DNA of 64,000 nucleotides from Phycisphaerae bacterium (GTDB lineage: Bacteria; Planctomycetota; Phycisphaerae; Phycisphaerales; SM1A02). The DNA is taken from NCBI GenBank assembly GCA_002716385.1, contig PBAX01000015.1:1-64000 (forward strand), read 5' to 3'. The notes under the pieces are model-generated. The model made no database searches. It was given only the letters and a program-made list of their open reading frames with translations, and was not told the DNA's origin. This document shows, piece by piece, positions 1 to 64,000 of the stretch. Position 1 is the first letter of the stretch; each line of letters opens with the position of its first letter. A program made the translations under genes and the position numbers.

Positions 1-762
1 AAGGCCTCGGCCAAGAAGGCTGCCTCCAAGAAGAAGACCACGGCCAAGAAGGCTGCCTCCAAGAAGAAGACCACGGCCAAGAAGGCAGCCTCCAAGAAGA
101 AGACCGCGGCCAAGAAGACCACCTCCAAGAAGAAGACAGCTTCCAAGAAGAAGGCGGAGTCAAAGAAGGGTACGGACAACAAGGCTGAGGCCGCGCCCAC
201 TCGTCGTAAAAGACGTCAGACCGTTGTGGAGGCCGTACTGGCTTCTGAAACGGATTCACGTGGGTTCGTGATGATCAATGGTCGTCGCATCAGGCGGATC
301 TCCGCTGAGGCTTCAAAGAAGACTCGAAAACGATCATCCTCAGCCGTCGACTCGGCGAAGGCCAAGAAGGCTGCGGACGACAAGCCGGTTAAGACCAAAC
401 TCACGAAGCAGGAACTCACGCACTTCCGCGATCTCTTGATATCCAAGCGGAAGGAGCTTCTCGCAGCAGTGGACTCCATGGAGTTCGAGGCCTTGCGTTC
501 AGATGATGGCGATACATCCAGCATGCCGATCCACATGGCGGATGTCGGTTCCGACGCCTATGAGCAGGATCTCATGCTTGGAATGGCCGCCAGTGAAAGG
601 CAGCGAATTCGAGACATCGACGACGCGCTCAAGCGGATCCAGAATTCCACCTATGGCGTCTGTGAACTGACCAGAAAGCCGATTTCCAAGAAGCGGCTCA
701 ATGCCAAGCCATGGGCGAAGTACACGATCGATTCGGCTCGCAAGATAGAGCGAGGCCTGTGA
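1..762 (+). CDS. DksA/TraR-like protein with Lys-rich histone-H1-like N-terminal repeat tail (5' partial, runs off window edge)
   Basis: Frame is open from base 1: KASAKKAASKKKTTAKKAASKKKTTAKK... then DksA-like coiled coil and 'ALKRIQNSTYGVCELTRKPISKKRLNAKPWAKYTIDSARKIE'; stop TGA 760-762. Confidence 0.8.
   Translation, partial: KASAKKAASKKKTTAKKAASKKKTTAKKAASKKKTAAKKTTSKKKTASKKKAESKKGTDNKAEAAPTRRKRRQTVVEAVLASETDSRGFVMINGRRIRRISAEASKKTRKRSSSAVDSAKAKKAADDKPVKTKLTKQELTHFRDLLISKRKELLAAVDSMEFEALRSDDGDTSSMPIHMADVGSDAYEQDLMLGMAASERQRIRDIDDALKRIQNSTYGVCELTRKPISKKRLNAKPWAKYTIDSARKIERGL
10..141 (+). repeat. Tandem 33-bp direct repeat encoding AKKAASKKKTT (two identical copies, two diverged)
   Basis: 10-42 and 43-75 identical (gccaagaaggctgcctccaagaagaagaccacg); 76-108 differs at 2 positions; 109-141 more diverged. 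Confidence 0.9.
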
Positions 763-1418
763 CCCAGGCGGCAGCTGATCAACGTACGTGGTCATCCCCC
801 AAATGCTGGCTGGTGCTTGTTGTGGTCATGGCTGTCGGCCTCTCCGCGGATCTGATTACAAAGCAATGGGCGTTTGATTCGGTGGCAGGTACTCCAGTCG
901 TCGTTTCCAGACATGCCTTGATCGAAAATCCCGGATTCAATCCGATTCCCCCTCACCAAAGCGTGGTCGTAATACCAGGCAGATTGCTCAATCTCCATCT
1001 CGTGCTGAATTCAGGTGCAGTGTTCGGCATAGGCAGCGAGCAGAGAGGTTTTTTCATCGGCTTCACGCTCGTTGCGATCGTGGTGGCGTTGTACATCTTC
1101 GGATGGCAGACCAGACGATCTAGCTTGATGGCTCATGTGGGAATCGGGCTCGTCATGGCGGGTGCTTTGGGAAATCTCTGGGACAGGCTGGCCATTGGTC
1201 GGGTCAGGGACTTCCTTCATATGTTTCCCGATCGACATCTACCCTTCGGCCTGCAGTGGCCAGGTGGAGGATCGGAGGTCTTCCCATGGATATTCAACAT
1301 CGCGGATGTCCTGTTACTGTGTGGAATGGGGATCCTGCTGATTCATCTCCATCTGGCCGATCGTCGAGAGCAGCGTCTGCAGCAGGCCTCGGCCAATCCT
1401 TCCAAATCCGAATCCTGA
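759..1418 (+). CDS. lspA: Lipoprotein signal peptidase (signal peptidase II)
   Basis: Four-TM protein with 'SADLITKQWAF', 'NSGAVFGIG', 'GALGNLWDRLAIGRVRDFLHMF', 'FNIADVLLLCG'; GTG start overlaps upstream stop (GTGA). Confidence 0.92.
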   Translation: MTQAAADQRTWSSPKCWLVLVVVMAVGLSADLITKQWAFDSVAGTPVVVSRHALIENPGFNPIPPHQSVVVIPGRLLNLHLVLNSGAVFGIGSEQRGFFIGFTLVAIVVALYIFGWQTRRSSLMAHVGIGLVMAGALGNLWDRLAIGRVRDFLHMFPDRHLPFGLQWPGGGSEVFPWIFNIADVLLLCGMGILLIHLHLADRREQRLQQASANPSKSES

Positions 1419-1498
1419 CCCCCTGAAGGCCGCTTCGGCCAACCTGAGCTGGACGTCGCGCAACGGACTGCCCAAGGTTGATTACAATGCTCCGCTTG

Positions 1499-1585
1499 GG
1501 ACAGGTGTCCGAGTGGCTTAAGGAGCACGCTTGGAAAGCGTGTGTGCGTTTTTGCGTACCGTGGGTTCGAATCCCACCCTGTCCG
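1499..1585 (+). tRNA. tRNA-Ser (anticodon GGA)
   Basis: Acceptor GGACAGG/CCTGTCC, anticodon loop TTGGAAA, long variable arm, T-arm GTGGG-TTCGAAT-CCCAC; no encoded CCA. Confidence 0.95.
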
Positions 1586-1591
1586 CTTCGT

Positions 1592-1619
1592 CACGTCGCC
1601 CCGCGAATGGGGCGGCGTG
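1592..1619 (+). terminator. Hairpin between the two tRNA genes
   Basis: CACGTCGCCCC-gcgaat-GGGGCGGCGTG stem with one G-T pair; no strong T-run. Confidence 0.45.
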
Positions 1620-1624
1620 TTGCC

Positions 1625-1698
1625 CGGGCTGTAGCGCAGCTTGGTAGCGCGCTTGACTGGGGGTCAAGAGGTCGACGGTTCGAATCCGTCCAGCCCGA
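1625..1698 (+). tRNA. tRNA-Pro (anticodon GGG)
   Basis: Acceptor CGGGCTG/CAGCCCG, anticodon stem CTTGA-CTGGGGG-TCAAG, T-arm GACGG-TTCGAAT-CCGTC. Confidence 0.95.
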
Positions 1699-1700
1699 TT

Positions 1701-1724
1701 CGGCTCGGTCATCTGACCGAGCCG
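1701..1724 (+). terminator. Rho-independent-like terminator after tRNA-Pro
   Basis: Perfect 10-bp stem CGGCTCGGTC-atct-GACCGAGCCG followed by atcatcactttt. Confidence 0.65.
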
Positions 1725-1781
1725 ATCATCACTTTTGGAATGTGTGAATACCGGATTCACCCGATAGCGGATGCCTGCTGA

Positions 1782-3125
1782 TCAGGGCCAGCTTGTCTTA
1801 TTGGAATTGGATTGGGTGCCGTCTTGGATCGAGGCGTGCAAATGGTGCACTTTCCAATCCGATTGCTCATCTTGCCGTTTCATCACCACGGTCCACCAGC
1901 CAGTCTTGTTGTATTGGTGATCGGTCTGAAAAGTGGCAATGGCTGTTTTTTCATTTTTCTGGACTGTGAGGTTCTGGGGATTCTTCGGCAAGGGGTAGCT
2001 GGCATCGGACATCTTGCTGGTCTCGTGGAAGGAAGGCTTGAATGCATTTGCAAGTTCGGTTCCGTTTTCCAGACGGTGTACTCGGGCGGGTGTCGACAGA
2101 AATCCGGTTGCCGATGGGGCGAAGGTATTGGCGAATCGATCCCAGTCCAGATTGTTCGATGCCTCGACCAGCTTATCCAGATGATTGTCGATTTCCTCAC
2201 GCGAGGCGGGGCGGGGATTGTCCCTCATGGAAGTGTTTTCAGCGATCGTCTCCGTCGATCGCGAAGGGTCGTGGTTGGTTGTGACGACCACGAGTGTTCC
2301 GTCGTTCAGTTGGATGACGCCCGGATCCGAGCCGGGGATTGGCAGCGATGGCCCCGCTTTCCAGACGCCATCGCTTTGGCGGCTTGCCGTCCAGATTCCG
2401 GCATTGCTGGAGGTTCCATAGAAAGTCAATTGCCCATCAGTTTCAAGCAGACATCCGAGCCATTGATTGTTGATGCCGATTGTAGGTAGATCGTCCTGTC
2501 GACTGAAGACCAGTCCATCCCGAGAACGTGCGGAATAGCCGCCTTGCCCGTTTCCAGGCGGGATCGGTGCGATGAGTTCATACATGCCGGAGCTCTGGGC
2601 TACGGCACAGTTCATAACGGGTGAGTCCGGGACAGCGAAGCGATCGCCTCTCTCGTACGTCCAGTTGATGCCATTGGAGGATATGGCGGAACCGATGCTC
2701 GGAATTGATGTGGCGGGATCGTTCCCCTGCATGAAGGTGAAATACATCCGCATTCTTCCATCCGGAAGACGAATGATCGTCGGATCGAATGGGAAGCGAG
2801 TTCGGGCTGGCAATCCGGGAATTTCCGCAGGTGTCGCATCCGTCCAGGTCCTTCCACCATCATTGGAGAAGTGGACCGCGATATGGTCGAACATGTCCGG
2901 GATATCCGGAGGGAACCATTGATGGGCGATGATCAAGGAGTCATCATCCATCCGGCAGATGGTCGGCACGGCCGCATTTGGAATTCTGGCAACCAGCGTC
3001 GTATCGCCCGTGGTCGCGACCCGATGGACCAGGATTTCGTGATCGCTGCGGAGGGGCTGCCCCGTGTCAGAAGGCAGGAGTCCGAGCCAGAGAGCTAGAT
3101 TAAACGTGATTGTGAGTAGCGGCAT
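1782..3125 (-). CDS. Sialidase/BNR-like secreted protein with C-terminal SnoaL/DUF4440-like domain
   Basis: 'HFSNDGGRTWTDATP' Asp-box-like motif, 'FPFDPTIIRLPDGRMRMYFT'; C-terminal 'DKLVEASNNLDWDRFANTFAPSATGFLSTP...WTVVMKRQDEQSDWKVHHLHAS' SnoaL-like. Confidence 0.65.
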   Translation of the reverse strand: MPLLTITFNLALWLGLLPSDTGQPLRSDHEILVHRVATTGDTTLVARIPNAAVPTICRMDDDSLIIAHQWFPPDIPDMFDHIAVHFSNDGGRTWTDATPAEIPGLPARTRFPFDPTIIRLPDGRMRMYFTFMQGNDPATSIPSIGSAISSNGINWTYERGDRFAVPDSPVMNCAVAQSSGMYELIAPIPPGNGQGGYSARSRDGLVFSRQDDLPTIGINNQWLGCLLETDGQLTFYGTSSNAGIWTASRQSDGVWKAGPSLPIPGSDPGVIQLNDGTLVVVTTNHDPSRSTETIAENTSMRDNPRPASREEIDNHLDKLVEASNNLDWDRFANTFAPSATGFLSTPARVHRLENGTELANAFKPSFHETSKMSDASYPLPKNPQNLTVQKNEKTAIATFQTDHQYNKTGWWTVVMKRQDEQSDWKVHHLHASIQDGTQSNSNKTSWP

Positions 3126-3192
3126 TGGGTGGAGCCCTCATTGAAAGCTGGTTGGTTACCGGTCCAGGTTCCGGCTCCGGTACAGTACACAC

Positions 3193-3834
3193 ATGGACAA
3201 GAACTGCCATCCGAATTTGACCATACTCGACCACCCTTTGATTCAGGACAAGATGCGACGGCTTAGGGATCAGGGGACCCCACCGACGGATTTCCGTCGT
3301 CTCATCAGCCAGGTGGCGGGATTGATGACGTTTCAGGCAAGTCGGGATCTGGCCATTGAGGAGACTCGAGTCAGCACGCCGATGGAAGAGACATCGGCCG
3401 CACGATTGGCTGCGCCAGTCACACTGGTTCCGATCCTGAGGGCTGGTCTGGGAATGGTCGAGGGTATTGTTTCGCTGGTGTCCGAAGCGAACGTGGGGCA
3501 CATAGGTCTCTACAGGGATGAGGAGACGCTCAAACCGGTTGCCTACTACTGCAAGTTGCCCCCGATGGTGGCTGAGGGTCCGGTCTTTCTGGTGGATCCG
3601 ATGCTTGCGACAGGTGGTTCGGCCATCGAGGCAACGGAGGTGTTGAAGTCCCATGGTTGCCGAGACATTCGTTTGATCTGTCTAGTGGCGGCCCCAGAGG
3701 GGGTCGAAGCCATGGCTGAATCGCATTCGGATGTGCAGATCTTCGTGGCGGCACTTGATCGTCAGCTCAATGAGAATGGCTACATCGTTCCTGGACTGGG
3801 CGATGCCGGCGATCGGATTTTCGGAACAAAATGA
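3193..3834 (+). CDS. upp: Uracil phosphoribosyltransferase
   Basis: 'LVPILRAGLGMVEGI', 'HIGLYRDEETLKPVAYYCKLP', 'LVDPMLATGGSAIEA', 'NENGYIVPGLGDAGDRIFGT'. Confidence 0.95.
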   Translation: MDKNCHPNLTILDHPLIQDKMRRLRDQGTPPTDFRRLISQVAGLMTFQASRDLAIEETRVSTPMEETSAARLAAPVTLVPILRAGLGMVEGIVSLVSEANVGHIGLYRDEETLKPVAYYCKLPPMVAEGPVFLVDPMLATGGSAIEATEVLKSHGCRDIRLICLVAAPEGVEAMAESHSDVQIFVAALDRQLNENGYIVPGLGDAGDRIFGTK

Positions 3835-4044
3835 TCGAGAATGACCCAATTCGCCCTCAAGAGCGACCAAGTCTCCATTTAACACCTAGTTTGCTTTGAG
3901 TTCTACGACTGTCGAGTTATTGTCAGTTCTCAGGGACACATTGGATTGGAAGGCCGTATGGTCTGGTGTGTTCAATGCGATGAGCGACCCCGAGCTCATG
4001 ACATCAATTCCGAATCTTGCTCCGGGTCCAAGGATGAAATGCAA

Positions 4045-5091
4045 ATGAACAAATGGCTCCTGACAACATCGGTTGTCCTCACCAGTACCACGATCGCCCT
4101 GGCTGACAGCACGACTCGGCTGGGCTGTGACTCCGACATAAACGGTGATGTCGTCGTTGATGTGAGCGATGTCCTCGACATCGTGTCCGCCTGGAATACG
4201 CCATCCCACGACACCAATGGTGATGGGAACTGCGGTGTGTACGAGATTCTTCAGGTGCTGGATGAATTCGGACGAACGTGTCATCCCTTCGTCAACGATG
4301 TTCAGGTTGCCATGGACTATGACGCCGGAGTCGCCATCATCACCGGGACCGGATTGGCGGACCATGTGATGGGCCCATTCGATGGCAGTGGTACCTGTGA
4401 CAATCCCAATACACCGACGGATCAGGATTTCGAGTGGAGAATTCCGCTGAAACCTGTTCGAACGAGCAATCCTGGAGTCGATCTGCTGAATAGGTTCGGA
4501 GCGGTCGGCGTTTGCATAAACGGTGTCTCGACCTACAACCCGTATGACGGCGGTGGCGTCGACGCACCAAGCACGATCTGCATGGACGATTACAACGGCC
4601 ATCCATCGCCCGATGGTTCCTATCACTATCACCAGGCATCGGACTGGGCCTATGACACGGATTCATCCGGGCACTCCATCCTGATGGGGTATCAGTTCGA
4701 TGGTTTTCCGATCTATGGACCCTACGAAACCAGTGGAGTCTTCGCGAAGAATCTCACGGGAGACGAAGCGCTTGACGCCTGCAATGGTCATGAGGATCCG
4801 ATCCGCGGTTACCACTATCACGCGATTTCCTACGAGCTGGATGCTGGCGGATTTCCATGGATTTCTGGGTGCTATGCCGGTGTGCCCGAGGAAAGCAACT
4901 TCCAGGGGGGCGGTGGGCCGCCTCCGCCGGGTGGTTGCAGCGGTTGTGCCAGCGTGATGGCACCTCCGCCGGTGTGCTTCTGTCTGGAGGGTCAGCCCGA
5001 GTATGCCTCCTGCTGCACCGTGTGGACTGATGGCGCCAATGGTCCTGACTGCTGCGAGGGTGCGGCTGCTTGTGGCTGGTCCTGTCCCTGA
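4045..5091 (+). CDS. Secreted YHYH-domain protein with N-terminal dockerin/EF-hand-like repeats
   Basis: Signal peptide MNKWLLTTSVVLTSTTIALA; 'CDSDINGDVVVDVSDVLDIVSAWNT...DTNGDGNCGVYEILQVLDEFG'; 'PDGSYHYHQASDWAYD' and 'PIRGYHYHAISYEL'. Confidence 0.75.
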   Translation: MNKWLLTTSVVLTSTTIALADSTTRLGCDSDINGDVVVDVSDVLDIVSAWNTPSHDTNGDGNCGVYEILQVLDEFGRTCHPFVNDVQVAMDYDAGVAIITGTGLADHVMGPFDGSGTCDNPNTPTDQDFEWRIPLKPVRTSNPGVDLLNRFGAVGVCINGVSTYNPYDGGGVDAPSTICMDDYNGHPSPDGSYHYHQASDWAYDTDSSGHSILMGYQFDGFPIYGPYETSGVFAKNLTGDEALDACNGHEDPIRGYHYHAISYELDAGGFPWISGCYAGVPEESNFQGGGGPPPPGGCSGCASVMAPPPVCFCLEGQPEYASCCTVWTDGANGPDCCEGAAACGWSCP

Positions 5092-5117
5092 TCAAATTCA
5101 AATGGAATATCAAGCAG

Positions 5118-5145
5118 CCTGACGGATACTCTGATCAGCGTCAGG
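5118..5145 (+). terminator. Rho-independent-like terminator
   Basis: CCTGACG...CGTCAGG followed by gtgtttttcttt. Confidence 0.5.
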
Positions 5146-5225
5146 GTGTTTTTCTTTATCTGTCGATTCCAACCCGCAATGATTTGCGAAGTATTCTGTA
5201 GCGAAACGATTCAATGAGGTAGCCG

Positions 5226-5792
5226 ATGAAACTCTTGTTCATTCCATTCCTGTCGTTGGTTTTCAGCTTTGGTTGCGCATCAACTCAGCAGCAGTCGGGC
5301 AATCCAGTCCAGTCCGTTGCGCTCCAGGGCAAGCCGGGTGATGTGGTGGTGCTAATTTTCGCCAGTCCCGACTGCCCGATTTCAAATGCGCTTGCGCCGG
5401 AATACGAAAGGCAGCACAAGGATATGGTTGAAGCCGGCAATCGCTTCTATCTTGTTCATGCTCGAGCGGATGTGACTGAGGAGCGGGCCGCCAAGCACGC
5501 ATCCGATTACTCATTGACGATGCCGGTGATCATTGATTCAAGGCAGGTTCTTGTGAAGGCGATGAATGCGACCGTGACACCAGAGGCCGTTGTGCTCGTA
5601 TTCGATGAGAAGGGGAAGTGGTCCAAGGTCTATCAGGGCCGAATCAACGACCTGTACGCATCACTCGGGAATCGTCGTGATCATGCCACTCGTTTCTGGC
5701 TTCGTGATGCGGTTGAAGCGGCATCGAATGGCAATACGGTCGCAGTCGCCTACCGAGCTCCGCTTGGCTGCTACATCGAGAAGATGCCTTGA
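5226..5792 (+). CDS. Redoxin/AhpC-TSA-like lipoprotein
   Basis: Lipobox-like FSFGCAS; 'VVLIFASPDCPISNALAPEYERQHKDM', 'MPVIIDSRQVLVKAMNATVTPEAVVLVFDEKGK', 'YQGRIND'. Confidence 0.75.
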   Translation: MKLLFIPFLSLVFSFGCASTQQQSGNPVQSVALQGKPGDVVVLIFASPDCPISNALAPEYERQHKDMVEAGNRFYLVHARADVTEERAAKHASDYSLTMPVIIDSRQVLVKAMNATVTPEAVVLVFDEKGKWSKVYQGRINDLYASLGNRRDHATRFWLRDAVEAASNGNTVAVAYRAPLGCYIEKMP

Positions 5793-7120
5793 TAACGGCC
5801 TTGCTCTGTCTGCTGTCATCGCCGCTTCTGGACTCGGATGGGCCGAGCTGGCATGGGGATGTCGAGGCCATCGTGAAGCAGCATTGCGGTGACTGCCATT
5901 CATCATCAGGCCCTGCACCATTTCCGCTCCAGAACTACGAGGATGTCGCCAATCGTTCCAGTTTCATCGAAGTGGTCGTTCGCGAAGGCATTATGCCTCC
6001 ATGGCTTCCATCAGCGTCCGGGCTTCCTCTCCAGTCCCATCGAGGAGTCTCCAAGCTTGAGATGCAGACCATTTCCAGCTGGATCAAGGGTGGTCTTCCG
6101 CGTGGGCAGGCCAGCGAAGTGTCTTCACATGGGGTGCCGGAGGTTTCTTCATCCAAGGCGGATGTTTCCATCCGAATGCCTGAGCCCTGGTCGATTCCGG
6201 CCGAAGGCGGAATGAACTGGGGACGACGGGAACGGGACAAGCGGACGTTCGTTTTGCCTCTGGGGAATCCTGAGCCCCTTCGAGTCAAGCAGATGCGATT
6301 CGAGACATCCGCTCCGAAGGCGGTTCATGCCGTTTCATTTCTGGCTGATGATGGAGGGTATGCCAGAGCCGTGGATGAACGGGAAGCTGGTCCGGGTCAC
6401 TACATGACAGGTGATGTGAATGACACACCTTCCGGCGCTTTGGGGAGTGTCGGTGTCGGAAGCAGGACACTTCTGCTTCCTTCGGGATATCACTGGGAGA
6501 TACCTGCCCGATCGGACATGGTGATGCAGGTGCACTACCGGCCCACCGGGCGATCATTGCCGATGCAGGAATCGCTGGATCTGTGGTTGTCGAAGGATGA
6601 TCCCGCCAGTCGCCCCGTACGAACCCTGCTTAACATGATCTGGCGTGTGGATGTGCCGGCTGGAGAGGTGTCCGAGTTGACTGAATCCTGGGTATTACCG
6701 GTGGATATCGATCTGATCGGCTTTACCACTCGAGGTTCCGGGGTACTCACCAGGCATGAGCTCTCGGCCACTTTGCCCGACGGTCAATCCTTAGATCTTC
6801 TGGACATTCCCGACTTCGACCCTCATTGGAGGCAGACCTGGCTGCTTCAGGAGATCAGGCGACTCCCCGCTGGAACGAAGATCGTCGGCTCATGGACCGT
6901 TGAGAACACGGAAAGCAATCCAAGAAATCCGTTCATCCCACTCGATCGCTATATCACTGCTCGTCGTACCGGGGTGTTGGCGACCATGCTTCATGTTGCA
7001 GCAGTCGATCCTGTCGAAGATGAGGCCTTGAAGGCTTGGCATCAGGGGATGGTTCGCTCCAGGCCCAGTGTTCAGAGAGCTCTCCAACCCCCGACTCAAC
7101 CTGTTTCAGAAGTGCCATGA
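5789..7120 (+). CDS. Cytochrome c-like / copper type II ascorbate-dependent monooxygenase-like protein
   Basis: TTG start overlapping upstream stop; 'HCGDCHSSSGPAPFPLQNYEDV' CxxCH, 'EGIMPPWLPS', 'MVMQVHYRPTGRS' monooxygenase-like. Confidence 0.7.
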   Translation: MITALLCLLSSPLLDSDGPSWHGDVEAIVKQHCGDCHSSSGPAPFPLQNYEDVANRSSFIEVVVREGIMPPWLPSASGLPLQSHRGVSKLEMQTISSWIKGGLPRGQASEVSSHGVPEVSSSKADVSIRMPEPWSIPAEGGMNWGRRERDKRTFVLPLGNPEPLRVKQMRFETSAPKAVHAVSFLADDGGYARAVDEREAGPGHYMTGDVNDTPSGALGSVGVGSRTLLLPSGYHWEIPARSDMVMQVHYRPTGRSLPMQESLDLWLSKDDPASRPVRTLLNMIWRVDVPAGEVSELTESWVLPVDIDLIGFTTRGSGVLTRHELSATLPDGQSLDLLDIPDFDPHWRQTWLLQEIRRLPAGTKIVGSWTVENTESNPRNPFIPLDRYITARRTGVLATMLHVAAVDPVEDEALKAWHQGMVRSRPSVQRALQPPTQPVSEVP

Positions 7121-7241
7121 TCCGGATGGCTGCTTCTCTGCTCGCTTGAAACTTGGTACCTCCGTGCGATAGTCTGCCATGCATGCACCTCATTCAGGTC
7201 ATTGCTTCAAGTCCAATGTTGATCAAAGGGGGATTCGTTCC

Positions 7242-7778
7242 ATGGCTCGCGTGATTTCAATTCTGCTACTGGCGTTTCTGATGATCGGTTGCTCGGCGAC
7301 CCCTGATACCCCAGAGGCACGTGATTCGCTGACTGATCAGGCTCAGTCGACGATGGCTAGATTCCGCGATTTCGATTCACGTACGAATGCCTTCTTCAGC
7401 AACGCCTACGGATACGCGGTATTCCCCAAGATCACAAAGGGTTCGGTGGGAATCGGTGGTGCCTATGGTCGTGGCGTGGTCTACAAGGCTGGCCAAATGG
7501 CTGGATACGCCGATGTCACTCAGGGCAGCATTGGTGCGCAGTTGGGTGGGATGTCCTGGTCGGAGATCGTCTTCTTCCAGAATCAATGGGCATATGACAA
7601 GTTCACGAGCAACGAGTTCGCGGCTTCCGCCGACGCGTCATGGGCTGGTCCCGATAAGGGAGGAGCCAACACATTGAACTACAGCAATGGCGTCATGATC
7701 TTCACCATGGATGCTCGAGGTTTCTCCGCGAGTGCTGCCGTGGGTGCTCAGCAATTCGAGTTTGAAGCGGCCAATTGA
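7242..7778 (+). CDS. SYLF/YSC84-like lipid-binding domain lipoprotein
   Basis: Lipobox LMIGCSA; 'FFSNAYGYAVFPKITKGSVGIGGAYGRGVVYKAGQMAGYADVTQGSIGAQLGGMSWSEIVFF'. Confidence 0.85.
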   Translation: MARVISILLLAFLMIGCSATPDTPEARDSLTDQAQSTMARFRDFDSRTNAFFSNAYGYAVFPKITKGSVGIGGAYGRGVVYKAGQMAGYADVTQGSIGAQLGGMSWSEIVFFQNQWAYDKFTSNEFAASADASWAGPDKGGANTLNYSNGVMIFTMDARGFSASAAVGAQQFEFEAAN

Positions 7779-8230
7779 GTACTGAAGCCAACATCGAAGC
7801 CGGCTCCGAGTTCCTGATCGTAGGTGTCATCGAAACATCGATCTACGTCGATGACATGAAGCGTTCAGTTGATTTCTATCGGGAAATACTCGGGTTCTCG
7901 CTGGCGGATGCCGAGTCTGGTCGGCGTTTGACCGCCATGTGGGCAGGTCCCAGACAGGTGCTTCTCATCTGTCTTCGTGGTGGATCGGTCAAGCCCATCG
8001 AGATCAGGGGAGGCCGCATTCCGCCTCATGATGGACGGGGGCCGCTCCATGTGTGCTTTGGAGTTCCAGAGGAAAGCCGGGAGTCTTGGAGAAAGAGGTT
8101 GGCCATGAAAGATATTCCACTCACCGGTGAAGTTGACTGGTCCACTGGTGGATGGAGTCTCTATTTCGATGATCCCGATGGCCATGTAATCGAACTCAAG
8201 AGCTCCGACTGGTCTGGTCGGCCCATCTGA
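7775..8230 (+). CDS. VOC/glyoxalase family protein
   Basis: 'VIETSIYVDDMKRSVDFYREILGF', 'WSLYFDDPDGHVIELKSSDW'; TTG start overlaps upstream TGA. Confidence 0.8.
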   Translation: MSTEANIEAGSEFLIVGVIETSIYVDDMKRSVDFYREILGFSLADAESGRRLTAMWAGPRQVLLICLRGGSVKPIEIRGGRIPPHDGRGPLHVCFGVPEESRESWRKRLAMKDIPLTGEVDWSTGGWSLYFDDPDGHVIELKSSDWSGRPI

Positions 8231-8532
8231 AATCGATCGCATTGCTCATGTCATGGCGTTTGTGCCCCAAGATCTGATCACAGATTCGCAATCATGACAA
8301 AGACAACAGCCGAGGCGGCCACTACGGCCCGTCTGGCCCAGCGTTCAAATCGCATCCTCAATTTCCTTCCTGCCCAACGATCTTCCGGGTCGTCAGGCAT
8401 CTTCTCTACGTAAAGGATAGGCCAGAAAACGGCGAAGCCAAATCAACTCCGCCGATTTTCTGGAGGTTCTGATCTCCGTTCGTCACACTTCTATGGGCGA
8501 TAAAACCGTTCTGGAGATCGAGTGCCGATCGC

Positions 8533-10686
8533 TCAGATCATCAGCAGCGTGATCAACAGCCAGACAGAGGCCGTTAATGGCCAGAAAAACACCTTGAACA
8601 ACCTATTGTGGGTGCTCATGGGATGCAGATGATCTTCGGAAGTCTGGAGAACATAACTGCTGATCACGACCAGCATCATGATTCCGAACACGGAGGCGTT
8701 CAGAGCCTGTTTGTATGGCTGCAGAAGCGATGCTTCTTGGCCGAGGCTGCCGTCGAGCGTGTTGAGTACGAGAACCGCCATGAGCGGTCCAACCACCACC
8801 AGTACCTGCATGGTGTCGTAGCCCAGCCGGCCTCTCCGACTGTCGTGTCGGGTACTCATGAGTGTCAGCACGAACAAAACGGCCAACACCGCAAGTAGCG
8901 GCATGAGATCCTCCAGGATGATGGAGGAAAGATCTCTGAGCGTTGCGAATACGAAGACGCATCGGGGCGCGTTGTTTCCAGCGATTGGTAACGTGACGGC
9001 GGCATCCGCGGGATTCACGGCAGCCATGTACATGCCCATGAATGATTCAATGTAGACCTCGGCAGGGGTCACGACTGTGGATGCCAGACCCGGGGTCAGG
9101 GTGGGGTTCATGGACCAATAGTCGCCGAGATTCGGGAGTAGGAACGTGTTCGACGAATGAGGAGACACATCCATGGGAACTTCCATGACCTGATTGCCGA
9201 AAGGATATAGAGCTGATCGTGTCATTCTTGAAAACTGAGCCTTGAAGCTCAGGCTGACCAGCTCGTGATCGTCAATTCTCTTCTTGTTGAGAAGATTCCA
9301 TTCCTCGCTTGTAGCCGTCGGAAACATGAGAAGATCTGGACGAGGTTCCGGTATGGTAAGCGGCACTTTCAGCCATGCCCGTCCGATGATGGTGCAGCCA
9401 GCTGAGCCGTTGTAATCAACTGCATCGACATAGATGGTGGCATAGCTGGGTTCTATGGTTGTGTTTTGATTCAGTGTCTGCTGGCGGACCAGATAGTCGT
9501 CCCTGAATTCATCGAGTGTATCGACATCGGTGATAGGGATGATGCTTTTGCTGATGGGGGGATCATCCTGTCGGACAATTACCCACAGATACACCAATCC
9601 CACCACCATGATGATCGAAGCCAGTGTCGACATGATGAATAGATTTCGAGTCCTGGGGAGCCACATGCAGAGCACCAGTATGATTCCTGCCATCGCATAG
9701 CTGAGATAGCCGGTGGTCAGGACATTGGGTGCGAATGTCGATTTCATTTCGGGAACAAGTTCATTCTCGTATTGGACAAGGCATATGGCGATGTCCAGAT
9801 TTGGGACGGATATCGAAGAAATGTAGAATCGACTGGTGTAGTCATCGCCCGAAAAGCTGGCTGTGGTCGGCTTGTTCTGTTTGATACTTTGCTTGATCAG
9901 GGGCAAGGCAAATCGATATTCGTCGAATGGAACGATGGTGTCCGAATATGGATTGTTCATCGGATAGCCGAGTACTCTTAATCGATCCTGTTGAAGGCGA
10001 TCAGGAACAACCATGAAACTCCACCCAGTACTGGAAAGATTCATCTCATGCAGCTTCTCATGAAGATTCGACTCTGTGCCATAGCTCCAGATGGCACCGC
10101 CTTCGCTGGGCTTGACGCCCATTTTCAGAGGCATGATCAGCTGTATGCCGTCGTTGAGTTCCCTTGGCAGGAGGCACGGGGACATGACGCCCATTCGAAC
10201 GCCATATTCGGTGATTTGATCCAGACTTTCCCAGTCTGAGGTTGACATCCAGGTTGCTGTTCTCCTCGAGAAGGAGGTACCGCCACTTGATGAAGTCATG
10301 TCTTCAAATCGAAGCTCGAGTACGTATGAATCCTGTCCGTCTTGTGCCGGAACGAGTATCCCCACACAGCTGGAAAAGTCATTGGGGTTCTCGATGTACT
10401 CCTGCATAATGTTCTTGAGCTGTGATTCATCTCCGGCTTTCCAGGCCTCCTGAAGTCTTTTCAGCACATTAGAGGCGATGAGCGTCTCACTTTTCATGAT
10501 CTTCTCAGCCCCATCACAGGCACCGCAAGCCCTCTCCATGGCTTTCGCTCTAACGCTGTTCAGCATGTTGGTGTCCTTGATGAACATCAGGACGCCCATG
10601 ATGAAAAGCCATGCGACGAAAGCCGTCATGAGGCATTTCAGCAGGAGCTTGACGAGGGTTTTTTTCTTGGTTCGGAGGGCATTCAT
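8533..10686 (-). CDS. Large multi-TM membrane protein with extracytoplasmic Cache-like region; no recognisable output domain
   Basis: Start chosen at MNALRTKKKTLVKLL; N-terminal TM, long soluble region ('DLDIAICLVQYENELVPEMKSTFAPN'), then several TM helices at the middle and C-terminus. Confidence 0.55.
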   Translation of the reverse strand: MNALRTKKKTLVKLLLKCLMTAFVAWLFIMGVLMFIKDTNMLNSVRAKAMERACGACDGAEKIMKSETLIASNVLKRLQEAWKAGDESQLKNIMQEYIENPNDFSSCVGILVPAQDGQDSYVLELRFEDMTSSSGGTSFSRRTATWMSTSDWESLDQITEYGVRMGVMSPCLLPRELNDGIQLIMPLKMGVKPSEGGAIWSYGTESNLHEKLHEMNLSSTGWSFMVVPDRLQQDRLRVLGYPMNNPYSDTIVPFDEYRFALPLIKQSIKQNKPTTASFSGDDYTSRFYISSISVPNLDIAICLVQYENELVPEMKSTFAPNVLTTGYLSYAMAGIILVLCMWLPRTRNLFIMSTLASIIMVVGLVYLWVIVRQDDPPISKSIIPITDVDTLDEFRDDYLVRQQTLNQNTTIEPSYATIYVDAVDYNGSAGCTIIGRAWLKVPLTIPEPRPDLLMFPTATSEEWNLLNKKRIDDHELVSLSFKAQFSRMTRSALYPFGNQVMEVPMDVSPHSSNTFLLPNLGDYWSMNPTLTPGLASTVVTPAEVYIESFMGMYMAAVNPADAAVTLPIAGNNAPRCVFVFATLRDLSSIILEDLMPLLAVLAVLFVLTLMSTRHDSRRGRLGYDTMQVLVVVGPLMAVLVLNTLDGSLGQEASLLQPYKQALNASVFGIMMLVVISSYVLQTSEDHLHPMSTHNRLFKVFFWPLTASVWLLITLLMI

Positions 10687-10777
10687 GAGGATGTGGCACT
10701 CAGATGATGGTTGGAATCCAATGGTACCAAGCGGGTGGAGTACCAGAGATGCATCCGGGCGGGTATCCTCCTGATCC

Positions 10778-11149
10778 ATGGAATTCATACCCCACGAAAT
10801 TGATGAGGACGTCTTCGTACTTGTGGCCGATGGCGGGATCAACCGTGAGAACGCGAAGTCCTTCACGGAAGATGTGGAATCCATGGTGGCCAACGGTTTC
10901 AGCAAGCTGATCATCGACTGTTCAAAACTGGACTACATCTCCAGCACTGGTCTGGGCACATTGCTGGTTCTCCACAAGAGAATGAAGGCGGCAGGTGGTG
11001 ACGTGAAGCTGTGCAGCCTCAAGGGCATAGTGGCACAGGCTCTTCAGCTGATCCGTCTTGATCACCTGTTTGGGATCTATCCAGATCTCGGGCAGGCTCG
11101 ACTCGCGTTCAGATCCGATGATGCGCAAGCCGAAGATTGGGAGTCTTGA
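10778..11149 (+). CDS. STAS-domain anti-sigma factor antagonist
   Basis: 'KLIIDCSKLDYISSTGLGTLLVLHKRMKAAGGDVKLCSLKGIVAQALQLIRLDHLFGIYP'. Confidence 0.9.
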   Translation: MEFIPHEIDEDVFVLVADGGINRENAKSFTEDVESMVANGFSKLIIDCSKLDYISSTGLGTLLVLHKRMKAAGGDVKLCSLKGIVAQALQLIRLDHLFGIYPDLGQARLAFRSDDAQAEDWES

Positions 11150-11153
11150 GCGG

Positions 11154-11915
11154 ATGTCTTCCTTGTTCGACTTGAGTGGACGGACGGCGCTCGTAACGGG
11201 AAGTACGAGGGGTCTTGGGCGTGCCATGGCATTTTCACTGGCCCAGTGCGGTGCCAGAGTTGTCTTGAACTATGCAAATGACCGTGCGCGTGGACTGGCC
11301 TGTCACGATTCGTTCAAGGAGGCAGGGCATGAAGCAATGCTCGTGGGGGCATCAGTCATTGATCAAGATGACGTGGACAGGCTGGTTGCAGAGGTGGAAT
11401 CCGAATTCGGGGGAATTGATATTCTCGTGGTGAACGCCACTCCTCAGCAGCCCCAGAATCCGATTGAGTCGTACGACTGGGAATTCCATCAGCAGATGAT
11501 CGATTACTTTCTCAAGAGTCCGTATCTGCTGGCTCGTCGAGTCCTTCCGCACATGAAACAACAGCGGTGGGGTCGAATCATAAACATCGGGTCCGAAGTA
11601 CTTGCACGTGGGATCGGCAATTTCAGCCCCTATGTCGCCGCCAAGGGGGCTCAGAACGGGTGGACGAGATCAATGGCTACCGAGTTGGCGCCCCACGGGG
11701 TGACGGTGAACATGATCTCTCCAGGCTGGATACCGGTCGAAAGGCATGCCGGTGCATCGCAGTCCAAGATCGACTCGTACCAGTCCCGCGTTCCAGCTGG
11801 CCGCATGGGTGTGCCCGAGGATCTGGCAGGGTCAGTCGCGTTCCTCGCAAGCGAGTCGTCTGGTTTCGTCACGGGTCAGAACATACACGTCAACGGTGGT
11901 CTCACCACCTTCTGA
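11154..11915 (+). CDS. SDR family oxidoreductase
   Basis: 'RTALVTGSTRGLGRAMAFSLAQCGARVVLNY', 'YVAAKGAQNGWTRSMATELAPHGVTVNMISPGWI', 'FLASESSGFVTGQNIHVNGG'. Confidence 0.92.
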   Translation: MSSLFDLSGRTALVTGSTRGLGRAMAFSLAQCGARVVLNYANDRARGLACHDSFKEAGHEAMLVGASVIDQDDVDRLVAEVESEFGGIDILVVNATPQQPQNPIESYDWEFHQQMIDYFLKSPYLLARRVLPHMKQQRWGRIINIGSEVLARGIGNFSPYVAAKGAQNGWTRSMATELAPHGVTVNMISPGWIPVERHAGASQSKIDSYQSRVPAGRMGVPEDLAGSVAFLASESSGFVTGQNIHVNGGLTTF

Positions 11916-11954
11916 GCGTGATTACCTCTGAGATCGACATGGAGGACGATACGC

Positions 11955-14900
11955 ATGGCATTCAGATCAGTGGCGAATCTTGCAGCGTTCATCTCTCTGC
12001 ATCTTTGTCTGGTCTCCGTACATGCTCAATCGACTCCCTGGGATTCGATGGACTACGGCCCCTTCCTCTCTTCCGCCGTTGAAGTGGAGCCTGGAAACAT
12101 CGCCTACAAGGGGATAGCGGTTCCGATCGGGAGGACGCCAGAGGGCGAAGCAACGATGCTCTTCGATACCGACCTTCTGCGCTGGGCAGGTGGATGGCGA
12201 GGTGATGGTGTCGATCTTCGCGGAATCGTCTATGACGGCCCTCACGGAGTTCATCCAGACATAGAGGGGGTGCTTGATTGGAGTCTGGATTCAAGGCCGG
12301 GCGTGTCCACTTCAGGTGAATTCGTCGATATCAGATCATGGAAGTACGGCCCCATGAATCCTCGAGATGGTAGGTGGAACGGTATTCGTCTCAATGGGGA
12401 GCAGGTGGCCTTTTCCTATCGCGCCGGCGACACTGAGATTCTTGAGACTCCCGGCCTGCTTCAGCTCAATGGTCTCTCCGCATACACGAGAACCATTTCG
12501 ATCGACGGTACGGACAGAGAGCTGATGTTGAAGATCCTCGGTTCGCATCGGGATTCGATGAGATCGCTGGAGTCCTACGGCTTCGATTCCCTGAGTAACG
12601 GAAAAGGGCAGCGATTCGGTGTCGTGCTGCAGGAATCGGGTGATCCATTCCTTGCCATCGGACTCGTACAAGCCTCGTTCGATGATGCCCGAATCGTTCA
12701 GATCGGTTCGGAAATCGTCCTGAAGACGATGCCGAGAGCCAGATCTGGTGCTGAATTGTTCATGATTCTGATCAGTCCTATTGAACGAACGAAGGATCTT
12801 GTCACATTCACTCAACTGCTCGAGCAAGTGAAGTTGCCTGTGGATCTTGATCATTTCATTAATCCAACCCGGTCAAACCACAATCAGACTGGGCATTCGA
12901 TCAACACGGTAGTATCGCCATACTCCTTGGAACGTGACGAGGCGGCTGTCCAGGCGATCACTCGAAGCAAAGAGGAAGCTTCTCTCGTATATCCATTGCC
13001 TGCAGTTGCAGGAAGTCAATTCGGCATCCATGACATCGCGGGTAATCCGCTTCAGTCTAGGGAGATCTCGGCCGATGCGGCTTATGTGGTTGCTGTGCCG
13101 CCTTCCACGCAGTTGAAGGATCGTCCATTCGCATCATGGTCTTTCGACAAGGGAGAAGGGGATCGGGTTCGAAATCAGATGACTGGTCGTCGGGATCTTC
13201 TGCTGAAAGGTGCGACCTGGAGAAGAGGGCTGAAGGGGCGGTGTCTCGATTTCGATGGAACCGACATGGCGACGTGGTCGAGTTCGAGGCCTTTCAGGCT
13301 CAAGAATTCAGACATGACCTTCGCAGCATGGATCTCGACAAGATCGGATGGCACGATCATGTCGATAATGAGTCAGAAGGACCTCTGGTCACCCGGCGAG
13401 ATTGCTTTCTTCATCCGTGATGGTCGTTTGGCCTTCGACATCGGGTGGGAGGGTGTGATCGAAGGCGAGGCGGTCATCACGGATGGTGCATGGCATCACG
13501 TCGCGTTCGCCTGGTCGCATGCGGATCAGCGGGTAGATCTCTATGTCAATGGCATTCACGACGGCACCGGCAACCTGTCGCCGGGAACCATGCCTGACAA
13601 GCCGGTTCTTCACCTTGGCTGTGGGGCGGAGGACTTTCCCGCTTCATCCCATTTCAGTGGTTTCATGGAGGGAGTCGAGCTCTTCGATTCCGTTCTGGAT
13701 GCCAGTGAGATACGGACGCAAGCGGCAGATTCGGGTTCACCATTGGTTGATGCTTGGATTCTCGAGGGAGAAATCGATGGCGCAAGATGGGTCAAGGGGT
13801 CGTCTGGCGTGGTGGCATTGCATCTGCCGGAGAGTGATCGGGACCAAACAGCTGATCTTCATTACTGGCACGGGCCCCAGGCCGCTCTGTTGCAGACGAT
13901 GCTTGATCTCGAGAACTCGAGGGTCATCCACAAGGCTTTCCGGATCGAGGAAATGGAGCGTCCGGTCGAGACGCCCACGAATTCTTGGATGCGATTCGGT
14001 GCCTTGGATTTTCTCCCTGGTCGGGACGGAATCGTCGTCACAACGTGGAGTGGCGAGGTCTGGTTGATTGAGCCAGATGGTGAGGATCGATCGGCTCTCC
14101 AATGGACAAGGATCGCTTCCGGATTGAATCAACCACTTGGAATAGCGGTTAGAAACGACGAGATTCTCGTCCTTGGTCGTGATCAGGTCACTCGACTGGT
14201 GGATCTCAATGGCGATCTCGTCACGGACTTCTACGAGAACATCAACAACGACAGCATGAATTCCGAACATTTTCACGAGCCGGCGACCGGTCTGCAGATC
14301 GATCAGTCGGGTCGTCTGTACTACCTGAAGGCTGCCCGGCATGCGAAGGATGCCTGTCATCCACATCATGGGACGCTCGTTCGAATTTCGGATGATGGAA
14401 GCGAGTCTACGGTTCTGGCTTCCGGCTTTCGGGCTCCCAATGGCTTGTTGGTGGATGAGAACGACGTGTACTTCTGTTCGGACCAGGAAGGGCACTGGAT
14501 GCCGGCGAACAGGATAAATCGAATTGAACCGGGTGGTTTCTACGGCAACAAGTGGACGGGGCATGAGGATCGCGATCGAACGGACTACGACCGCCCACTT
14601 GCATGGATTCATCCGAGTGTCGATCGTTCCCCTTCATCACAGCTGCGCATTGATGATCCTTCCTGGGGAATGCTCGATGGAAGACTGCTAGGTTTGTCTT
14701 ATGGAACGGGAGCCGTCTATCTGATCCTTGAGGATGAAGTTGACGGCGTACATCAGGGAGGTGTGGTTCCGCTGCCGATTAAGGTTCCCACCGGCTTGAT
14801 GTCCGGGCGGTTCAATCAAACGGACGGCTCGCTCTACCTGTGCGGTCTGGTCGGCTGGTCCTCCGATGCCCGACAGGATGGTGGTCTCTATCGAGTGACT

Positions 14901-15290
14901 CCGCTTGGTGGTCTGCCCCCCTTGCCTCTGGAGGTTCAGGCGGTCTCAGATGGGCTGGTTCTGTCCTTCAATGAGCCATTGGATCGGGAGGCGGAAGAGG
15001 TGGGGCGATGGAACGTGGAAGCCTGGAACTACCTGTGGTCGGAACGGTACGGCTCACCCGACATCAAGCTTGCCGGTGATCAGGAGGGCCGTTCCATCAT
15101 GTCCGTCAAGTCGGTCCGCTTGTCGCCGGATCGTCGCAAGGCCTGGCTTAATATCCCCGACATGACGACGGCCATGCAGATGCAGATCGACTACGTGCTG
15201 CCGTTTTCAGGCCGTGAACACGAGGGATTCGCCCACTTGACCGTTCACGGGCTTCATGACGTATCCGGTCGATCGAAACTGGTGAAATAG
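11955..15290 (+). CDS. Large secreted protein: internal LamG/concanavalin-like domain plus C-terminal PVC-type beta-propeller region
   Basis: LamG: 'FASWSFDKGEGDRVRNQMTGRRDLLL...GAWHHVAFAWSHADQRVDLYVNGIHDGTGNL'; propeller: 'ALDFLPGRDGIVVTTWSGEVWLIE', 'SGLNQPLGIAVRND', 'ASGFRAPNGLLVDENDVYFCSDQEGHWMPANRINRIEPGGFYG'. Confidence 0.75.
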   Translation: MAFRSVANLAAFISLHLCLVSVHAQSTPWDSMDYGPFLSSAVEVEPGNIAYKGIAVPIGRTPEGEATMLFDTDLLRWAGGWRGDGVDLRGIVYDGPHGVHPDIEGVLDWSLDSRPGVSTSGEFVDIRSWKYGPMNPRDGRWNGIRLNGEQVAFSYRAGDTEILETPGLLQLNGLSAYTRTISIDGTDRELMLKILGSHRDSMRSLESYGFDSLSNGKGQRFGVVLQESGDPFLAIGLVQASFDDARIVQIGSEIVLKTMPRARSGAELFMILISPIERTKDLVTFTQLLEQVKLPVDLDHFINPTRSNHNQTGHSINTVVSPYSLERDEAAVQAITRSKEEASLVYPLPAVAGSQFGIHDIAGNPLQSREISADAAYVVAVPPSTQLKDRPFASWSFDKGEGDRVRNQMTGRRDLLLKGATWRRGLKGRCLDFDGTDMATWSSSRPFRLKNSDMTFAAWISTRSDGTIMSIMSQKDLWSPGEIAFFIRDGRLAFDIGWEGVIEGEAVITDGAWHHVAFAWSHADQRVDLYVNGIHDGTGNLSPGTMPDKPVLHLGCGAEDFPASSHFSGFMEGVELFDSVLDASEIRTQAADSGSPLVDAWILEGEIDGARWVKGSSGVVALHLPESDRDQTADLHYWHGPQAALLQTMLDLENSRVIHKAFRIEEMERPVETPTNSWMRFGALDFLPGRDGIVVTTWSGEVWLIEPDGEDRSALQWTRIASGLNQPLGIAVRNDEILVLGRDQVTRLVDLNGDLVTDFYENINNDSMNSEHFHEPATGLQIDQSGRLYYLKAARHAKDACHPHHGTLVRISDDGSESTVLASGFRAPNGLLVDENDVYFCSDQEGHWMPANRINRIEPGGFYGNKWTGHEDRDRTDYDRPLAWIHPSVDRSPSSQLRIDDPSWGMLDGRLLGLSYGTGAVYLILEDEVDGVHQGGVVPLPIKVPTGLMSGRFNQTDGSLYLCGLVGWSSDARQDGGLYRVTPLGGLPPLPLEVQAVSDGLVLSFNEPLDREAEEVGRWNVEAWNYLWSERYGSPDIKLAGDQEGRSIMSVKSVRLSPDRRKAWLNIPDMTTAMQMQIDYVLPFSGREHEGFAHLTVHGLHDVSGRSKLVK

Positions 15291-15402
15291 GGTTGAATCC
15301 CCGGGACAGTGTCTATTCATTTGGATTCGGACATTCGCCGTTTTTCCAACAGGCGGTGCATCCCTTGTTTCATGACCATCTCCGGGCGGGTAGTCTGGAG
15401 AC

Positions 15403-16842
15403 ATGAACATATTCACCTGCTTGTTGCTGCTTCTGGGATTTCAGGTTGACGCTCCCCCTGACAAGGCGTCAAGGCCGAATGTCGTCATCATCTTCGTCGA
15501 TGACATGGGATGGGGTGATATTCCATCTCAGGGTGCTACTGGATGGAGCATGCCCAACATCGAACGTCTCGAGGAGGAGGGGACGCGATTCACGCGATTT
15601 CATGTGGCTCAGCCGGTCTGCTCCGCTTCGAGAGCCGCCTTGTTGACGGGTTGTTATCCGAACAGGATCGGTATCCATGGCGCACTGCCACCCTCCGCCA
15701 AGTATGGGATACATGAAGATGAGACGACGATGGCGGAGCTGTTCAAATCAAAGGGATATGCCACGGGCATGTTCGGCAAATGGCACCTCGGGCATCATCG
15801 GCAGTTTCTTCCGATACATCATGGTTTCGATGAATATCTTGGAATTCCGTATTCAAACGACATGTGGCCGGGACATCCCGTGACGCCCAAGAACTGGCCA
15901 AAGCTGCCCTTGATCGAAGGTGACCAGACGATCGAGATCATCGAGGACTACGAGGACCAGGATGCGATCACCCGTCGGTTGACGGAGCGTTCGGTTGATT
16001 TCATAAATCGCCACTCGGATGCGCCCTTCTTCCTCTATCTGGCCCATCCCCAGCCGCACGTGCCGCTTGGTGCTGATGCTCGATTCAAGGGAAGCAGCGA
16101 GCAGGGCTTCTATGGAGATGTGATGCAGGAGCTGGACTGGTCGCTTGGTCAGGTGCTTCAGGCGTTGGATGAGAAGGGGATCGCCGATGAAACACTGGTC
16201 GTCTTCACATCTGACAATGGTCCATGGATCAACTACGGGGATCATGCTGGTACAACGGGTCACCTTCGGGAGGCCAAAGGTACCACCTTCGGGGGTGGTG
16301 TCCGGGTTCCATGTGTTGCACGCTGGCCTGGACACGTCCGCGAAAATCACGTGAACGACATCAACTGGATGACCATCGATCTCTTTCCAACCGTGGCGGG
16401 GATCATCGATGCCGAACTTCCCGAGCATACAATTGATGGCAGGGATGCCATCAGTGTCTTGAGGAGCGAGCAGGGGGCGACCTCGCCGCAGGACGTCTAT
16501 CTTTTCTATTACGGCCGGAACAATCTGGAGGCCATACAGTGGGGCCGTTGGCGACTGCATCTTCCGCATACCTACAGGTCCATGGAAGGTCGTCCGGGTG
16601 GCACGGGCGGCAAGCCTACCGCCTATACCTACGGGATCGAACAGCCGATGGCCCTGTACGACATTCTGATCGATCCGGGTGAGACCACCGACGTGAAGGA
16701 GGCCCATTCGGAAGTCGTCACTCGCATGCTTGAGCTGGTGGAATCGGCGCGAGCCGATCTGGGGGATTCCTTGACGGAGCGTCAGGGGGCGGGCGTCCGC
16801 GAGCCTGGCCGTCTGCCGGATGAGGAAGAGGCTGCTGGCTGA
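15403..16842 (+). CDS. Sulfatase (arylsulfatase A-like)
   Basis: 'NVVIIFVDDMGWGDI', sulfatase signature 'CSASRAALLTGCYPNRIG', 'GMFGKWHLGHH', 'VVFTSDNGPW'. Confidence 0.93.
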   Translation: MNIFTCLLLLLGFQVDAPPDKASRPNVVIIFVDDMGWGDIPSQGATGWSMPNIERLEEEGTRFTRFHVAQPVCSASRAALLTGCYPNRIGIHGALPPSAKYGIHEDETTMAELFKSKGYATGMFGKWHLGHHRQFLPIHHGFDEYLGIPYSNDMWPGHPVTPKNWPKLPLIEGDQTIEIIEDYEDQDAITRRLTERSVDFINRHSDAPFFLYLAHPQPHVPLGADARFKGSSEQGFYGDVMQELDWSLGQVLQALDEKGIADETLVVFTSDNGPWINYGDHAGTTGHLREAKGTTFGGGVRVPCVARWPGHVRENHVNDINWMTIDLFPTVAGIIDAELPEHTIDGRDAISVLRSEQGATSPQDVYLFYYGRNNLEAIQWGRWRLHLPHTYRSMEGRPGGTGGKPTAYTYGIEQPMALYDILIDPGETTDVKEAHSEVVTRMLELVESARADLGDSLTERQGAGVREPGRLPDEEEAAG

Positions 16843-17213
16843 AGTCCGGGGCCACGGATCTCTGGGACCGAGCATTCCATGTGCGGACTGGCTGTGTCTG
16901 GTGCACTCCGGAAGGCCAGCCAGTGGCTCTGTAGCCGCCAAATTGGCTCATTTGAGCCAATGCCCCCGACCAAATGCATAAACATAACCCTCTTTTCAGC
17001 AGGCATTTATCTCAATAGGCCGGAAAACTTCCTGGAATCGGTGTTTTAACTGTGAGGAAGGTCGTTCTGGCGCAGAGAACTAGTGAGCGAAGAGTTTGTC
17101 ACCAGTCAACTCCCGGGAGGGAAATCAAGGCCAACGGATGCTTCCAGTGGTCGGGCGGTGATTGCGTAAGGCTCTTCGGAACGAGTCACTCAATTGTGTT
17201 GGAGATCAATACC

Positions 17214-19826
17214 GTGAATACGAAGCGTCTTATCAAAGTAGTGGGTTCCCTGATCGGTGCCCTTTCCCTTGGCTCAGCAGCCAATGCCATGAATCTGAAT
17301 GAGCCGGAAGGGGCCTGTTGTTATACCGATCCAGCTGGGGACCTCGTCTGCGACATGCTCACCGAGCATGTCTGCATGGATTACATGGGTGTCTGGTCTG
17401 GAGCCCATGTTCCATGTTCGGATATCCATTGTGATGACAATGATCCAAATCAAGGCGCCTGCTGCTACGAGGATGCCGGTCTTGGTCTGGTCTGTGACGA
17501 GCTTTTTCAGGATGAATGTCTCGGCCTGAATGGCTATTTCTACGGATCGGGCGTCCCATGTGGCGCTCCCCAGGTCGAATGTCCGTCAATCGAGGACATC
17601 GGCGCATGCTGCTACAACACTCCGGATGGATGGGTCTGCGATCTCAGGATCGAAGAGCATTGCATCGATGTCGGCGGCATGTGGTACGGGCCGGGTTCCG
17701 ATTGCAACGATCCTCAGATCTACTGCAGCAACGAGCCGCTGACCGGTGCCTGCTGCTACGAGGATCCCGATCTTGGTCTGATCTGTGCGGAAATGGAACA
17801 GGAACTCTGTCTGGACGTGAATGGCTACTACTACGGACACAATGTTGTCTGCACGGATCCCCAGGTCGAATGCGACGTTCCTGAGAAGGGTGCCTGCTGC
17901 TACAAGGATGCCGACAACAATCCATTCTGTGACGAGCTCAATCAGAACGACTGCCAGGATCTGAATGGTCTCTGGTACGGATCCGGCGTTCTCTGCACGG
18001 ACCCGATTGTCGAGTGTGGTGATGTTGCTGACGATCCGGGTGCCTGCTGCTACGACGATCCCGACCTCGGATTCATCTGTGCCATGCTCATCCAGGAGCA
18101 CTGCATCGATCTCAACGGCTATTGGTATGGTGCCGGTGTCTCCTGCACGGATCCGCAGGTCGAATGCGATCTTCCGAGTGGTGATTGCATCATCCAGCCG
18201 GGTGCAGAGTGTGCCGGTCGTCCTTCCTACATCGATCCCGAATTCTCACAGGTCTTTGGTTCGGGGCCCGTGGCGGTACAGACTGCTTCCCCCAACATCT
18301 TCCAGGCCAACGTTCTCACCGTATTCGATCTGAGCAATGCCAATACCGCCCCGGTCGATTCATGGTGGAGTCTCGAACGTTACAGCGATCCTGACTGGAA
18401 CCAGAACAATCTCGGCAGCATCTTCGGTCTGGCTCTCGATGACGATGGCGACATCTTCGTCACCAGCACACGCTCCTGGAACAGCGACTGGCCGGGTATT
18501 GGTGGCTGGGGTGCCGTCTATCGGATCGATCGCTACACCGGCGACATCAGCGTCTTCGCCACGCTTCCAAACACGACCAGCGGTCTGGGAAGCATCGCCT
18601 GGGACTGCGAGCATCAGGTCTTCTTCGTGACCAACATGGAAGATGGGCTCATCTACCAGCTCGACGTCAACGGAAACATCCTCAGCACCTTCGATCCCGC
18701 ACTTCCATGGAATGGTGCTGCTGGCCCTGTCGCACTCGGCGATCGTCCCTGGGCTGTCGAGGTGCATGCCGGTCGACTCTACTTCTCGATGTGGAACGAG
18801 CACATCGATTCCGGCACCAACGCCTCCTCCAACGAGATCTGGTCGGTGGAACTCGATGCAAGCGGTACGCCAGTCGGTGTCGAGCAGCTTGAGATCACCA
18901 TCCCGAGCTACCAGTCCACCAATTGGAGTTCGCCCGTATCGGACATCCGATTCTCACCACGTGGAACCATGCTTCTGGCCGAGCGTTCCCAGACGAGCTT
19001 CGAGAGCCTTTCCGCTCACCGTGCACGTCTGCTTGAATACGAGTGCGAGGCTGGCGCATGGGTGCCAGGCAACACCTTCGGTGTCGGTGAAATCGGTGGC
19101 AACAATGCAAGTGGTGGTGTGGATGCCGATCTGGCACGCACATGGGCCAGTGGAGATGCTCTTCACCTGAACCATCCTGCTCCCTACTCCAACATCTATG
19201 GCTTCGCAGGTATTCCGGCAACCGGTGGCGATGTGACCAACAGTGTCCTCGTCGACTACCAGGACAATCTCATTGCTCAGGACAAGACCATGATCGGCGA
19301 TCTCGTCGTGACCAAGGCAGCTCCCGAGCCATGCATGAATCTCAACCACTTCGGTACTCACTGCCGCTTCCATCATCACAACGGCATGTATCACAAGGTC
19401 GAGTTCGGATTCTCGGCAATCGGTGGCGGCACCATCGACGAGGTTCAGGTAACTGGTCCTGCTGGCACGTCCTTCGCGCCAGGCACTCTGGTCGGACCAT
19501 TCGCTCCCTACCAGAGCTATCCCGTCAGCGTGAAGATGTTCGATGCTCCAGCTGGCCAGGAGGTCTGCCTGACCCTGACCGCCGTATTCGCCGACGGCAC
19601 GATCTGTGAACAGGAGCTCTGCTTCGTGACTCCTTACTGCCACATCCATCAGCCAGGCGATGTCAATGCCGACTTCGAAGTCGACATCACCGATCTACTC
19701 ACCATCATCGAGAACTGGGGCGGCCAGTGTGATGGCGAAGAGGATTGTGTCGCCGACCAGAACGGCGATGGCACCGTCGGCATCGGTGACCTGCTCGTGG
19801 TATTGGACAACTGGACCAGCCGCTGA
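17214..19826 (+). CDS. Secreted protein with six 6-Cys GACCY repeats, propeller-like domain and C-terminal duplicated dockerin-like module
   Basis: GTG start VNTKRLIKVVGSLIGALSLGSAANA; six 'GACCY...C...C...GxWYGxGVxCTDPQVEC' units; C-terminus 'PGDVNADFEVDITDLLTIIENWGGQCDGEEDCVADQNGDGTVGIGDLLVVLDNWTSR'. Confidence 0.8.
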   Translation: MNTKRLIKVVGSLIGALSLGSAANAMNLNEPEGACCYTDPAGDLVCDMLTEHVCMDYMGVWSGAHVPCSDIHCDDNDPNQGACCYEDAGLGLVCDELFQDECLGLNGYFYGSGVPCGAPQVECPSIEDIGACCYNTPDGWVCDLRIEEHCIDVGGMWYGPGSDCNDPQIYCSNEPLTGACCYEDPDLGLICAEMEQELCLDVNGYYYGHNVVCTDPQVECDVPEKGACCYKDADNNPFCDELNQNDCQDLNGLWYGSGVLCTDPIVECGDVADDPGACCYDDPDLGFICAMLIQEHCIDLNGYWYGAGVSCTDPQVECDLPSGDCIIQPGAECAGRPSYIDPEFSQVFGSGPVAVQTASPNIFQANVLTVFDLSNANTAPVDSWWSLERYSDPDWNQNNLGSIFGLALDDDGDIFVTSTRSWNSDWPGIGGWGAVYRIDRYTGDISVFATLPNTTSGLGSIAWDCEHQVFFVTNMEDGLIYQLDVNGNILSTFDPALPWNGAAGPVALGDRPWAVEVHAGRLYFSMWNEHIDSGTNASSNEIWSVELDASGTPVGVEQLEITIPSYQSTNWSSPVSDIRFSPRGTMLLAERSQTSFESLSAHRARLLEYECEAGAWVPGNTFGVGEIGGNNASGGVDADLARTWASGDALHLNHPAPYSNIYGFAGIPATGGDVTNSVLVDYQDNLIAQDKTMIGDLVVTKAAPEPCMNLNHFGTHCRFHHHNGMYHKVEFGFSAIGGGTIDEVQVTGPAGTSFAPGTLVGPFAPYQSYPVSVKMFDAPAGQEVCLTLTAVFADGTICEQELCFVTPYCHIHQPGDVNADFEVDITDLLTIIENWGGQCDGEEDCVADQNGDGTVGIGDLLVVLDNWTSR
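17310..18168 (+). repeat. Array of six protein-level repeats (about 48 aa, six Cys each)
   Basis: GACCYTDPAGDLVCDM / GACCYEDAGLGLVCDE / GACCYNTPDGWVCDL / GACCYEDPDLGLICAE / GACCYKDADNNPFCDE / GACCYDDPDLGFICAM. Confidence 0.92.
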
Positions 19827-19851
19827 TCGACAGCTGGTATCTCCTACACAG

Positions 19852-19883
19852 CATGCCCCGGTCGTTTCAACGGCCGGGGCATG
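19852..19883 (+). terminator. Rho-independent terminator
   Basis: CATGCCCCGG...CCGGGGCATG followed by tcatttttt. Confidence 0.75.
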
Positions 19884-20327
19884 TCATTTTTTGGCAAAGT
19901 CCATCCAGAGTTCCTGCATCGGCCTACGTAGGATCAATCGGCCTTGGAGCAGCGAGCGATCGAAGTTGACGAAGCCATTGACCAGATAGATCTCCTCTGG
20001 AGTGCAGTTCCAGAGAAGATCGACCTCCTGATCCTGCTTCACGTGGTCTCTGGTCATGATCAGGGCCGTGAGCCCGGTAGAACCTGTGCCTGACCAGACA
20101 TCGGCGGGCTCGCCATCACCGCCCACGGTGCCTGGCAGGGAGCCGTAGTCGATCGGATAGATGATCGAGGGGTGTTTGGGATGAGGGGTCGCTCTGGGAC
20201 GATCGATCTCGACGCCCCGATCGTTCAGGATCGATTCCCAGTGTTCCCAATTGAAATCCAGAACCGGTGCATCGATGGATGGTGGGATTGTCGGCAGTTG
20301 TTCCCATGTGAGTCGGTCAGGATTCAT
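19884..20327 (-). CDS. Inorganic pyrophosphatase-like protein
   Basis: 'PSIIYPIDYGSLPGTVGGDGEPADVWSGTGSTGLTALIMTRDHVKQDQEVDLLWNCTPEE' resembles family I PPase core. Confidence 0.55.
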   Translation of the reverse strand: MNPDRLTWEQLPTIPPSIDAPVLDFNWEHWESILNDRGVEIDRPRATPHPKHPSIIYPIDYGSLPGTVGGDGEPADVWSGTGSTGLTALIMTRDHVKQDQEVDLLWNCTPEEIYLVNGFVNFDRSLLQGRLILRRPMQELWMDFAKK

Positions 20328-20373
20328 GGCAGCACTGCCTGGCCAATGCGATGATCGAGATAGCAGGAATGGA

Positions 20374-21150
20374 TCAGCATTCGTTCCACGTGTCGATGAT
20401 CAGAAGGATGTCGGCGACATCGACATTTCCGCTGCCGTCGACGTCGCCATCGCCTGATCCGAGCCCGAACTGGGCAATGACCAGAAGCAGGTCGTTGACA
20501 TCCGTCGTTCCGTCGCCGTTCGTATCCGTTGGGCACTCGCAGTCATCCGGAATGCCGTTGCCGTCGATGTCCTGTGAATCGCCTTCTTCGATGTCGGTGT
20601 CATCAGGTATGCCGTTGGCGTTGCAGTCTGGCGAGGCGTAGAGAATGAGGCAGGCGCCCTGAACGGATCCGGCATCCACCGGTGAGGCGTCCGTGAATTC
20701 GACGATCCACTCGCCCTGAGCTGGCAACCCTATGAAGGTTGCAAGGGGTTCCGCCGGCATCATCACGCCGTGCATCACCGGAACCTCGGTGATGGAACAC
20801 ATGGATTCGCCCACGACCGTTGCGTCGTCATCGAAGAAGCCGTCTATGTCGTCGCCTCCACAGCCCCAGGGGCCAATCCAGCCTCCATTGGGCATGCCAG
20901 GTCTGTCAATGATCGTGACGGGGGTTCCATCCGGTGAACGCAGGACGATCTCCAGATCGCCAACCCATGGATGGGTCACATCCAGATGAAGGCGAGCCTC
21001 GGTGACGATTCCATCCATATCGACGGGGATGGTCCATGCGGTCGAACTGCTGCCGTCGTCTGGGATCTGGGATGGGCCGTTGCCGCAGAATGTCGAGCCA
21101 CAGGCGAGGCTTGCGGGCAGGAGAGGCAGGATCAGAAGTGATGTGTTCAT
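20374..21150 (-). CDS. Secreted P/Homo-B domain protein with NGIPD repeats and C-terminal dockerin-like module
   Basis: 'LHLDVTHPWVGDLEIVLRSPDGTPVTIIDRPG...GEWIVEFTDASPVDAGSVQGACLILY'; 'DCNANGIPDDTDIEEGDSQDIDGNGIPDDCECPTDTNGDGTTDVNDLLLVIAQFG...DVDGSGNVDVADILLIIDTWNEC'. Confidence 0.82.
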   Translation of the reverse strand: MNTSLLILPLLPASLACGSTFCGNGPSQIPDDGSSSTAWTIPVDMDGIVTEARLHLDVTHPWVGDLEIVLRSPDGTPVTIIDRPGMPNGGWIGPWGCGGDDIDGFFDDDATVVGESMCSITEVPVMHGVMMPAEPLATFIGLPAQGEWIVEFTDASPVDAGSVQGACLILYASPDCNANGIPDDTDIEEGDSQDIDGNGIPDDCECPTDTNGDGTTDVNDLLLVIAQFGLGSGDGDVDGSGNVDVADILLIIDTWNEC

Positions 21151-23075
21151 CTCGCCGCCTCCGTATCCATCTCGCCGCTACGGTTCGTGTCATCGACTTC
21201 ACGTGGTTCCGTCATGTTCTTGATGTGGCACCAGCCGAGGGTGGTCCCCATGTTGTTGGCGCCATCGAGATCGCCTTCGGAATTCTCCACGACGCCATCG
21301 TCGGGATCCCAGAGGACGAGATCGGTGAGGAAGTGGCAGTAGTCGTAGGACCACCATTCATCCTCCACGGTGGACGTCCAAGTCCAGGTGTTCTGACGGG
21401 TGCTGGTGGGAATGTATGAAAGCCATTCGGCGGCACCGTCGTAGGTCATGTCGTAGTTGACACCGCAACCGAATCCGAAGAGTTCCCCGAGGATAGACAG
21501 GTTTCCGGCCAATGCCGTTCCCGAGAATGGGCTTCCCAGACACTGGAGGAGGCGTCCGTTGCCGGCCCAGTCCAGCCCGCTCCAGTAGAAGGTGTACAGG
21601 TGAACGGCTGCATTGCCGCCTTGCGAGTGACCGACCAGACCATAGCTCTTGTATTGGCTGCCGAAGGAGATGAAGTCCTGAGCGAATTCGTCGTGGGAGA
21701 AGTTCTGGAACATGTTGATGTATTCAGCCACATCGCCGGTGAAATCAGTTGGATTCCACGAGTCGGCATCAGAGCAGTAGCCATGACTGATCATCAGATT
21801 GTGCCCACCGTATCGATCCGAACGCGATGGATGGGAGCGGGTCGACGCTGGGATTCTGAAGCCGCCCAGATCGCCCTTGCCGTGTCTCATCGTATGAATG
21901 GTGGAACTGTTTAGATCGAGTTTCATGGGGACATCGGTGTTTTCGAGCAGGATTGAATCGACCGGACCTGATGCGAGCAGGGGTCTGGCGGCATGCGGGG
22001 ATGCGATTCGAAGTGAGCGAAGCGTCAGGGATTCGCCGTTTCCCCCCTCGGTGGCAAGCCAGCGGCGATCCAGCACCAGTGTCACCCGGCCGTCTTCAAC
22101 AGGACAGATGCCTCCAATCCAGCATCTGGGCTGCAGGCCTCCTGTGCCCAGGCTCCACACTTCCGAACCAAGGAGCAGCGTAGGACGCTCGGTGGCGTAC
22201 GCGAGCATGAGATCGATGGCCAACCGTTCCTCGTCCAGTTCGCGTGTCGCGATCCCCGTTATCTCAACCGGATATTCGGCATGAAAGTGATGGATGCCGG
22301 TTCGAAGGAACTGGTTGCCTTGTGAATCGATGCCCTCGATCTGAAGTCGACATTCATGAGGCCCGTTTGTCCCCGGTGTGAAGGATTGTTCAAGCCATGG
22401 GCCCGAGCGGCCCATGGGTTCCTGGACGATCAACCCTTCAGGGCCGTGCCAGCTCATGGTGGCTCGAGTTATGTCGAGCCCTTCTGAAAAGGAGTGGACG
22501 GCATCGATGATCGGATTGCCAGTTGCATCGACCGGTGTCAGGGCGACACGCACGGTCTTCGCCTGGCCCACGATGGAGGCATATGAGGTCGGATGCATCT
22601 GCAGTGCGACACCGGAGCGATCCCGTATCAACAGATAACCAATCGATCCAGGCTCACCATCGGATATGGAAACCTCCCAATCACCGGCGATCGGGTATCG
22701 AACATCGAGTCTGACAGTCTCCTGAGGAAGGAACGGCTGCATGTCCCCTGGGGTGTGGGTCCAGTCCGGGCCATCCTGTTGACCGTTCGGATCCATGAAC
22801 TGGACATCCCATTCATGACATTTCTGGCCAATCGGGACCAGCGACAGATGCTGGCTGGTCGGGACCGGGATCTTTCGTCTCCAGTTTCCATGATCATCGA
22901 ATTCGATTGGAATCATGGCGTGGCCGAAGGGGCGTCCCACGGCGGTTGGATCCGGCGACCGCAGTCTTCCATTGAGGAGGTCCGAGGCGGGAGCGCCCAC
23001 ATGCTTGGGTGTCACATGAGTGGCGTCGCCGATCGCGAGCAGAGGCAGGATTAACAGATGGGGGAATGCCATCAA
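21147..23075 (-). CDS. Secreted alpha/beta-hydrolase (lipase/esterase)-like protein with long N-terminal region
   Basis: 'HNLMISHGYCSDADSWNP', nucleophile elbow 'YGLVGHSQGGNAAVHLYTFYWSG'; stop overlaps start of next minus gene (ATGA). Confidence 0.7.
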   Translation of the reverse strand: MMAFPHLLILPLLAIGDATHVTPKHVGAPASDLLNGRLRSPDPTAVGRPFGHAMIPIEFDDHGNWRRKIPVPTSQHLSLVPIGQKCHEWDVQFMDPNGQQDGPDWTHTPGDMQPFLPQETVRLDVRYPIAGDWEVSISDGEPGSIGYLLIRDRSGVALQMHPTSYASIVGQAKTVRVALTPVDATGNPIIDAVHSFSEGLDITRATMSWHGPEGLIVQEPMGRSGPWLEQSFTPGTNGPHECRLQIEGIDSQGNQFLRTGIHHFHAEYPVEITGIATRELDEERLAIDLMLAYATERPTLLLGSEVWSLGTGGLQPRCWIGGICPVEDGRVTLVLDRRWLATEGGNGESLTLRSLRIASPHAARPLLASGPVDSILLENTDVPMKLDLNSSTIHTMRHGKGDLGGFRIPASTRSHPSRSDRYGGHNLMISHGYCSDADSWNPTDFTGDVAEYINMFQNFSHDEFAQDFISFGSQYKSYGLVGHSQGGNAAVHLYTFYWSGLDWAGNGRLLQCLGSPFSGTALAGNLSILGELFGFGCGVNYDMTYDGAAEWLSYIPTSTRQNTWTWTSTVEDEWWSYDYCHFLTDLVLWDPDDGVVENSEGDLDGANNMGTTLGWCHIKNMTEPREVDDTNRSGEMDTEAAR

Positions 23076-23192
23076 TCATTCTCCATGGACTCTCTAAGAA
23101 ATCGTCCATGGAGTATATAGGGGGGTGCCCGCGACTTCCGGTTCCACTCTCGATTTCAGGCAGGAAGTACGCTTATTTTGATTTCAATGAAA

Positions 23193-23224
23193 ACAACGCC
23201 CCGGCTAAGGAGCCGAGGCGTTGT
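23193..23224 (-). terminator. Rho-independent terminator for the M6 protease gene
   Basis: ACAACGCC-CGGCT-aagg-AGCCG-GGCGTTGT hairpin; minus-strand tail TTTTCATTG. Confidence 0.75.
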
Positions 23225-23246
23225 CCGGTTGAAATGGAGGGGGGTG

Positions 23247-25865
23247 TCAGTCGCATCGTCCCCAGTGATCGAGTGCGATGAGCAGGTCGTCGATGCCGAT
23301 GATTCCATCCTGATTGAGATCGGTTTCAGGACAGTCCCGGCAATTCCATTCACTGAGGATCTTCAGCATGTCATCGATGTCGATGAGTCTGTCGCCATTG
23401 GTGTCTCCGAGACACTCGCAGATATCAGGCACACCGTTGGCGTTGTCATCGATGACGAGCCCAAGCGCTATCTCACAGGTGTCCGGGCGACCGTTCATGT
23501 TGCAGTCGATGTCGCATTTCCCGCTGGTCCAGGCGCCCCCGAACTGCTCCAGGCACTGCATGTTCGAAATGCCCTCCTGGCATTCCATGTCGGATGTGCA
23601 GCATGTGCCGGCCATCGGAATATCAAGAGCGAGGAGATCCAGCGCTTCTCGTACGGCCTGTGTGAAATGTATCGTGTCGTCACCGGCATAGATGAGCGCG
23701 CCCTTCGAGACGGCGGCCAGTTCGTTGGCCTGCTGTGCCAGCTTGTCGCCGCCACCTGGCGACTCGTGGCCTTCACTGCCGAACATGCCCGAGGTGATGT
23801 CTGGTCCGCTCCAGGCGGCGTTCAGCGTGAAGATGCGTGGTGCTTCGGACATAACGGTCGGATTGGCAAGCTGGGCCAGAAGAGCGTTTCGGCCAGCTGC
23901 TTCACCGGTACCGCTTGGATAGTCCTCGACATCGGCATCGTGGAAATCGGCATCAGTCATGAGGAAGATGATCGGTGCCCTGTTGCTGTCCCATGAAAGT
24001 GGCTGTGGTGCGATTTCACCGAGATCGTTGAAGTCGTTGTCGTTGTTGAGATCCAGTCCGGTTCCCATCATGGCCTGATACAAAGCTTCATACTGCGATT
24101 CAGGGAGATCGGCGCCACCGCCGGCTGTCAGTGCGGCCAATGCGGCCGTGACAAGACCGGGGTTGCTGGTGAAGTCCTGACTGACGGCCCAGGCGACATC
24201 CCCATTCGAACCCGATGGAGCGATGGGAAAATCGGTGAAGCTCGCCACGCCATATCGCGGGTTTGGGAAGTCGTTGTCGATCATGCTCATGACGGAAGGC
24301 ATCTGGGCAAGCATGTTGGGAAGGTCGTCCCAGTAGCTGCCAGAGGTGTCGAAGATGAACAGTACATCCAGTTCCCTCGTCTCCTCGATTGGAAGCGCTC
24401 TGACTGTGAGATCAACGGTCATTGGAAGTCCGCAATTCGAGATGTTCGAGATCTTCACGCCGGTATCTACGTTGGAGTAGGGGCGTGAGTTCGGTGTCGA
24501 GTTCGAATCGAAGTTCGAGACTGTCGCCAGCGAGTAGAGGTCGTCCGCATCTCCTCGGTTGGCTGATGACTCGAGATCGCAGAACGCATCAGCCTGCTCC
24601 AGAGCGATCATGCTGTGGGCGGCACCCGGAGCACCATTGCACCAACCGAAGTTGTTGCCCGTGTTCACGGATGGGTCCACATGCCAGATCGCCAGCCCGC
24701 ATCCCCACAGATTCTGGTCGAAGCCAAGTGGCTGTCGATTCTCGATCAGCAGATATTCACTGCTGTTGGGATCGTTCTTGATCTTCAATGCAAACGGCGT
24801 TGTCTCGATGGCCGGTATCGAGAGATTCGAATAGTCGCCGATCACAAGCTGGGGTTCGATCCAACCCATCTCCGCACGACACCAGGCCGACATGTGAGCA
24901 GGACTGCTGGAGCTGTTCCAGTTACCTGATGCCATGAGGCAGAAGTGTCCGCATCCTTCGTTGGCAGAGCCGTTGGTGCCGTAGAGATCGGGCAGCCCAA
25001 GCGCATGTCCGAATTCATGGCAGAAGACGCCGATTTCGATTAGTGAGCCGCCGCATGACAGGGCCGGCATGATGGTGTAATCGCTGATTCGGATGAACCC
25101 GCCTCCGGCAGCTGCGTCGTTGGTTGAGAACAACGCAGGTGTTCCATTGGCTACGGAATTCGCGCTTGCATAGTTCCAGCGGTGCGACCAGATGTTTCCA
25201 TTCCCGCATTCACCTCCTGTTTCAGGGTGCACCAGTGCAACCAGATCGACGATGCCGTCGTCATCACCAGAGTTCGGAATACCATCCGGGCCATCATTGT
25301 CGTACATGCTGAAATCGATGTTGGCGTCGGCGAGCGTCAGTGCTTCATCCACGTATGAGAATGGAGCTGCATTCAGTCCATTGACGCCTGCTTCGTAGTT
25401 CGTGTCGTTGGACGATAGATTGCCGATGTTCACGACGTCCCCGTCGAACGTGAATTGTCCATAGGAGATTTCGCGGTAATAGTCCGAAAGTGTTCCGGTC
25501 GGCCACGGTCCGTCGAATAGTTCCTGTTGGAGATTCGGGACCGTATTGGCGGGAAGATTGACATTGTTGAATCCGAAGCAGAGAACAGGCACTTCAAGTA
25601 CGCCGGTCACGGCATCGGATGCACCACCACGTTTCGTGACATCATTCCGGTTCCTCTTGGCATCTTTGGCCTTGGCCCTCCATGCCCCCGGCGTGTCGAA
25701 TGACACCTGACTTCTAAGGGCATGTGCTCGGACATGTTCAGGTGCATGAGTACCAGGGCGTGGTGAGGTGGTCGCCAGGCAATCCGGATTCGAGAAGAGG
25801 GATACGATCGGTATCGCCAGCGCGCTTAGCATCGCGTGCCGGCCGTTATTGGTCAGATAGTTCAT
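23247..25865 (-). CDS. M6-family metalloprotease with vWA-like domain, 6-Cys module and C-terminal dockerin-like module
   Basis: 'GVFCHEFGHALGLPDLYGTNG' zinc motif; 'LDVLFIFDTSGSYWDDLPNML' vWA-like; 'TCCTSDMECQEGISNMQCLEQFGGAWTSGKCDIDC'; 'CLGDTNGDRLIDIDDMLKILSEWNCRDCPETDLNQDGIIGIDDLLIALDHWG'. Confidence 0.88.
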   Translation of the reverse strand: MNYLTNNGRHAMLSALAIPIVSLFSNPDCLATTSPRPGTHAPEHVRAHALRSQVSFDTPGAWRAKAKDAKRNRNDVTKRGGASDAVTGVLEVPVLCFGFNNVNLPANTVPNLQQELFDGPWPTGTLSDYYREISYGQFTFDGDVVNIGNLSSNDTNYEAGVNGLNAAPFSYVDEALTLADANIDFSMYDNDGPDGIPNSGDDDGIVDLVALVHPETGGECGNGNIWSHRWNYASANSVANGTPALFSTNDAAAGGGFIRISDYTIMPALSCGGSLIEIGVFCHEFGHALGLPDLYGTNGSANEGCGHFCLMASGNWNSSSSPAHMSAWCRAEMGWIEPQLVIGDYSNLSIPAIETTPFALKIKNDPNSSEYLLIENRQPLGFDQNLWGCGLAIWHVDPSVNTGNNFGWCNGAPGAAHSMIALEQADAFCDLESSANRGDADDLYSLATVSNFDSNSTPNSRPYSNVDTGVKISNISNCGLPMTVDLTVRALPIEETRELDVLFIFDTSGSYWDDLPNMLAQMPSVMSMIDNDFPNPRYGVASFTDFPIAPSGSNGDVAWAVSQDFTSNPGLVTAALAALTAGGGADLPESQYEALYQAMMGTGLDLNNDNDFNDLGEIAPQPLSWDSNRAPIIFLMTDADFHDADVEDYPSGTGEAAGRNALLAQLANPTVMSEAPRIFTLNAAWSGPDITSGMFGSEGHESPGGGDKLAQQANELAAVSKGALIYAGDDTIHFTQAVREALDLLALDIPMAGTCCTSDMECQEGISNMQCLEQFGGAWTSGKCDIDCNMNGRPDTCEIALGLVIDDNANGVPDICECLGDTNGDRLIDIDDMLKILSEWNCRDCPETDLNQDGIIGIDDLLIALDHWGRCD

Positions 25866-26073
25866 TTGAAAGCCCTACTTGAAATGACTGGAATTCGGCA
25901 CTCGTACGTGCCACTCATTAGGCATTCGTTGTCGACCGGCGTGATCTATCAGTTTGATTGTCCAGAAAACCAAAAAAACCCTCTCATAGGTCTTCAAACC
26001 GGGCTTCATGGATGTGTCGAGCCTGGATTCGGACCTATAGTGGAGTTGATTACAGACCAAAGGAACCCCTGTC

Positions 26074-27354
26074 ATGATTCGATCAATCGCAGCCACTCTG
26101 GTTCTCATCGCATCCACCCTGGCGACGGGTCAGCCCAAGACTCCTCCGGCTCCTGTTGAGGGCAAGCCATCACCTCAGAGTCTTTTCAGCAACTGGGCGG
26201 GGGATGACGCGGCTCGATTGTTCGGGACCTCCGCGTATCTCTACAAGGGTGTGTCCTCCGGAAATGGGGACTCGGCCGTGACTGCGGAATTCGATTCACG
26301 AATGCCGTGGCGTTTTCGCGCCTCGCTGTCGATAGATGACGATGCCGGGCGGATGGAGATTCTTGGTTCCGACGGTTCCGTGACATGGAAGTACGCCGAG
26401 AGCAAGGGAGCTGATGGCTCGAGGACGATCGCCAGTCCTAATCTGATCAAGTCCTCCATCGCCGTTGCGAATCAAGTGGTGTTCAATCCACTGTCACTGT
26501 TCGATATCGAGAAGAAGATGTCGAAGTTGAATACCGTGGCGAAGGTGGATTTCGCCGGCACGATGTGCTGGCGAGTGATCGGGCTTCCAAGAGCCGAAGG
26601 TGATCCGATGAACTTCTTCTTCGATCTGGAGACGGGATTGTTCAAAGGGCTGGATTTCAAGTCCTCCAACACAATCATGGAGATTGTCGTCACGGAATTC
26701 CGTATGTTTCCCAACGGTGAAGGAGGTGGCGTGCCATTCCCCGCTGGATTTGAGCTTCGCAGCAACGGAGAGGTTCGCAACAATGTCAGAGTCGAATCAC
26801 TCTCCAGAGTGATGAAACTGACCAAGGATGAATTCAAGCTTCCCGAAGTCATCCAGAATTTGGTTGCTCCCGCATCGCCCGCTACAGGCGACTCTAATGG
26901 CCTGAACAGTCGGCTGATCTCGATGATCGGGCCGAAACTCGTCAATTCATCGGGTGAAACCGTCTCAAGCGAGGTATTGAAGGATAAGGCGAACGTGCTG
27001 CTCTACTTCTCCGCCAAATGGTGCCCGCCATGCCGTGCGTTCACACCCACACTGGTCAAGTTCTTCGACACGAACGCCGAAGCCAAGAACTTCACCATCG
27101 TCTTCGTCAGCTCCGACCGCTCGGTTGCGGATCAGATGAAGTACATGAAGGACTACGACATGGATTTCTATGCGGTTCCTCTGGCTCGAGTGAACGCGAG
27201 TGGTCTGAAGCAGACCTATGGAGATCGAGGCATTCCCAATCTTGTTTGGTTGAATCCAGCTGGAGAGGCCGTCGCAAAGAGCTACGTGAACGGAAATTAC
27301 GTCGGTCCCAACAAGGTTCTTGCTGATTTCTCGCGATCGCTTGGCGTCAACTGA
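26074..27354 (+). CDS. Secreted thioredoxin/nucleoredoxin-like protein
   Basis: 'NVLLYFSAKWCPPCRAFTPTLVKFFD', 'FTIVFVSSDRSVADQMKYMKDYDMDFYAVPLA', 'YGDRGIPNLVWLNPAGE'. Confidence 0.88.
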   Translation: MIRSIAATLVLIASTLATGQPKTPPAPVEGKPSPQSLFSNWAGDDAARLFGTSAYLYKGVSSGNGDSAVTAEFDSRMPWRFRASLSIDDDAGRMEILGSDGSVTWKYAESKGADGSRTIASPNLIKSSIAVANQVVFNPLSLFDIEKKMSKLNTVAKVDFAGTMCWRVIGLPRAEGDPMNFFFDLETGLFKGLDFKSSNTIMEIVVTEFRMFPNGEGGGVPFPAGFELRSNGEVRNNVRVESLSRVMKLTKDEFKLPEVIQNLVAPASPATGDSNGLNSRLISMIGPKLVNSSGETVSSEVLKDKANVLLYFSAKWCPPCRAFTPTLVKFFDTNAEAKNFTIVFVSSDRSVADQMKYMKDYDMDFYAVPLARVNASGLKQTYGDRGIPNLVWLNPAGEAVAKSYVNGNYVGPNKVLADFSRSLGVN

Positions 27355-27680
27355 TCGAGCCGGCAATCCACTCGCTATCCACTCTCCATTCACTTGTTGC
27401 CAAGTGCTTGCATGAATGCCGCCGGCATTGCATGATGCAACCGTCGTTTAGATTCGTGGAAGTCAGGCAGAGGCGTGGCAACACGGCGAAGCAGATGGAA
27501 TCGTGGAAACACGAGGAGATCGACCCCACGATCTGGACGATGGCTGGAGTTCCTGGTGGATTCCGGAAATGGTTCAAACGCGGAAACGCGTCTCTGCCGT
27601 TTCCGGTGGAATCCAGAAGCGTATGACAAATACCTAGGGAAGGGTAAAACCAGACCAGCAATGGTTGTCACCGAACAGCC

Positions 27681-27716
27681 GATAAGCCCCGCTCCTGAAA
27701 GGGATCGGGGCTTATC
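27681..27716. terminator. Hairpin between convergent genes
   Basis: GATAAGCCCCG...CGGGGCTTATC perfect 11-bp inverted repeat. Confidence 0.5.
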
Positions 27717-27748
27717 TCATGGATTCGCATTCATCGAATGCAGAGTTC

Positions 27749-28390
27749 TTATGTTCGTCGTCGTCGTCTCTTGAGAGCAGGCAACATCAGCAATGCCAGA
27801 GTCGCCGGTGCGGGTACAGCTACCAGGCTGACTCCATCGACAAATGTGCCGAGCGTGTCGTTGAAGCTGTGGTCAGCCAGGGAGATGAAGGATGATGTGC
27901 TGTCGGCCTGAATGAGGATGCTGATCTCCTGCCAGCTGGTGTTCTGAAGACCGACTCCACTGGCTTCCACCTCGTAGATGAGGTCGCTGTTCCAGCTGAT
28001 GGCGAGATGATTGTCCTCGACTCCCGGTCTTGGCGAGAATCCAAGTGTCAGCATGTAGTACTGGCCGACCACGGTCTGGGCTTCCTGAGTGATGCTCGAG
28101 GATCCGATTTCACCATTGATGAAGCCGCCGCCGGGCCCGTTCTGATCGGAATCGAGTTCGAGCCATTGCTCGCCATCGTAGGCATCCCATCCGCCGACCC
28201 CTCTTTGGAGTTCGATGCCGGGACCATCGAGAAGACTCCAGCCTGGAAGATCATCGAAGAGATTCCAGCTGCCGTTGACGACATGCTCCTCAAACGAGCC
28301 GTTGCTGAGCAGGTTCACATTGCCACCGGCCATGACCGTGCTGGCAAGGACTCCAGCGGCAATGACTGACAATCGAGCATCTATTTTCAT
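27749..28390 (-). CDS. PEP-CTERM-like secreted protein (DUF642-like)
   Basis: Signal peptide; 'NLLSNGSFEEHVVNGSWNLFDDLPGW'; C-terminus 'VPAPATLALLMLPALKRRRRRT'. Confidence 0.75.
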   Translation of the reverse strand: MKIDARLSVIAAGVLASTVMAGGNVNLLSNGSFEEHVVNGSWNLFDDLPGWSLLDGPGIELQRGVGGWDAYDGEQWLELDSDQNGPGGGFINGEIGSSSITQEAQTVVGQYYMLTLGFSPRPGVEDNHLAISWNSDLIYEVEASGVGLQNTSWQEISILIQADSTSSFISLADHSFNDTLGTFVDGVSLVAVPAPATLALLMLPALKRRRRRT

Positions 28391-28599
28391 TCGACTCCTC
28401 AATTCTCCCCCTCCAAGAGAGAATCGGCCAGGGTCTCCGAGCGCTGGATCCGGGCCTTTTATTAGCTACGGAAACATTTCGTAAAAGGTTGCCCCCAGTG
28501 GCTTAATTAATGAGTTTCAACCTTCATAGAAACATTGCAGAGTCGTTTAAATCAGGTAGGGTGCGTGTTCGGATGCCCGTATATGGAAGGAGCGTTTTC

Positions 28600-29187
28600 A
28601 TGGCCCTCGAGTTGAATACATGTCGCTTGCCGGTGAATCTGGCTTCATGGATCGCGGAGAATGCTGCTGACTTCAAGCCTCCGGTGGGGAACAAGTACCT
28701 GTATGACGGCGAGGACTTCTTCGTGATGGTCATCGGTGGGCCGAATGCCCGCAACGACTTCCACATGACGAATTCCGAGGAGTACTTCTTCCAGCTCAAG
28801 GGCGACATGGTCGTGATCATTCGTGATGATGATGGATTGAAGCATGTGCCAATCCGTGAAGGCGAGACATTCTTCATTCCATCCGGCGTTCCCCATGCTC
28901 CCCAGCGACCGCCTGGGACGGTAGGAGTCGTCGTCGAACGAAGACGCCCCCCGGGAGAGACCGAGCACCAGCAGTTCTACTGTCCGAATTGCCACGAACT
29001 GGTTCATGATCAGGAGTTCGACTGCGAGGACATCGTGGACCACTTCGCGAGTGCAATGGAGGCTTTCTGGGCTGATGAGGCACTTTCCACTTGTGGCTCC
29101 TGTGGCACCAGAGTGGGCAAGCCTGCACCGATCAAGCGAATCGAATTCGAGCCGGAGGTTCGCATCATTCGTGAAGGAGAAGAGTGA
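28600..29187 (+). CDS. nbaC: 3-hydroxyanthranilate 3,4-dioxygenase
   Basis: Cupin 'NDFHMTNSEEYFFQLKGDMVVIIRDDD', 'GETFFIPSGVPHAPQRPPGTVGVVVERRRP', C-terminal CPNC/CGSC rubredoxin-like site. Confidence 0.88.
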   Translation: MALELNTCRLPVNLASWIAENAADFKPPVGNKYLYDGEDFFVMVIGGPNARNDFHMTNSEEYFFQLKGDMVVIIRDDDGLKHVPIREGETFFIPSGVPHAPQRPPGTVGVVVERRRPPGETEHQQFYCPNCHELVHDQEFDCEDIVDHFASAMEAFWADEALSTCGSCGTRVGKPAPIKRIEFEPEVRIIREGEE

Positions 29188-29202
29188 TCTCGGTTGTGAG
29201 GA

Positions 29203-30072
29203 TCACCCCTCGCTGGAATCCAGTGCCTTGTGAACGTCCTCGGCGGAAGCGGCATCCAGTTGCTCCCGTTCGGTGGCGTATGGAATGCTCAGCAGAGCCA
29301 ATTCCCGGTACAGCGGCAGCAGATGGGGTGCGTGGCACTCCAGTTCCTCCAGATGTTTCCTGATAGTGCCTATGTCCCCTCGGGCGGCTGGTCCCATCAC
29401 GACGCCGGGTACGCCAAGCTCCTGAAGGTTCAAGCCGGCTTCACGAACCATTGGCGCCAGCGCATCGACAGCTGTGGCGCGATCCAAATCCAGCAGTTTC
29501 CAGAGATCCGCCGAGGCAGCAAGAAGCCCGGTCATGAGCCCGCCCACCAGAGCCGCAGATAGGTGATACAGGGCCCTGCGTTCCGGAGGGATGGCGACCG
29601 GTCGCATGCCGAGATCGCGAGCCAGTTGTTGAAGCCATGGTTCCGAAACCTCATCACCTTCGATCGCAGCGGTGGCGCCTTGCATCGCTTCAGGTCCACG
29701 ACCACCCCGGGCCAGCACCATGACCGGGTGGATGGATCCGACATGCGTGTGATCCTGGCGGCATGATTCCAGTACATCCAGTCCTCTGGAGCCCGCGCAA
29801 TGTGCCACAAGCGAACCCGGGGGGCAATCAAGCTGACTGGCAACATCGTTGATGACATCGTCGGGGACACAGAGTATGACTGCTGAGGAGTTGATCCCCT
29901 CGCATGTGGACACCAGTTTCGCATTCACCAATTCGGCGAGACTGCCGCCTCGGTGTTCTGATCGACTGACAATGCGGTCTATGGTTCTGCCGGAGCGATG
30001 AATTCCCAATGCCAGGGCCTGTCCCAAGGCGCCTGCGCCCACAATGGTGATTGGAGTCGTATGGTCGATCAT
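29203..30072 (-). CDS. Rossmann-fold / DUF2520-like oxidoreductase
   Basis: 'ITIVGAGALGQALALGIHRSGRTIDRIVSRS', 'VAHCAGSRGLDVLESCRQDHTHVGSIHPVMVL', 'ALYHLSAALVGGLMTGLLAAS'. Confidence 0.8.
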   Translation of the reverse strand: MIDHTTPITIVGAGALGQALALGIHRSGRTIDRIVSRSEHRGGSLAELVNAKLVSTCEGINSSAVILCVPDDVINDVASQLDCPPGSLVAHCAGSRGLDVLESCRQDHTHVGSIHPVMVLARGGRGPEAMQGATAAIEGDEVSEPWLQQLARDLGMRPVAIPPERRALYHLSAALVGGLMTGLLAASADLWKLLDLDRATAVDALAPMVREAGLNLQELGVPGVVMGPAARGDIGTIRKHLEELECHAPHLLPLYRELALLSIPYATEREQLDAASAEDVHKALDSSEG

Positions 30073-30268
30073 GTGAAGGGAAGCATCGCCTAGATTCGTT
30101 GCGCTGTCGAGCCTTGTGCTCTGGATTTCCAGACATGGGCATCAGAGAGCGATTCCAACCCTGACCCCGCAGATTCTGGATGCTGACGGCATGCCGGCAG
30201 ATCAAGTACCTTTGGATGTGGAGAAGGTGAGAATCTTCCAATCTACGAATCCAATGGAGGTCTGAAAA

Positions 30269-30466
30269 TTGAAGTCCCTGTCCCTGTGCGTCATTCCAGT
30301 TCTTCTTCTGGCGGCTGGCTGCGGTTACCAGAAGGCGCCGATGAAGCCCGACCCCTATACGCAATCAACCTTCCTTGGGAATGATTATCCGATTGGGGAC
30401 GGACAGCCGGACGGTTCACCCAATCTGGGAACACTTTCCGGGACGGTTGAAATGCAGGAACAGTAG
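30269..30466 (+). CDS. Small putative lipoprotein
   Basis: MKSLSLCVIPVLLLAAGCGYQKAP... lipobox LAAGC, upstream ggaggt RBS-like; TTG start possible. Confidence 0.5.
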   Translation: MKSLSLCVIPVLLLAAGCGYQKAPMKPDPYTQSTFLGNDYPIGDGQPDGSPNLGTLSGTVEMQEQ

Positions 30467-30493
30467 GGGGCGGTGACCGAGCAGGTGCTGCTT

Positions 30494-31093
30494 CTAGTGT
30501 CGTCGCCTTCTGGAAGCGCTCGAGAGTCCTGCCAGGCCAAGCAAGGCAAGAACGCCCGGAGCCGGAATGGCGACGGATTCGTAGTTCACGGTGACCGTTC
30601 CGCTGAGCCACTTGCCTGCCGGTGCGCCAGCGCCGTCATCCCATGCATTGGTGACAAGTGCGGCGATTGAACCGTTGACGTCAAGTTCCAGTTCGAAGCT
30701 GGAGAGATCGAATGAGTAGACTTCACCCTCAGGCTGTTCGATCGGGTTCGCCGGCGTTCCCTGATAATTCGCGTTCGGGAATGGGAAGAACCAGATTTGT
30801 TCCGAATCTCCGGATTCATTGGTTGCTTCAAGGCCGAGCATGGCTTCACTGCCAAAGTTTGGGAGACCTATGTTGTCGTAGGTCTCAAGGGAGAGTCCGG
30901 TCCATTCGATGCTGATGATCTTCGCCCCAGCATTTTCAGCCCCCGCGGAACTGTTTTCGGTGTCAAAGGCATCAACAGAACTCCCCCAATAGAAGACATC
31001 CGCCAGATCGAGTTCGATCTGGGCCAATTCAGCCATTGCTGTGGTGCTGAGACCAATCGTGGCTGCGATAGTCAGCATCTTCCTTGGTGACAT
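30494..31093 (-). CDS. PEP-CTERM-like secreted protein
   Basis: Signal peptide MSPRKMLTIAATIGLSTTAMA; C-terminus 'IPAPGVLALLGLAGLSSASRRRRH'. Confidence 0.75.
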   Translation of the reverse strand: MSPRKMLTIAATIGLSTTAMAELAQIELDLADVFYWGSSVDAFDTENSSAGAENAGAKIISIEWTGLSLETYDNIGLPNFGSEAMLGLEATNESGDSEQIWFFPFPNANYQGTPANPIEQPEGEVYSFDLSSFELELDVNGSIAALVTNAWDDGAGAPAGKWLSGTVTVNYESVAIPAPGVLALLGLAGLSSASRRRRH

Positions 31094-31353
31094 TGAAGTG
31101 GGGTTCCTTCTCAACTCTTCCTCGTAACCTTCTAATCCTAAGTGGTCTATGGTTGTATGCAATCGGATAAAGGCAACTTCTGGCATGTTGAGGCGGTACA
31201 GACGGAATATTCAGAACCCGATATTCCAGCCGTAATAGGCCTCGAGTGTCCATGCATCACCCTTTAAAAGCTCAAAAAGGGGTATTTGGCCGTAAAAACG
31301 TTGTTTTCAACACAGTTAGAGGGGCTGTTCAATCTTCAGAAGATGCGAATGAC

Positions 31354-31378
31354 AGCCCCCCCGCAAGGCGGGGGGGCT
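31354..31378. terminator. GC-rich hairpin (possible terminator)
   Basis: Perfect 11-bp stem AGCCCCCCCGC-aag-GCGGGGGGGCT. Confidence 0.5.
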
Positions 31379-31430
31379 CGTCTTTCGATCGAGTCTGGCT
31401 CGGAGTGCGGGGAAGCGAGTTCCCCCTGGA

Positions 31431-31691
31431 TCAACGCAGTCCGAGCGTCTCGGTGATCGCTCTGGCGGCCTCCTCGGCTGACCAGCCGAAGGAGAACAGT
31501 TCGTGGAGGTCACCCTCCGTAGTATTCGTAGCTCGCAGGGATTCGCCTCTCGCAAGCTCGTAATCGGCCTCGGTTCTCCACAGCAGGGAATTCAATTGGT
31601 TTTTCCAGCTTGGGTATGTTCGAGGCATGGTCTTGATCCTGTGTCTTGGGTACGTGTGTTCGTCTATCTCCGTTACGTGGTCTGCGGTCAA
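31431..31691 (-). CDS. Small hypothetical protein
   Basis: Open frame of 86 aa with a terminator-like hairpin downstream; no recognised family. Confidence 0.3.
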   Translation of the reverse strand: MTADHVTEIDEHTYPRHRIKTMPRTYPSWKNQLNSLLWRTEADYELARGESLRATNTTEGDLHELFSFGWSAEEAARAITETLGLR

Positions 31692-31839
31692 ATGTGTTCC
31701 AGATCACTGTGAATCCATGAAAAAAGCCAAATTATCCGACTTCATCCGATCGTCTGGGCATCAAGCCACTGATCGGACAAAGGCCGGCGATCACGCCATG
31801 TTTCGGGAAATATCGTGTTTAGGCGGGTGTTGTCGAGGT

Positions 31840-33819
31840 TTATCGTCTGGAAGCGGTGATCGATGGGCTGGTGTACAGCCAATCACGCGTCCACCAGTTC
31901 CCGCTCTGGGCATGTTCGTCAGATGTGGCGAACCGGTATCGGTACATGGTCCATCTGATCATCCGGGGCGGCGTTTCCGGGGTGAATGGGGAGGATTTCA
32001 GAAGCTTGAGCACGTGTGGATTCTGCTTCAGGAGTGCCTTGCATAACCGTGGCGTCACAAGGCCGGTGGTGAAGACTTCGACATCAGGTTTTCCCACAGC
32101 TGATGAGAAGTTGCTTGCGAGCCGATCGATGGAACCGCTTTCATGAACATATTCAAGCTTCAGTGCATCGAACCACATCTGCCAATCCAGCCGCGGCATG
32201 TCGGGCTGGCTCAGGCCGGGTGCTTCATCAAGCGGTCCAGGTTTCCAATGGAACTCGAAGGGGGACCAGCTCATCCCATCCAGAGACCCCTCGATGACAA
32301 TTTCCGGTCGAGTCTTCGTCATCACCCTGAACAGACCGTACGAGTTGACGATTCGGTACGGCCCCCAGATTGCGGACCATGCATCGGGAGGTTCGTTCTT
32401 CGACCTCAGTTGTGAAATGCTGATGGGAACGCTCAGACTCAGGAGAAGTGCGACCACGATCAGATTGAGACCCCGGCGACCAATGGTCTCTCTTCGAGGC
32501 AGTCCGACTCGAACCAGTCCCCGTACACGCTTAGGCCAGAGCAGAAGCAACTGACTGTCATCGAGGGCGACTACGCAGAGGACGAGTGTCAGCAAGTTGA
32601 AGAAGCCGTAGTTTCCGGTGAGAAGTATCCCGATCTGGAGGATGGCCAGTGCGACGAAGGCAATGAGGCGAGGGACTCTGGGGAAGAGAAGCAGAAAGGG
32701 GATGCCCATCTCGATGACGAACATCATGATGCATGAGAACTTCTGCCACCACAGTGGAAGTTGCCATGCATACCACGCTGGCCACCATGGCAATGGTTGC
32801 GTCCAGTAGTGGTAGTCGAGGGCCGTTAGATCCGCCCATGTCGGATCTCCGGATGCGAGTTTGACCCATCCCGAGAAGAACATGAATCGCAGCAGGAGCC
32901 ACAGGAACATCCATCGGATCAATGTGGAGGGTCGTCGGACACTCTTGCCGTTCAGTGTCCAAGAGAACGGGGCCCAGAAGATCGAGAGGAAGCCGATTTC
33001 AAGCAGAAGCATGTCCCACTGGTAGGACATGAAGAGTCCGCCAGAATTGACGAATGAGAGATAGGTGGCCCACGCGACAGCCAGCGTCAGCATGGGCAGG
33101 AGGCCAAGCACGACAAGCACGGATGCAATCGTGCCTGTCCACCAGAGAACGGTCGTCAGGGCCGGCATGTTTCCATCGGGATATGACAGCCAGAGAAGTG
33201 AAGGGCTGGAGACACCTCTGGCATCGAGCCATGCCAACAGCTCATCGGCCGGCTGCAGGCCGTTGCTGCCGATGAGGCCGTCCATCTGCCATCCGAAAGA
33301 GAGGAAGGCCAGCAGGAAGATGACTCCCAACAGTCGCATGAAGATCCGTCTTGTCAGAAGCGTCGTCGATGGTACTTCGATGGCCACCCAGCCCAGTCTC
33401 GCCAGACGATTCGCACCGGTTCTATGGTTGGCCACCAGGGAGTACTGCACATCGCATATCCATCTGAATGGGAGAAGATATCTGTAGAGCAGCAGTGGCC
33501 AGATTCTCAGATCGACCATCTTCATGAGTTCAAAGACGGCCTGTGCACCTCTGGTGTGATGCCCATCGGGATGAATCAGATGAATGGCTTTCTTGAATTC
33601 GGCTTCGGGAATTCCCGGAAACGTGCCGGCCGCCTTCTGGTACGGAGACCAGGCCAATCGGCCCGGAGGGCATATCGACTCATATCGCTTGAGCCAACGT
33701 CTGCAGAAACTACAGTCACCGTCGTACACGACCAGTGGCAGATTCGTCGGAAGCTCCGCTTCCGGCAGCAGTCCCTGACATGGACCGCCATCACAGGATT
33801 TGCATGTGCCGCAACCCAT
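31840..33819 (-). CDS. DCC (DUF393) domain fused to HTTM/lipase-maturation-factor-like multi-TM protein
   Basis: N-terminal 'LVVYDGDCSFCRRWLKRY' DCC motif; many TM helices with 'YLSFVNSGGLFMSYQWDMLLLEIGFLSIFWAP', 'FMFFSGWVKLASGDPTWADLTALDYHYWTQPLPWWPAWY', 'NYGFFNLLTLVLC'; C-terminal 'WMWFDALKL'-like soluble part. Confidence 0.85.
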   Translation of the reverse strand: MGCGTCKSCDGGPCQGLLPEAELPTNLPLVVYDGDCSFCRRWLKRYESICPPGRLAWSPYQKAAGTFPGIPEAEFKKAIHLIHPDGHHTRGAQAVFELMKMVDLRIWPLLLYRYLLPFRWICDVQYSLVANHRTGANRLARLGWVAIEVPSTTLLTRRIFMRLLGVIFLLAFLSFGWQMDGLIGSNGLQPADELLAWLDARGVSSPSLLWLSYPDGNMPALTTVLWWTGTIASVLVVLGLLPMLTLAVAWATYLSFVNSGGLFMSYQWDMLLLEIGFLSIFWAPFSWTLNGKSVRRPSTLIRWMFLWLLLRFMFFSGWVKLASGDPTWADLTALDYHYWTQPLPWWPAWYAWQLPLWWQKFSCIMMFVIEMGIPFLLLFPRVPRLIAFVALAILQIGILLTGNYGFFNLLTLVLCVVALDDSQLLLLWPKRVRGLVRVGLPRRETIGRRGLNLIVVALLLSLSVPISISQLRSKNEPPDAWSAIWGPYRIVNSYGLFRVMTKTRPEIVIEGSLDGMSWSPFEFHWKPGPLDEAPGLSQPDMPRLDWQMWFDALKLEYVHESGSIDRLASNFSSAVGKPDVEVFTTGLVTPRLCKALLKQNPHVLKLLKSSPFTPETPPRMIRWTMYRYRFATSDEHAQSGNWWTRDWLYTSPSITASRR

Positions 33820-33854
33820 GGTTCAGAAAGAACATTCCCGTCGTGAGTTCAAGA

Positions 33855-33884
33855 ACAAGGGCCGATCCACGGGGATCGGCCCTT
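33855..33884 (-). terminator. Rho-independent terminator for the choice-of-anchor B gene
   Basis: Perfect 13-bp stem CAAGGGCCGATCC-acgg-GGATCGGCCCTTG. Confidence 0.65.
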
Positions 33885-33928
33885 GCAACATGCTATCCGA
33901 GTCCGCTCACCATGAGCGGGGGGGTCAA

Positions 33929-36181
33929 CTATGGACATGGTCCGTAGGCGGAGATCAGTTCGAGGATGTCGCTGACATCGATGATTCCGCTGTCGTCGAT
34001 ATCGCAGCTTCCGGAGCCGCCGAATTGGCCCAGAATGAGCAGGATGTCCTCCACATCGACGATACCGTCATCGTTGGCACAGTCGGCGGGGCAGGTGTCC
34101 AGATCATCGCAGTCGACCTTGGTGATGGTGATGCCGTCGACCGCGGCCTCGATGACGGATCCGCTGGCAAGATCCCCGACGCTGAATCGAAGACGAATGC
34201 TGCCATTGGGCACGTCAGTCAGGACGAAGCTCGGGTTGTACCAGCCGCCACTCGACTGCTCGACCGGTCCGATGGTTTCCAGATTGGACCAGGTGGTACC
34301 GCCGTCGTAGGAGATGTCGACTTCCATGACGTCGTTGAGTGGGTCTGCACCAGAGCACGTGCTGCCGTTGTTGTACCAGCGGTAGTAGGAGACAGCGCTT
34401 CCCGGCGTGCAGGTGAGGGATGGCGATGTCAGTACGGTGGTGCCACCATCGACATCTTCGTTCGTGGAGTTGCCAGTCACGTAGCAGGTGCCTGATCCGT
34501 CTCCATCTGTAGGATTGTCGCAGCGGATTCCGCCATTGCCCGGTACGGCTCGCTGCCAGTTCCCTTCCGTGGCGCCATTGATGACGGTCCAGCCCTGATC
34601 GGACTGGAAGTCGTCCTGGAACGAGACGGATGTTCCATCGGCGGACAGGATCTCATATGGGCTCGCGGCGCCGCCACTTGGAAGGGAGATCTGCTGTCCC
34701 CCCACGGTGGATACCTCGATGTGCCAGGAGACGACGTTGCCACAGGTCAGATTCGGAAAATTGGCTCGCCAGATCTCCGGATCACTCGTCGGGGCCAGCG
34801 AGATAGTCTGCTGTCCGGTGCCATCATCAACGAAGAGTGCGAATGAATCCTCGTCGGGTACGCCTCCACTGAGACCGCGAACACGAACCTCGATCGATTC
34901 GCCTTGAGGCGAGAGCAGTTCAGGAAGATCGGAAATCAGGGAGATCTCGATCTGAGCTGTCTGGAAGGCGAAGAAGCCCCGCTCCAGGTCGCTGCAGAAG
35001 ACCGTCCCGCTTGGCAGGAACGGGTAGACGTTCCACATCCCGTTGAAGGCGGCCTGATCGCCCTCTGGGTACGTGTCGAACCAGGCGATCTCCTCGGGCG
35101 AGACCGGATTCGAAATGTCGAATATTCGTAGTCCACTCTGGTAGTTGGCCTGATACATCCTGTTGCCTCTGACGTAGAGGTTGTGGTCGATGGTGTTCAG
35201 GCCGGTCGTGCAGGTTCCCACCTCGATTGGATTCGAGAGGTCGCTCACGTCCAGGATCCGGGTCGTTGTGACTGATCCAGTGTTGTCCTCATCGAGTTCG
35301 TCATTCAGATAGAGGTACTGGAGATCATCCGTCAGCCAGCCCTGATGGGAGTAGTAGTTGTTGCTGTGTTCCAGCGATGCCAATTCGATGATGTTCGACT
35401 TGTCCGAGACATCGAGAATCGTGAGTCCGGTCTGCTCGAAGCCGCCATTGAAGCCGGCGAAGCAGAATGCGATTTCCTTGCCCGCATAGGGTGAGCCCGG
35501 GGGGTAGGTAATGAACTGCGCATCATGGATGTACTTGTCGCTCCATGAGGCGACGAATGGCGGATTGACCGGGTTGGCGTTGAGATCGTGGCAGCGGAAT
35601 CCGTTGCTTCCACCTCCCAGTCTGTAGAGAAACCCGCTGTCTGTGTCGATGGCGACGTTGTGAGTGGCCGTGGTGTTGCCGCTGTTCACGGTGCCCAGCA
35701 GCTGCACGGCGCCATCGTCGATGTTCGACATGTCGATCACCTGAATGCCGTCGCCACCTTCGGAGACCGCATAGCAATATTCATTGAGGACCTTGACATC
35801 GCGCCAGAGGCTGTCGACGCCGTTGATGGTCGCGACGATCTGGGCATTGCCAGGATTGGTCACTTCGATGAAGATCGTGGCTGAGTTCACGCCCACGATC
35901 GCGTATTCGCGACCACTTGGCGACACATAGCCCCAGCAGTCGTTGCCGGTGCTGTATCCACCAAGTGCGGAGAGCGACAGCCAGCTCTGCAGGGTGACAC
36001 CATCGGAGGTGAACCCGCGTGTGGTACCGGAGGTGCCGACTCCATGGACGTCGGCGCGGAATGCATCTGCTTGGACAGGGGGTCGACGATCACGCAGTTT
36101 TGGATCGTCTTGATGGGCCATCGCAAAGCCGGCGATGGCGGTAACAGACATCAAAGCGGAAGCGATCTGCAGCTTGTGCAC
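33929..36181 (-). CDS. Choice-of-anchor B (LVIVD-repeat) secreted protein with C-terminal dockerin-like module
   Basis: GTG start with GAGAGGAG upstream; 'SGREYAIVGVNSATIFIEVTNPGNAQIVATINGVDSLWRDVKVLNEYCYAVSEGGDGIQVIDMS', 'ATHNVAIDTDSGFLYRLGG'; 'CPADCANDDGIVDVEDILLILGQFG...CDIDDSGIIDVSDILELISAYG'. Confidence 0.85.
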   Translation of the reverse strand: MHKLQIASALMSVTAIAGFAMAHQDDPKLRDRRPPVQADAFRADVHGVGTSGTTRGFTSDGVTLQSWLSLSALGGYSTGNDCWGYVSPSGREYAIVGVNSATIFIEVTNPGNAQIVATINGVDSLWRDVKVLNEYCYAVSEGGDGIQVIDMSNIDDGAVQLLGTVNSGNTTATHNVAIDTDSGFLYRLGGGSNGFRCHDLNANPVNPPFVASWSDKYIHDAQFITYPPGSPYAGKEIAFCFAGFNGGFEQTGLTILDVSDKSNIIELASLEHSNNYYSHQGWLTDDLQYLYLNDELDEDNTGSVTTTRILDVSDLSNPIEVGTCTTGLNTIDHNLYVRGNRMYQANYQSGLRIFDISNPVSPEEIAWFDTYPEGDQAAFNGMWNVYPFLPSGTVFCSDLERGFFAFQTAQIEISLISDLPELLSPQGESIEVRVRGLSGGVPDEDSFALFVDDGTGQQTISLAPTSDPEIWRANFPNLTCGNVVSWHIEVSTVGGQQISLPSGGAASPYEILSADGTSVSFQDDFQSDQGWTVINGATEGNWQRAVPGNGGIRCDNPTDGDGSGTCYVTGNSTNEDVDGGTTVLTSPSLTCTPGSAVSYYRWYNNGSTCSGADPLNDVMEVDISYDGGTTWSNLETIGPVEQSSGGWYNPSFVLTDVPNGSIRLRFSVGDLASGSVIEAAVDGITITKVDCDDLDTCPADCANDDGIVDVEDILLILGQFGGSGSCDIDDSGIIDVSDILELISAYGPCP

Positions 36182-36312
36182 CTCTGAACTCCTCTCAAGT
36201 TCTGTTCGTGGGCCCCGGGGAATGGACGGGCTCACGGTCTCTCAGTACCTCACTGTAGTCAATACGTGGAAATGGGCGAGAACGATCCCGGGAAATGCCT
36301 GTTTAATGCCAC

Positions 36313-37593
36313 TTAATCCTGCTTTTCGGTGGATGAACCAGTTGGCTCGACCCCAGGTTTTCTGGTGAGTTCAGGGGCCAGTTCGGGGCTTGAGAGGGTC
36401 ATGAGGAAGGATTCCAGATCATCCAGCTGGTTTTCGGTGAATCCAAGGGGCTGCAGTACGGTTTCCTGATGATGATCCAGCACCACCATCTCTTCCAGCG
36501 TGTTGTAGAAGACCAGCACCTCACGGAGGGATTCGAACTGTCCCTGATGCATGTAGGGGGCCGTCTGATTCAGATTCCTGAGCGATGGTGTTCTGAACGC
36601 GCCCCACAACTCGCTGTTTCTGGCGAGTGAGTCGGTCGAGAGCGCTCGTATGCTCTCCTGATCATCGGAGAACTGGCCGCTGGCTCTGAAGGGGTTGGCC
36701 TGCAGCAACTTGATCCCTTCCCAGCGTCCTGCATCCTTGGGAAGTCCGCCATGTCCAGGTGGGATTCCGGTGTTGTGGAATTCCAGATCACTCAGCAAGG
36801 GGCCGAAGTGGCATTGCCGACAGCCGGCTTCGCCAATGAACAGACGCAGGCCGCGGCGGGCATCCTCGGGATATTCGGCCATCGCCTCCGAATCATCGGC
36901 AAGCATGGCTGTTACGAATTCGTCGAATCGACTTGGTGGAGGCACAAGTCGATGTTCATAGGCGGCAATGGCCTTCCCCAGATTCGAGAACGCTCGGTTG
37001 CAAGCCTGCTGGTCGGCCTTCGACATGGCTTCCCAGGCTGTGCTCACGGTCGAATCCCGTTCGGCATCCGGGCTTGCGTCGCTTGGAAACCTCACATGGT
37101 CGTCAAGTGGCGGCATTGGTCCGAAGACTGATTCGTATTCTCGCCTGAGGACAGGATCGTCATGGACACGGTGCAGCACCGCGAGTCTGTTGGAACCAAA
37201 CTCCTCCGCCCGTTCGAATGGATGCAACGCCTGGGACCAGAGCGTGTCGGCTCGCCCATCCCAGAAGAACCAACGTTGGCCTGCGACATTCAGCAGAGAG
37301 GGTGTGTGGCGGCTGCCCTTGGCCAGGCCGGTTGGAAGCGGCTTGCCGTCGGCGAAGCCGGTGGCGGGATCGTGGCAGGTCGCACAGGAGACCTGGTCGT
37401 TCAGAGAAAACCCAGTGTCAAAGAAGAGTCGCTGGCCGAGCAAGGCGGCTGCCGGATCGTTCCAGACCTTGTTGGTGGTGTCTGGTGTGGACTCCAATGA
37501 GCCGGAGAGGCCGGCGATTCGGCGTCGTTCGGTATCCGTGAAGGGCGTCGTTGCCAGCAGGCAGGACAGGATGACTGCGAGTGCAGCCATCAT
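36313..37593 (-). CDS. Di-haem cytochrome c peroxidase / MauG-like
   Basis: 'CATCHDPATGFADGKPLPTG', 'CRQCHFGPLLSDLEFHNTGIP', 'FRTPSLRNLNQTAPYMHQGQF'. Confidence 0.93.
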   Translation of the reverse strand: MMAALAVILSCLLATTPFTDTERRRIAGLSGSLESTPDTTNKVWNDPAAALLGQRLFFDTGFSLNDQVSCATCHDPATGFADGKPLPTGLAKGSRHTPSLLNVAGQRWFFWDGRADTLWSQALHPFERAEEFGSNRLAVLHRVHDDPVLRREYESVFGPMPPLDDHVRFPSDASPDAERDSTVSTAWEAMSKADQQACNRAFSNLGKAIAAYEHRLVPPPSRFDEFVTAMLADDSEAMAEYPEDARRGLRLFIGEAGCRQCHFGPLLSDLEFHNTGIPPGHGGLPKDAGRWEGIKLLQANPFRASGQFSDDQESIRALSTDSLARNSELWGAFRTPSLRNLNQTAPYMHQGQFESLREVLVFYNTLEEMVVLDHHQETVLQPLGFTENQLDDLESFLMTLSSPELAPELTRKPGVEPTGSSTEKQD

Positions 37594-38024
37594 CAGTCAA
37601 CATTCATAGGAGTCTGGCCGCGATGGGACACGCCGTCGATCTCGAGATCGAAATAGATCTGCCAGTCACCGGGCATGTGCATCAGCATCCCCTCGGCAGT
37701 CCATCCATCCTTGGTCGTCTTGATTCGTGGAACATGGTTCATGCCATGCCCATGCTGAGGCATGCCGGCGTCGACCGTGAGGCTCGCCTGCTCGGGTGTG
37801 ATGAGGTTTCCGGCGATGTCCATGACCTGAACATCAATGGCGTAGAAACGATTGAGTGGGATGGGGTCCGGTCTGGGTACCCAGTAGAAGGTGTACTGCC
37901 CGTCGTTGGATGCCAGTGTTCTGGCAACCGGAGGCGCCACGAGTGTCTTCATGCCCGAGTTGTAGCAGCCGCCGATGCTCAGCAGGCAACAGAGGGTGAA
38001 GATTGAAAGGGCGAGATGTTTCAT
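37593..38024 (-). CDS. YtkA/FixH-like lipoprotein
   Basis: Lipobox LSIGGCYN; 'NRFYAIDVQVMD', 'VDAGMPQHGHGMNHVPRIKTTKDGWTAEGMLMHMPGDWQIYFDLEIDG'. Confidence 0.75.
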   Translation of the reverse strand: MKHLALSIFTLCCLLSIGGCYNSGMKTLVAPPVARTLASNDGQYTFYWVPRPDPIPLNRFYAIDVQVMDIAGNLITPEQASLTVDAGMPQHGHGMNHVPRIKTTKDGWTAEGMLMHMPGDWQIYFDLEIDGVSHRGQTPMNVD

Positions 38025-39847
38025 GGCTGTTTGCTCCGTTTCAGACGTTCTGGGGTCATGGCTCTGCCGAGTCCGAATGTCAGGACCCATCCTTCATCAG
38101 GTTCGAATCCCTGCATGCGATGGTTGCCCTGATCCAGAACAATTATGCGCCCATTGGCATCTTCTGCAATCTCACCTGGCATCCAGATCTCTCCATGGTC
38201 ACCACCCGATGTCGATAGTGTTCCGAGATGTCCACCATCAGGGGAGAAATGATCCAGGCGGTCGGATCCCGCATCTGAGATCAACAGCGAGCCGTCTCCA
38301 AGAATGGCGACACCTCCGGGATTTGGAGATGAAAGATCGGGTGCGGGACCGATGCTCCGCTGCGGCTGAGCATCATTGTCAAACAGATGGATCTGGCCGG
38401 TTCTCCCATCAGCGACGGCGATTGTTCCGGCTCGGGCATCAATGGCCACCGGATCGAAATCGATCTTCCAGGGAATCAGTTCGCGGTTTCTGAACGAGTA
38501 GATCTGATCCTCGTTTCCGTCGATGACATGCAGGGTCGCGTCATCGTCATAGTCCGCGGAGAGAGGATTTAGGAATGAACCGTCCGGAAGCTTCGGAAGT
38601 GAGGAAGAACTGAGCAGCACGGCGGCTTCGGGATTGAACCGGGGATTGTCGGCAGGGGGAAGACTCACTTTCCAATGCTGGATAGTGTTGTTCTCCGAAT
38701 CCAGAATGGTGATCACGTCGCCCCGTTGATTCCAGCTGATGTCGGCGATCTTGCCGATTCGACCAGGCCCCTCACCGGGTGTTCCGAACGTCGTCACATG
38801 GATCGGCACATCCCTGTCCATGACGAAGACTGGAAGGCTGCGGGCCTCGGGTTCCCATGTGACGAGTCCACGCGAGCCTGCGTCCACTTGCGCGCCGAAA
38901 TGCGACTGAAGTCCTCTGGGAGCACGAGTATTCGACCGGAGCGGGCGGGAAGGGGGTCCGGGCTTGAAGGTCTGTGCTCTTCTCTCGAATGGTTCGGAGA
39001 CGAGGCTTCGATTGCCCGAGGCATCGATGGCGATGTCGGATGGGTAGTGGATATGACCTTCTCCCTGCCTGGGGACGACGGCATGCATGCCCCACCACGA
39101 AATGAGTTCACCGTCGGTGTCGAAGATCTGCACTCTGTGGTTGAGTCGATCGGCGACGTAGATTTGATCGCCATGGCGCTCGATGCCAGATGGTTCGGAA
39201 AAGAGCCCTGGAAAACGTCCCCAATCGCCCCATGTCCTCTTCAGGTTGCCATCACTGTCGAGAACAAGGACACGGTGATTGCCGGTGTCGGCTATGAAGA
39301 CATTGCCAAGGTCGTCGACATCGACTCCTTCAGGTGCCCGGAGGTCCAGATTCTCGATTTCATCCGTGCTCCATCGATAGCTTCCATTCCGATTGAAGAC
39401 GACGATTCGATTGTTGCCGGTATCCGCCACGGCCAGATTCGCATTGGAAAGAGCGACATCCATCGGCGATCGAAACCGCTTTCCCGACAAGCGACGGCCG
39501 TCGATCGTGTGAGCGAGTGTCCCCTCCGAATTGAAGAAGCGGACAAGGTGGTTGCCCTTGTCGGCAACAGCAATCACCCCGACATCATTCGCATCGATGC
39601 CATGTGGCTGATGCAGTGTGCCCGATTCGATCCAGACGCTGCTGACGTTGTCATTCGGGTTGATGATTGAAACGGTGTGGCGATGCTGCTCGGTGACGAG
39701 CATGCGGCCATCGGGTAGAAAGGCCGCGCCGGCGGGAGCGCCGAGTTCATTGATGGTCGAATGCCAGGCAGCGGGATGGCGTTGGTCATTTTCCGCATCG
39801 CCGACCTGGACGGTCAGGACCAGTATGAGACAGTTGATGATGTTCAT
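38021..39847 (-). CDS. NHL-repeat secreted protein
   Basis: 'PHGIDANDVGVIAVADKGNHLVRFFNSEG', 'APEGVDVDDLGNVFIADTGNHRVLVLDSDG', 'PSGIERHGDQIYVADRLNHRVQIFDTDGE'; ATGA overlap with next gene. Confidence 0.85.
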   Translation of the reverse strand: MNIINCLILVLTVQVGDAENDQRHPAAWHSTINELGAPAGAAFLPDGRMLVTEQHRHTVSIINPNDNVSSVWIESGTLHQPHGIDANDVGVIAVADKGNHLVRFFNSEGTLAHTIDGRRLSGKRFRSPMDVALSNANLAVADTGNNRIVVFNRNGSYRWSTDEIENLDLRAPEGVDVDDLGNVFIADTGNHRVLVLDSDGNLKRTWGDWGRFPGLFSEPSGIERHGDQIYVADRLNHRVQIFDTDGELISWWGMHAVVPRQGEGHIHYPSDIAIDASGNRSLVSEPFERRAQTFKPGPPSRPLRSNTRAPRGLQSHFGAQVDAGSRGLVTWEPEARSLPVFVMDRDVPIHVTTFGTPGEGPGRIGKIADISWNQRGDVITILDSENNTIQHWKVSLPPADNPRFNPEAAVLLSSSSLPKLPDGSFLNPLSADYDDDATLHVIDGNEDQIYSFRNRELIPWKIDFDPVAIDARAGTIAVADGRTGQIHLFDNDAQPQRSIGPAPDLSSPNPGGVAILGDGSLLISDAGSDRLDHFSPDGGHLGTLSTSGGDHGEIWMPGEIAEDANGRIIVLDQGNHRMQGFEPDEGWVLTFGLGRAMTPERLKRSKQP

Positions 39848-39886
39848 GAGGCAACAGTGTAGGCTGCCCTTGCTGGAATTGAACAG

Positions 39887-40183
39887 TCATTCCCGATCGG
39901 GTGCTGAAACGGTGAATTGCATCTTGCGGATGCGATCGACGGCTCGCTCCATCGCGGCCGAATCATCCGCTGTTATCACGGCATTTCCCTTCTCGAAGGA
40001 TGCTTCGCAGGCATGCACGCCCTCGAGGACCGTCACGGATTCCTCGATGCTCGTTTCGCATGCCTCGCAGTGCATGCCATCGATCCGAACGACCTGAGTG
40101 ACGGGTTCGATGTATTCGGCGCAGCATCCCGCCAGGCAGACCGTCAGGATCCCCAGGACGATCATCAACCAATATGGTTTCAT
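39887..40183 (-). CDS. Heavy-metal-associated (HMA) domain lipoprotein
   Basis: Lipobox CLAGCC; 'VVRIDGMHCEACETSIEESVTVLEGVHACEASFEKGNAVI'. Confidence 0.85.
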   Translation of the reverse strand: MKPYWLMIVLGILTVCLAGCCAEYIEPVTQVVRIDGMHCEACETSIEESVTVLEGVHACEASFEKGNAVITADDSAAMERAVDRIRKMQFTVSAPDRE

Positions 40184-41472
40184 GTCTTCTTGATGATCTT
40201 GGTGGGTTTCCACTTGCGACCGAGGATGTCCTTGCTGTCGGCACCCATCCAGTTGTCGAGAACCTCCGCGTAGCAGGATCTGAAATCGGTCGTGAACTTG
40301 AGGTCGCCGTTGTCAAGATCTGTCAATGACGGATGTGTGCCATGGACACCTGGTTCGACCATGTCCCCGATGAAGTACATGGGTGCGGCGGTTCCATGAT
40401 CGGTCCCGTTCGAGGCGTTCTGCGGCACCCGGCGACCGAATTCGGAGAACACCATCGTCAGCACTCTGCCCTGATTCCCCTGTGCCTTCACATCCTGATA
40501 GAAGGACTTGAGCGAGTCGCCCGCCTGTCGCAGCAGTCTGGCGTGCTGGCCGGCTTGATTGGCATGCGTGTCGAAGCCGCCCATGCTCGCGTAGTAGACG
40601 CGTGTGGGCATCTCGGAGCGGATCATGGCGGCGATCATGCGAAGCTGATCCGAGAGATTCCCCCCCGGGTAGGCGACAAGTGGTTGTTGCGAAACCGCCT
40701 TGCGGACTTTCTGGGAGGAAAGCTGGGCGTCCATCGATGTTCGTTTCAGGAAGGCCAGTTGATCGGTGGTTTCATTGAGACTGTTCTGATCTCCGACATT
40801 GCGATACGGTTCGGCCAGTTGCCGGTCGAGATCCTCGCCCATCCATCGATAGAGCTCCGGTGATTCGAAGTTGACGGGCATGACAGAGTCGCCCTGCATC
40901 GCGAGTGGGGATTCGCTGCCGAGGGAAATGCCGATTTCCGGCTGGGGTGTGCCAGCGCAGGCGTTGTCGAAGTAGCGACCAAGCCATCCGTTGCCACGTC
41001 TTCCATCGGGATTGCCCGTGTGCCATATGTCCATCGAAGAGAAGTGGGATCGGTTTGGGTTGGGATAGCCGACACCCTGGACGATCGATGCCACACCGGA
41101 GTCCATCAATTCCTGAAGCCCGGAAAAGGCCGGGTTCAATCCGATGCCCCGGGCCTGTGAAAGCTGAAGCGCGGCATCGGCGTTGGTGCCGGGCTTCGCG
41201 AGACCGATGGTCGGCCGAAGTCGGTAGTACTCGTCCAGCCCGTACGGGACGACGGTGTTCAGGCCATCGTTTCCTCCGCTCATCTGGACGATCACCAGGA
41301 TCCGATCCTGAGGCATGCCGGGTATCGAGCTGAGCATCGATCCCATCGGAAGCATGACGCCCTTGGCCGTCTGCTGGATGAACAGGGGCGTTGTCGTGGC
41401 CAGTGACGCAAGTGCCATGCCTTGTCGGATGAAGAGGCGTCGGCTCCAGGGATGTCGTGTTGATTCATTCAT
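40180..41472 (-). CDS. DUF1501 domain protein
   Basis: Tat-like 'SRRLFIRQGMALASLATT', 'RILVIVQMSGGNDGLNTVVPYG...YYRLRPTIG', 'SEFGRRVPQNASNGTDHGTAAPMYFIG'. Confidence 0.93.
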   Translation of the reverse strand: MNESTRHPWSRRLFIRQGMALASLATTTPLFIQQTAKGVMLPMGSMLSSIPGMPQDRILVIVQMSGGNDGLNTVVPYGLDEYYRLRPTIGLAKPGTNADAALQLSQARGIGLNPAFSGLQELMDSGVASIVQGVGYPNPNRSHFSSMDIWHTGNPDGRRGNGWLGRYFDNACAGTPQPEIGISLGSESPLAMQGDSVMPVNFESPELYRWMGEDLDRQLAEPYRNVGDQNSLNETTDQLAFLKRTSMDAQLSSQKVRKAVSQQPLVAYPGGNLSDQLRMIAAMIRSEMPTRVYYASMGGFDTHANQAGQHARLLRQAGDSLKSFYQDVKAQGNQGRVLTMVFSEFGRRVPQNASNGTDHGTAAPMYFIGDMVEPGVHGTHPSLTDLDNGDLKFTTDFRSCYAEVLDNWMGADSKDILGRKWKPTKIIKKT

Positions 41473-41488
41473 GGCAGGTTCCTGGATA

Positions 41489-42997
41489 TCAGCAGAGTTG
41501 GTACTCGGGCGCGGCGGTCATGAGTGCCAGCAGGTTGATGATGGTCGCATTGTCATCGATGCCGCCGCTTTCGCGGACGTATTGGACCCATTCGGCAAGT
41601 CGTTTCTCTTCCGGCACCGTTCCGATGGTGAAGCGTGACAGATACACCACCGAATCATGTTCGCGATCACGACCCGGAAGTTCCCTGAGATGTTCGACCA
41701 GATGACGGGCATCGAAACCGCTGGAGTTGTTGTCCCATGGCTTGCTGCCGGGCATGCGTCCTGTCAACAGATAGATCAGAGTGTTCTGTCTGGTGAACAG
41801 CGTGGATGTGTTGATCCATTTCCGGCCGCCATCCCAGCCCTTCACCGAAGGGGGCTTGAAGAGGTCCTGTCCCATCAGGCTGCAGGATTGGACCAGTCGA
41901 GGCATGTTGCGTGCCGGTGCGCGAAGTGATCGAATCGCCTGCACGACGAGCTGAACCGGCGACTTGATGATCGCAGTTCTGTTCACTTCATCGTAAAAGT
42001 GCTTCGATAGAAAGAGCTTTCGAAGGACTGGCTTGAGTTCGAAGTCGTCCGACTTAAACACCTTTGCCATCTGGCGAACTGTGGCACGGGCCGGACCTTC
42101 GAGCGTCTGCTTCGAGTCGTTCACGTAGAAGCGGTAGAGCTTCTCGCAGATGAATTCGCTGGCGCTGCTGCGGCTGAATATGAGATTCACGAAATCGTCG
42201 CCGTCCCATTTGTCGCGTTTGCCGAAGATGACCTTCATGTCGTCATCATGGTTGCGTTCGTTGAACTGGAACTCGTCATCCTGATACGTGTAGCCGGTGA
42301 GGGCTCGGGCGCCCTGCTTGATGTCCTGCTCCGTGTAGCCACGACCTTCGCCCAGCGTGAACAGTTCCATGAGTTCACGGGCCAGATTCTCGTTCGGGGC
42401 ACGACGGGAATTCTGATTGTTGTTCAGGTACTTGATCATGGCCGGATCTCGAATGATGTTCCGGACGAGGTCGTCCCTGAAATTCCCGGTCGCATTGGAT
42501 CGGAACAGCTCGTTCTGCATGTACATGTGGTAGCTGTCCTCGACCGCCCGATAGCCGGTGGCGAAGTGTCCATGCAGGAACAGCGTCATCTTCTCCTGGA
42601 AGGGGCGGGGGGTCTCGATCATTCGACCCATCCACCAGGCCTGTAGTTCGGCCAGTTGACGTCGATCGGCGCGTTGGCGTTTCTGTCGCTCGTTGCGGAT
42701 GCGTTCGAGGGCGGCTTCGTCACCGTTGCGTCTGGCCTGATTACGGTAGCGACGCTCGTCGGCCGTGGGGGCCCGCATGATGTTGTGATCGAACCGACCA
42801 TCGACTCTGGCCGTGGTTCCGGTCTCCTCAACTTTCTGGAATTCCAGAAGCGAATCGACGGCATCTTCAGGCCCCATGTTCTTCAGTGCCAGAACCTGAG
42901 AGGGGGTTCCGCCGAACCCGGCCCTCTGCAATAGATGCAGTGCCGCCCAGTAGTCAAAGTCCTTGGTGCTGATTCGGCCAAGCCCTGCTGCCATCAA
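41489..42997 (-). CDS. DUF1800 domain protein
   Basis: 'WAALHLLQRAGFGGTPSQV', 'QEKMTLFLHGHFATG', 'NENLARELMELFTLGEGRGYTEQDIKQGARALTGYTY', 'PPSVKGWDGGRKWINTSTLFTRQN'. Confidence 0.93.
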   Translation of the reverse strand: MMAAGLGRISTKDFDYWAALHLLQRAGFGGTPSQVLALKNMGPEDAVDSLLEFQKVEETGTTARVDGRFDHNIMRAPTADERRYRNQARRNGDEAALERIRNERQKRQRADRRQLAELQAWWMGRMIETPRPFQEKMTLFLHGHFATGYRAVEDSYHMYMQNELFRSNATGNFRDDLVRNIIRDPAMIKYLNNNQNSRRAPNENLARELMELFTLGEGRGYTEQDIKQGARALTGYTYQDDEFQFNERNHDDDMKVIFGKRDKWDGDDFVNLIFSRSSASEFICEKLYRFYVNDSKQTLEGPARATVRQMAKVFKSDDFELKPVLRKLFLSKHFYDEVNRTAIIKSPVQLVVQAIRSLRAPARNMPRLVQSCSLMGQDLFKPPSVKGWDGGRKWINTSTLFTRQNTLIYLLTGRMPGSKPWDNNSSGFDARHLVEHLRELPGRDREHDSVVYLSRFTIGTVPEEKRLAEWVQYVRESGGIDDNATIINLLALMTAAPEYQLC

Positions 42998-43119
42998 TGC
43001 GACTCCCGGTGATTGGTTGCGACAACTAGAGGATGCCCGTGAACGGCTCTCATATCAAGTGGTACGTTTCAACTTCCGGTCTCATCCCCCTCAATGTGGG
43101 ATTTGGACACTCTGGAAGC

Positions 43120-45303
43120 TCATGCCCGGCTATCTGACCGGTTCGTCCGTCTCAGACGGACACCCAAGCGGATGGCGTTTCCGATCACGGTGACATCGCT
43201 CAGGCCCATGGCAATGGCGGCCCAGATGGGCCCCGATGCCCCCAGAAGTCCAAAGGCGGCAATCGGGATCAGTGTGACGTTGTAGACGAAGGCGAAGAAG
43301 AGATTCTGTCGAATGGAGACCCGCGTCATGCGTGCGATGGAAATGGTGCGTGCCATGTTCGTGAGGCGGTCGCCGGGAATGATCACGTCGGCCGCTTCGA
43401 CTGCGATGTTGGTGCCGGTCGCCATGGCGACGCCGACATCGGCTTCCGCGAGCGCGGCGGCATCGTTGATGCCGTCGCCAACCATCATTGTTCGTTCGGG
43501 ACAATTCGCGATCCACTTCTGCTTGTCGTCCGGAGTCTGCTCTGCATGGACATTCGAACTGTCGATGCCGGCTTGCTTGGCGATCTCCAAAGCGGCGCTT
43601 CTTCGATCGCCCGACAGCATGTGAACCTCGACATCGAGTGCTTTCAGGTCGGCGATGGCCTGTGCCGCATCCGGACGAAGCGTGTCCGAGACCGTGATGG
43701 TTCCGATGGTTCGGTCATCCACAACGACACGACAGGAAGCGACGGCATCGCGGTTGACCTGGACGGTCCTCTGATCCACGAGACCCGTGACGCCTTGGCC
43801 CGGGTAGGCCTGGAAATCGGAGACGGCCGGTATCTCGAGGTTCTCCTCGGACGCATGGTTAACGATGGCCCGGGCAATCGGATGTTCACTGGCAGATTCG
43901 ACGGCCGCGGCCAGTCTCACCACCTCCTCCCTCGTTTCGCCCGATTCCGCCTGCACATCGACGACCTTCGGCAGGCCCGCGGTGAGTGTTCCGGTCTTGT
44001 CGAAGATCACGGTCTGCGTCAGTCCCGCCCGCTCGAGGGCAACGGCCGACTTGACCAGGATTCCATTCCGGGCCGCTTCACTCGCGGAGACCATGATCGC
44101 CATGGGTGTCGCCAGTCCCAATGCGCAGGGACATGAAATCACCAGAACGGTGACGGCGGCAATGAGACCGATCTGGAATGGAGTGATGTCCCCGTTTGTG
44201 ATGGCTGCTATGGACCAGCCGACGACGGTCAGCAACGCTATGGAAAGCACCAGTGGCACGAAGATGCTGCTGACTCGATCGGCCAGTCGTTCGATGCCCG
44301 CTTTCGTGGCGATCGCGTGTGTCACAAGATCCGCGATTCTCGCCACCGTCGTACCGGTTCCATCGACGGTGGCCTCGATGATCAGTCTGCCGGTCGTGTT
44401 GATGCTGCCTGCGGTAACCTGCTCTCCAACCTGACGGGGGATGGGGATGGGTTCCCCGGTGACGACGGATTCATCCAGTTCGGAGATGCCCTCGATGATG
44501 GTTCCATCAACGGCGACGCGAGCACCTGGTCGCACCAGCAGACGGTCACCCTTGAAGATCTTCTCGATAGCGACTTCGGTGATCTGTTCGTCATCATCGA
44601 TTCGCTCCGCCGTATCCGGCTGCATCTCCAGCAGCGTGCGAACCGCCGAGCCCGCCTTGGCGGTGGCTCTTGCCTCAAGCCAATGTCCGAGACTGATCAC
44701 GGCAAGCAGAGCGGTGGCTTCGGCGAAATACGTCATCTGATCATGCCGCACGCCAGCCAGGGTGAGAATCATGAGAATGACCGAATAGGACCAGGCTGTC
44801 AGGACACCGATGGAGACAAGCGTGTCCATGTTCGTGCCACCGCGTTTGAGCGCCCGCAGGGCCGAGGTGAAGAAGCCCTGACCGACCAGGATCACGGCCA
44901 GAGTGGAGCCACCGAACATCACCCACGGAAGCCACGCACCATGGGTCTCCGCTTCCAGCGACCAGTGGAGTATCTCCAGAGGGATCCAGACAGACATGCC
45001 CAGCAAGGCGCGCCATCCCCATTTCTGGGCGGCGGAATGCTGACGTTTTTCGAGATCGGTGCGGAGCGTGACGGGGGTCCATTGCGTTTCCCGCAGGGAG
45101 GCCTCGAATCCCTTGGCCTTGATGACCTCGATGGCCGTCGCCGCTTCGATGGGGCCGTCGAGACTGGCAACCGCCTGATGCAGGTCGACACGGACGTTGG
45201 CGGCTCCTGGAAGGCCTTCCAGAGCGGTTTGGACGTTGGCCACGCAGCTCGCACAATGCATGCCGTCGACCTGAAGTTCGAGAGTATTGGGTGAGTCGGT
45301 CAT
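43120..45303 (-). CDS. copA: Heavy-metal (Cu-type) P1B ATPase
   Basis: N-terminal HMA 'VDGMHCASCVANVQTAL', 'CPCALGLATPMAIMV', 'FDKTGTLTAGLP', 'MVGDGINDAAALAEADVGVAMATGTNIAVEAADVI'. Confidence 0.93.
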   Translation of the reverse strand: MTDSPNTLELQVDGMHCASCVANVQTALEGLPGAANVRVDLHQAVASLDGPIEAATAIEVIKAKGFEASLRETQWTPVTLRTDLEKRQHSAAQKWGWRALLGMSVWIPLEILHWSLEAETHGAWLPWVMFGGSTLAVILVGQGFFTSALRALKRGGTNMDTLVSIGVLTAWSYSVILMILTLAGVRHDQMTYFAEATALLAVISLGHWLEARATAKAGSAVRTLLEMQPDTAERIDDDEQITEVAIEKIFKGDRLLVRPGARVAVDGTIIEGISELDESVVTGEPIPIPRQVGEQVTAGSINTTGRLIIEATVDGTGTTVARIADLVTHAIATKAGIERLADRVSSIFVPLVLSIALLTVVGWSIAAITNGDITPFQIGLIAAVTVLVISCPCALGLATPMAIMVSASEAARNGILVKSAVALERAGLTQTVIFDKTGTLTAGLPKVVDVQAESGETREEVVRLAAAVESASEHPIARAIVNHASEENLEIPAVSDFQAYPGQGVTGLVDQRTVQVNRDAVASCRVVVDDRTIGTITVSDTLRPDAAQAIADLKALDVEVHMLSGDRRSAALEIAKQAGIDSSNVHAEQTPDDKQKWIANCPERTMMVGDGINDAAALAEADVGVAMATGTNIAVEAADVIIPGDRLTNMARTISIARMTRVSIRQNLFFAFVYNVTLIPIAAFGLLGASGPIWAAIAMGLSDVTVIGNAIRLGVRLRRTNRSDSRA

Positions 45304-45328
45304 GTCTACGGGGTACACTGTACGTCAC

Positions 45329-45655
45329 ATGAGTCGTTCGAAGGTTGAATTTGGTTCCTCCGTTGCCATCCGGCATTGCCCGGTTGGGAGTGTCTCTGTG
45401 GCGGTTCTGGCCATGGTGCTTCTGGCAACGGCCGGCAGCTTCGGTCCCTCGACGATTGTGAGGCCTGTGGCAGGCCCCCAGGTCCTCTCCGTTCTGGCCC
45501 TGTCAGTTCATCATCCAGCCATCAGTGGTGGTGATCTCGAGCAGGACAGGCCTCGCGGTGTTGAAACGGTTCGAGTCGTCCAGCCCGATCTCATCCGGCT
45601 GGAAGCACTTCGGATGGGTAGCCAGCGGTTGAATCTCCCGCCACCCCGAGCGTGA
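45329..45655 (+). CDS. Small hypothetical protein with N-terminal hydrophobic segment
   Basis: Open frame directly upstream of secA; hydrophobic VAVLAMVLLATAGSF; no family recognised. Confidence 0.35.
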   Translation: MSRSKVEFGSSVAIRHCPVGSVSVAVLAMVLLATAGSFGPSTIVRPVAGPQVLSVLALSVHHPAISGGDLEQDRPRGVETVRVVQPDLIRLEALRMGSQRLNLPPPRA

Positions 45656-45728
45656 CTGAAGGGCATCGATCGATGCCTGGCAGATTTGCGTTCGTCGTCA
45701 TGCGATAGTTTTCATAGTCAATGTAATC

Positions 45729-49880
<4,152 letters not shown>

Positions 49881-49912
49881 CAGCTAGATGCCTACGGCTC
49901 CGTTCGTCCGCG

Positions 49913-51082
49913 TCACGATTCTGCACGAACGTTTCCGCCGATCACTGAGATGATGGTGGCGGTCGCGATGACCACGATCACTGGTGGCAGCAGCCACCAT
50001 CTGGTCTCGTGAATCATCCCAATCTCGGCCATCGGCATCGCAATCAGCAGTCCGATGATCAGCAGACTGATCATGCCGACGGTCTGTCGGGCGTTGCCAA
50101 GCATGAACGCGAGAATCCAGGCGGGGAATACTAGGCCGTAGAGGCCTAGGAAACGGAGATACGTGTCATCCAGCCAGTCACGTGCGATGTCGAAGAAGCA
50201 GGTGAGCCAGAGCAGGAATCCGATGGCGACACCGATCAATGAAAGGCCCGAGAGCAGGGTTGTGCTGCCCCAGCCATGCTTGGCTTCAAGCAGACGTATC
50301 TCTCGCAGATGCGCGCTCATAGTGAAGGTGGTCTGATAGAAGAGGAAGGGCAGTATCAAGTTCCATGTGTCGAAGGAATCGAAGCTGAAATAGGTGGTGA
50401 CGAACAGCAGTACTGCGAAGAAGGAGATGCCGAATACACCGAAGGCATGTCGGCTGGGGGCCAGTTGCCTCGCTCGATGAAATGTGGGATCAAGCCAGGG
50501 GCAGGCGAGGAAACCGAGAATGATGATGGGTGCCAGTGGCCAGAGTTCCACATCCGGTTCCGTTCCGGATGAACCGATCGTGTCGCTGAATCCGTTGCCC
50601 GATGCCACCCATGTTCCCATCGTCGCCAGAAACACCAGCGTGCCCAGCCATGGCCAGACCTTCCAGGGCAACCAGCTTGCGACGATGGCGATGGCGAACG
50701 CCACAAGCGGGACGATCAGACCCGGCAGCGTGCCCTCGAGCATCGTGGGCATCCAGCCCCGGCCCCCGAAGATGAAGGCCAGGAAGAAGAGTTGATAGGC
50801 GATCGTGGCGACGGAGAACCATCTCATTGGTCCTCGGTGACGTGCGACAAGTGTTTCGGATTGCCTGCGAGAGCGGATCAGATATCCCATGCCCGCGCAG
50901 CCGAGCACGTTCGGAATGGCGAATACCCAGAAGCCCGGCCAGCCGTACTGGGTCAGCAGGACAAGCGGTAGCCACATGCCGATGCACCAGGTCCAGCTTG
51001 AGGTCAGGAAGAGGCCCCAGCCTGCTGTCGAGGTGGCGGTGCGCAGGGGTGCAGTCATGTTCTGAGAATACCGGGTCTTCAC
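49913..51082 (-). CDS. Multi-TM integral membrane protein, function unknown
   Basis: About ten hydrophobic segments; start GTG 51082 (overlap GTGA) or ATG 51058. Confidence 0.7.
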   Translation of the reverse strand: MKTRYSQNMTAPLRTATSTAGWGLFLTSSWTWCIGMWLPLVLLTQYGWPGFWVFAIPNVLGCAGMGYLIRSRRQSETLVARHRGPMRWFSVATIAYQLFFLAFIFGGRGWMPTMLEGTLPGLIVPLVAFAIAIVASWLPWKVWPWLGTLVFLATMGTWVASGNGFSDTIGSSGTEPDVELWPLAPIIILGFLACPWLDPTFHRARQLAPSRHAFGVFGISFFAVLLFVTTYFSFDSFDTWNLILPFLFYQTTFTMSAHLREIRLLEAKHGWGSTTLLSGLSLIGVAIGFLLWLTCFFDIARDWLDDTYLRFLGLYGLVFPAWILAFMLGNARQTVGMISLLIIGLLIAMPMAEIGMIHETRWWLLPPVIVVIATATIISVIGGNVRAES

Positions 51083-51672
51083 ACTCGACGTTTGCGTTGC
51101 CGCAACATCGACTTTGGTGTGCAGTGGAATGTCAGGTTGCAGCGGCCAACCCGCATCTGGCGTCCCTTGTCCTTGATGATCTGGGAGACGTCCATCTGAA
51201 GATCGATGTTGAATTCGCCACCCTTGGCGATGAGATCACGGATTCGCCGGGAAGCGTCCTCGCCGTCCGTGATGCCGTAGACCGCTGGGCCGAGGCATGG
51301 ACGGAGGAACTTGTAGTGCATGTCCTTGCAGACCACGGCATAGTTGGTTCCACATTCGCTGAACACGAACATGCCGGCCGCCACTTCCGAGTTTCCGAGC
51401 AGGGCGGCACCGGCCATCGCGTTGTACCAGTTCCTGTTGACCCGCTTGAAGGGAAGAATCGCGGTAAATCGATCAGTCCCCACCTTTTTCATGGTGATGC
51501 CGGATCTCCACGCGAACGGGAGCCATATCAATGAGCAGACACGGTGCCAGAAGTTGTTTCGTGTACTGAGCCGACTGATGAAATCATCAAGGCGGTTATA
51601 CAGGGACCTCTTGGGAGCCGGAAGCGTGGCAGCCGTTGAGCACATGGCGGGTTTTTGGTTCGATGTGGACAT
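51079..51672 (-). CDS. DUF4442-like (hotdog thioesterase-like) protein
   Basis: 'GTDRFTAILPFKRVNRNWYNAMAGAALLGNSEVAAGMFVFSECGTNYAVVCKDMHYKFLRPC'. Confidence 0.7.
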   Translation of the reverse strand: MSTSNQKPAMCSTAATLPAPKRSLYNRLDDFISRLSTRNNFWHRVCSLIWLPFAWRSGITMKKVGTDRFTAILPFKRVNRNWYNAMAGAALLGNSEVAAGMFVFSECGTNYAVVCKDMHYKFLRPCLGPAVYGITDGEDASRRIRDLIAKGGEFNIDLQMDVSQIIKDKGRQMRVGRCNLTFHCTPKSMLRQRKRRV

Positions 51673-51775
51673 TGTGTATCTGGGATCCAGGCATTGACGT
51701 GGAGGCGTCGGGTAAGCATCCTACGCTCTTGATGGCCCGGAGGGAATCCACCTTTCGGCGAATTGGAGGCATGAA

Positions 51776-52612
51776 ATGCCAATATCAGCTCTGGGAGTGT
51801 GTTCTTGGAGCCTGCAACCGGATTCCCCCGAGGATCTGGTGAAAAGGCTTGAACTTACCGGTCTCAATCGCGCTCAAATCGCCTTGTCACCGGCTGTCAG
51901 TGATCGCGATCGCTGGGGGAACCTGATTCCAGTACTTCTGGAATCCGGAAAATCAATCGCCAGCGGAATGATGGCCCCGGTTGGCGAGGACTACAGCACA
52001 CTGGAATCGATCGCCAGAACGGGTGGCATTCGTCCTTCGGCCACATGGCCCGCGAACGAGGCCATGGCGAGGGCGATGGCGGTACTGGCCGGCAAGGCTG
52101 GCATCGATCTGGTCACGCTTCATGCGGGTTTTCTTCCGCATGATCCCGAGGATCCGGAACGATCTTCGATGGTGTCGAGGCTGCGACTGCTGGGATCGAT
52201 CTTCGCCGATCAGGGATGTCGTCTCGGCTTCGAGACTGGTCAGGAATCGGCCTCGACGTTGTTGGAAGTCCTTGAAGAAATCGGCCATCCTTCAATTGGT
52301 GTGAATTTCGATCCAGCCAACATGATCCTCTACGGAATGGGGGATCCGGTCGAAGCCGTCGATGTACTGAGTGATCACATCCTCCAGATACACATAAAGG
52401 ATGCAGTGGCATCCAAGGTGCCAGGGGAATGGGGATCGGAGGTGGCTGCTGGTTCCGGTGAGGTCGATTGGCCGCGTTTCCTGGCGGCGGTTCAGTCACT
52501 GGACCAGAACGTCGAAGCCATTATCGAGCGAGAGGCGGGCTCGCAGAGAGTGGATGATGTCCACGGGGCCGTCAATCTGGTGCGTGAGCACGTCGAATTG
52601 GAGATCGCATGA
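51776..52612 (+). CDS. Sugar phosphate isomerase/epimerase (xylose isomerase-like TIM barrel)
   Basis: '[18 protein letters not shown]', '[63 protein letters not shown]', '[15 protein letters not shown]'. Confidence 0.88.
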
Positions 52613-54390
52613 AACAGTTGATCGTCCTTCTGGTGTTTTCCGGGCTTGCGTCATGCGTGTCCAGACCGTTGGCGACTCATACGCAGCAGGCCTATGTCTC
52701 CGGTGCCGTGGCCGCCGATCATCCGATCGCCTCGCAAGCAGGTGTGGACATGCTCAATCAGGGTGGCAACGCGATCGACGCCGCTGTGGCAACGAGCTTC
52801 TGCCTGTCAGTTGTGCATCCCTTCAGTTGTGGAGTCGGTGGTGGCGGTTTCATGCTCGTGCGACTTCCATCGACGAGTTCTCGCGGTTCGGTCGAGATGG
52901 TGCTTGATTACCGGGAGATGGCGCCCGCGGCAGTGGGTCCGGACTTCTATGTCGATCGTTCAAGGGTCGCCAGTCGATTTGGCGGGGCGGCATGCGGCGT
53001 TCCCGGAACGGTTGCCGGTCTCTGGAAGGCCCATGAGGAATGGGGTCGTCTGCCATGGTCGACGTTGCTGCAGCCCGCCATAGAGGCCGCCGAGAATGGA
53101 GTGGCGGTGAACAGGGCCTGGCTCGAGGCCGCCGACTGGGTCGCTCGTATCCGAGATGGGAATCCCGATCTTCATTCCGCGTCTCAATGGGTCTGGGCCA
53201 ATCTCTGTGGATCGGGACAGCTTGAACTTGGCACGGTCATCAAGCAGCCTGAACAGGCTCGATTGCTTAGAAGGATCGCGGCATCGGGCCCTTCCGCCTT
53301 CTATGAAGGCGAAGTGGCCGATGCCATCGTCGAGACGGCCGGAAGGCATGGTGGTGTCATGACCAGGGAGGATCTCGCCTCGTATCGAGTGGATGAGAAG
53401 CCGCCATTGAAGAGTGAAGTGGTTCTCGACCGCTATCAGCTTCTTTCGATGCCTCCACCAAGCAGTGGTGGCATCGCGATGCAGGCAATGCTCGGCATCA
53501 TCGATCACAGAGTGGATGATGTTGAGAATCTGAGGCCCGAATCACCACAGTGGATCCATCTGGTCGTGGAGTCCATGAGACATGCCTTCGCCGATCGAGC
53601 CAGATACATGGCGGATGGAAAGCAGGTATCAGTTCCGGTTGAGCGGATGTTGGATCCGGCTCGTATCCGGGAAGTATCCGAGTCGATCCGATTCGATGCG
53701 ATCAGTACCCGTGAAGCGGCTGGTGTCGTGCCTCCGCCTGATGACGCGGGAACAAGTCACTTCTGTGTGTATACGGCGGATGGTTCGGCAGTGTCCTGCA
53801 CGGAGACGATCAATCTCTCCTTTGGTTCCCTGGTCGCCGTTCCGGAATGGGGCATCGTGCTCAACGACGAGATGGACGACTTCACGACCATGTCCGGCAA
53901 GGCCAATGCCTTCGGACTGCGTCAATCCGATGGGAATCTACCGGGCCCCGGAAAACGTCCGATCTCCTCGATGTCGCCGACGATCGTGATGGATGGCGAT
54001 CGGGTTCGTCTGCTTGCGGGTGCTTCAGGAGGCCCACGGATCATCAATGGAACACTTCAGGCGATCATCGATGTCCTGCTCTTCGACATGACGCCGGTCG
54101 AGGCGTTGAGCCAGCCGAGGTTCCATCATCAATGGATGCCGGATCGGCTGGATTTCGAGGAATCGTGGTCCGATCAGGATGTTGTGGATCGCCTCGAGGC
54201 ACTCGGTTACAGGACAGGTACGAGACCGAGTGTCGGCAAGGTGCAGATGATCGAGGTGCTTCCCGACGGCGTCATTCTTCCAGCAAGCGATCCTCGCAAG
54301 GGGGGGCGGCCCGCTGGTGTGGATCCTGTGATCATCGACGAGGATCCGGGGTTTGGAAGAGTCGCCGTCCCTTCCCGGGGCGTACACTGA
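52609..54390 (+). CDS. ggt: Gamma-glutamyltransferase (lipoprotein)
   Basis: '[46 protein letters not shown]', catalytic '[27 protein letters not shown]', '[15 protein letters not shown]'; ATGA overlap with upstream gene. Confidence 0.95.
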
Positions 54391-54394
54391 ACCC

Positions 54395-54688
54395 ATGCCG
54401 ACCTACACATATCAAGTCGTTACCGATGACGGTTCGGAGGGCGAGATCTTCGAAGTCGTACAGCCGATGTCCGATGAGCCGCTGACTAAGCATCCTGAGA
54501 CCGGGGTGGAAGTGCGTCGCATTCCGTCGCTGCCCAACATCGCCGGCAACTGGTCCGATGCAACCACCAAGTCCAAACTGTCCAACAAGAATCTGGATCG
54601 ACTCGGTTTCACCAAGTATGAAAAGGCCGGCGACGGCCACTATGAGAAACGAGCGGGCAAGGGGCCCGACACGATCTCCGCGGACTGA
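54395..54688 (+). CDS. FmdB-family-like small protein lacking zinc-ribbon cysteines
   Basis: 'MPTYTYQVVTDDGSEGEIFEVVQPMSDEPLTKHPETGVEVRRIPS' matches FmdB layout without CxxC pairs. Confidence 0.7.
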   Translation: MPTYTYQVVTDDGSEGEIFEVVQPMSDEPLTKHPETGVEVRRIPSLPNIAGNWSDATTKSKLSNKNLDRLGFTKYEKAGDGHYEKRAGKGPDTISAD

Positions 54689-54720
54689 TCATCTCCGGTC
54701 CGAAGAGATACCACAAGACC

Positions 54721-55368
54721 ATGGCACATCCACGCAGTGTTCTCCTAACAGTCTTCGTTCTGTTCGCTTCTTTGAGCGGATGTTCACAGGCCTCCAAGTC
54801 GCTGAGCGGCCAGCAGCTCCGTTCGAACATCGCCACGGTCGAGAAGTGGATGACGGGCACCTTCGAGTCTTCGGCTACCGGGGACAGGATTGTTCAGGCC
54901 CGCATATGGAAGTTCCTCGATGACGGCCCGTGGTTCTACAGCGAGCATTCAAGGCAGGGTGATTCCGGTCAGCCGATCAGGCAGCGCATCGTCAGACTCG
55001 AGATCGAAACGGATGGTTCGGTCGCCATGGACATGTTCGCCATCCCGGGCAATCCGCTCGAGTATCCAGCGCCCTGGCAGGGGAACGGTTCCATGGGAGG
55101 GCTTCAGCCGAGGGTATTGGATCCTCTCATTGGATGCAGGATCGTCCTTCAGAAGATCGATGCGAACGAGTTCGCGGGTGAGACCGAGGGTGACGGTTGT
55201 CCGTCAAGTCGAGACGGGGCCACGCATGAGACGACTCGGATCACGCTTCGATCGAATCGCATGATGCTTCTGAGTCGGGGCTTCGATGCCAACGGCAAGC
55301 AGGTTTGGGGTTCGACATCGGGTGCGGTCACCTTCAATCGCACATCCCGTACACCTCCAGAGGAATAG
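54721..55368 (+). CDS. CpcT/CpeT-like (chromophore lyase family) lipoprotein
   Basis: Lipobox SLSGCSQ; 'WMTGTFESSATGDRIVQARIWKFLDDGPWFYSEHSRQGDSGQPIRQRIVRLE', 'LIGCRIVLQKIDANEFAGETEGDGCPSSRDGATHETTRITLRSNRMMLLSRGFDANGKQVWGSTSGAVTFNR'. Confidence 0.8.
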   Translation: MAHPRSVLLTVFVLFASLSGCSQASKSLSGQQLRSNIATVEKWMTGTFESSATGDRIVQARIWKFLDDGPWFYSEHSRQGDSGQPIRQRIVRLEIETDGSVAMDMFAIPGNPLEYPAPWQGNGSMGGLQPRVLDPLIGCRIVLQKIDANEFAGETEGDGCPSSRDGATHETTRITLRSNRMMLLSRGFDANGKQVWGSTSGAVTFNRTSRTPPEE

Positions 55369-55371
55369 AAA

Positions 55372-55396
55372 AGGCCGCTCCCTGAAGGAGCGGCCT
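55372..55396. terminator. Bidirectional terminator between convergent CpeT-like and tsf genes
   Basis: AGGCCGCTCC-ctgaa-GGAGCGGCCT; minus-strand tail TTTTCTATT. Confidence 0.78.
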
Positions 55397-55424
55397 CGCT
55401 GTTCTGACTGGTGGTCGGATCGAC

Positions 55425-56213
55425 TCAGCCGCCAAGCGTGTAGCGGACGAAGTGGGTGATCTTCGCGTCTGCAGGCAGCAGTTCCTCGATGGTCTTGGTC
55501 TCATCGAGCACGTACTTCTGCTTGATCAGCGTGTTCTCCTCGAGGAACTTCCTGACCTTACCTTCGGCGATCTTGCCGGCGATCTCGTCGTTCTTTCCGG
55601 ATTCCTTGGCTTCGGCGAGACCCTTGTTGCGGATCTGGTCGAGCTGTTCCTCGGAAACGTCATCGGGTCCGATGGCGTCTGGATCGTGGAACACGATGTG
55701 CTGGCAGATGCCCTTGAGGACATCATCTGGAACCGTGCCTTCTACTCGAAGGAGGCAGGCTCGCTTGCCATCGTGATGTACGTAGCTGCCGTAGCTGCCG
55801 CCTTCGAACTTCTGACCTCTGGTGTAGTTGGCATTCTCGCCGGTCTTGATTCGGACATCGTCAACCAGCTTCTGGATATCGTCGTTGACGGCGATATCAC
55901 CGGCGGGGTGACCCATGGCGATCTTGCAGATGCTGTCGACCATTGAGACGAAGTCTTCGTTCTTCGCAGTGAAGTCGGTTTCGGTCTTGATTTCGACGAT
56001 CACGGCTGCATCCCCATCGATGTGAATGCCAATGCGGCCCTCACCGGTGGTTCGTTCCGTTCGCTTGTCCATCTTGCCCTTACGCTTCTTGCGAATCCAT
56101 TCCTCGGCGGCGGTCATGTCGCCATCGGTGGCCTTCAAGGCCTCCTTGCAGTCCATCATGCCAAGTCCGGTCTTCTGACGAAGGGACATCACGTCCTTTG
56201 CAGCAATGCTCAC
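55425..56213 (-). CDS. tsf: Elongation factor Ts
   Basis: 'VMSLRQKTGLGMMDCKEALKATDGDMTAAEEWIRKK', 'VEIKTETDFTAKNEDF'; GTG start. Confidence 0.95.
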   Translation of the reverse strand: MSIAAKDVMSLRQKTGLGMMDCKEALKATDGDMTAAEEWIRKKRKGKMDKRTERTTGEGRIGIHIDGDAAVIVEIKTETDFTAKNEDFVSMVDSICKIAMGHPAGDIAVNDDIQKLVDDVRIKTGENANYTRGQKFEGGSYGSYVHHDGKRACLLRVEGTVPDDVLKGICQHIVFHDPDAIGPDDVSEEQLDQIRNKGLAEAKESGKNDEIAGKIAEGKVRKFLEENTLIKQKYVLDETKTIEELLPADAKITHFVRYTLGG

Positions 56214-56273
56214 GGTCAATACTCCTGGTTCGGATCCCTGTGGTTCCAAGGGATCGAAGATCAAATCAGTTAA

Positions 56274-57149
56274 TCATGAAGTTGGGGCGGATTCGCCTTC
56301 TGGTGCTGGTGCCGCATCGGTCGATGCCTCGGCAGGTGCGTCTGCCGAAGCCGAGGCCGAGGCAATGCCTCGGAAGCGACTTCTCGATGATGAGCGTTTC
56401 GGCTTCTCGCTCTTCTCGCCAGCGAGGTCTTCCTTGGCGGACTCTTCCTTCTGCACCTCGGCAGCACGCTGATTCATGCCCTCGCGGACGGCAGCGGTCA
56501 GTTCCCGCATGATGACATCGATGGATCGCATCGAGTCGTCATTTCCCGGGATGGGGAGGTCCGCGACATTCGGATCGCCATCGGTGTCGATGAGGGCGAT
56601 TGTCGGAATTCTCAGTGCCTTGGCTTCACGCAGTGCATTCATTTCCCGGCTGGTGTCGATGACGACCAGTGCTCCGGGGAGCTTGGTCATGTTTCGAATG
56701 CCTTCCAGGTTGCGGGTGATCTTTCGCTTCTCCCGCATCAGCTGGGAGGTCATCTTCTTCGAATAGGACTCGATCTCGCCCGATTCGACCAGGCCTTCGA
56801 GTTCCTCGAGTCGACGGAGTCGTTCACGGATGGTCCGGAAGTTCGTCAAGGTGCCGCCGAGCCAGCGTTCAACGACCCATGGCATGTTCACATCCGTAGC
56901 CTGAGTCTGGACAGCATCACGTGCCTGTCGCTTGGTCCCCACGAAACACACGTCCTTGCCGTTCTGAACGGTCTTGGTGATGAATCGCTTGGCCAGCATC
57001 AGCCCGCGGATGGTTTCGCGGATGTCGATGATGTGGATCTTGTTTCGTGCGCCCCAGATGTAGGGCTTCATCTTCGGGTTCCAGGCGCTGCGGCGTTGGC
57101 CGAAGTGGATGCCTGCTTCAAGCAGGTCCTGTACGAGCGTATCGGACAT
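56274..57149 (-). CDS. rpsB: 30S ribosomal protein S2 with acidic/Ala-rich C-terminal extension
   Basis: 'LLEAGIHFGQRRSAWNPKMKPYIWGARNKIHIIDIRET', 'FVGTKRQARDAV', 'VERWLGGTLTNFRTIRERLRRLEEL'. Confidence 0.96.
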   Translation of the reverse strand: MSDTLVQDLLEAGIHFGQRRSAWNPKMKPYIWGARNKIHIIDIRETIRGLMLAKRFITKTVQNGKDVCFVGTKRQARDAVQTQATDVNMPWVVERWLGGTLTNFRTIRERLRRLEELEGLVESGEIESYSKKMTSQLMREKRKITRNLEGIRNMTKLPGALVVIDTSREMNALREAKALRIPTIALIDTDGDPNVADLPIPGNDDSMRSIDVIMRELTAAVREGMNQRAAEVQKEESAKEDLAGEKSEKPKRSSSRSRFRGIASASASADAPAEASTDAAPAPEGESAPTS

Positions 57150-57373
57150 GACTGTTGTCCTTATCAGCGACACCGGCAGGGCAACGTGGGATGCGGTGGA
57201 ACCGCTGCCTGCGCATGGGCGCTTGGGGTTTGACCGTGAAGTACGGTCCGGTCAGGTGAAGATTCCATCGCCCACCCACGTGCGGGCTCTGGAAATGAAA
57301 AAACGTACACGAGGGTGGGAAACGCCCCGACCCACGGGTAAGAGGACCATCGTAGCGGACCTCAGGTGGGGGT

Positions 57374-58702
57374 TCAATGCCCAGTTGCCAGAGTCAGCCG
57401 GGAGTCGCCCTGAAGGCTCCAGCGGGCCTCTCCACCGACAATTGTGGTGATGGCTCGTCCGGTAACCGTCCAGCCCTCGAAGGGGCAGTTTCGTCCCGTG
57501 GTCAGGAAATCCTCGGCTGAAATGGTCCATTCCAGATCAGGATCGATGATGGTGAGATCGGCGACTCCGCCCCTGGTGAGCCGTCCCAGATGTTCCAGCC
57601 CCACCAGTGCGGCTGGTTCGATGGTCATCATGGCGATCAGTCTGGACCAGTCGATGACGCCATCATCAATCAGGGCCTTGCGGTAGAGGGGAAGTGCACA
57701 TTCGATTGAGACCATCCCGAAGGCTGCGGAGGCGAAATCCGTCTGCTTCGCCTGAGGTGGGTGGGGAGCCTGATCAGTTGCCAGAATGGTGATCGTGCCC
57801 CGGGCGATTCCGGATTTGATGGCTTCGATGTCGGCACTCGTTCGAAGTGGTGGATTGACCTTGAACACAGAGTCGTAGTCTCGGCAGGCCTCTTCCGTCA
57901 GAAGGAGATGGTGAGGGCTGGCTTCCGCGGTGACGGGTTGTCCGGCCTGTCGTGCGTTCGCGATGGCGTCTACGCTTTCGGCACAACTCAGGTGCTGGGC
58001 GTGATACTTCGCGCCATGGCGCTCGTTGAGTCGGACATCGCGTTCGATCATGCTGGTTTCAGCTTCCCGTGGCCATCCACCAAGGCCGAGTTTCACCGCG
58101 AGGGTGCCTGCATTCATGGCTGCATCCGGAGTCATCGAGGGATCCTGACAATGTTGCATGAAACAGGTGTCAGCCCTGGCGACCTGTTCGAGCACGGCAT
58201 CCATCACGTCATCGTCCGCGATGCCGTCGCCATCGTCGGAGATCCCGCAGGCGCCGGCTTGAATGAGACTGGCGACATCGGTGGGGGATTCGCCGGCTCG
58301 GCCGATGGTTCCGCAGGCAACCGGGAAAACCCGGGCATTTCCAGCCAATCGTCCACGTTCCAGAAGTGCCCCGACTCGTTCCGCGGAGTCGGGTGGCGGC
58401 AATGTGTTGGGCATGCTGCATACGGTCGTGAAGCCACCTGCCAGAGCGGCGGCGGAACCGACCGCGATGGTCTCCCGATGCTGCTGACCTTCGGAGGGTT
58501 CTCGAAGATGCACATGGGGATCTATCAGTCCCGGTGTCACGAGGCATCCCTCGGCGTCGATGATCTGATCGGCGGCCCGCTCTAGCGACTGGCCGAGTTC
58601 AATCGATTCGATCCGACCATCCTTCACGAGGATGTCGCCTCTGGCTTGGATGCCGGAAGCGGGATCGATGATCGTTCCGCCGTGAATCAGCATTGAACTC
58701 AA
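57374..58702 (-). CDS. pyrC: Dihydroorotase
   Basis: 'LVTPGLIDPHVHLREP', 'GGFTTVCSMPNTLPP', 'ILATDQAPHPPQAKQTDFASAAFGMVSIECALPL'. Confidence 0.92.
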   Translation of the reverse strand: MSSMLIHGGTIIDPASGIQARGDILVKDGRIESIELGQSLERAADQIIDAEGCLVTPGLIDPHVHLREPSEGQQHRETIAVGSAAALAGGFTTVCSMPNTLPPPDSAERVGALLERGRLAGNARVFPVACGTIGRAGESPTDVASLIQAGACGISDDGDGIADDDVMDAVLEQVARADTCFMQHCQDPSMTPDAAMNAGTLAVKLGLGGWPREAETSMIERDVRLNERHGAKYHAQHLSCAESVDAIANARQAGQPVTAEASPHHLLLTEEACRDYDSVFKVNPPLRTSADIEAIKSGIARGTITILATDQAPHPPQAKQTDFASAAFGMVSIECALPLYRKALIDDGVIDWSRLIAMMTIEPAALVGLEHLGRLTRGGVADLTIIDPDLEWTISAEDFLTTGRNCPFEGWTVTGRAITTIVGGEARWSLQGDSRLTLATGH

Positions 58703-58733
58703 GGTGTTACTCCTGCTGGAAAGCCATGAAAGA

Positions 58734-58765
58734 CATCACCCCCGTGGAAAACCACAGGGGTGATG
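58734..58765 (-). terminator. Rho-independent-like terminator for the Cys-rich lipoprotein gene
   Basis: CATCACCCC-GTGG-aaaa-CCAC-GGGGTGATG. Confidence 0.6.
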
Positions 58766-58796
58766 AGGATACGTGATCTTGTACCAGAGTGAGATA

Positions 58797-59069
58797 TCAG
58801 TTGGAGACTGTATCGCTCTTGGTGGTCATCATCTTCTTGCTGGCGCAGCAGCCTGATGAGGCGGCAGTCTTGGAGCAAGTGGAAGCAGCAGCTGTCTTTG
58901 TGGTCATTGGGCAGCCCGCGGAAGCGGTCTTGCTGGCACAGGTGCTGGCGCAGCAGCTTGATGGAGTGTCATCGAATGCTGCGAGGGTGGTGTTGGTGTC
59001 AGCCTTCTGGGCACAGCCAGCAACAGCCATGGCGAGGCAGATTCCGAAAGTTGCGATCATGGTCTTCAT
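58797..59069 (-). CDS. Small Cys-rich lipoprotein
   Basis: MKTMIATFGICLAMAVAGCAQKAD... 'SCCASTCASKTASAGCPMTTKTAAASTCSKTAASSGCCASKKMMTTK'; aggaaatg RBS-like upstream. Confidence 0.7.
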   Translation of the reverse strand: MKTMIATFGICLAMAVAGCAQKADTNTTLAAFDDTPSSCCASTCASKTASAGCPMTTKTAAASTCSKTAASSGCCASKKMMTTKSDTVSN

Positions 59070-59247
59070 AGCTTCATTTCCTCTTTAAGAGCTGATCCCG
59101 TCAGCTCGTGACGAGAATGGGTATGTCTGAGACTGATCAGTATACCCTTCAAGTTCCGGCTGCCAACCCGATTCTGGCCATAAGAAAGGCCATATAGCCA
59201 CTTATCACGTGTTTAAGGGCACTTGAGGGCTATAGGATGAGAGCATA

Positions 59248-60624
59248 ATGGTGGAACGAGGCGATCATTCAGCACCCGGCAAAGGCACGCCTGAAGAACC
59301 TTCAAGGCGTGAGGTGCTGGCTCGAAAGGCAAGGGGATTGCCAGAGGGAGCCGGTGTTTACCTCTTCAAGGATGAAACCGGTCAGGTGATCTACGTCGGC
59401 AAGGCGTCGACCTTGCGAAGCCGGGTTGGTTCCTACTTTGTCGCCTCGGCGGATCTGGGGCCACGGAAGCAGCCGATGATCGAGTTGATCCATGACGTCG
59501 AATTCATCGAAGCCGATGGTGAATGGGAGGCCCTTCTGGTCGAGGCTCGTCTGATCAAGGACATCCGGCCTCGCTTCAACGTCATGTTGAAGGATGGCAA
59601 GTCCTATCCCTATCTGGCCATCACGACCCGAGAGACCTTCCCGGGTCTGTACATCACTCGAAATCCGCAGGATCCCGCGTTCAAGCGTGCCCGCATATTC
59701 GGTCCGTTCTCCTCATCCGGTGCGTTGCGGGAAGCTGTTCAGGTGATGCAGCGGATCTTCCGTTTCAGGACATGCCATCTGGACATCGTCGAGCAGGCCC
59801 CTGAGAACAGGTTCTTCCGTCCCTGTCTGCTTCATGCCATCGAGCTCTGTTCGGCGCCATGTGCCGATCGGATCGACTCGAAGGCGTATGGGGAGGACAT
59901 CGATCGTCTGCTTCGATTCCTCGGATCGCAGCGAACTCAGGTTCTCAAGGAGCTTCGTGAAGCCATGACCGCGGCCTCGCAGTCGCAGGACTACGAACGC
60001 GCCGCGAGTCTGCGTGACCAGGTTCAGGCCATCGAACGTCTGGATGAACGTGGTCAGGGCGGGGCCGACGAGTGGCAACCCGAGGTAACGGTCTTCGCGA
60101 CCGATCCCACCGCAGGATTGAAATCACTGCAGAGAACGCTTGGGGAGGAGCATCCGATCCGCTGCATGGAAGCCATCGACATCGCTCATCTTGGCGGAGA
60201 CGAGACGGTGGGATCGAAGGTGTGTTTCATCGATGGGCGTCCGTTCAAGGACGGCTACCGCCGCTATCAGATCAAGTCGGTGAAGAATGACGACTACGCA
60301 GCCATTCAGGAGGTCGTGAGACGACGATATCGAGAAGCGGGTCAGGGGCACGAGCTCTATCCGGATGTCATTCTGATCGATGGAGGTCTGGGCCAGCTCA
60401 ATGCGGCGATGGAAGCCTTCACCGACATGTCGGAACAGCCACCTCTGGTCATCTCGTTGGCCAAGAAGGAGGAGCTCATCTGGGTGCAGGACCATTTGGA
60501 GCCCATCCGTCTTGGGCGGGCGAATCCCGGGTTGAAGCTGTGCCAGGCCATCCGTGACGAGGCCCATCGATTCGCCCAGCATTACCACCATATTCTTCGT
60601 CGAAAGAAGCTATTGGGCGATTGA
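59248..60624 (+). CDS. uvrC: UvrC excinuclease, compact form (GIY-YIG, UVR, RNase H-like; no C-terminal HhH)
   Basis: 'LPEGAGVYLFKDETGQVIYVGKASTLRSRVGSYF', 'AASQSQDYERAASLRDQVQAIE', 'MEAIDIAHLGGDETVGSKVCFIDGRPFKDGYRRYQIK', 'DVILIDGGLGQLNAA', 'RDEAHRFAQHYHHILRRK'. Confidence 0.93.
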   Translation: MVERGDHSAPGKGTPEEPSRREVLARKARGLPEGAGVYLFKDETGQVIYVGKASTLRSRVGSYFVASADLGPRKQPMIELIHDVEFIEADGEWEALLVEARLIKDIRPRFNVMLKDGKSYPYLAITTRETFPGLYITRNPQDPAFKRARIFGPFSSSGALREAVQVMQRIFRFRTCHLDIVEQAPENRFFRPCLLHAIELCSAPCADRIDSKAYGEDIDRLLRFLGSQRTQVLKELREAMTAASQSQDYERAASLRDQVQAIERLDERGQGGADEWQPEVTVFATDPTAGLKSLQRTLGEEHPIRCMEAIDIAHLGGDETVGSKVCFIDGRPFKDGYRRYQIKSVKNDDYAAIQEVVRRRYREAGQGHELYPDVILIDGGLGQLNAAMEAFTDMSEQPPLVISLAKKEELIWVQDHLEPIRLGRANPGLKLCQAIRDEAHRFAQHYHHILRRKKLLGD

Positions 60625-60784
60625 GGGGCGTTCGAGGGACGCTCCGAACGAATTGAACGATTTAGAGGTTCATTCCGGTCTGATGTCAGGCTACAGTAAG
60701 GGGATGCCGGACCGGAGGCGAATGCTTTGCCCTCCGGTTCAACCTGGCATCCAAGTGCATGCATAGAGAGAGGAATTCGGGACT

Positions 60785-61603
60785 ATGAACAAGACTCTTA
60801 TCACGGCGATTTTCTCATCGTTGGCGATGAGTTCGGCTGCTCTGGCAGAGACCTACGAGGTCGAAGTCGGCAGCACCTACTACGAACCACAATGGCTTCA
60901 TGTCGAGCCCGGCGATGTCATCAACTGGACACGTGTGCAAGGAACTCACAACGTTATCAGTGGTGCTGAATGCGGTGCTCCGGACGGCATCTTTGCTTCG
61001 CCGACCATGAACAGCGGAAACCTGACTTACAGTTGGACGGTTCCAGTTGATGCCACCGAAACCTACGAGTACTACTGCAGCATCGGCGGTCACTGCACCA
61101 GTGGCAACCAGTACGGCGCACTTATCCTCGGCGGCAACGGTGTGACTCACGTGATCACCACCAACGGATTCGCCTACGAGCCTGCGACACTGGCGGTCAA
61201 TCCAGGCGACACGGTCATCTGGGAACATGGCGGCGGCACCCATACGGTCACGTTCGGAGATGATTGCGTATCCGATGGTGGGCTCAACGACAGTCTCTCG
61301 GCCACAAACGGTGCCATCGTCTGGCGTGTGCCCGAGGACATGGCCGGTGTGACCCAGAACTACTTCTGCCAGCCGCACTGCGGCTTCGGAATGGTCGGCT
61401 CTCTTGAGATCGGCGGCGAAGTGGTCGATTGCCTCGGTGACATCAACGATGATGGCAGCATCACGGTCGACGATCTCCTCGAGCTGCTCGGCGATTTCGG
61501 GCAGGATTGCAGCAGCGGCTGTGCATCAGACCTCGACGAGGATGATGACGTCGACGTGAACGACCTTCTTGTACTTCTCGGGGTCTTCGGGGACGACTGC
61601 TGA
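60785..61603 (+). CDS. Tandem-cupredoxin (plastocyanin/azurin-like) secreted protein with C-terminal dockerin-like module
   Basis: Signal peptide; 'THNVI...YEYYCSIGGHCTSGNQYGALIL' and 'THTVTF...NYFCQPHCGFGMVGSLEI'; 'CLGDINDDGSITVDDLLELLGDFG...CASDLDEDDDVDVNDLLVLLGVFGDDC'. Confidence 0.88.
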   Translation: MNKTLITAIFSSLAMSSAALAETYEVEVGSTYYEPQWLHVEPGDVINWTRVQGTHNVISGAECGAPDGIFASPTMNSGNLTYSWTVPVDATETYEYYCSIGGHCTSGNQYGALILGGNGVTHVITTNGFAYEPATLAVNPGDTVIWEHGGGTHTVTFGDDCVSDGGLNDSLSATNGAIVWRVPEDMAGVTQNYFCQPHCGFGMVGSLEIGGEVVDCLGDINDDGSITVDDLLELLGDFGQDCSSGCASDLDEDDDVDVNDLLVLLGVFGDDC

Positions 61604-61631
61604 TCCACGGAATCCAAATGCTTCAAAATCG

Positions 61632-61661
61632 AGGCGGCCTCGTCGAGAGACGAGGCCGCCT
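61632..61661. terminator. Bidirectional rho-independent terminator between cupredoxin gene and ftsH
   Basis: AGGCGGCCTCGTC-gaga-GACGAGGCCGCCT, T-rich on both strands. Confidence 0.82.
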
Positions 61662-61694
61662 TTGCTTTGCATTGCAGTCGTGTACGGATCCGAA

Positions 61695-63746
61695 TCAGGC
61701 AGGAGACGGAACCAGCCCACCGGCGGGATCATCACCCAGTTCATCATCGGTCTTCGTTGGACTCGGCGGGTCGGTGCTTGCGGATTCCTCGTCCAGAAGG
61801 TCGCTGACCGTGGGGCGGTCGATGCGTTTGCCCTCGATCAGGTCGAGGACTTCCTGGCTCTGAATGGTCTCGTACTTGAGCAGGGCCTGTGCGATCGCCT
61901 CGACCTTGTCCCAGTTCTCGGAGATCAGTTTCGTGGCGTCGTCATAGGCGGTATCGATGAGGCGTTTGATCTCCTCGTCGATGATCCTCGCGGTTTCCGG
62001 AGAATGGTCCTTGTCGAGGACCAGGCCATCACGTTGATCGTCGCGGTTGTAGTTCACGAATCCAAGTCGATCGGACATGCCCCATTCGAGCACCATGGAT
62101 CGCGCGAGGTTGGTGGCCATCTGAATGTCCATCGCGGCACCGGAAGACATGTCTCCCGTCTTTCTCTGCTCGGCGATACGGCCTCCGCACATGATGCGCA
62201 GTTCGGCCTCGAGCCATCTTCTTCCATAGCCGTGTCTATCCTTCTCGGGAAGACTGAACGAGGCGCCTCCATAGGGGCCGCGGCCGATGATCGTCACCTT
62301 GTGCAACGGGTCGGCATCCTCGAGCAACGCCTGGAGCGCGGCATGGCCGGCCTCGTGATAGGCGACGAGGATCCGATCCTCTTCATCCATGTGCCGTCCC
62401 TTGCGTTCACGTCCGAAGCGGATCTTGTCGCGGGCCTCCTCGAGATCGTGCTGTTCAACGCAGTCCTTGCTGTCGAGTGTCGCGAGGATGGCCGCTTCGT
62501 TGATCAGTGCCGCGAGGTCGGCGCCTGAATACCCTGGCGTTCCGCGGGCGATCTTGTTGAGTTCGACGTCGTCGGCGAGCTTGATCTTCTTGGCATGCAC
62601 ATCGAGAATTCGATATCGGCCTTCGAGATCGGGGAGTGTGACCTGGACCTGCCGATCGAATCGACCTGGTCTGGTCAATGCCGGGTCGAGTACGTCGCTT
62701 CGGTTGGTCGCGGCGATGACGATGACCTGGTCAGTCGCCTCGAAGCCATCCATCTCGACCAGAATCGCATTGAGTGTCTGTTCTCGTTCGTCGTTGCCGC
62801 CCGAGGACATGCCTCCGCCACGACGACGTCCGACGGCATCGATCTCATCGAGGAAGATGATGCAGGGGGAATTCTCCTTGGCCTGCTTGAAGAGGTCGCG
62901 GACCCGGCTGGCACCGACGCCGACGAACATCTCGACGAAGTCGGAACCGGAGATCGAGAAGAAGGGGGCATCGGCTTCACCGGCAATGGCCTTGGCGAGC
63001 AGCGTCTTGCCGCATCCGGGAGGTCCGACCAGAAGAACACCGCGAGGTATGCGGCCTCCCAGTCGCTGGAACTTCCTTGGGTTCTTCAGGAACTGCACGA
63101 TTTCCTGGACTTCATCCTTGGCTTCCGCGATTCCCTGAACATCGGCGAAGCGAACCTTGCTCGCATCCTTGTTGGATATTCGGTGACGGGATTTTCCGAA
63201 GCTGCCGAGCATTCCACCGGGGCCGCCTCCAGCACCACGCATGGATCTGGCGATGAGGAACCAGATGATGATCACGATGATCAGGAACGGACCGACTGCG
63301 AGGAGCAACTGGCTCCAGATGCTCGTACCGGTGTTGTTCACGTGATCGACACCAAGCGCGTTGAGCTGATCACGGAAGAAGTCCCGGTTGTTGGCATCGA
63401 TCGGAACGAAGGCGGCGCGGGGTTCCTTGGTCTGGTTGGGGCCCTTGCCGGGCGCTATGTATGCCACGATGCGGTCGTTCTGGATCTCGACTGGTCGCGG
63501 GCTGCCCGGACTGGGCTCGTGGACGAGTCCCATCTTCGGATCCACGAGACTCTTGAACTTGCCCCAGCTGTCGATCTTCTCACCAGTCGTACCGTTATTC
63601 ATCAGCATGAAGAAGACAATCAGAATGCCGATGACGATCACCCAGCTGAGCAGTCCGCGGCCCATTCGATTGGGTGGCTGCGTGGATGGGCGATTGCCTG
63701 ATGAGTTCTGACCCGGATCGTTCTGTGGTGTTTTATTACTGGACAT
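61695..63746 (-). CDS. ftsH: ATP-dependent zinc metalloprotease FtsH
   Basis: '[51 protein letters not shown]', '[12 protein letters not shown]', N-terminal TM and extracytoplasmic domain. Confidence 0.97.
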
Positions 63747-63846
63747 GCTGGCCTCTGCGTCGACGTCTGTTGGCCGAACTGGCCTCAGAAGGTCGACAAA
63801 TGCGGTTTGGTAATGATACGCCGCCCGAGGCCTCTCGGGTCGTTAT

Positions 63847-64000
63847 CTACCAGGACGCTGCCATCTCATCGACGATATCGACGGCCATCTGCTGTATGAC
63901 TTGGAATTCTCCGACCTGAATTGTCTCACCAGAGGGGTTGGAGGCCACAAAGAGGCCTCCAGCGGAGAATCCCTGTCGGGCGAAGATGGTCTGATTGGTC
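63847..64000 (-). CDS. C-terminal fragment of a CDS cut by the window edge, product unknown
   Basis: Reading frame to the edge: ...NQTIFARQGFSAGGLFVASNPSGETIQVGEFQVIQQMAVDIVDEMAASW*. Confidence 0.45.
   Translation of the reverse strand, partial: TNQTIFARQGFSAGGLFVASNPSGETIQVGEFQVIQQMAVDIVDEMAASW

Follow-up and report, generated by a model that had tools for sequence, protein, structure and literature searches.

We analysed a window of 64,000 nucleotides from a Phycisphaerales genome, in which a gene on the forward strand encodes six tandem cysteine-rich units, hereafter GACC units, followed by a large head region and a C-terminal dockerin (Table 1). The hydrophobic leader and the GTG start are also kept in the orthologues of this gene in Phycisphaerales UBA3158 (L009) and Phycisphaerae SP4365 (L010). 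The dockerin type I domain was recognised by Pfam family PF00404 at residues 815-864 of window:17211-19823, with an E-value of 2.3e-6 and 28.2 bits versus a gathering score of 22.9. Because no match to cohesin PF00963 was found in the array-carrying genome, which is 92% complete, this dockerin may serve as a surface attachment that works without a classic cohesin. The label of a propeller, which a preliminary description of this DNA had given to the protein, is not confirmed for the head region, where no Pfam family scores above its cut-off (WD40, at E 0.2, lies below it) and the sequence search of PDB gives no match; an AlphaFold model of the whole protein built on three orthologue sequences shows a beta-rich strand pattern, at a pLDDT of 40, and we base no claim on it.

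Table 1. Features of the array gene and of a nearby metalloprotease gene in the window
Feature	Position	Strand	Basis or remark
Open reading frame of the array gene	GTG start 17214, stop 19826	+	Phycisphaerales genome window
GTG start and putative signal peptide MNTKRLIKVVGSLIGALSLGSAANA	17214..17288	+	sequence
GACC unit 1, two residues short between C5 and C6	17310..17453	+
GACC unit 2	17454..17600	+
GACC unit 3	17601..17744	+
GACC unit 4	17745..17888	+
GACC unit 5	17889..18038	+
GACC unit 6	18039..18182	+	final Cys ends at about 18167
Beta-rich head, about 480 residues	18183..19640	+	low-confidence AlphaFold strands
C-terminal dockerin type I and stop	19653..19826	+	PF00404 match
M6-type metalloprotease gene near the array gene, with C-terminal dockerin-like motifs	23247-25865	-
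Single degenerate GACC unit GTCCTSDMECQEGISNMQCLEQFGGAWTSGKCDIDC in the M6 metalloprotease	23502..23609	-	by pattern, below the profile-listing threshold

The units follow one another at 48, 49, 48, 48 and 50 codons, and the residues G1, A2, C3, C4, Y5, C14, C22, G27, G31, C36 and C41 are invariant in all six of them. Surface-type aromatic motifs (WYG or YYG) recur among the units. Against a profile of their own alignment the units score at E 1e-20 to 1e-26, and several reach E 1e-9 to 1e-12 against the broad family profile described below. The copies are 60-77% identical at the DNA level in their gap-free aligned parts, and all retain the six cysteines. The UBA3158 orthologue carries 6 units at 85% protein identity, and that of SP4365 carries 7 units at 63%. 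Since the cysteines have been kept despite such DNA identity and the orthologues keep 6 and 7 units, the array is not a product of chance. Both orthologues also share the gene order of the window: upstream comes a sulfatase-like frame, and the genes on the downstream side are homologous to three frames of the window, at 19887-20399 (whose sequence reads as a probable inorganic pyrophosphatase), 20377-21150 (a P-domain plus a dockerin) and 21150-23075. As the same gene with the same neighbours is found in both genomes, the six-unit array is real and conserved. The preliminary description had proposed six tandem six-cysteine units in a secreted, dockerin-ended protein, and this is borne out at 17310-18170, with some corrections of detail: the unit length given as 48 residues is strictly 48-50; the spacing formula is slightly inexact, its x(2)D after GACCY being x-D in 5/6 units; and the C-x-D-P-x-V-x-C ascribed to each unit is strict in 3/6 only. 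Two further features of the window may be recorded here. Positions 1-153, at the window edge, hold a tandem repeat of a 33-base unit (AAGACCACGGCC...), which would encode a lysine/alanine-rich stretch, and a SecA frame of 1383 residues lies at 45729-49880 on the + strand; because its SecA domain matches are spread apart, the sequence suggests that it carries insertions relative to the usual SecA.

The six-unit profile retrieved more units within the same genome, and iterated profiles delineated a module of 37-43 residues, approximately GACC-x(4-10)-C-x(7-8)-C-x(12-14)-C-x(4-6)-C, with GACC-x5-C-x7-C-x13-C-x4-C as the modal pattern of the family. The modal spacing 5,7,13,4 was obtained both for 151 distinct planctomycete units and for 239 units pooled from the window, the orthologues and viral contigs; the window units mostly belong to a 9,7,13,6 variant. 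We defined a GACC module by GACC, three more spaced cysteines plus a terminal one, and a glycine five positions past the fourth cysteine, and all six window units show these features. In the 2.8 Mb genome from which the window comes, 22 reading frames together encode at least 74 units; 19 of these frames have a dockerin-like motif at the C-terminal end by reading, and the partner domains recognised by Pfam are reprolysin, M43, a trypsin-type protease, GSDH, beta helix, galactose-binding-like and FG-GAP domains. A threshold of E 1e-4 is passed by 22 of 392 genomes sampled across the Planctomycetota, with the highest density in the order to which the window belongs, and planctomycete arrays reach at least 13-15 units. 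Copy number varies, from 1 to 10 units per paralogue in the window's own genome and as 6, 6 and 7 among the orthologues, as would be expected if the array were a neutrally expanded linker whose length is its sole role; however, the copies have lost none of the six cysteines or of the glycines at 60-77% DNA identity, and the orthologues retain the array at 66-87% identity, which makes this explanation quite improbable.

The view of the preliminary description that this is a repeated disulfide-rich extracellular module of Planctomycetota secretomes, and an under-described one, agrees with our searches: 51 diverse units gave no meaningful match to Pfam or NCBIfam (the best stray hits, E 0.024-0.027, concern one member each), profile searches did not place the module in a well-characterised cysteine-rich repeat family, and no paper naming it was found in the open-licence literature. 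In scope, that description was incomplete, since the units of the window represent a variant, with longer loops, of a broader 37-residue module that forms arrays of 10-15 units elsewhere, and since the module also occurs in phage tail gene clusters and has a probable relative whose structure is known, namely the iRhom homology domain (IRHD). For the bacteria, the GACC module adds to the Phycisphaerales secretome a component that the family libraries we searched do not list.

The disulfide-rich fold envisaged for the unit is consistent with an AlphaFold model of unit 6 with 96 aligned rows, which has a pLDDT of 95.4 and a pTM of 0.70 and shows a beta hairpin (2-7/11-16) followed by a helix (19-24). 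Cysteines are lost in pairs in some members of the family, namely C1 with C4 in 4 units, C2 with C6 in 4 and C3 with C5 in 2, counts that are small and include cases related to each other; these three pairs are mutually exclusive and together partition the six cysteines exactly. Because these cysteines are lost together, the disulfides would be 1-4, 2-6 and 3-5. A VKOR homologue encoded in the genome could support disulfide formation. On the - strand of the window, at 31840-33819, a DCC1-like thiol-disulfide oxidoreductase is fused to lipase maturation factor (LMF1) domains, a fusion that may assist exported proteins rich in disulfides. Foldseek searches with the 43-residue unit model gave no match in PDB, iRhom included, and nothing significant among viral models, a query so short having little power.

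A pattern search of IMG/VR returned 92 stretches (L082-L173), dozens of which hold true units by profile. The viral GACC frames, found for example in contigs L097, L105, L117 and L136, are 450-1700 residues long, often consecutive, and carry one to twelve units each. On three viral contigs, frames adjoining the GACC genes match baseplate wedge and tail-fibre families of PHROG, those near long GACC frames being phrog_4492, phrog_219 and phrog_438, and one GACC-bearing frame itself matches tail-fibre families weakly. Because their neighbours match such families, the viral GACC frames probably encode tail proteins or adhesins of phages with contractile tails. Tblastn found no match for the array in plasmid or phage records, nor for two viral GACC proteins and a pair of GACC units in the phage records of INPHARED.

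Baseplate and tail-fibre clusters are a usual site of receptor-binding proteins, and the presence of the module among such genes raises the possibility that the array is a ligand-binding adhesin, whose units would bind a glycan or a surface protein and gain avidity by repetition. The aromatic WYG/YYG motifs of the window units would fit this, as would the binding of the ADAM17 prodomain by the IRHD (PMC11248996). However, apart from the cysteines, the glycines and the GA the family shows hardly any conserved residues and therefore gives no sign of a shared binding site; many GACC proteins, moreover, already have catalytic or binding domains. We thus regard this account as doubtful, though it is the least improbable of the alternatives considered here.

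In animals, iRhoms control the protease ADAM17, for which the IRHD acts as a protein-protein scaffold; within iRhoms this domain shows the highest conservation, and the release of TNF and EGF-receptor ligands through ADAM17 requires it. We compared GACC profiles with 177,635 PDB sequences, listing matches at E<=10. The 51-row profile retrieved four sequences, all of iRhom1 or iRhom2 (E 5e-4); the 98-row planctomycete profile reached iRhom at E 2.9e-5, together with a bacteriocin at E 1.8, the only non-iRhom match listed; and a 96-row, mostly viral profile gave iRhom1 at E 2.5e-6 and iRhom2 at E 7.4e-5 and nothing else. Chains of iRhom1 and iRhom2 (9xy4, 9q7y, 9o58 and 8snl) are thus the only PDB matches below E 1, and our iRhom1 query agrees letter by letter with chain 9xy4_A. 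The match covers the whole module in the C-terminal IRHD segment, CC-x6-C-x7-C-x13-C-x4-C, where all six cysteines and the invariant glycine are in register, and the same spacing, 6,7,13,4, is present among bacterial units. A profile-profile alignment by hhalign, in which the iRhom side consists of two sequences, gave a P-value of 3.6e-6 and a probability of 87%. Reciprocally, when six planctomycete genomes were queried with the segment of iRhom2, the hits were mainly GACC units, the best at E 9.7e-4 and 42% identity. The window array alone gave no match in a single-sequence PDB search; the iRhom link needs the wider family profile, which agrees with the IRHD sequence pattern while the window sequence by itself does not, and the IRHD matches no Pfam family. 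Nor does the array occupy the TM1-TM2 loop of a rhomboid-like protein: the window protein is of a secreted type with a dockerin; it is therefore no iRhom, though it may be related to the IRHD module.

Small disulfide-rich domains often converge, and the match could in principle reflect two unrelated short cysteine-rich folds that arrived independently at similar cysteine spacing and at a similar hairpin-helix sequence, as the wide taxonomic gap between planctomycetes or viruses and animals, the empty Foldseek search of PDB with its short, low-powered query and the weakness of the N-terminal IRHD unit in iRhom2 might lead one to think. However, most of the score comes from residues other than cysteine, since the real iRhom segment scores 30-40 bits and its shuffles with cysteines fixed score about 10 bits on average, and with the planctomycete-only, virus-only and joint profiles only 0-1 of 5000 shuffles of the C-terminal unit reach the real score. 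A profile of 62 units whose loops were reversed with cysteines fixed found no iRhom at E<=10, whereas the planctomycete-only and virus-only profiles each reach iRhom, and the best profile matches no other PDB chain at E<=10. We consider convergence unlikely, and infer that the GACC module and the IRHD share common descent.

The IRHD may even hold two copies of the module, because a cysteine group at its N-terminus, which reads CC-x7-C-x7-C-x29-C-x6-C in iRhom1, beats all shuffles in iRhom1 (0/5000 reach the score), although it is unconvincing in iRhom2 (59-220/5000); this group is likely a second, divergent GACC copy. The IRHD has been called unique among all known structural domains and was predicted to have two structured regions flanking an unstructured stretch (PMC8233286); it spans about 230 residues with 16 conserved cysteines (PMC6451368), and neither PDB nor the predicted human proteome was found to contain a similar structure (PMC11248996). 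With two structured regions and 16 conserved cysteines, the published description fits two modules. We found no open-licence paper linking the IRHD with planctomycetes. That the IRHD consists of two copies of the planctomycete and phage module, and that animals recruited a prokaryotic or viral module into an ADAM17 regulator, seems to us to have somewhat better than even chances. If this is true, the bacterial and phage relative would point to the evolutionary origin of the IRHD, and would supply a foldable unit of minimal size, about 40 residues long, an alignment deep enough to read the functional surface of the IRHD, and a testable disulfide map.

Taken as a whole, we think it reasonably probable that GACC is a disulfide-held extracellular module that acts as a spacer or adaptor, is shared with phage tails and is homologous to the modules of the IRHD. 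Each unit would be a beta hairpin plus a helix pinned by three disulfides, used singly or in arrays on secreted proteins of Phycisphaerales that usually end in a dockerin-like motif; in the array protein the order is putative signal peptide, six units, beta-rich head and dockerin. As to its role, for which the preliminary description had offered a stalk or an adhesion array, our view is an interpretive one: the array is most likely a rigid, protease-resistant spacer or a protein-binding adaptor, possibly adhesive, that would position functional parts such as proteases, beta helices, galactose-binding-like or FG-GAP domains; of the functional readings, that of a spacer or adaptor pinned by disulfides demands the least. 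The same module would also be used in phage tail proteins and would be homologous to the cysteine-rich modules that build the animal IRHD. In two genera a reprolysin (M12B) domain is directly followed by GACC units (L192:1519-4236, in the window's own genome, C8, and L197). GACC units occur in 2 of the 20 reprolysin loci that we fetched, so we rejected this link as a general rule and regard it as a minority architecture. ADAM17 belongs to the same reprolysin class, and because bacterial units follow directly on reprolysin in two genera, one may speculate that the module already served the docking of extracellular proteases.

Several known systems resemble the array protein in part. A cellulosome-like cohesin-dockerin system differs in that no cohesin was found in the array-carrying genome. 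Planctomycete proteins with dockerin type I (PF00404) or GC-type dockerin (NF041540) share their C-terminal domain or motif with the window protein and most GACC proteins of its genome, but the dockerin is a separate domain, and GACC also occurs without it, as in L188 and the viral contigs. Phage tail systems are similar in that long GACC frames lie near tail-fibre and baseplate genes in viral contigs, and differ in that no PHROG family was found that describes the GACC module itself. The IRHD differs in being a loop of a membrane-embedded pseudoprotease, whereas GACC forms a secreted array, and in having a long insert between C4 and C5 in its first copy, extra cysteines and a known partner, ADAM17; like the GACC module, however, it is extracellular and has the same cysteine pattern and glycine in its C-terminal segment.
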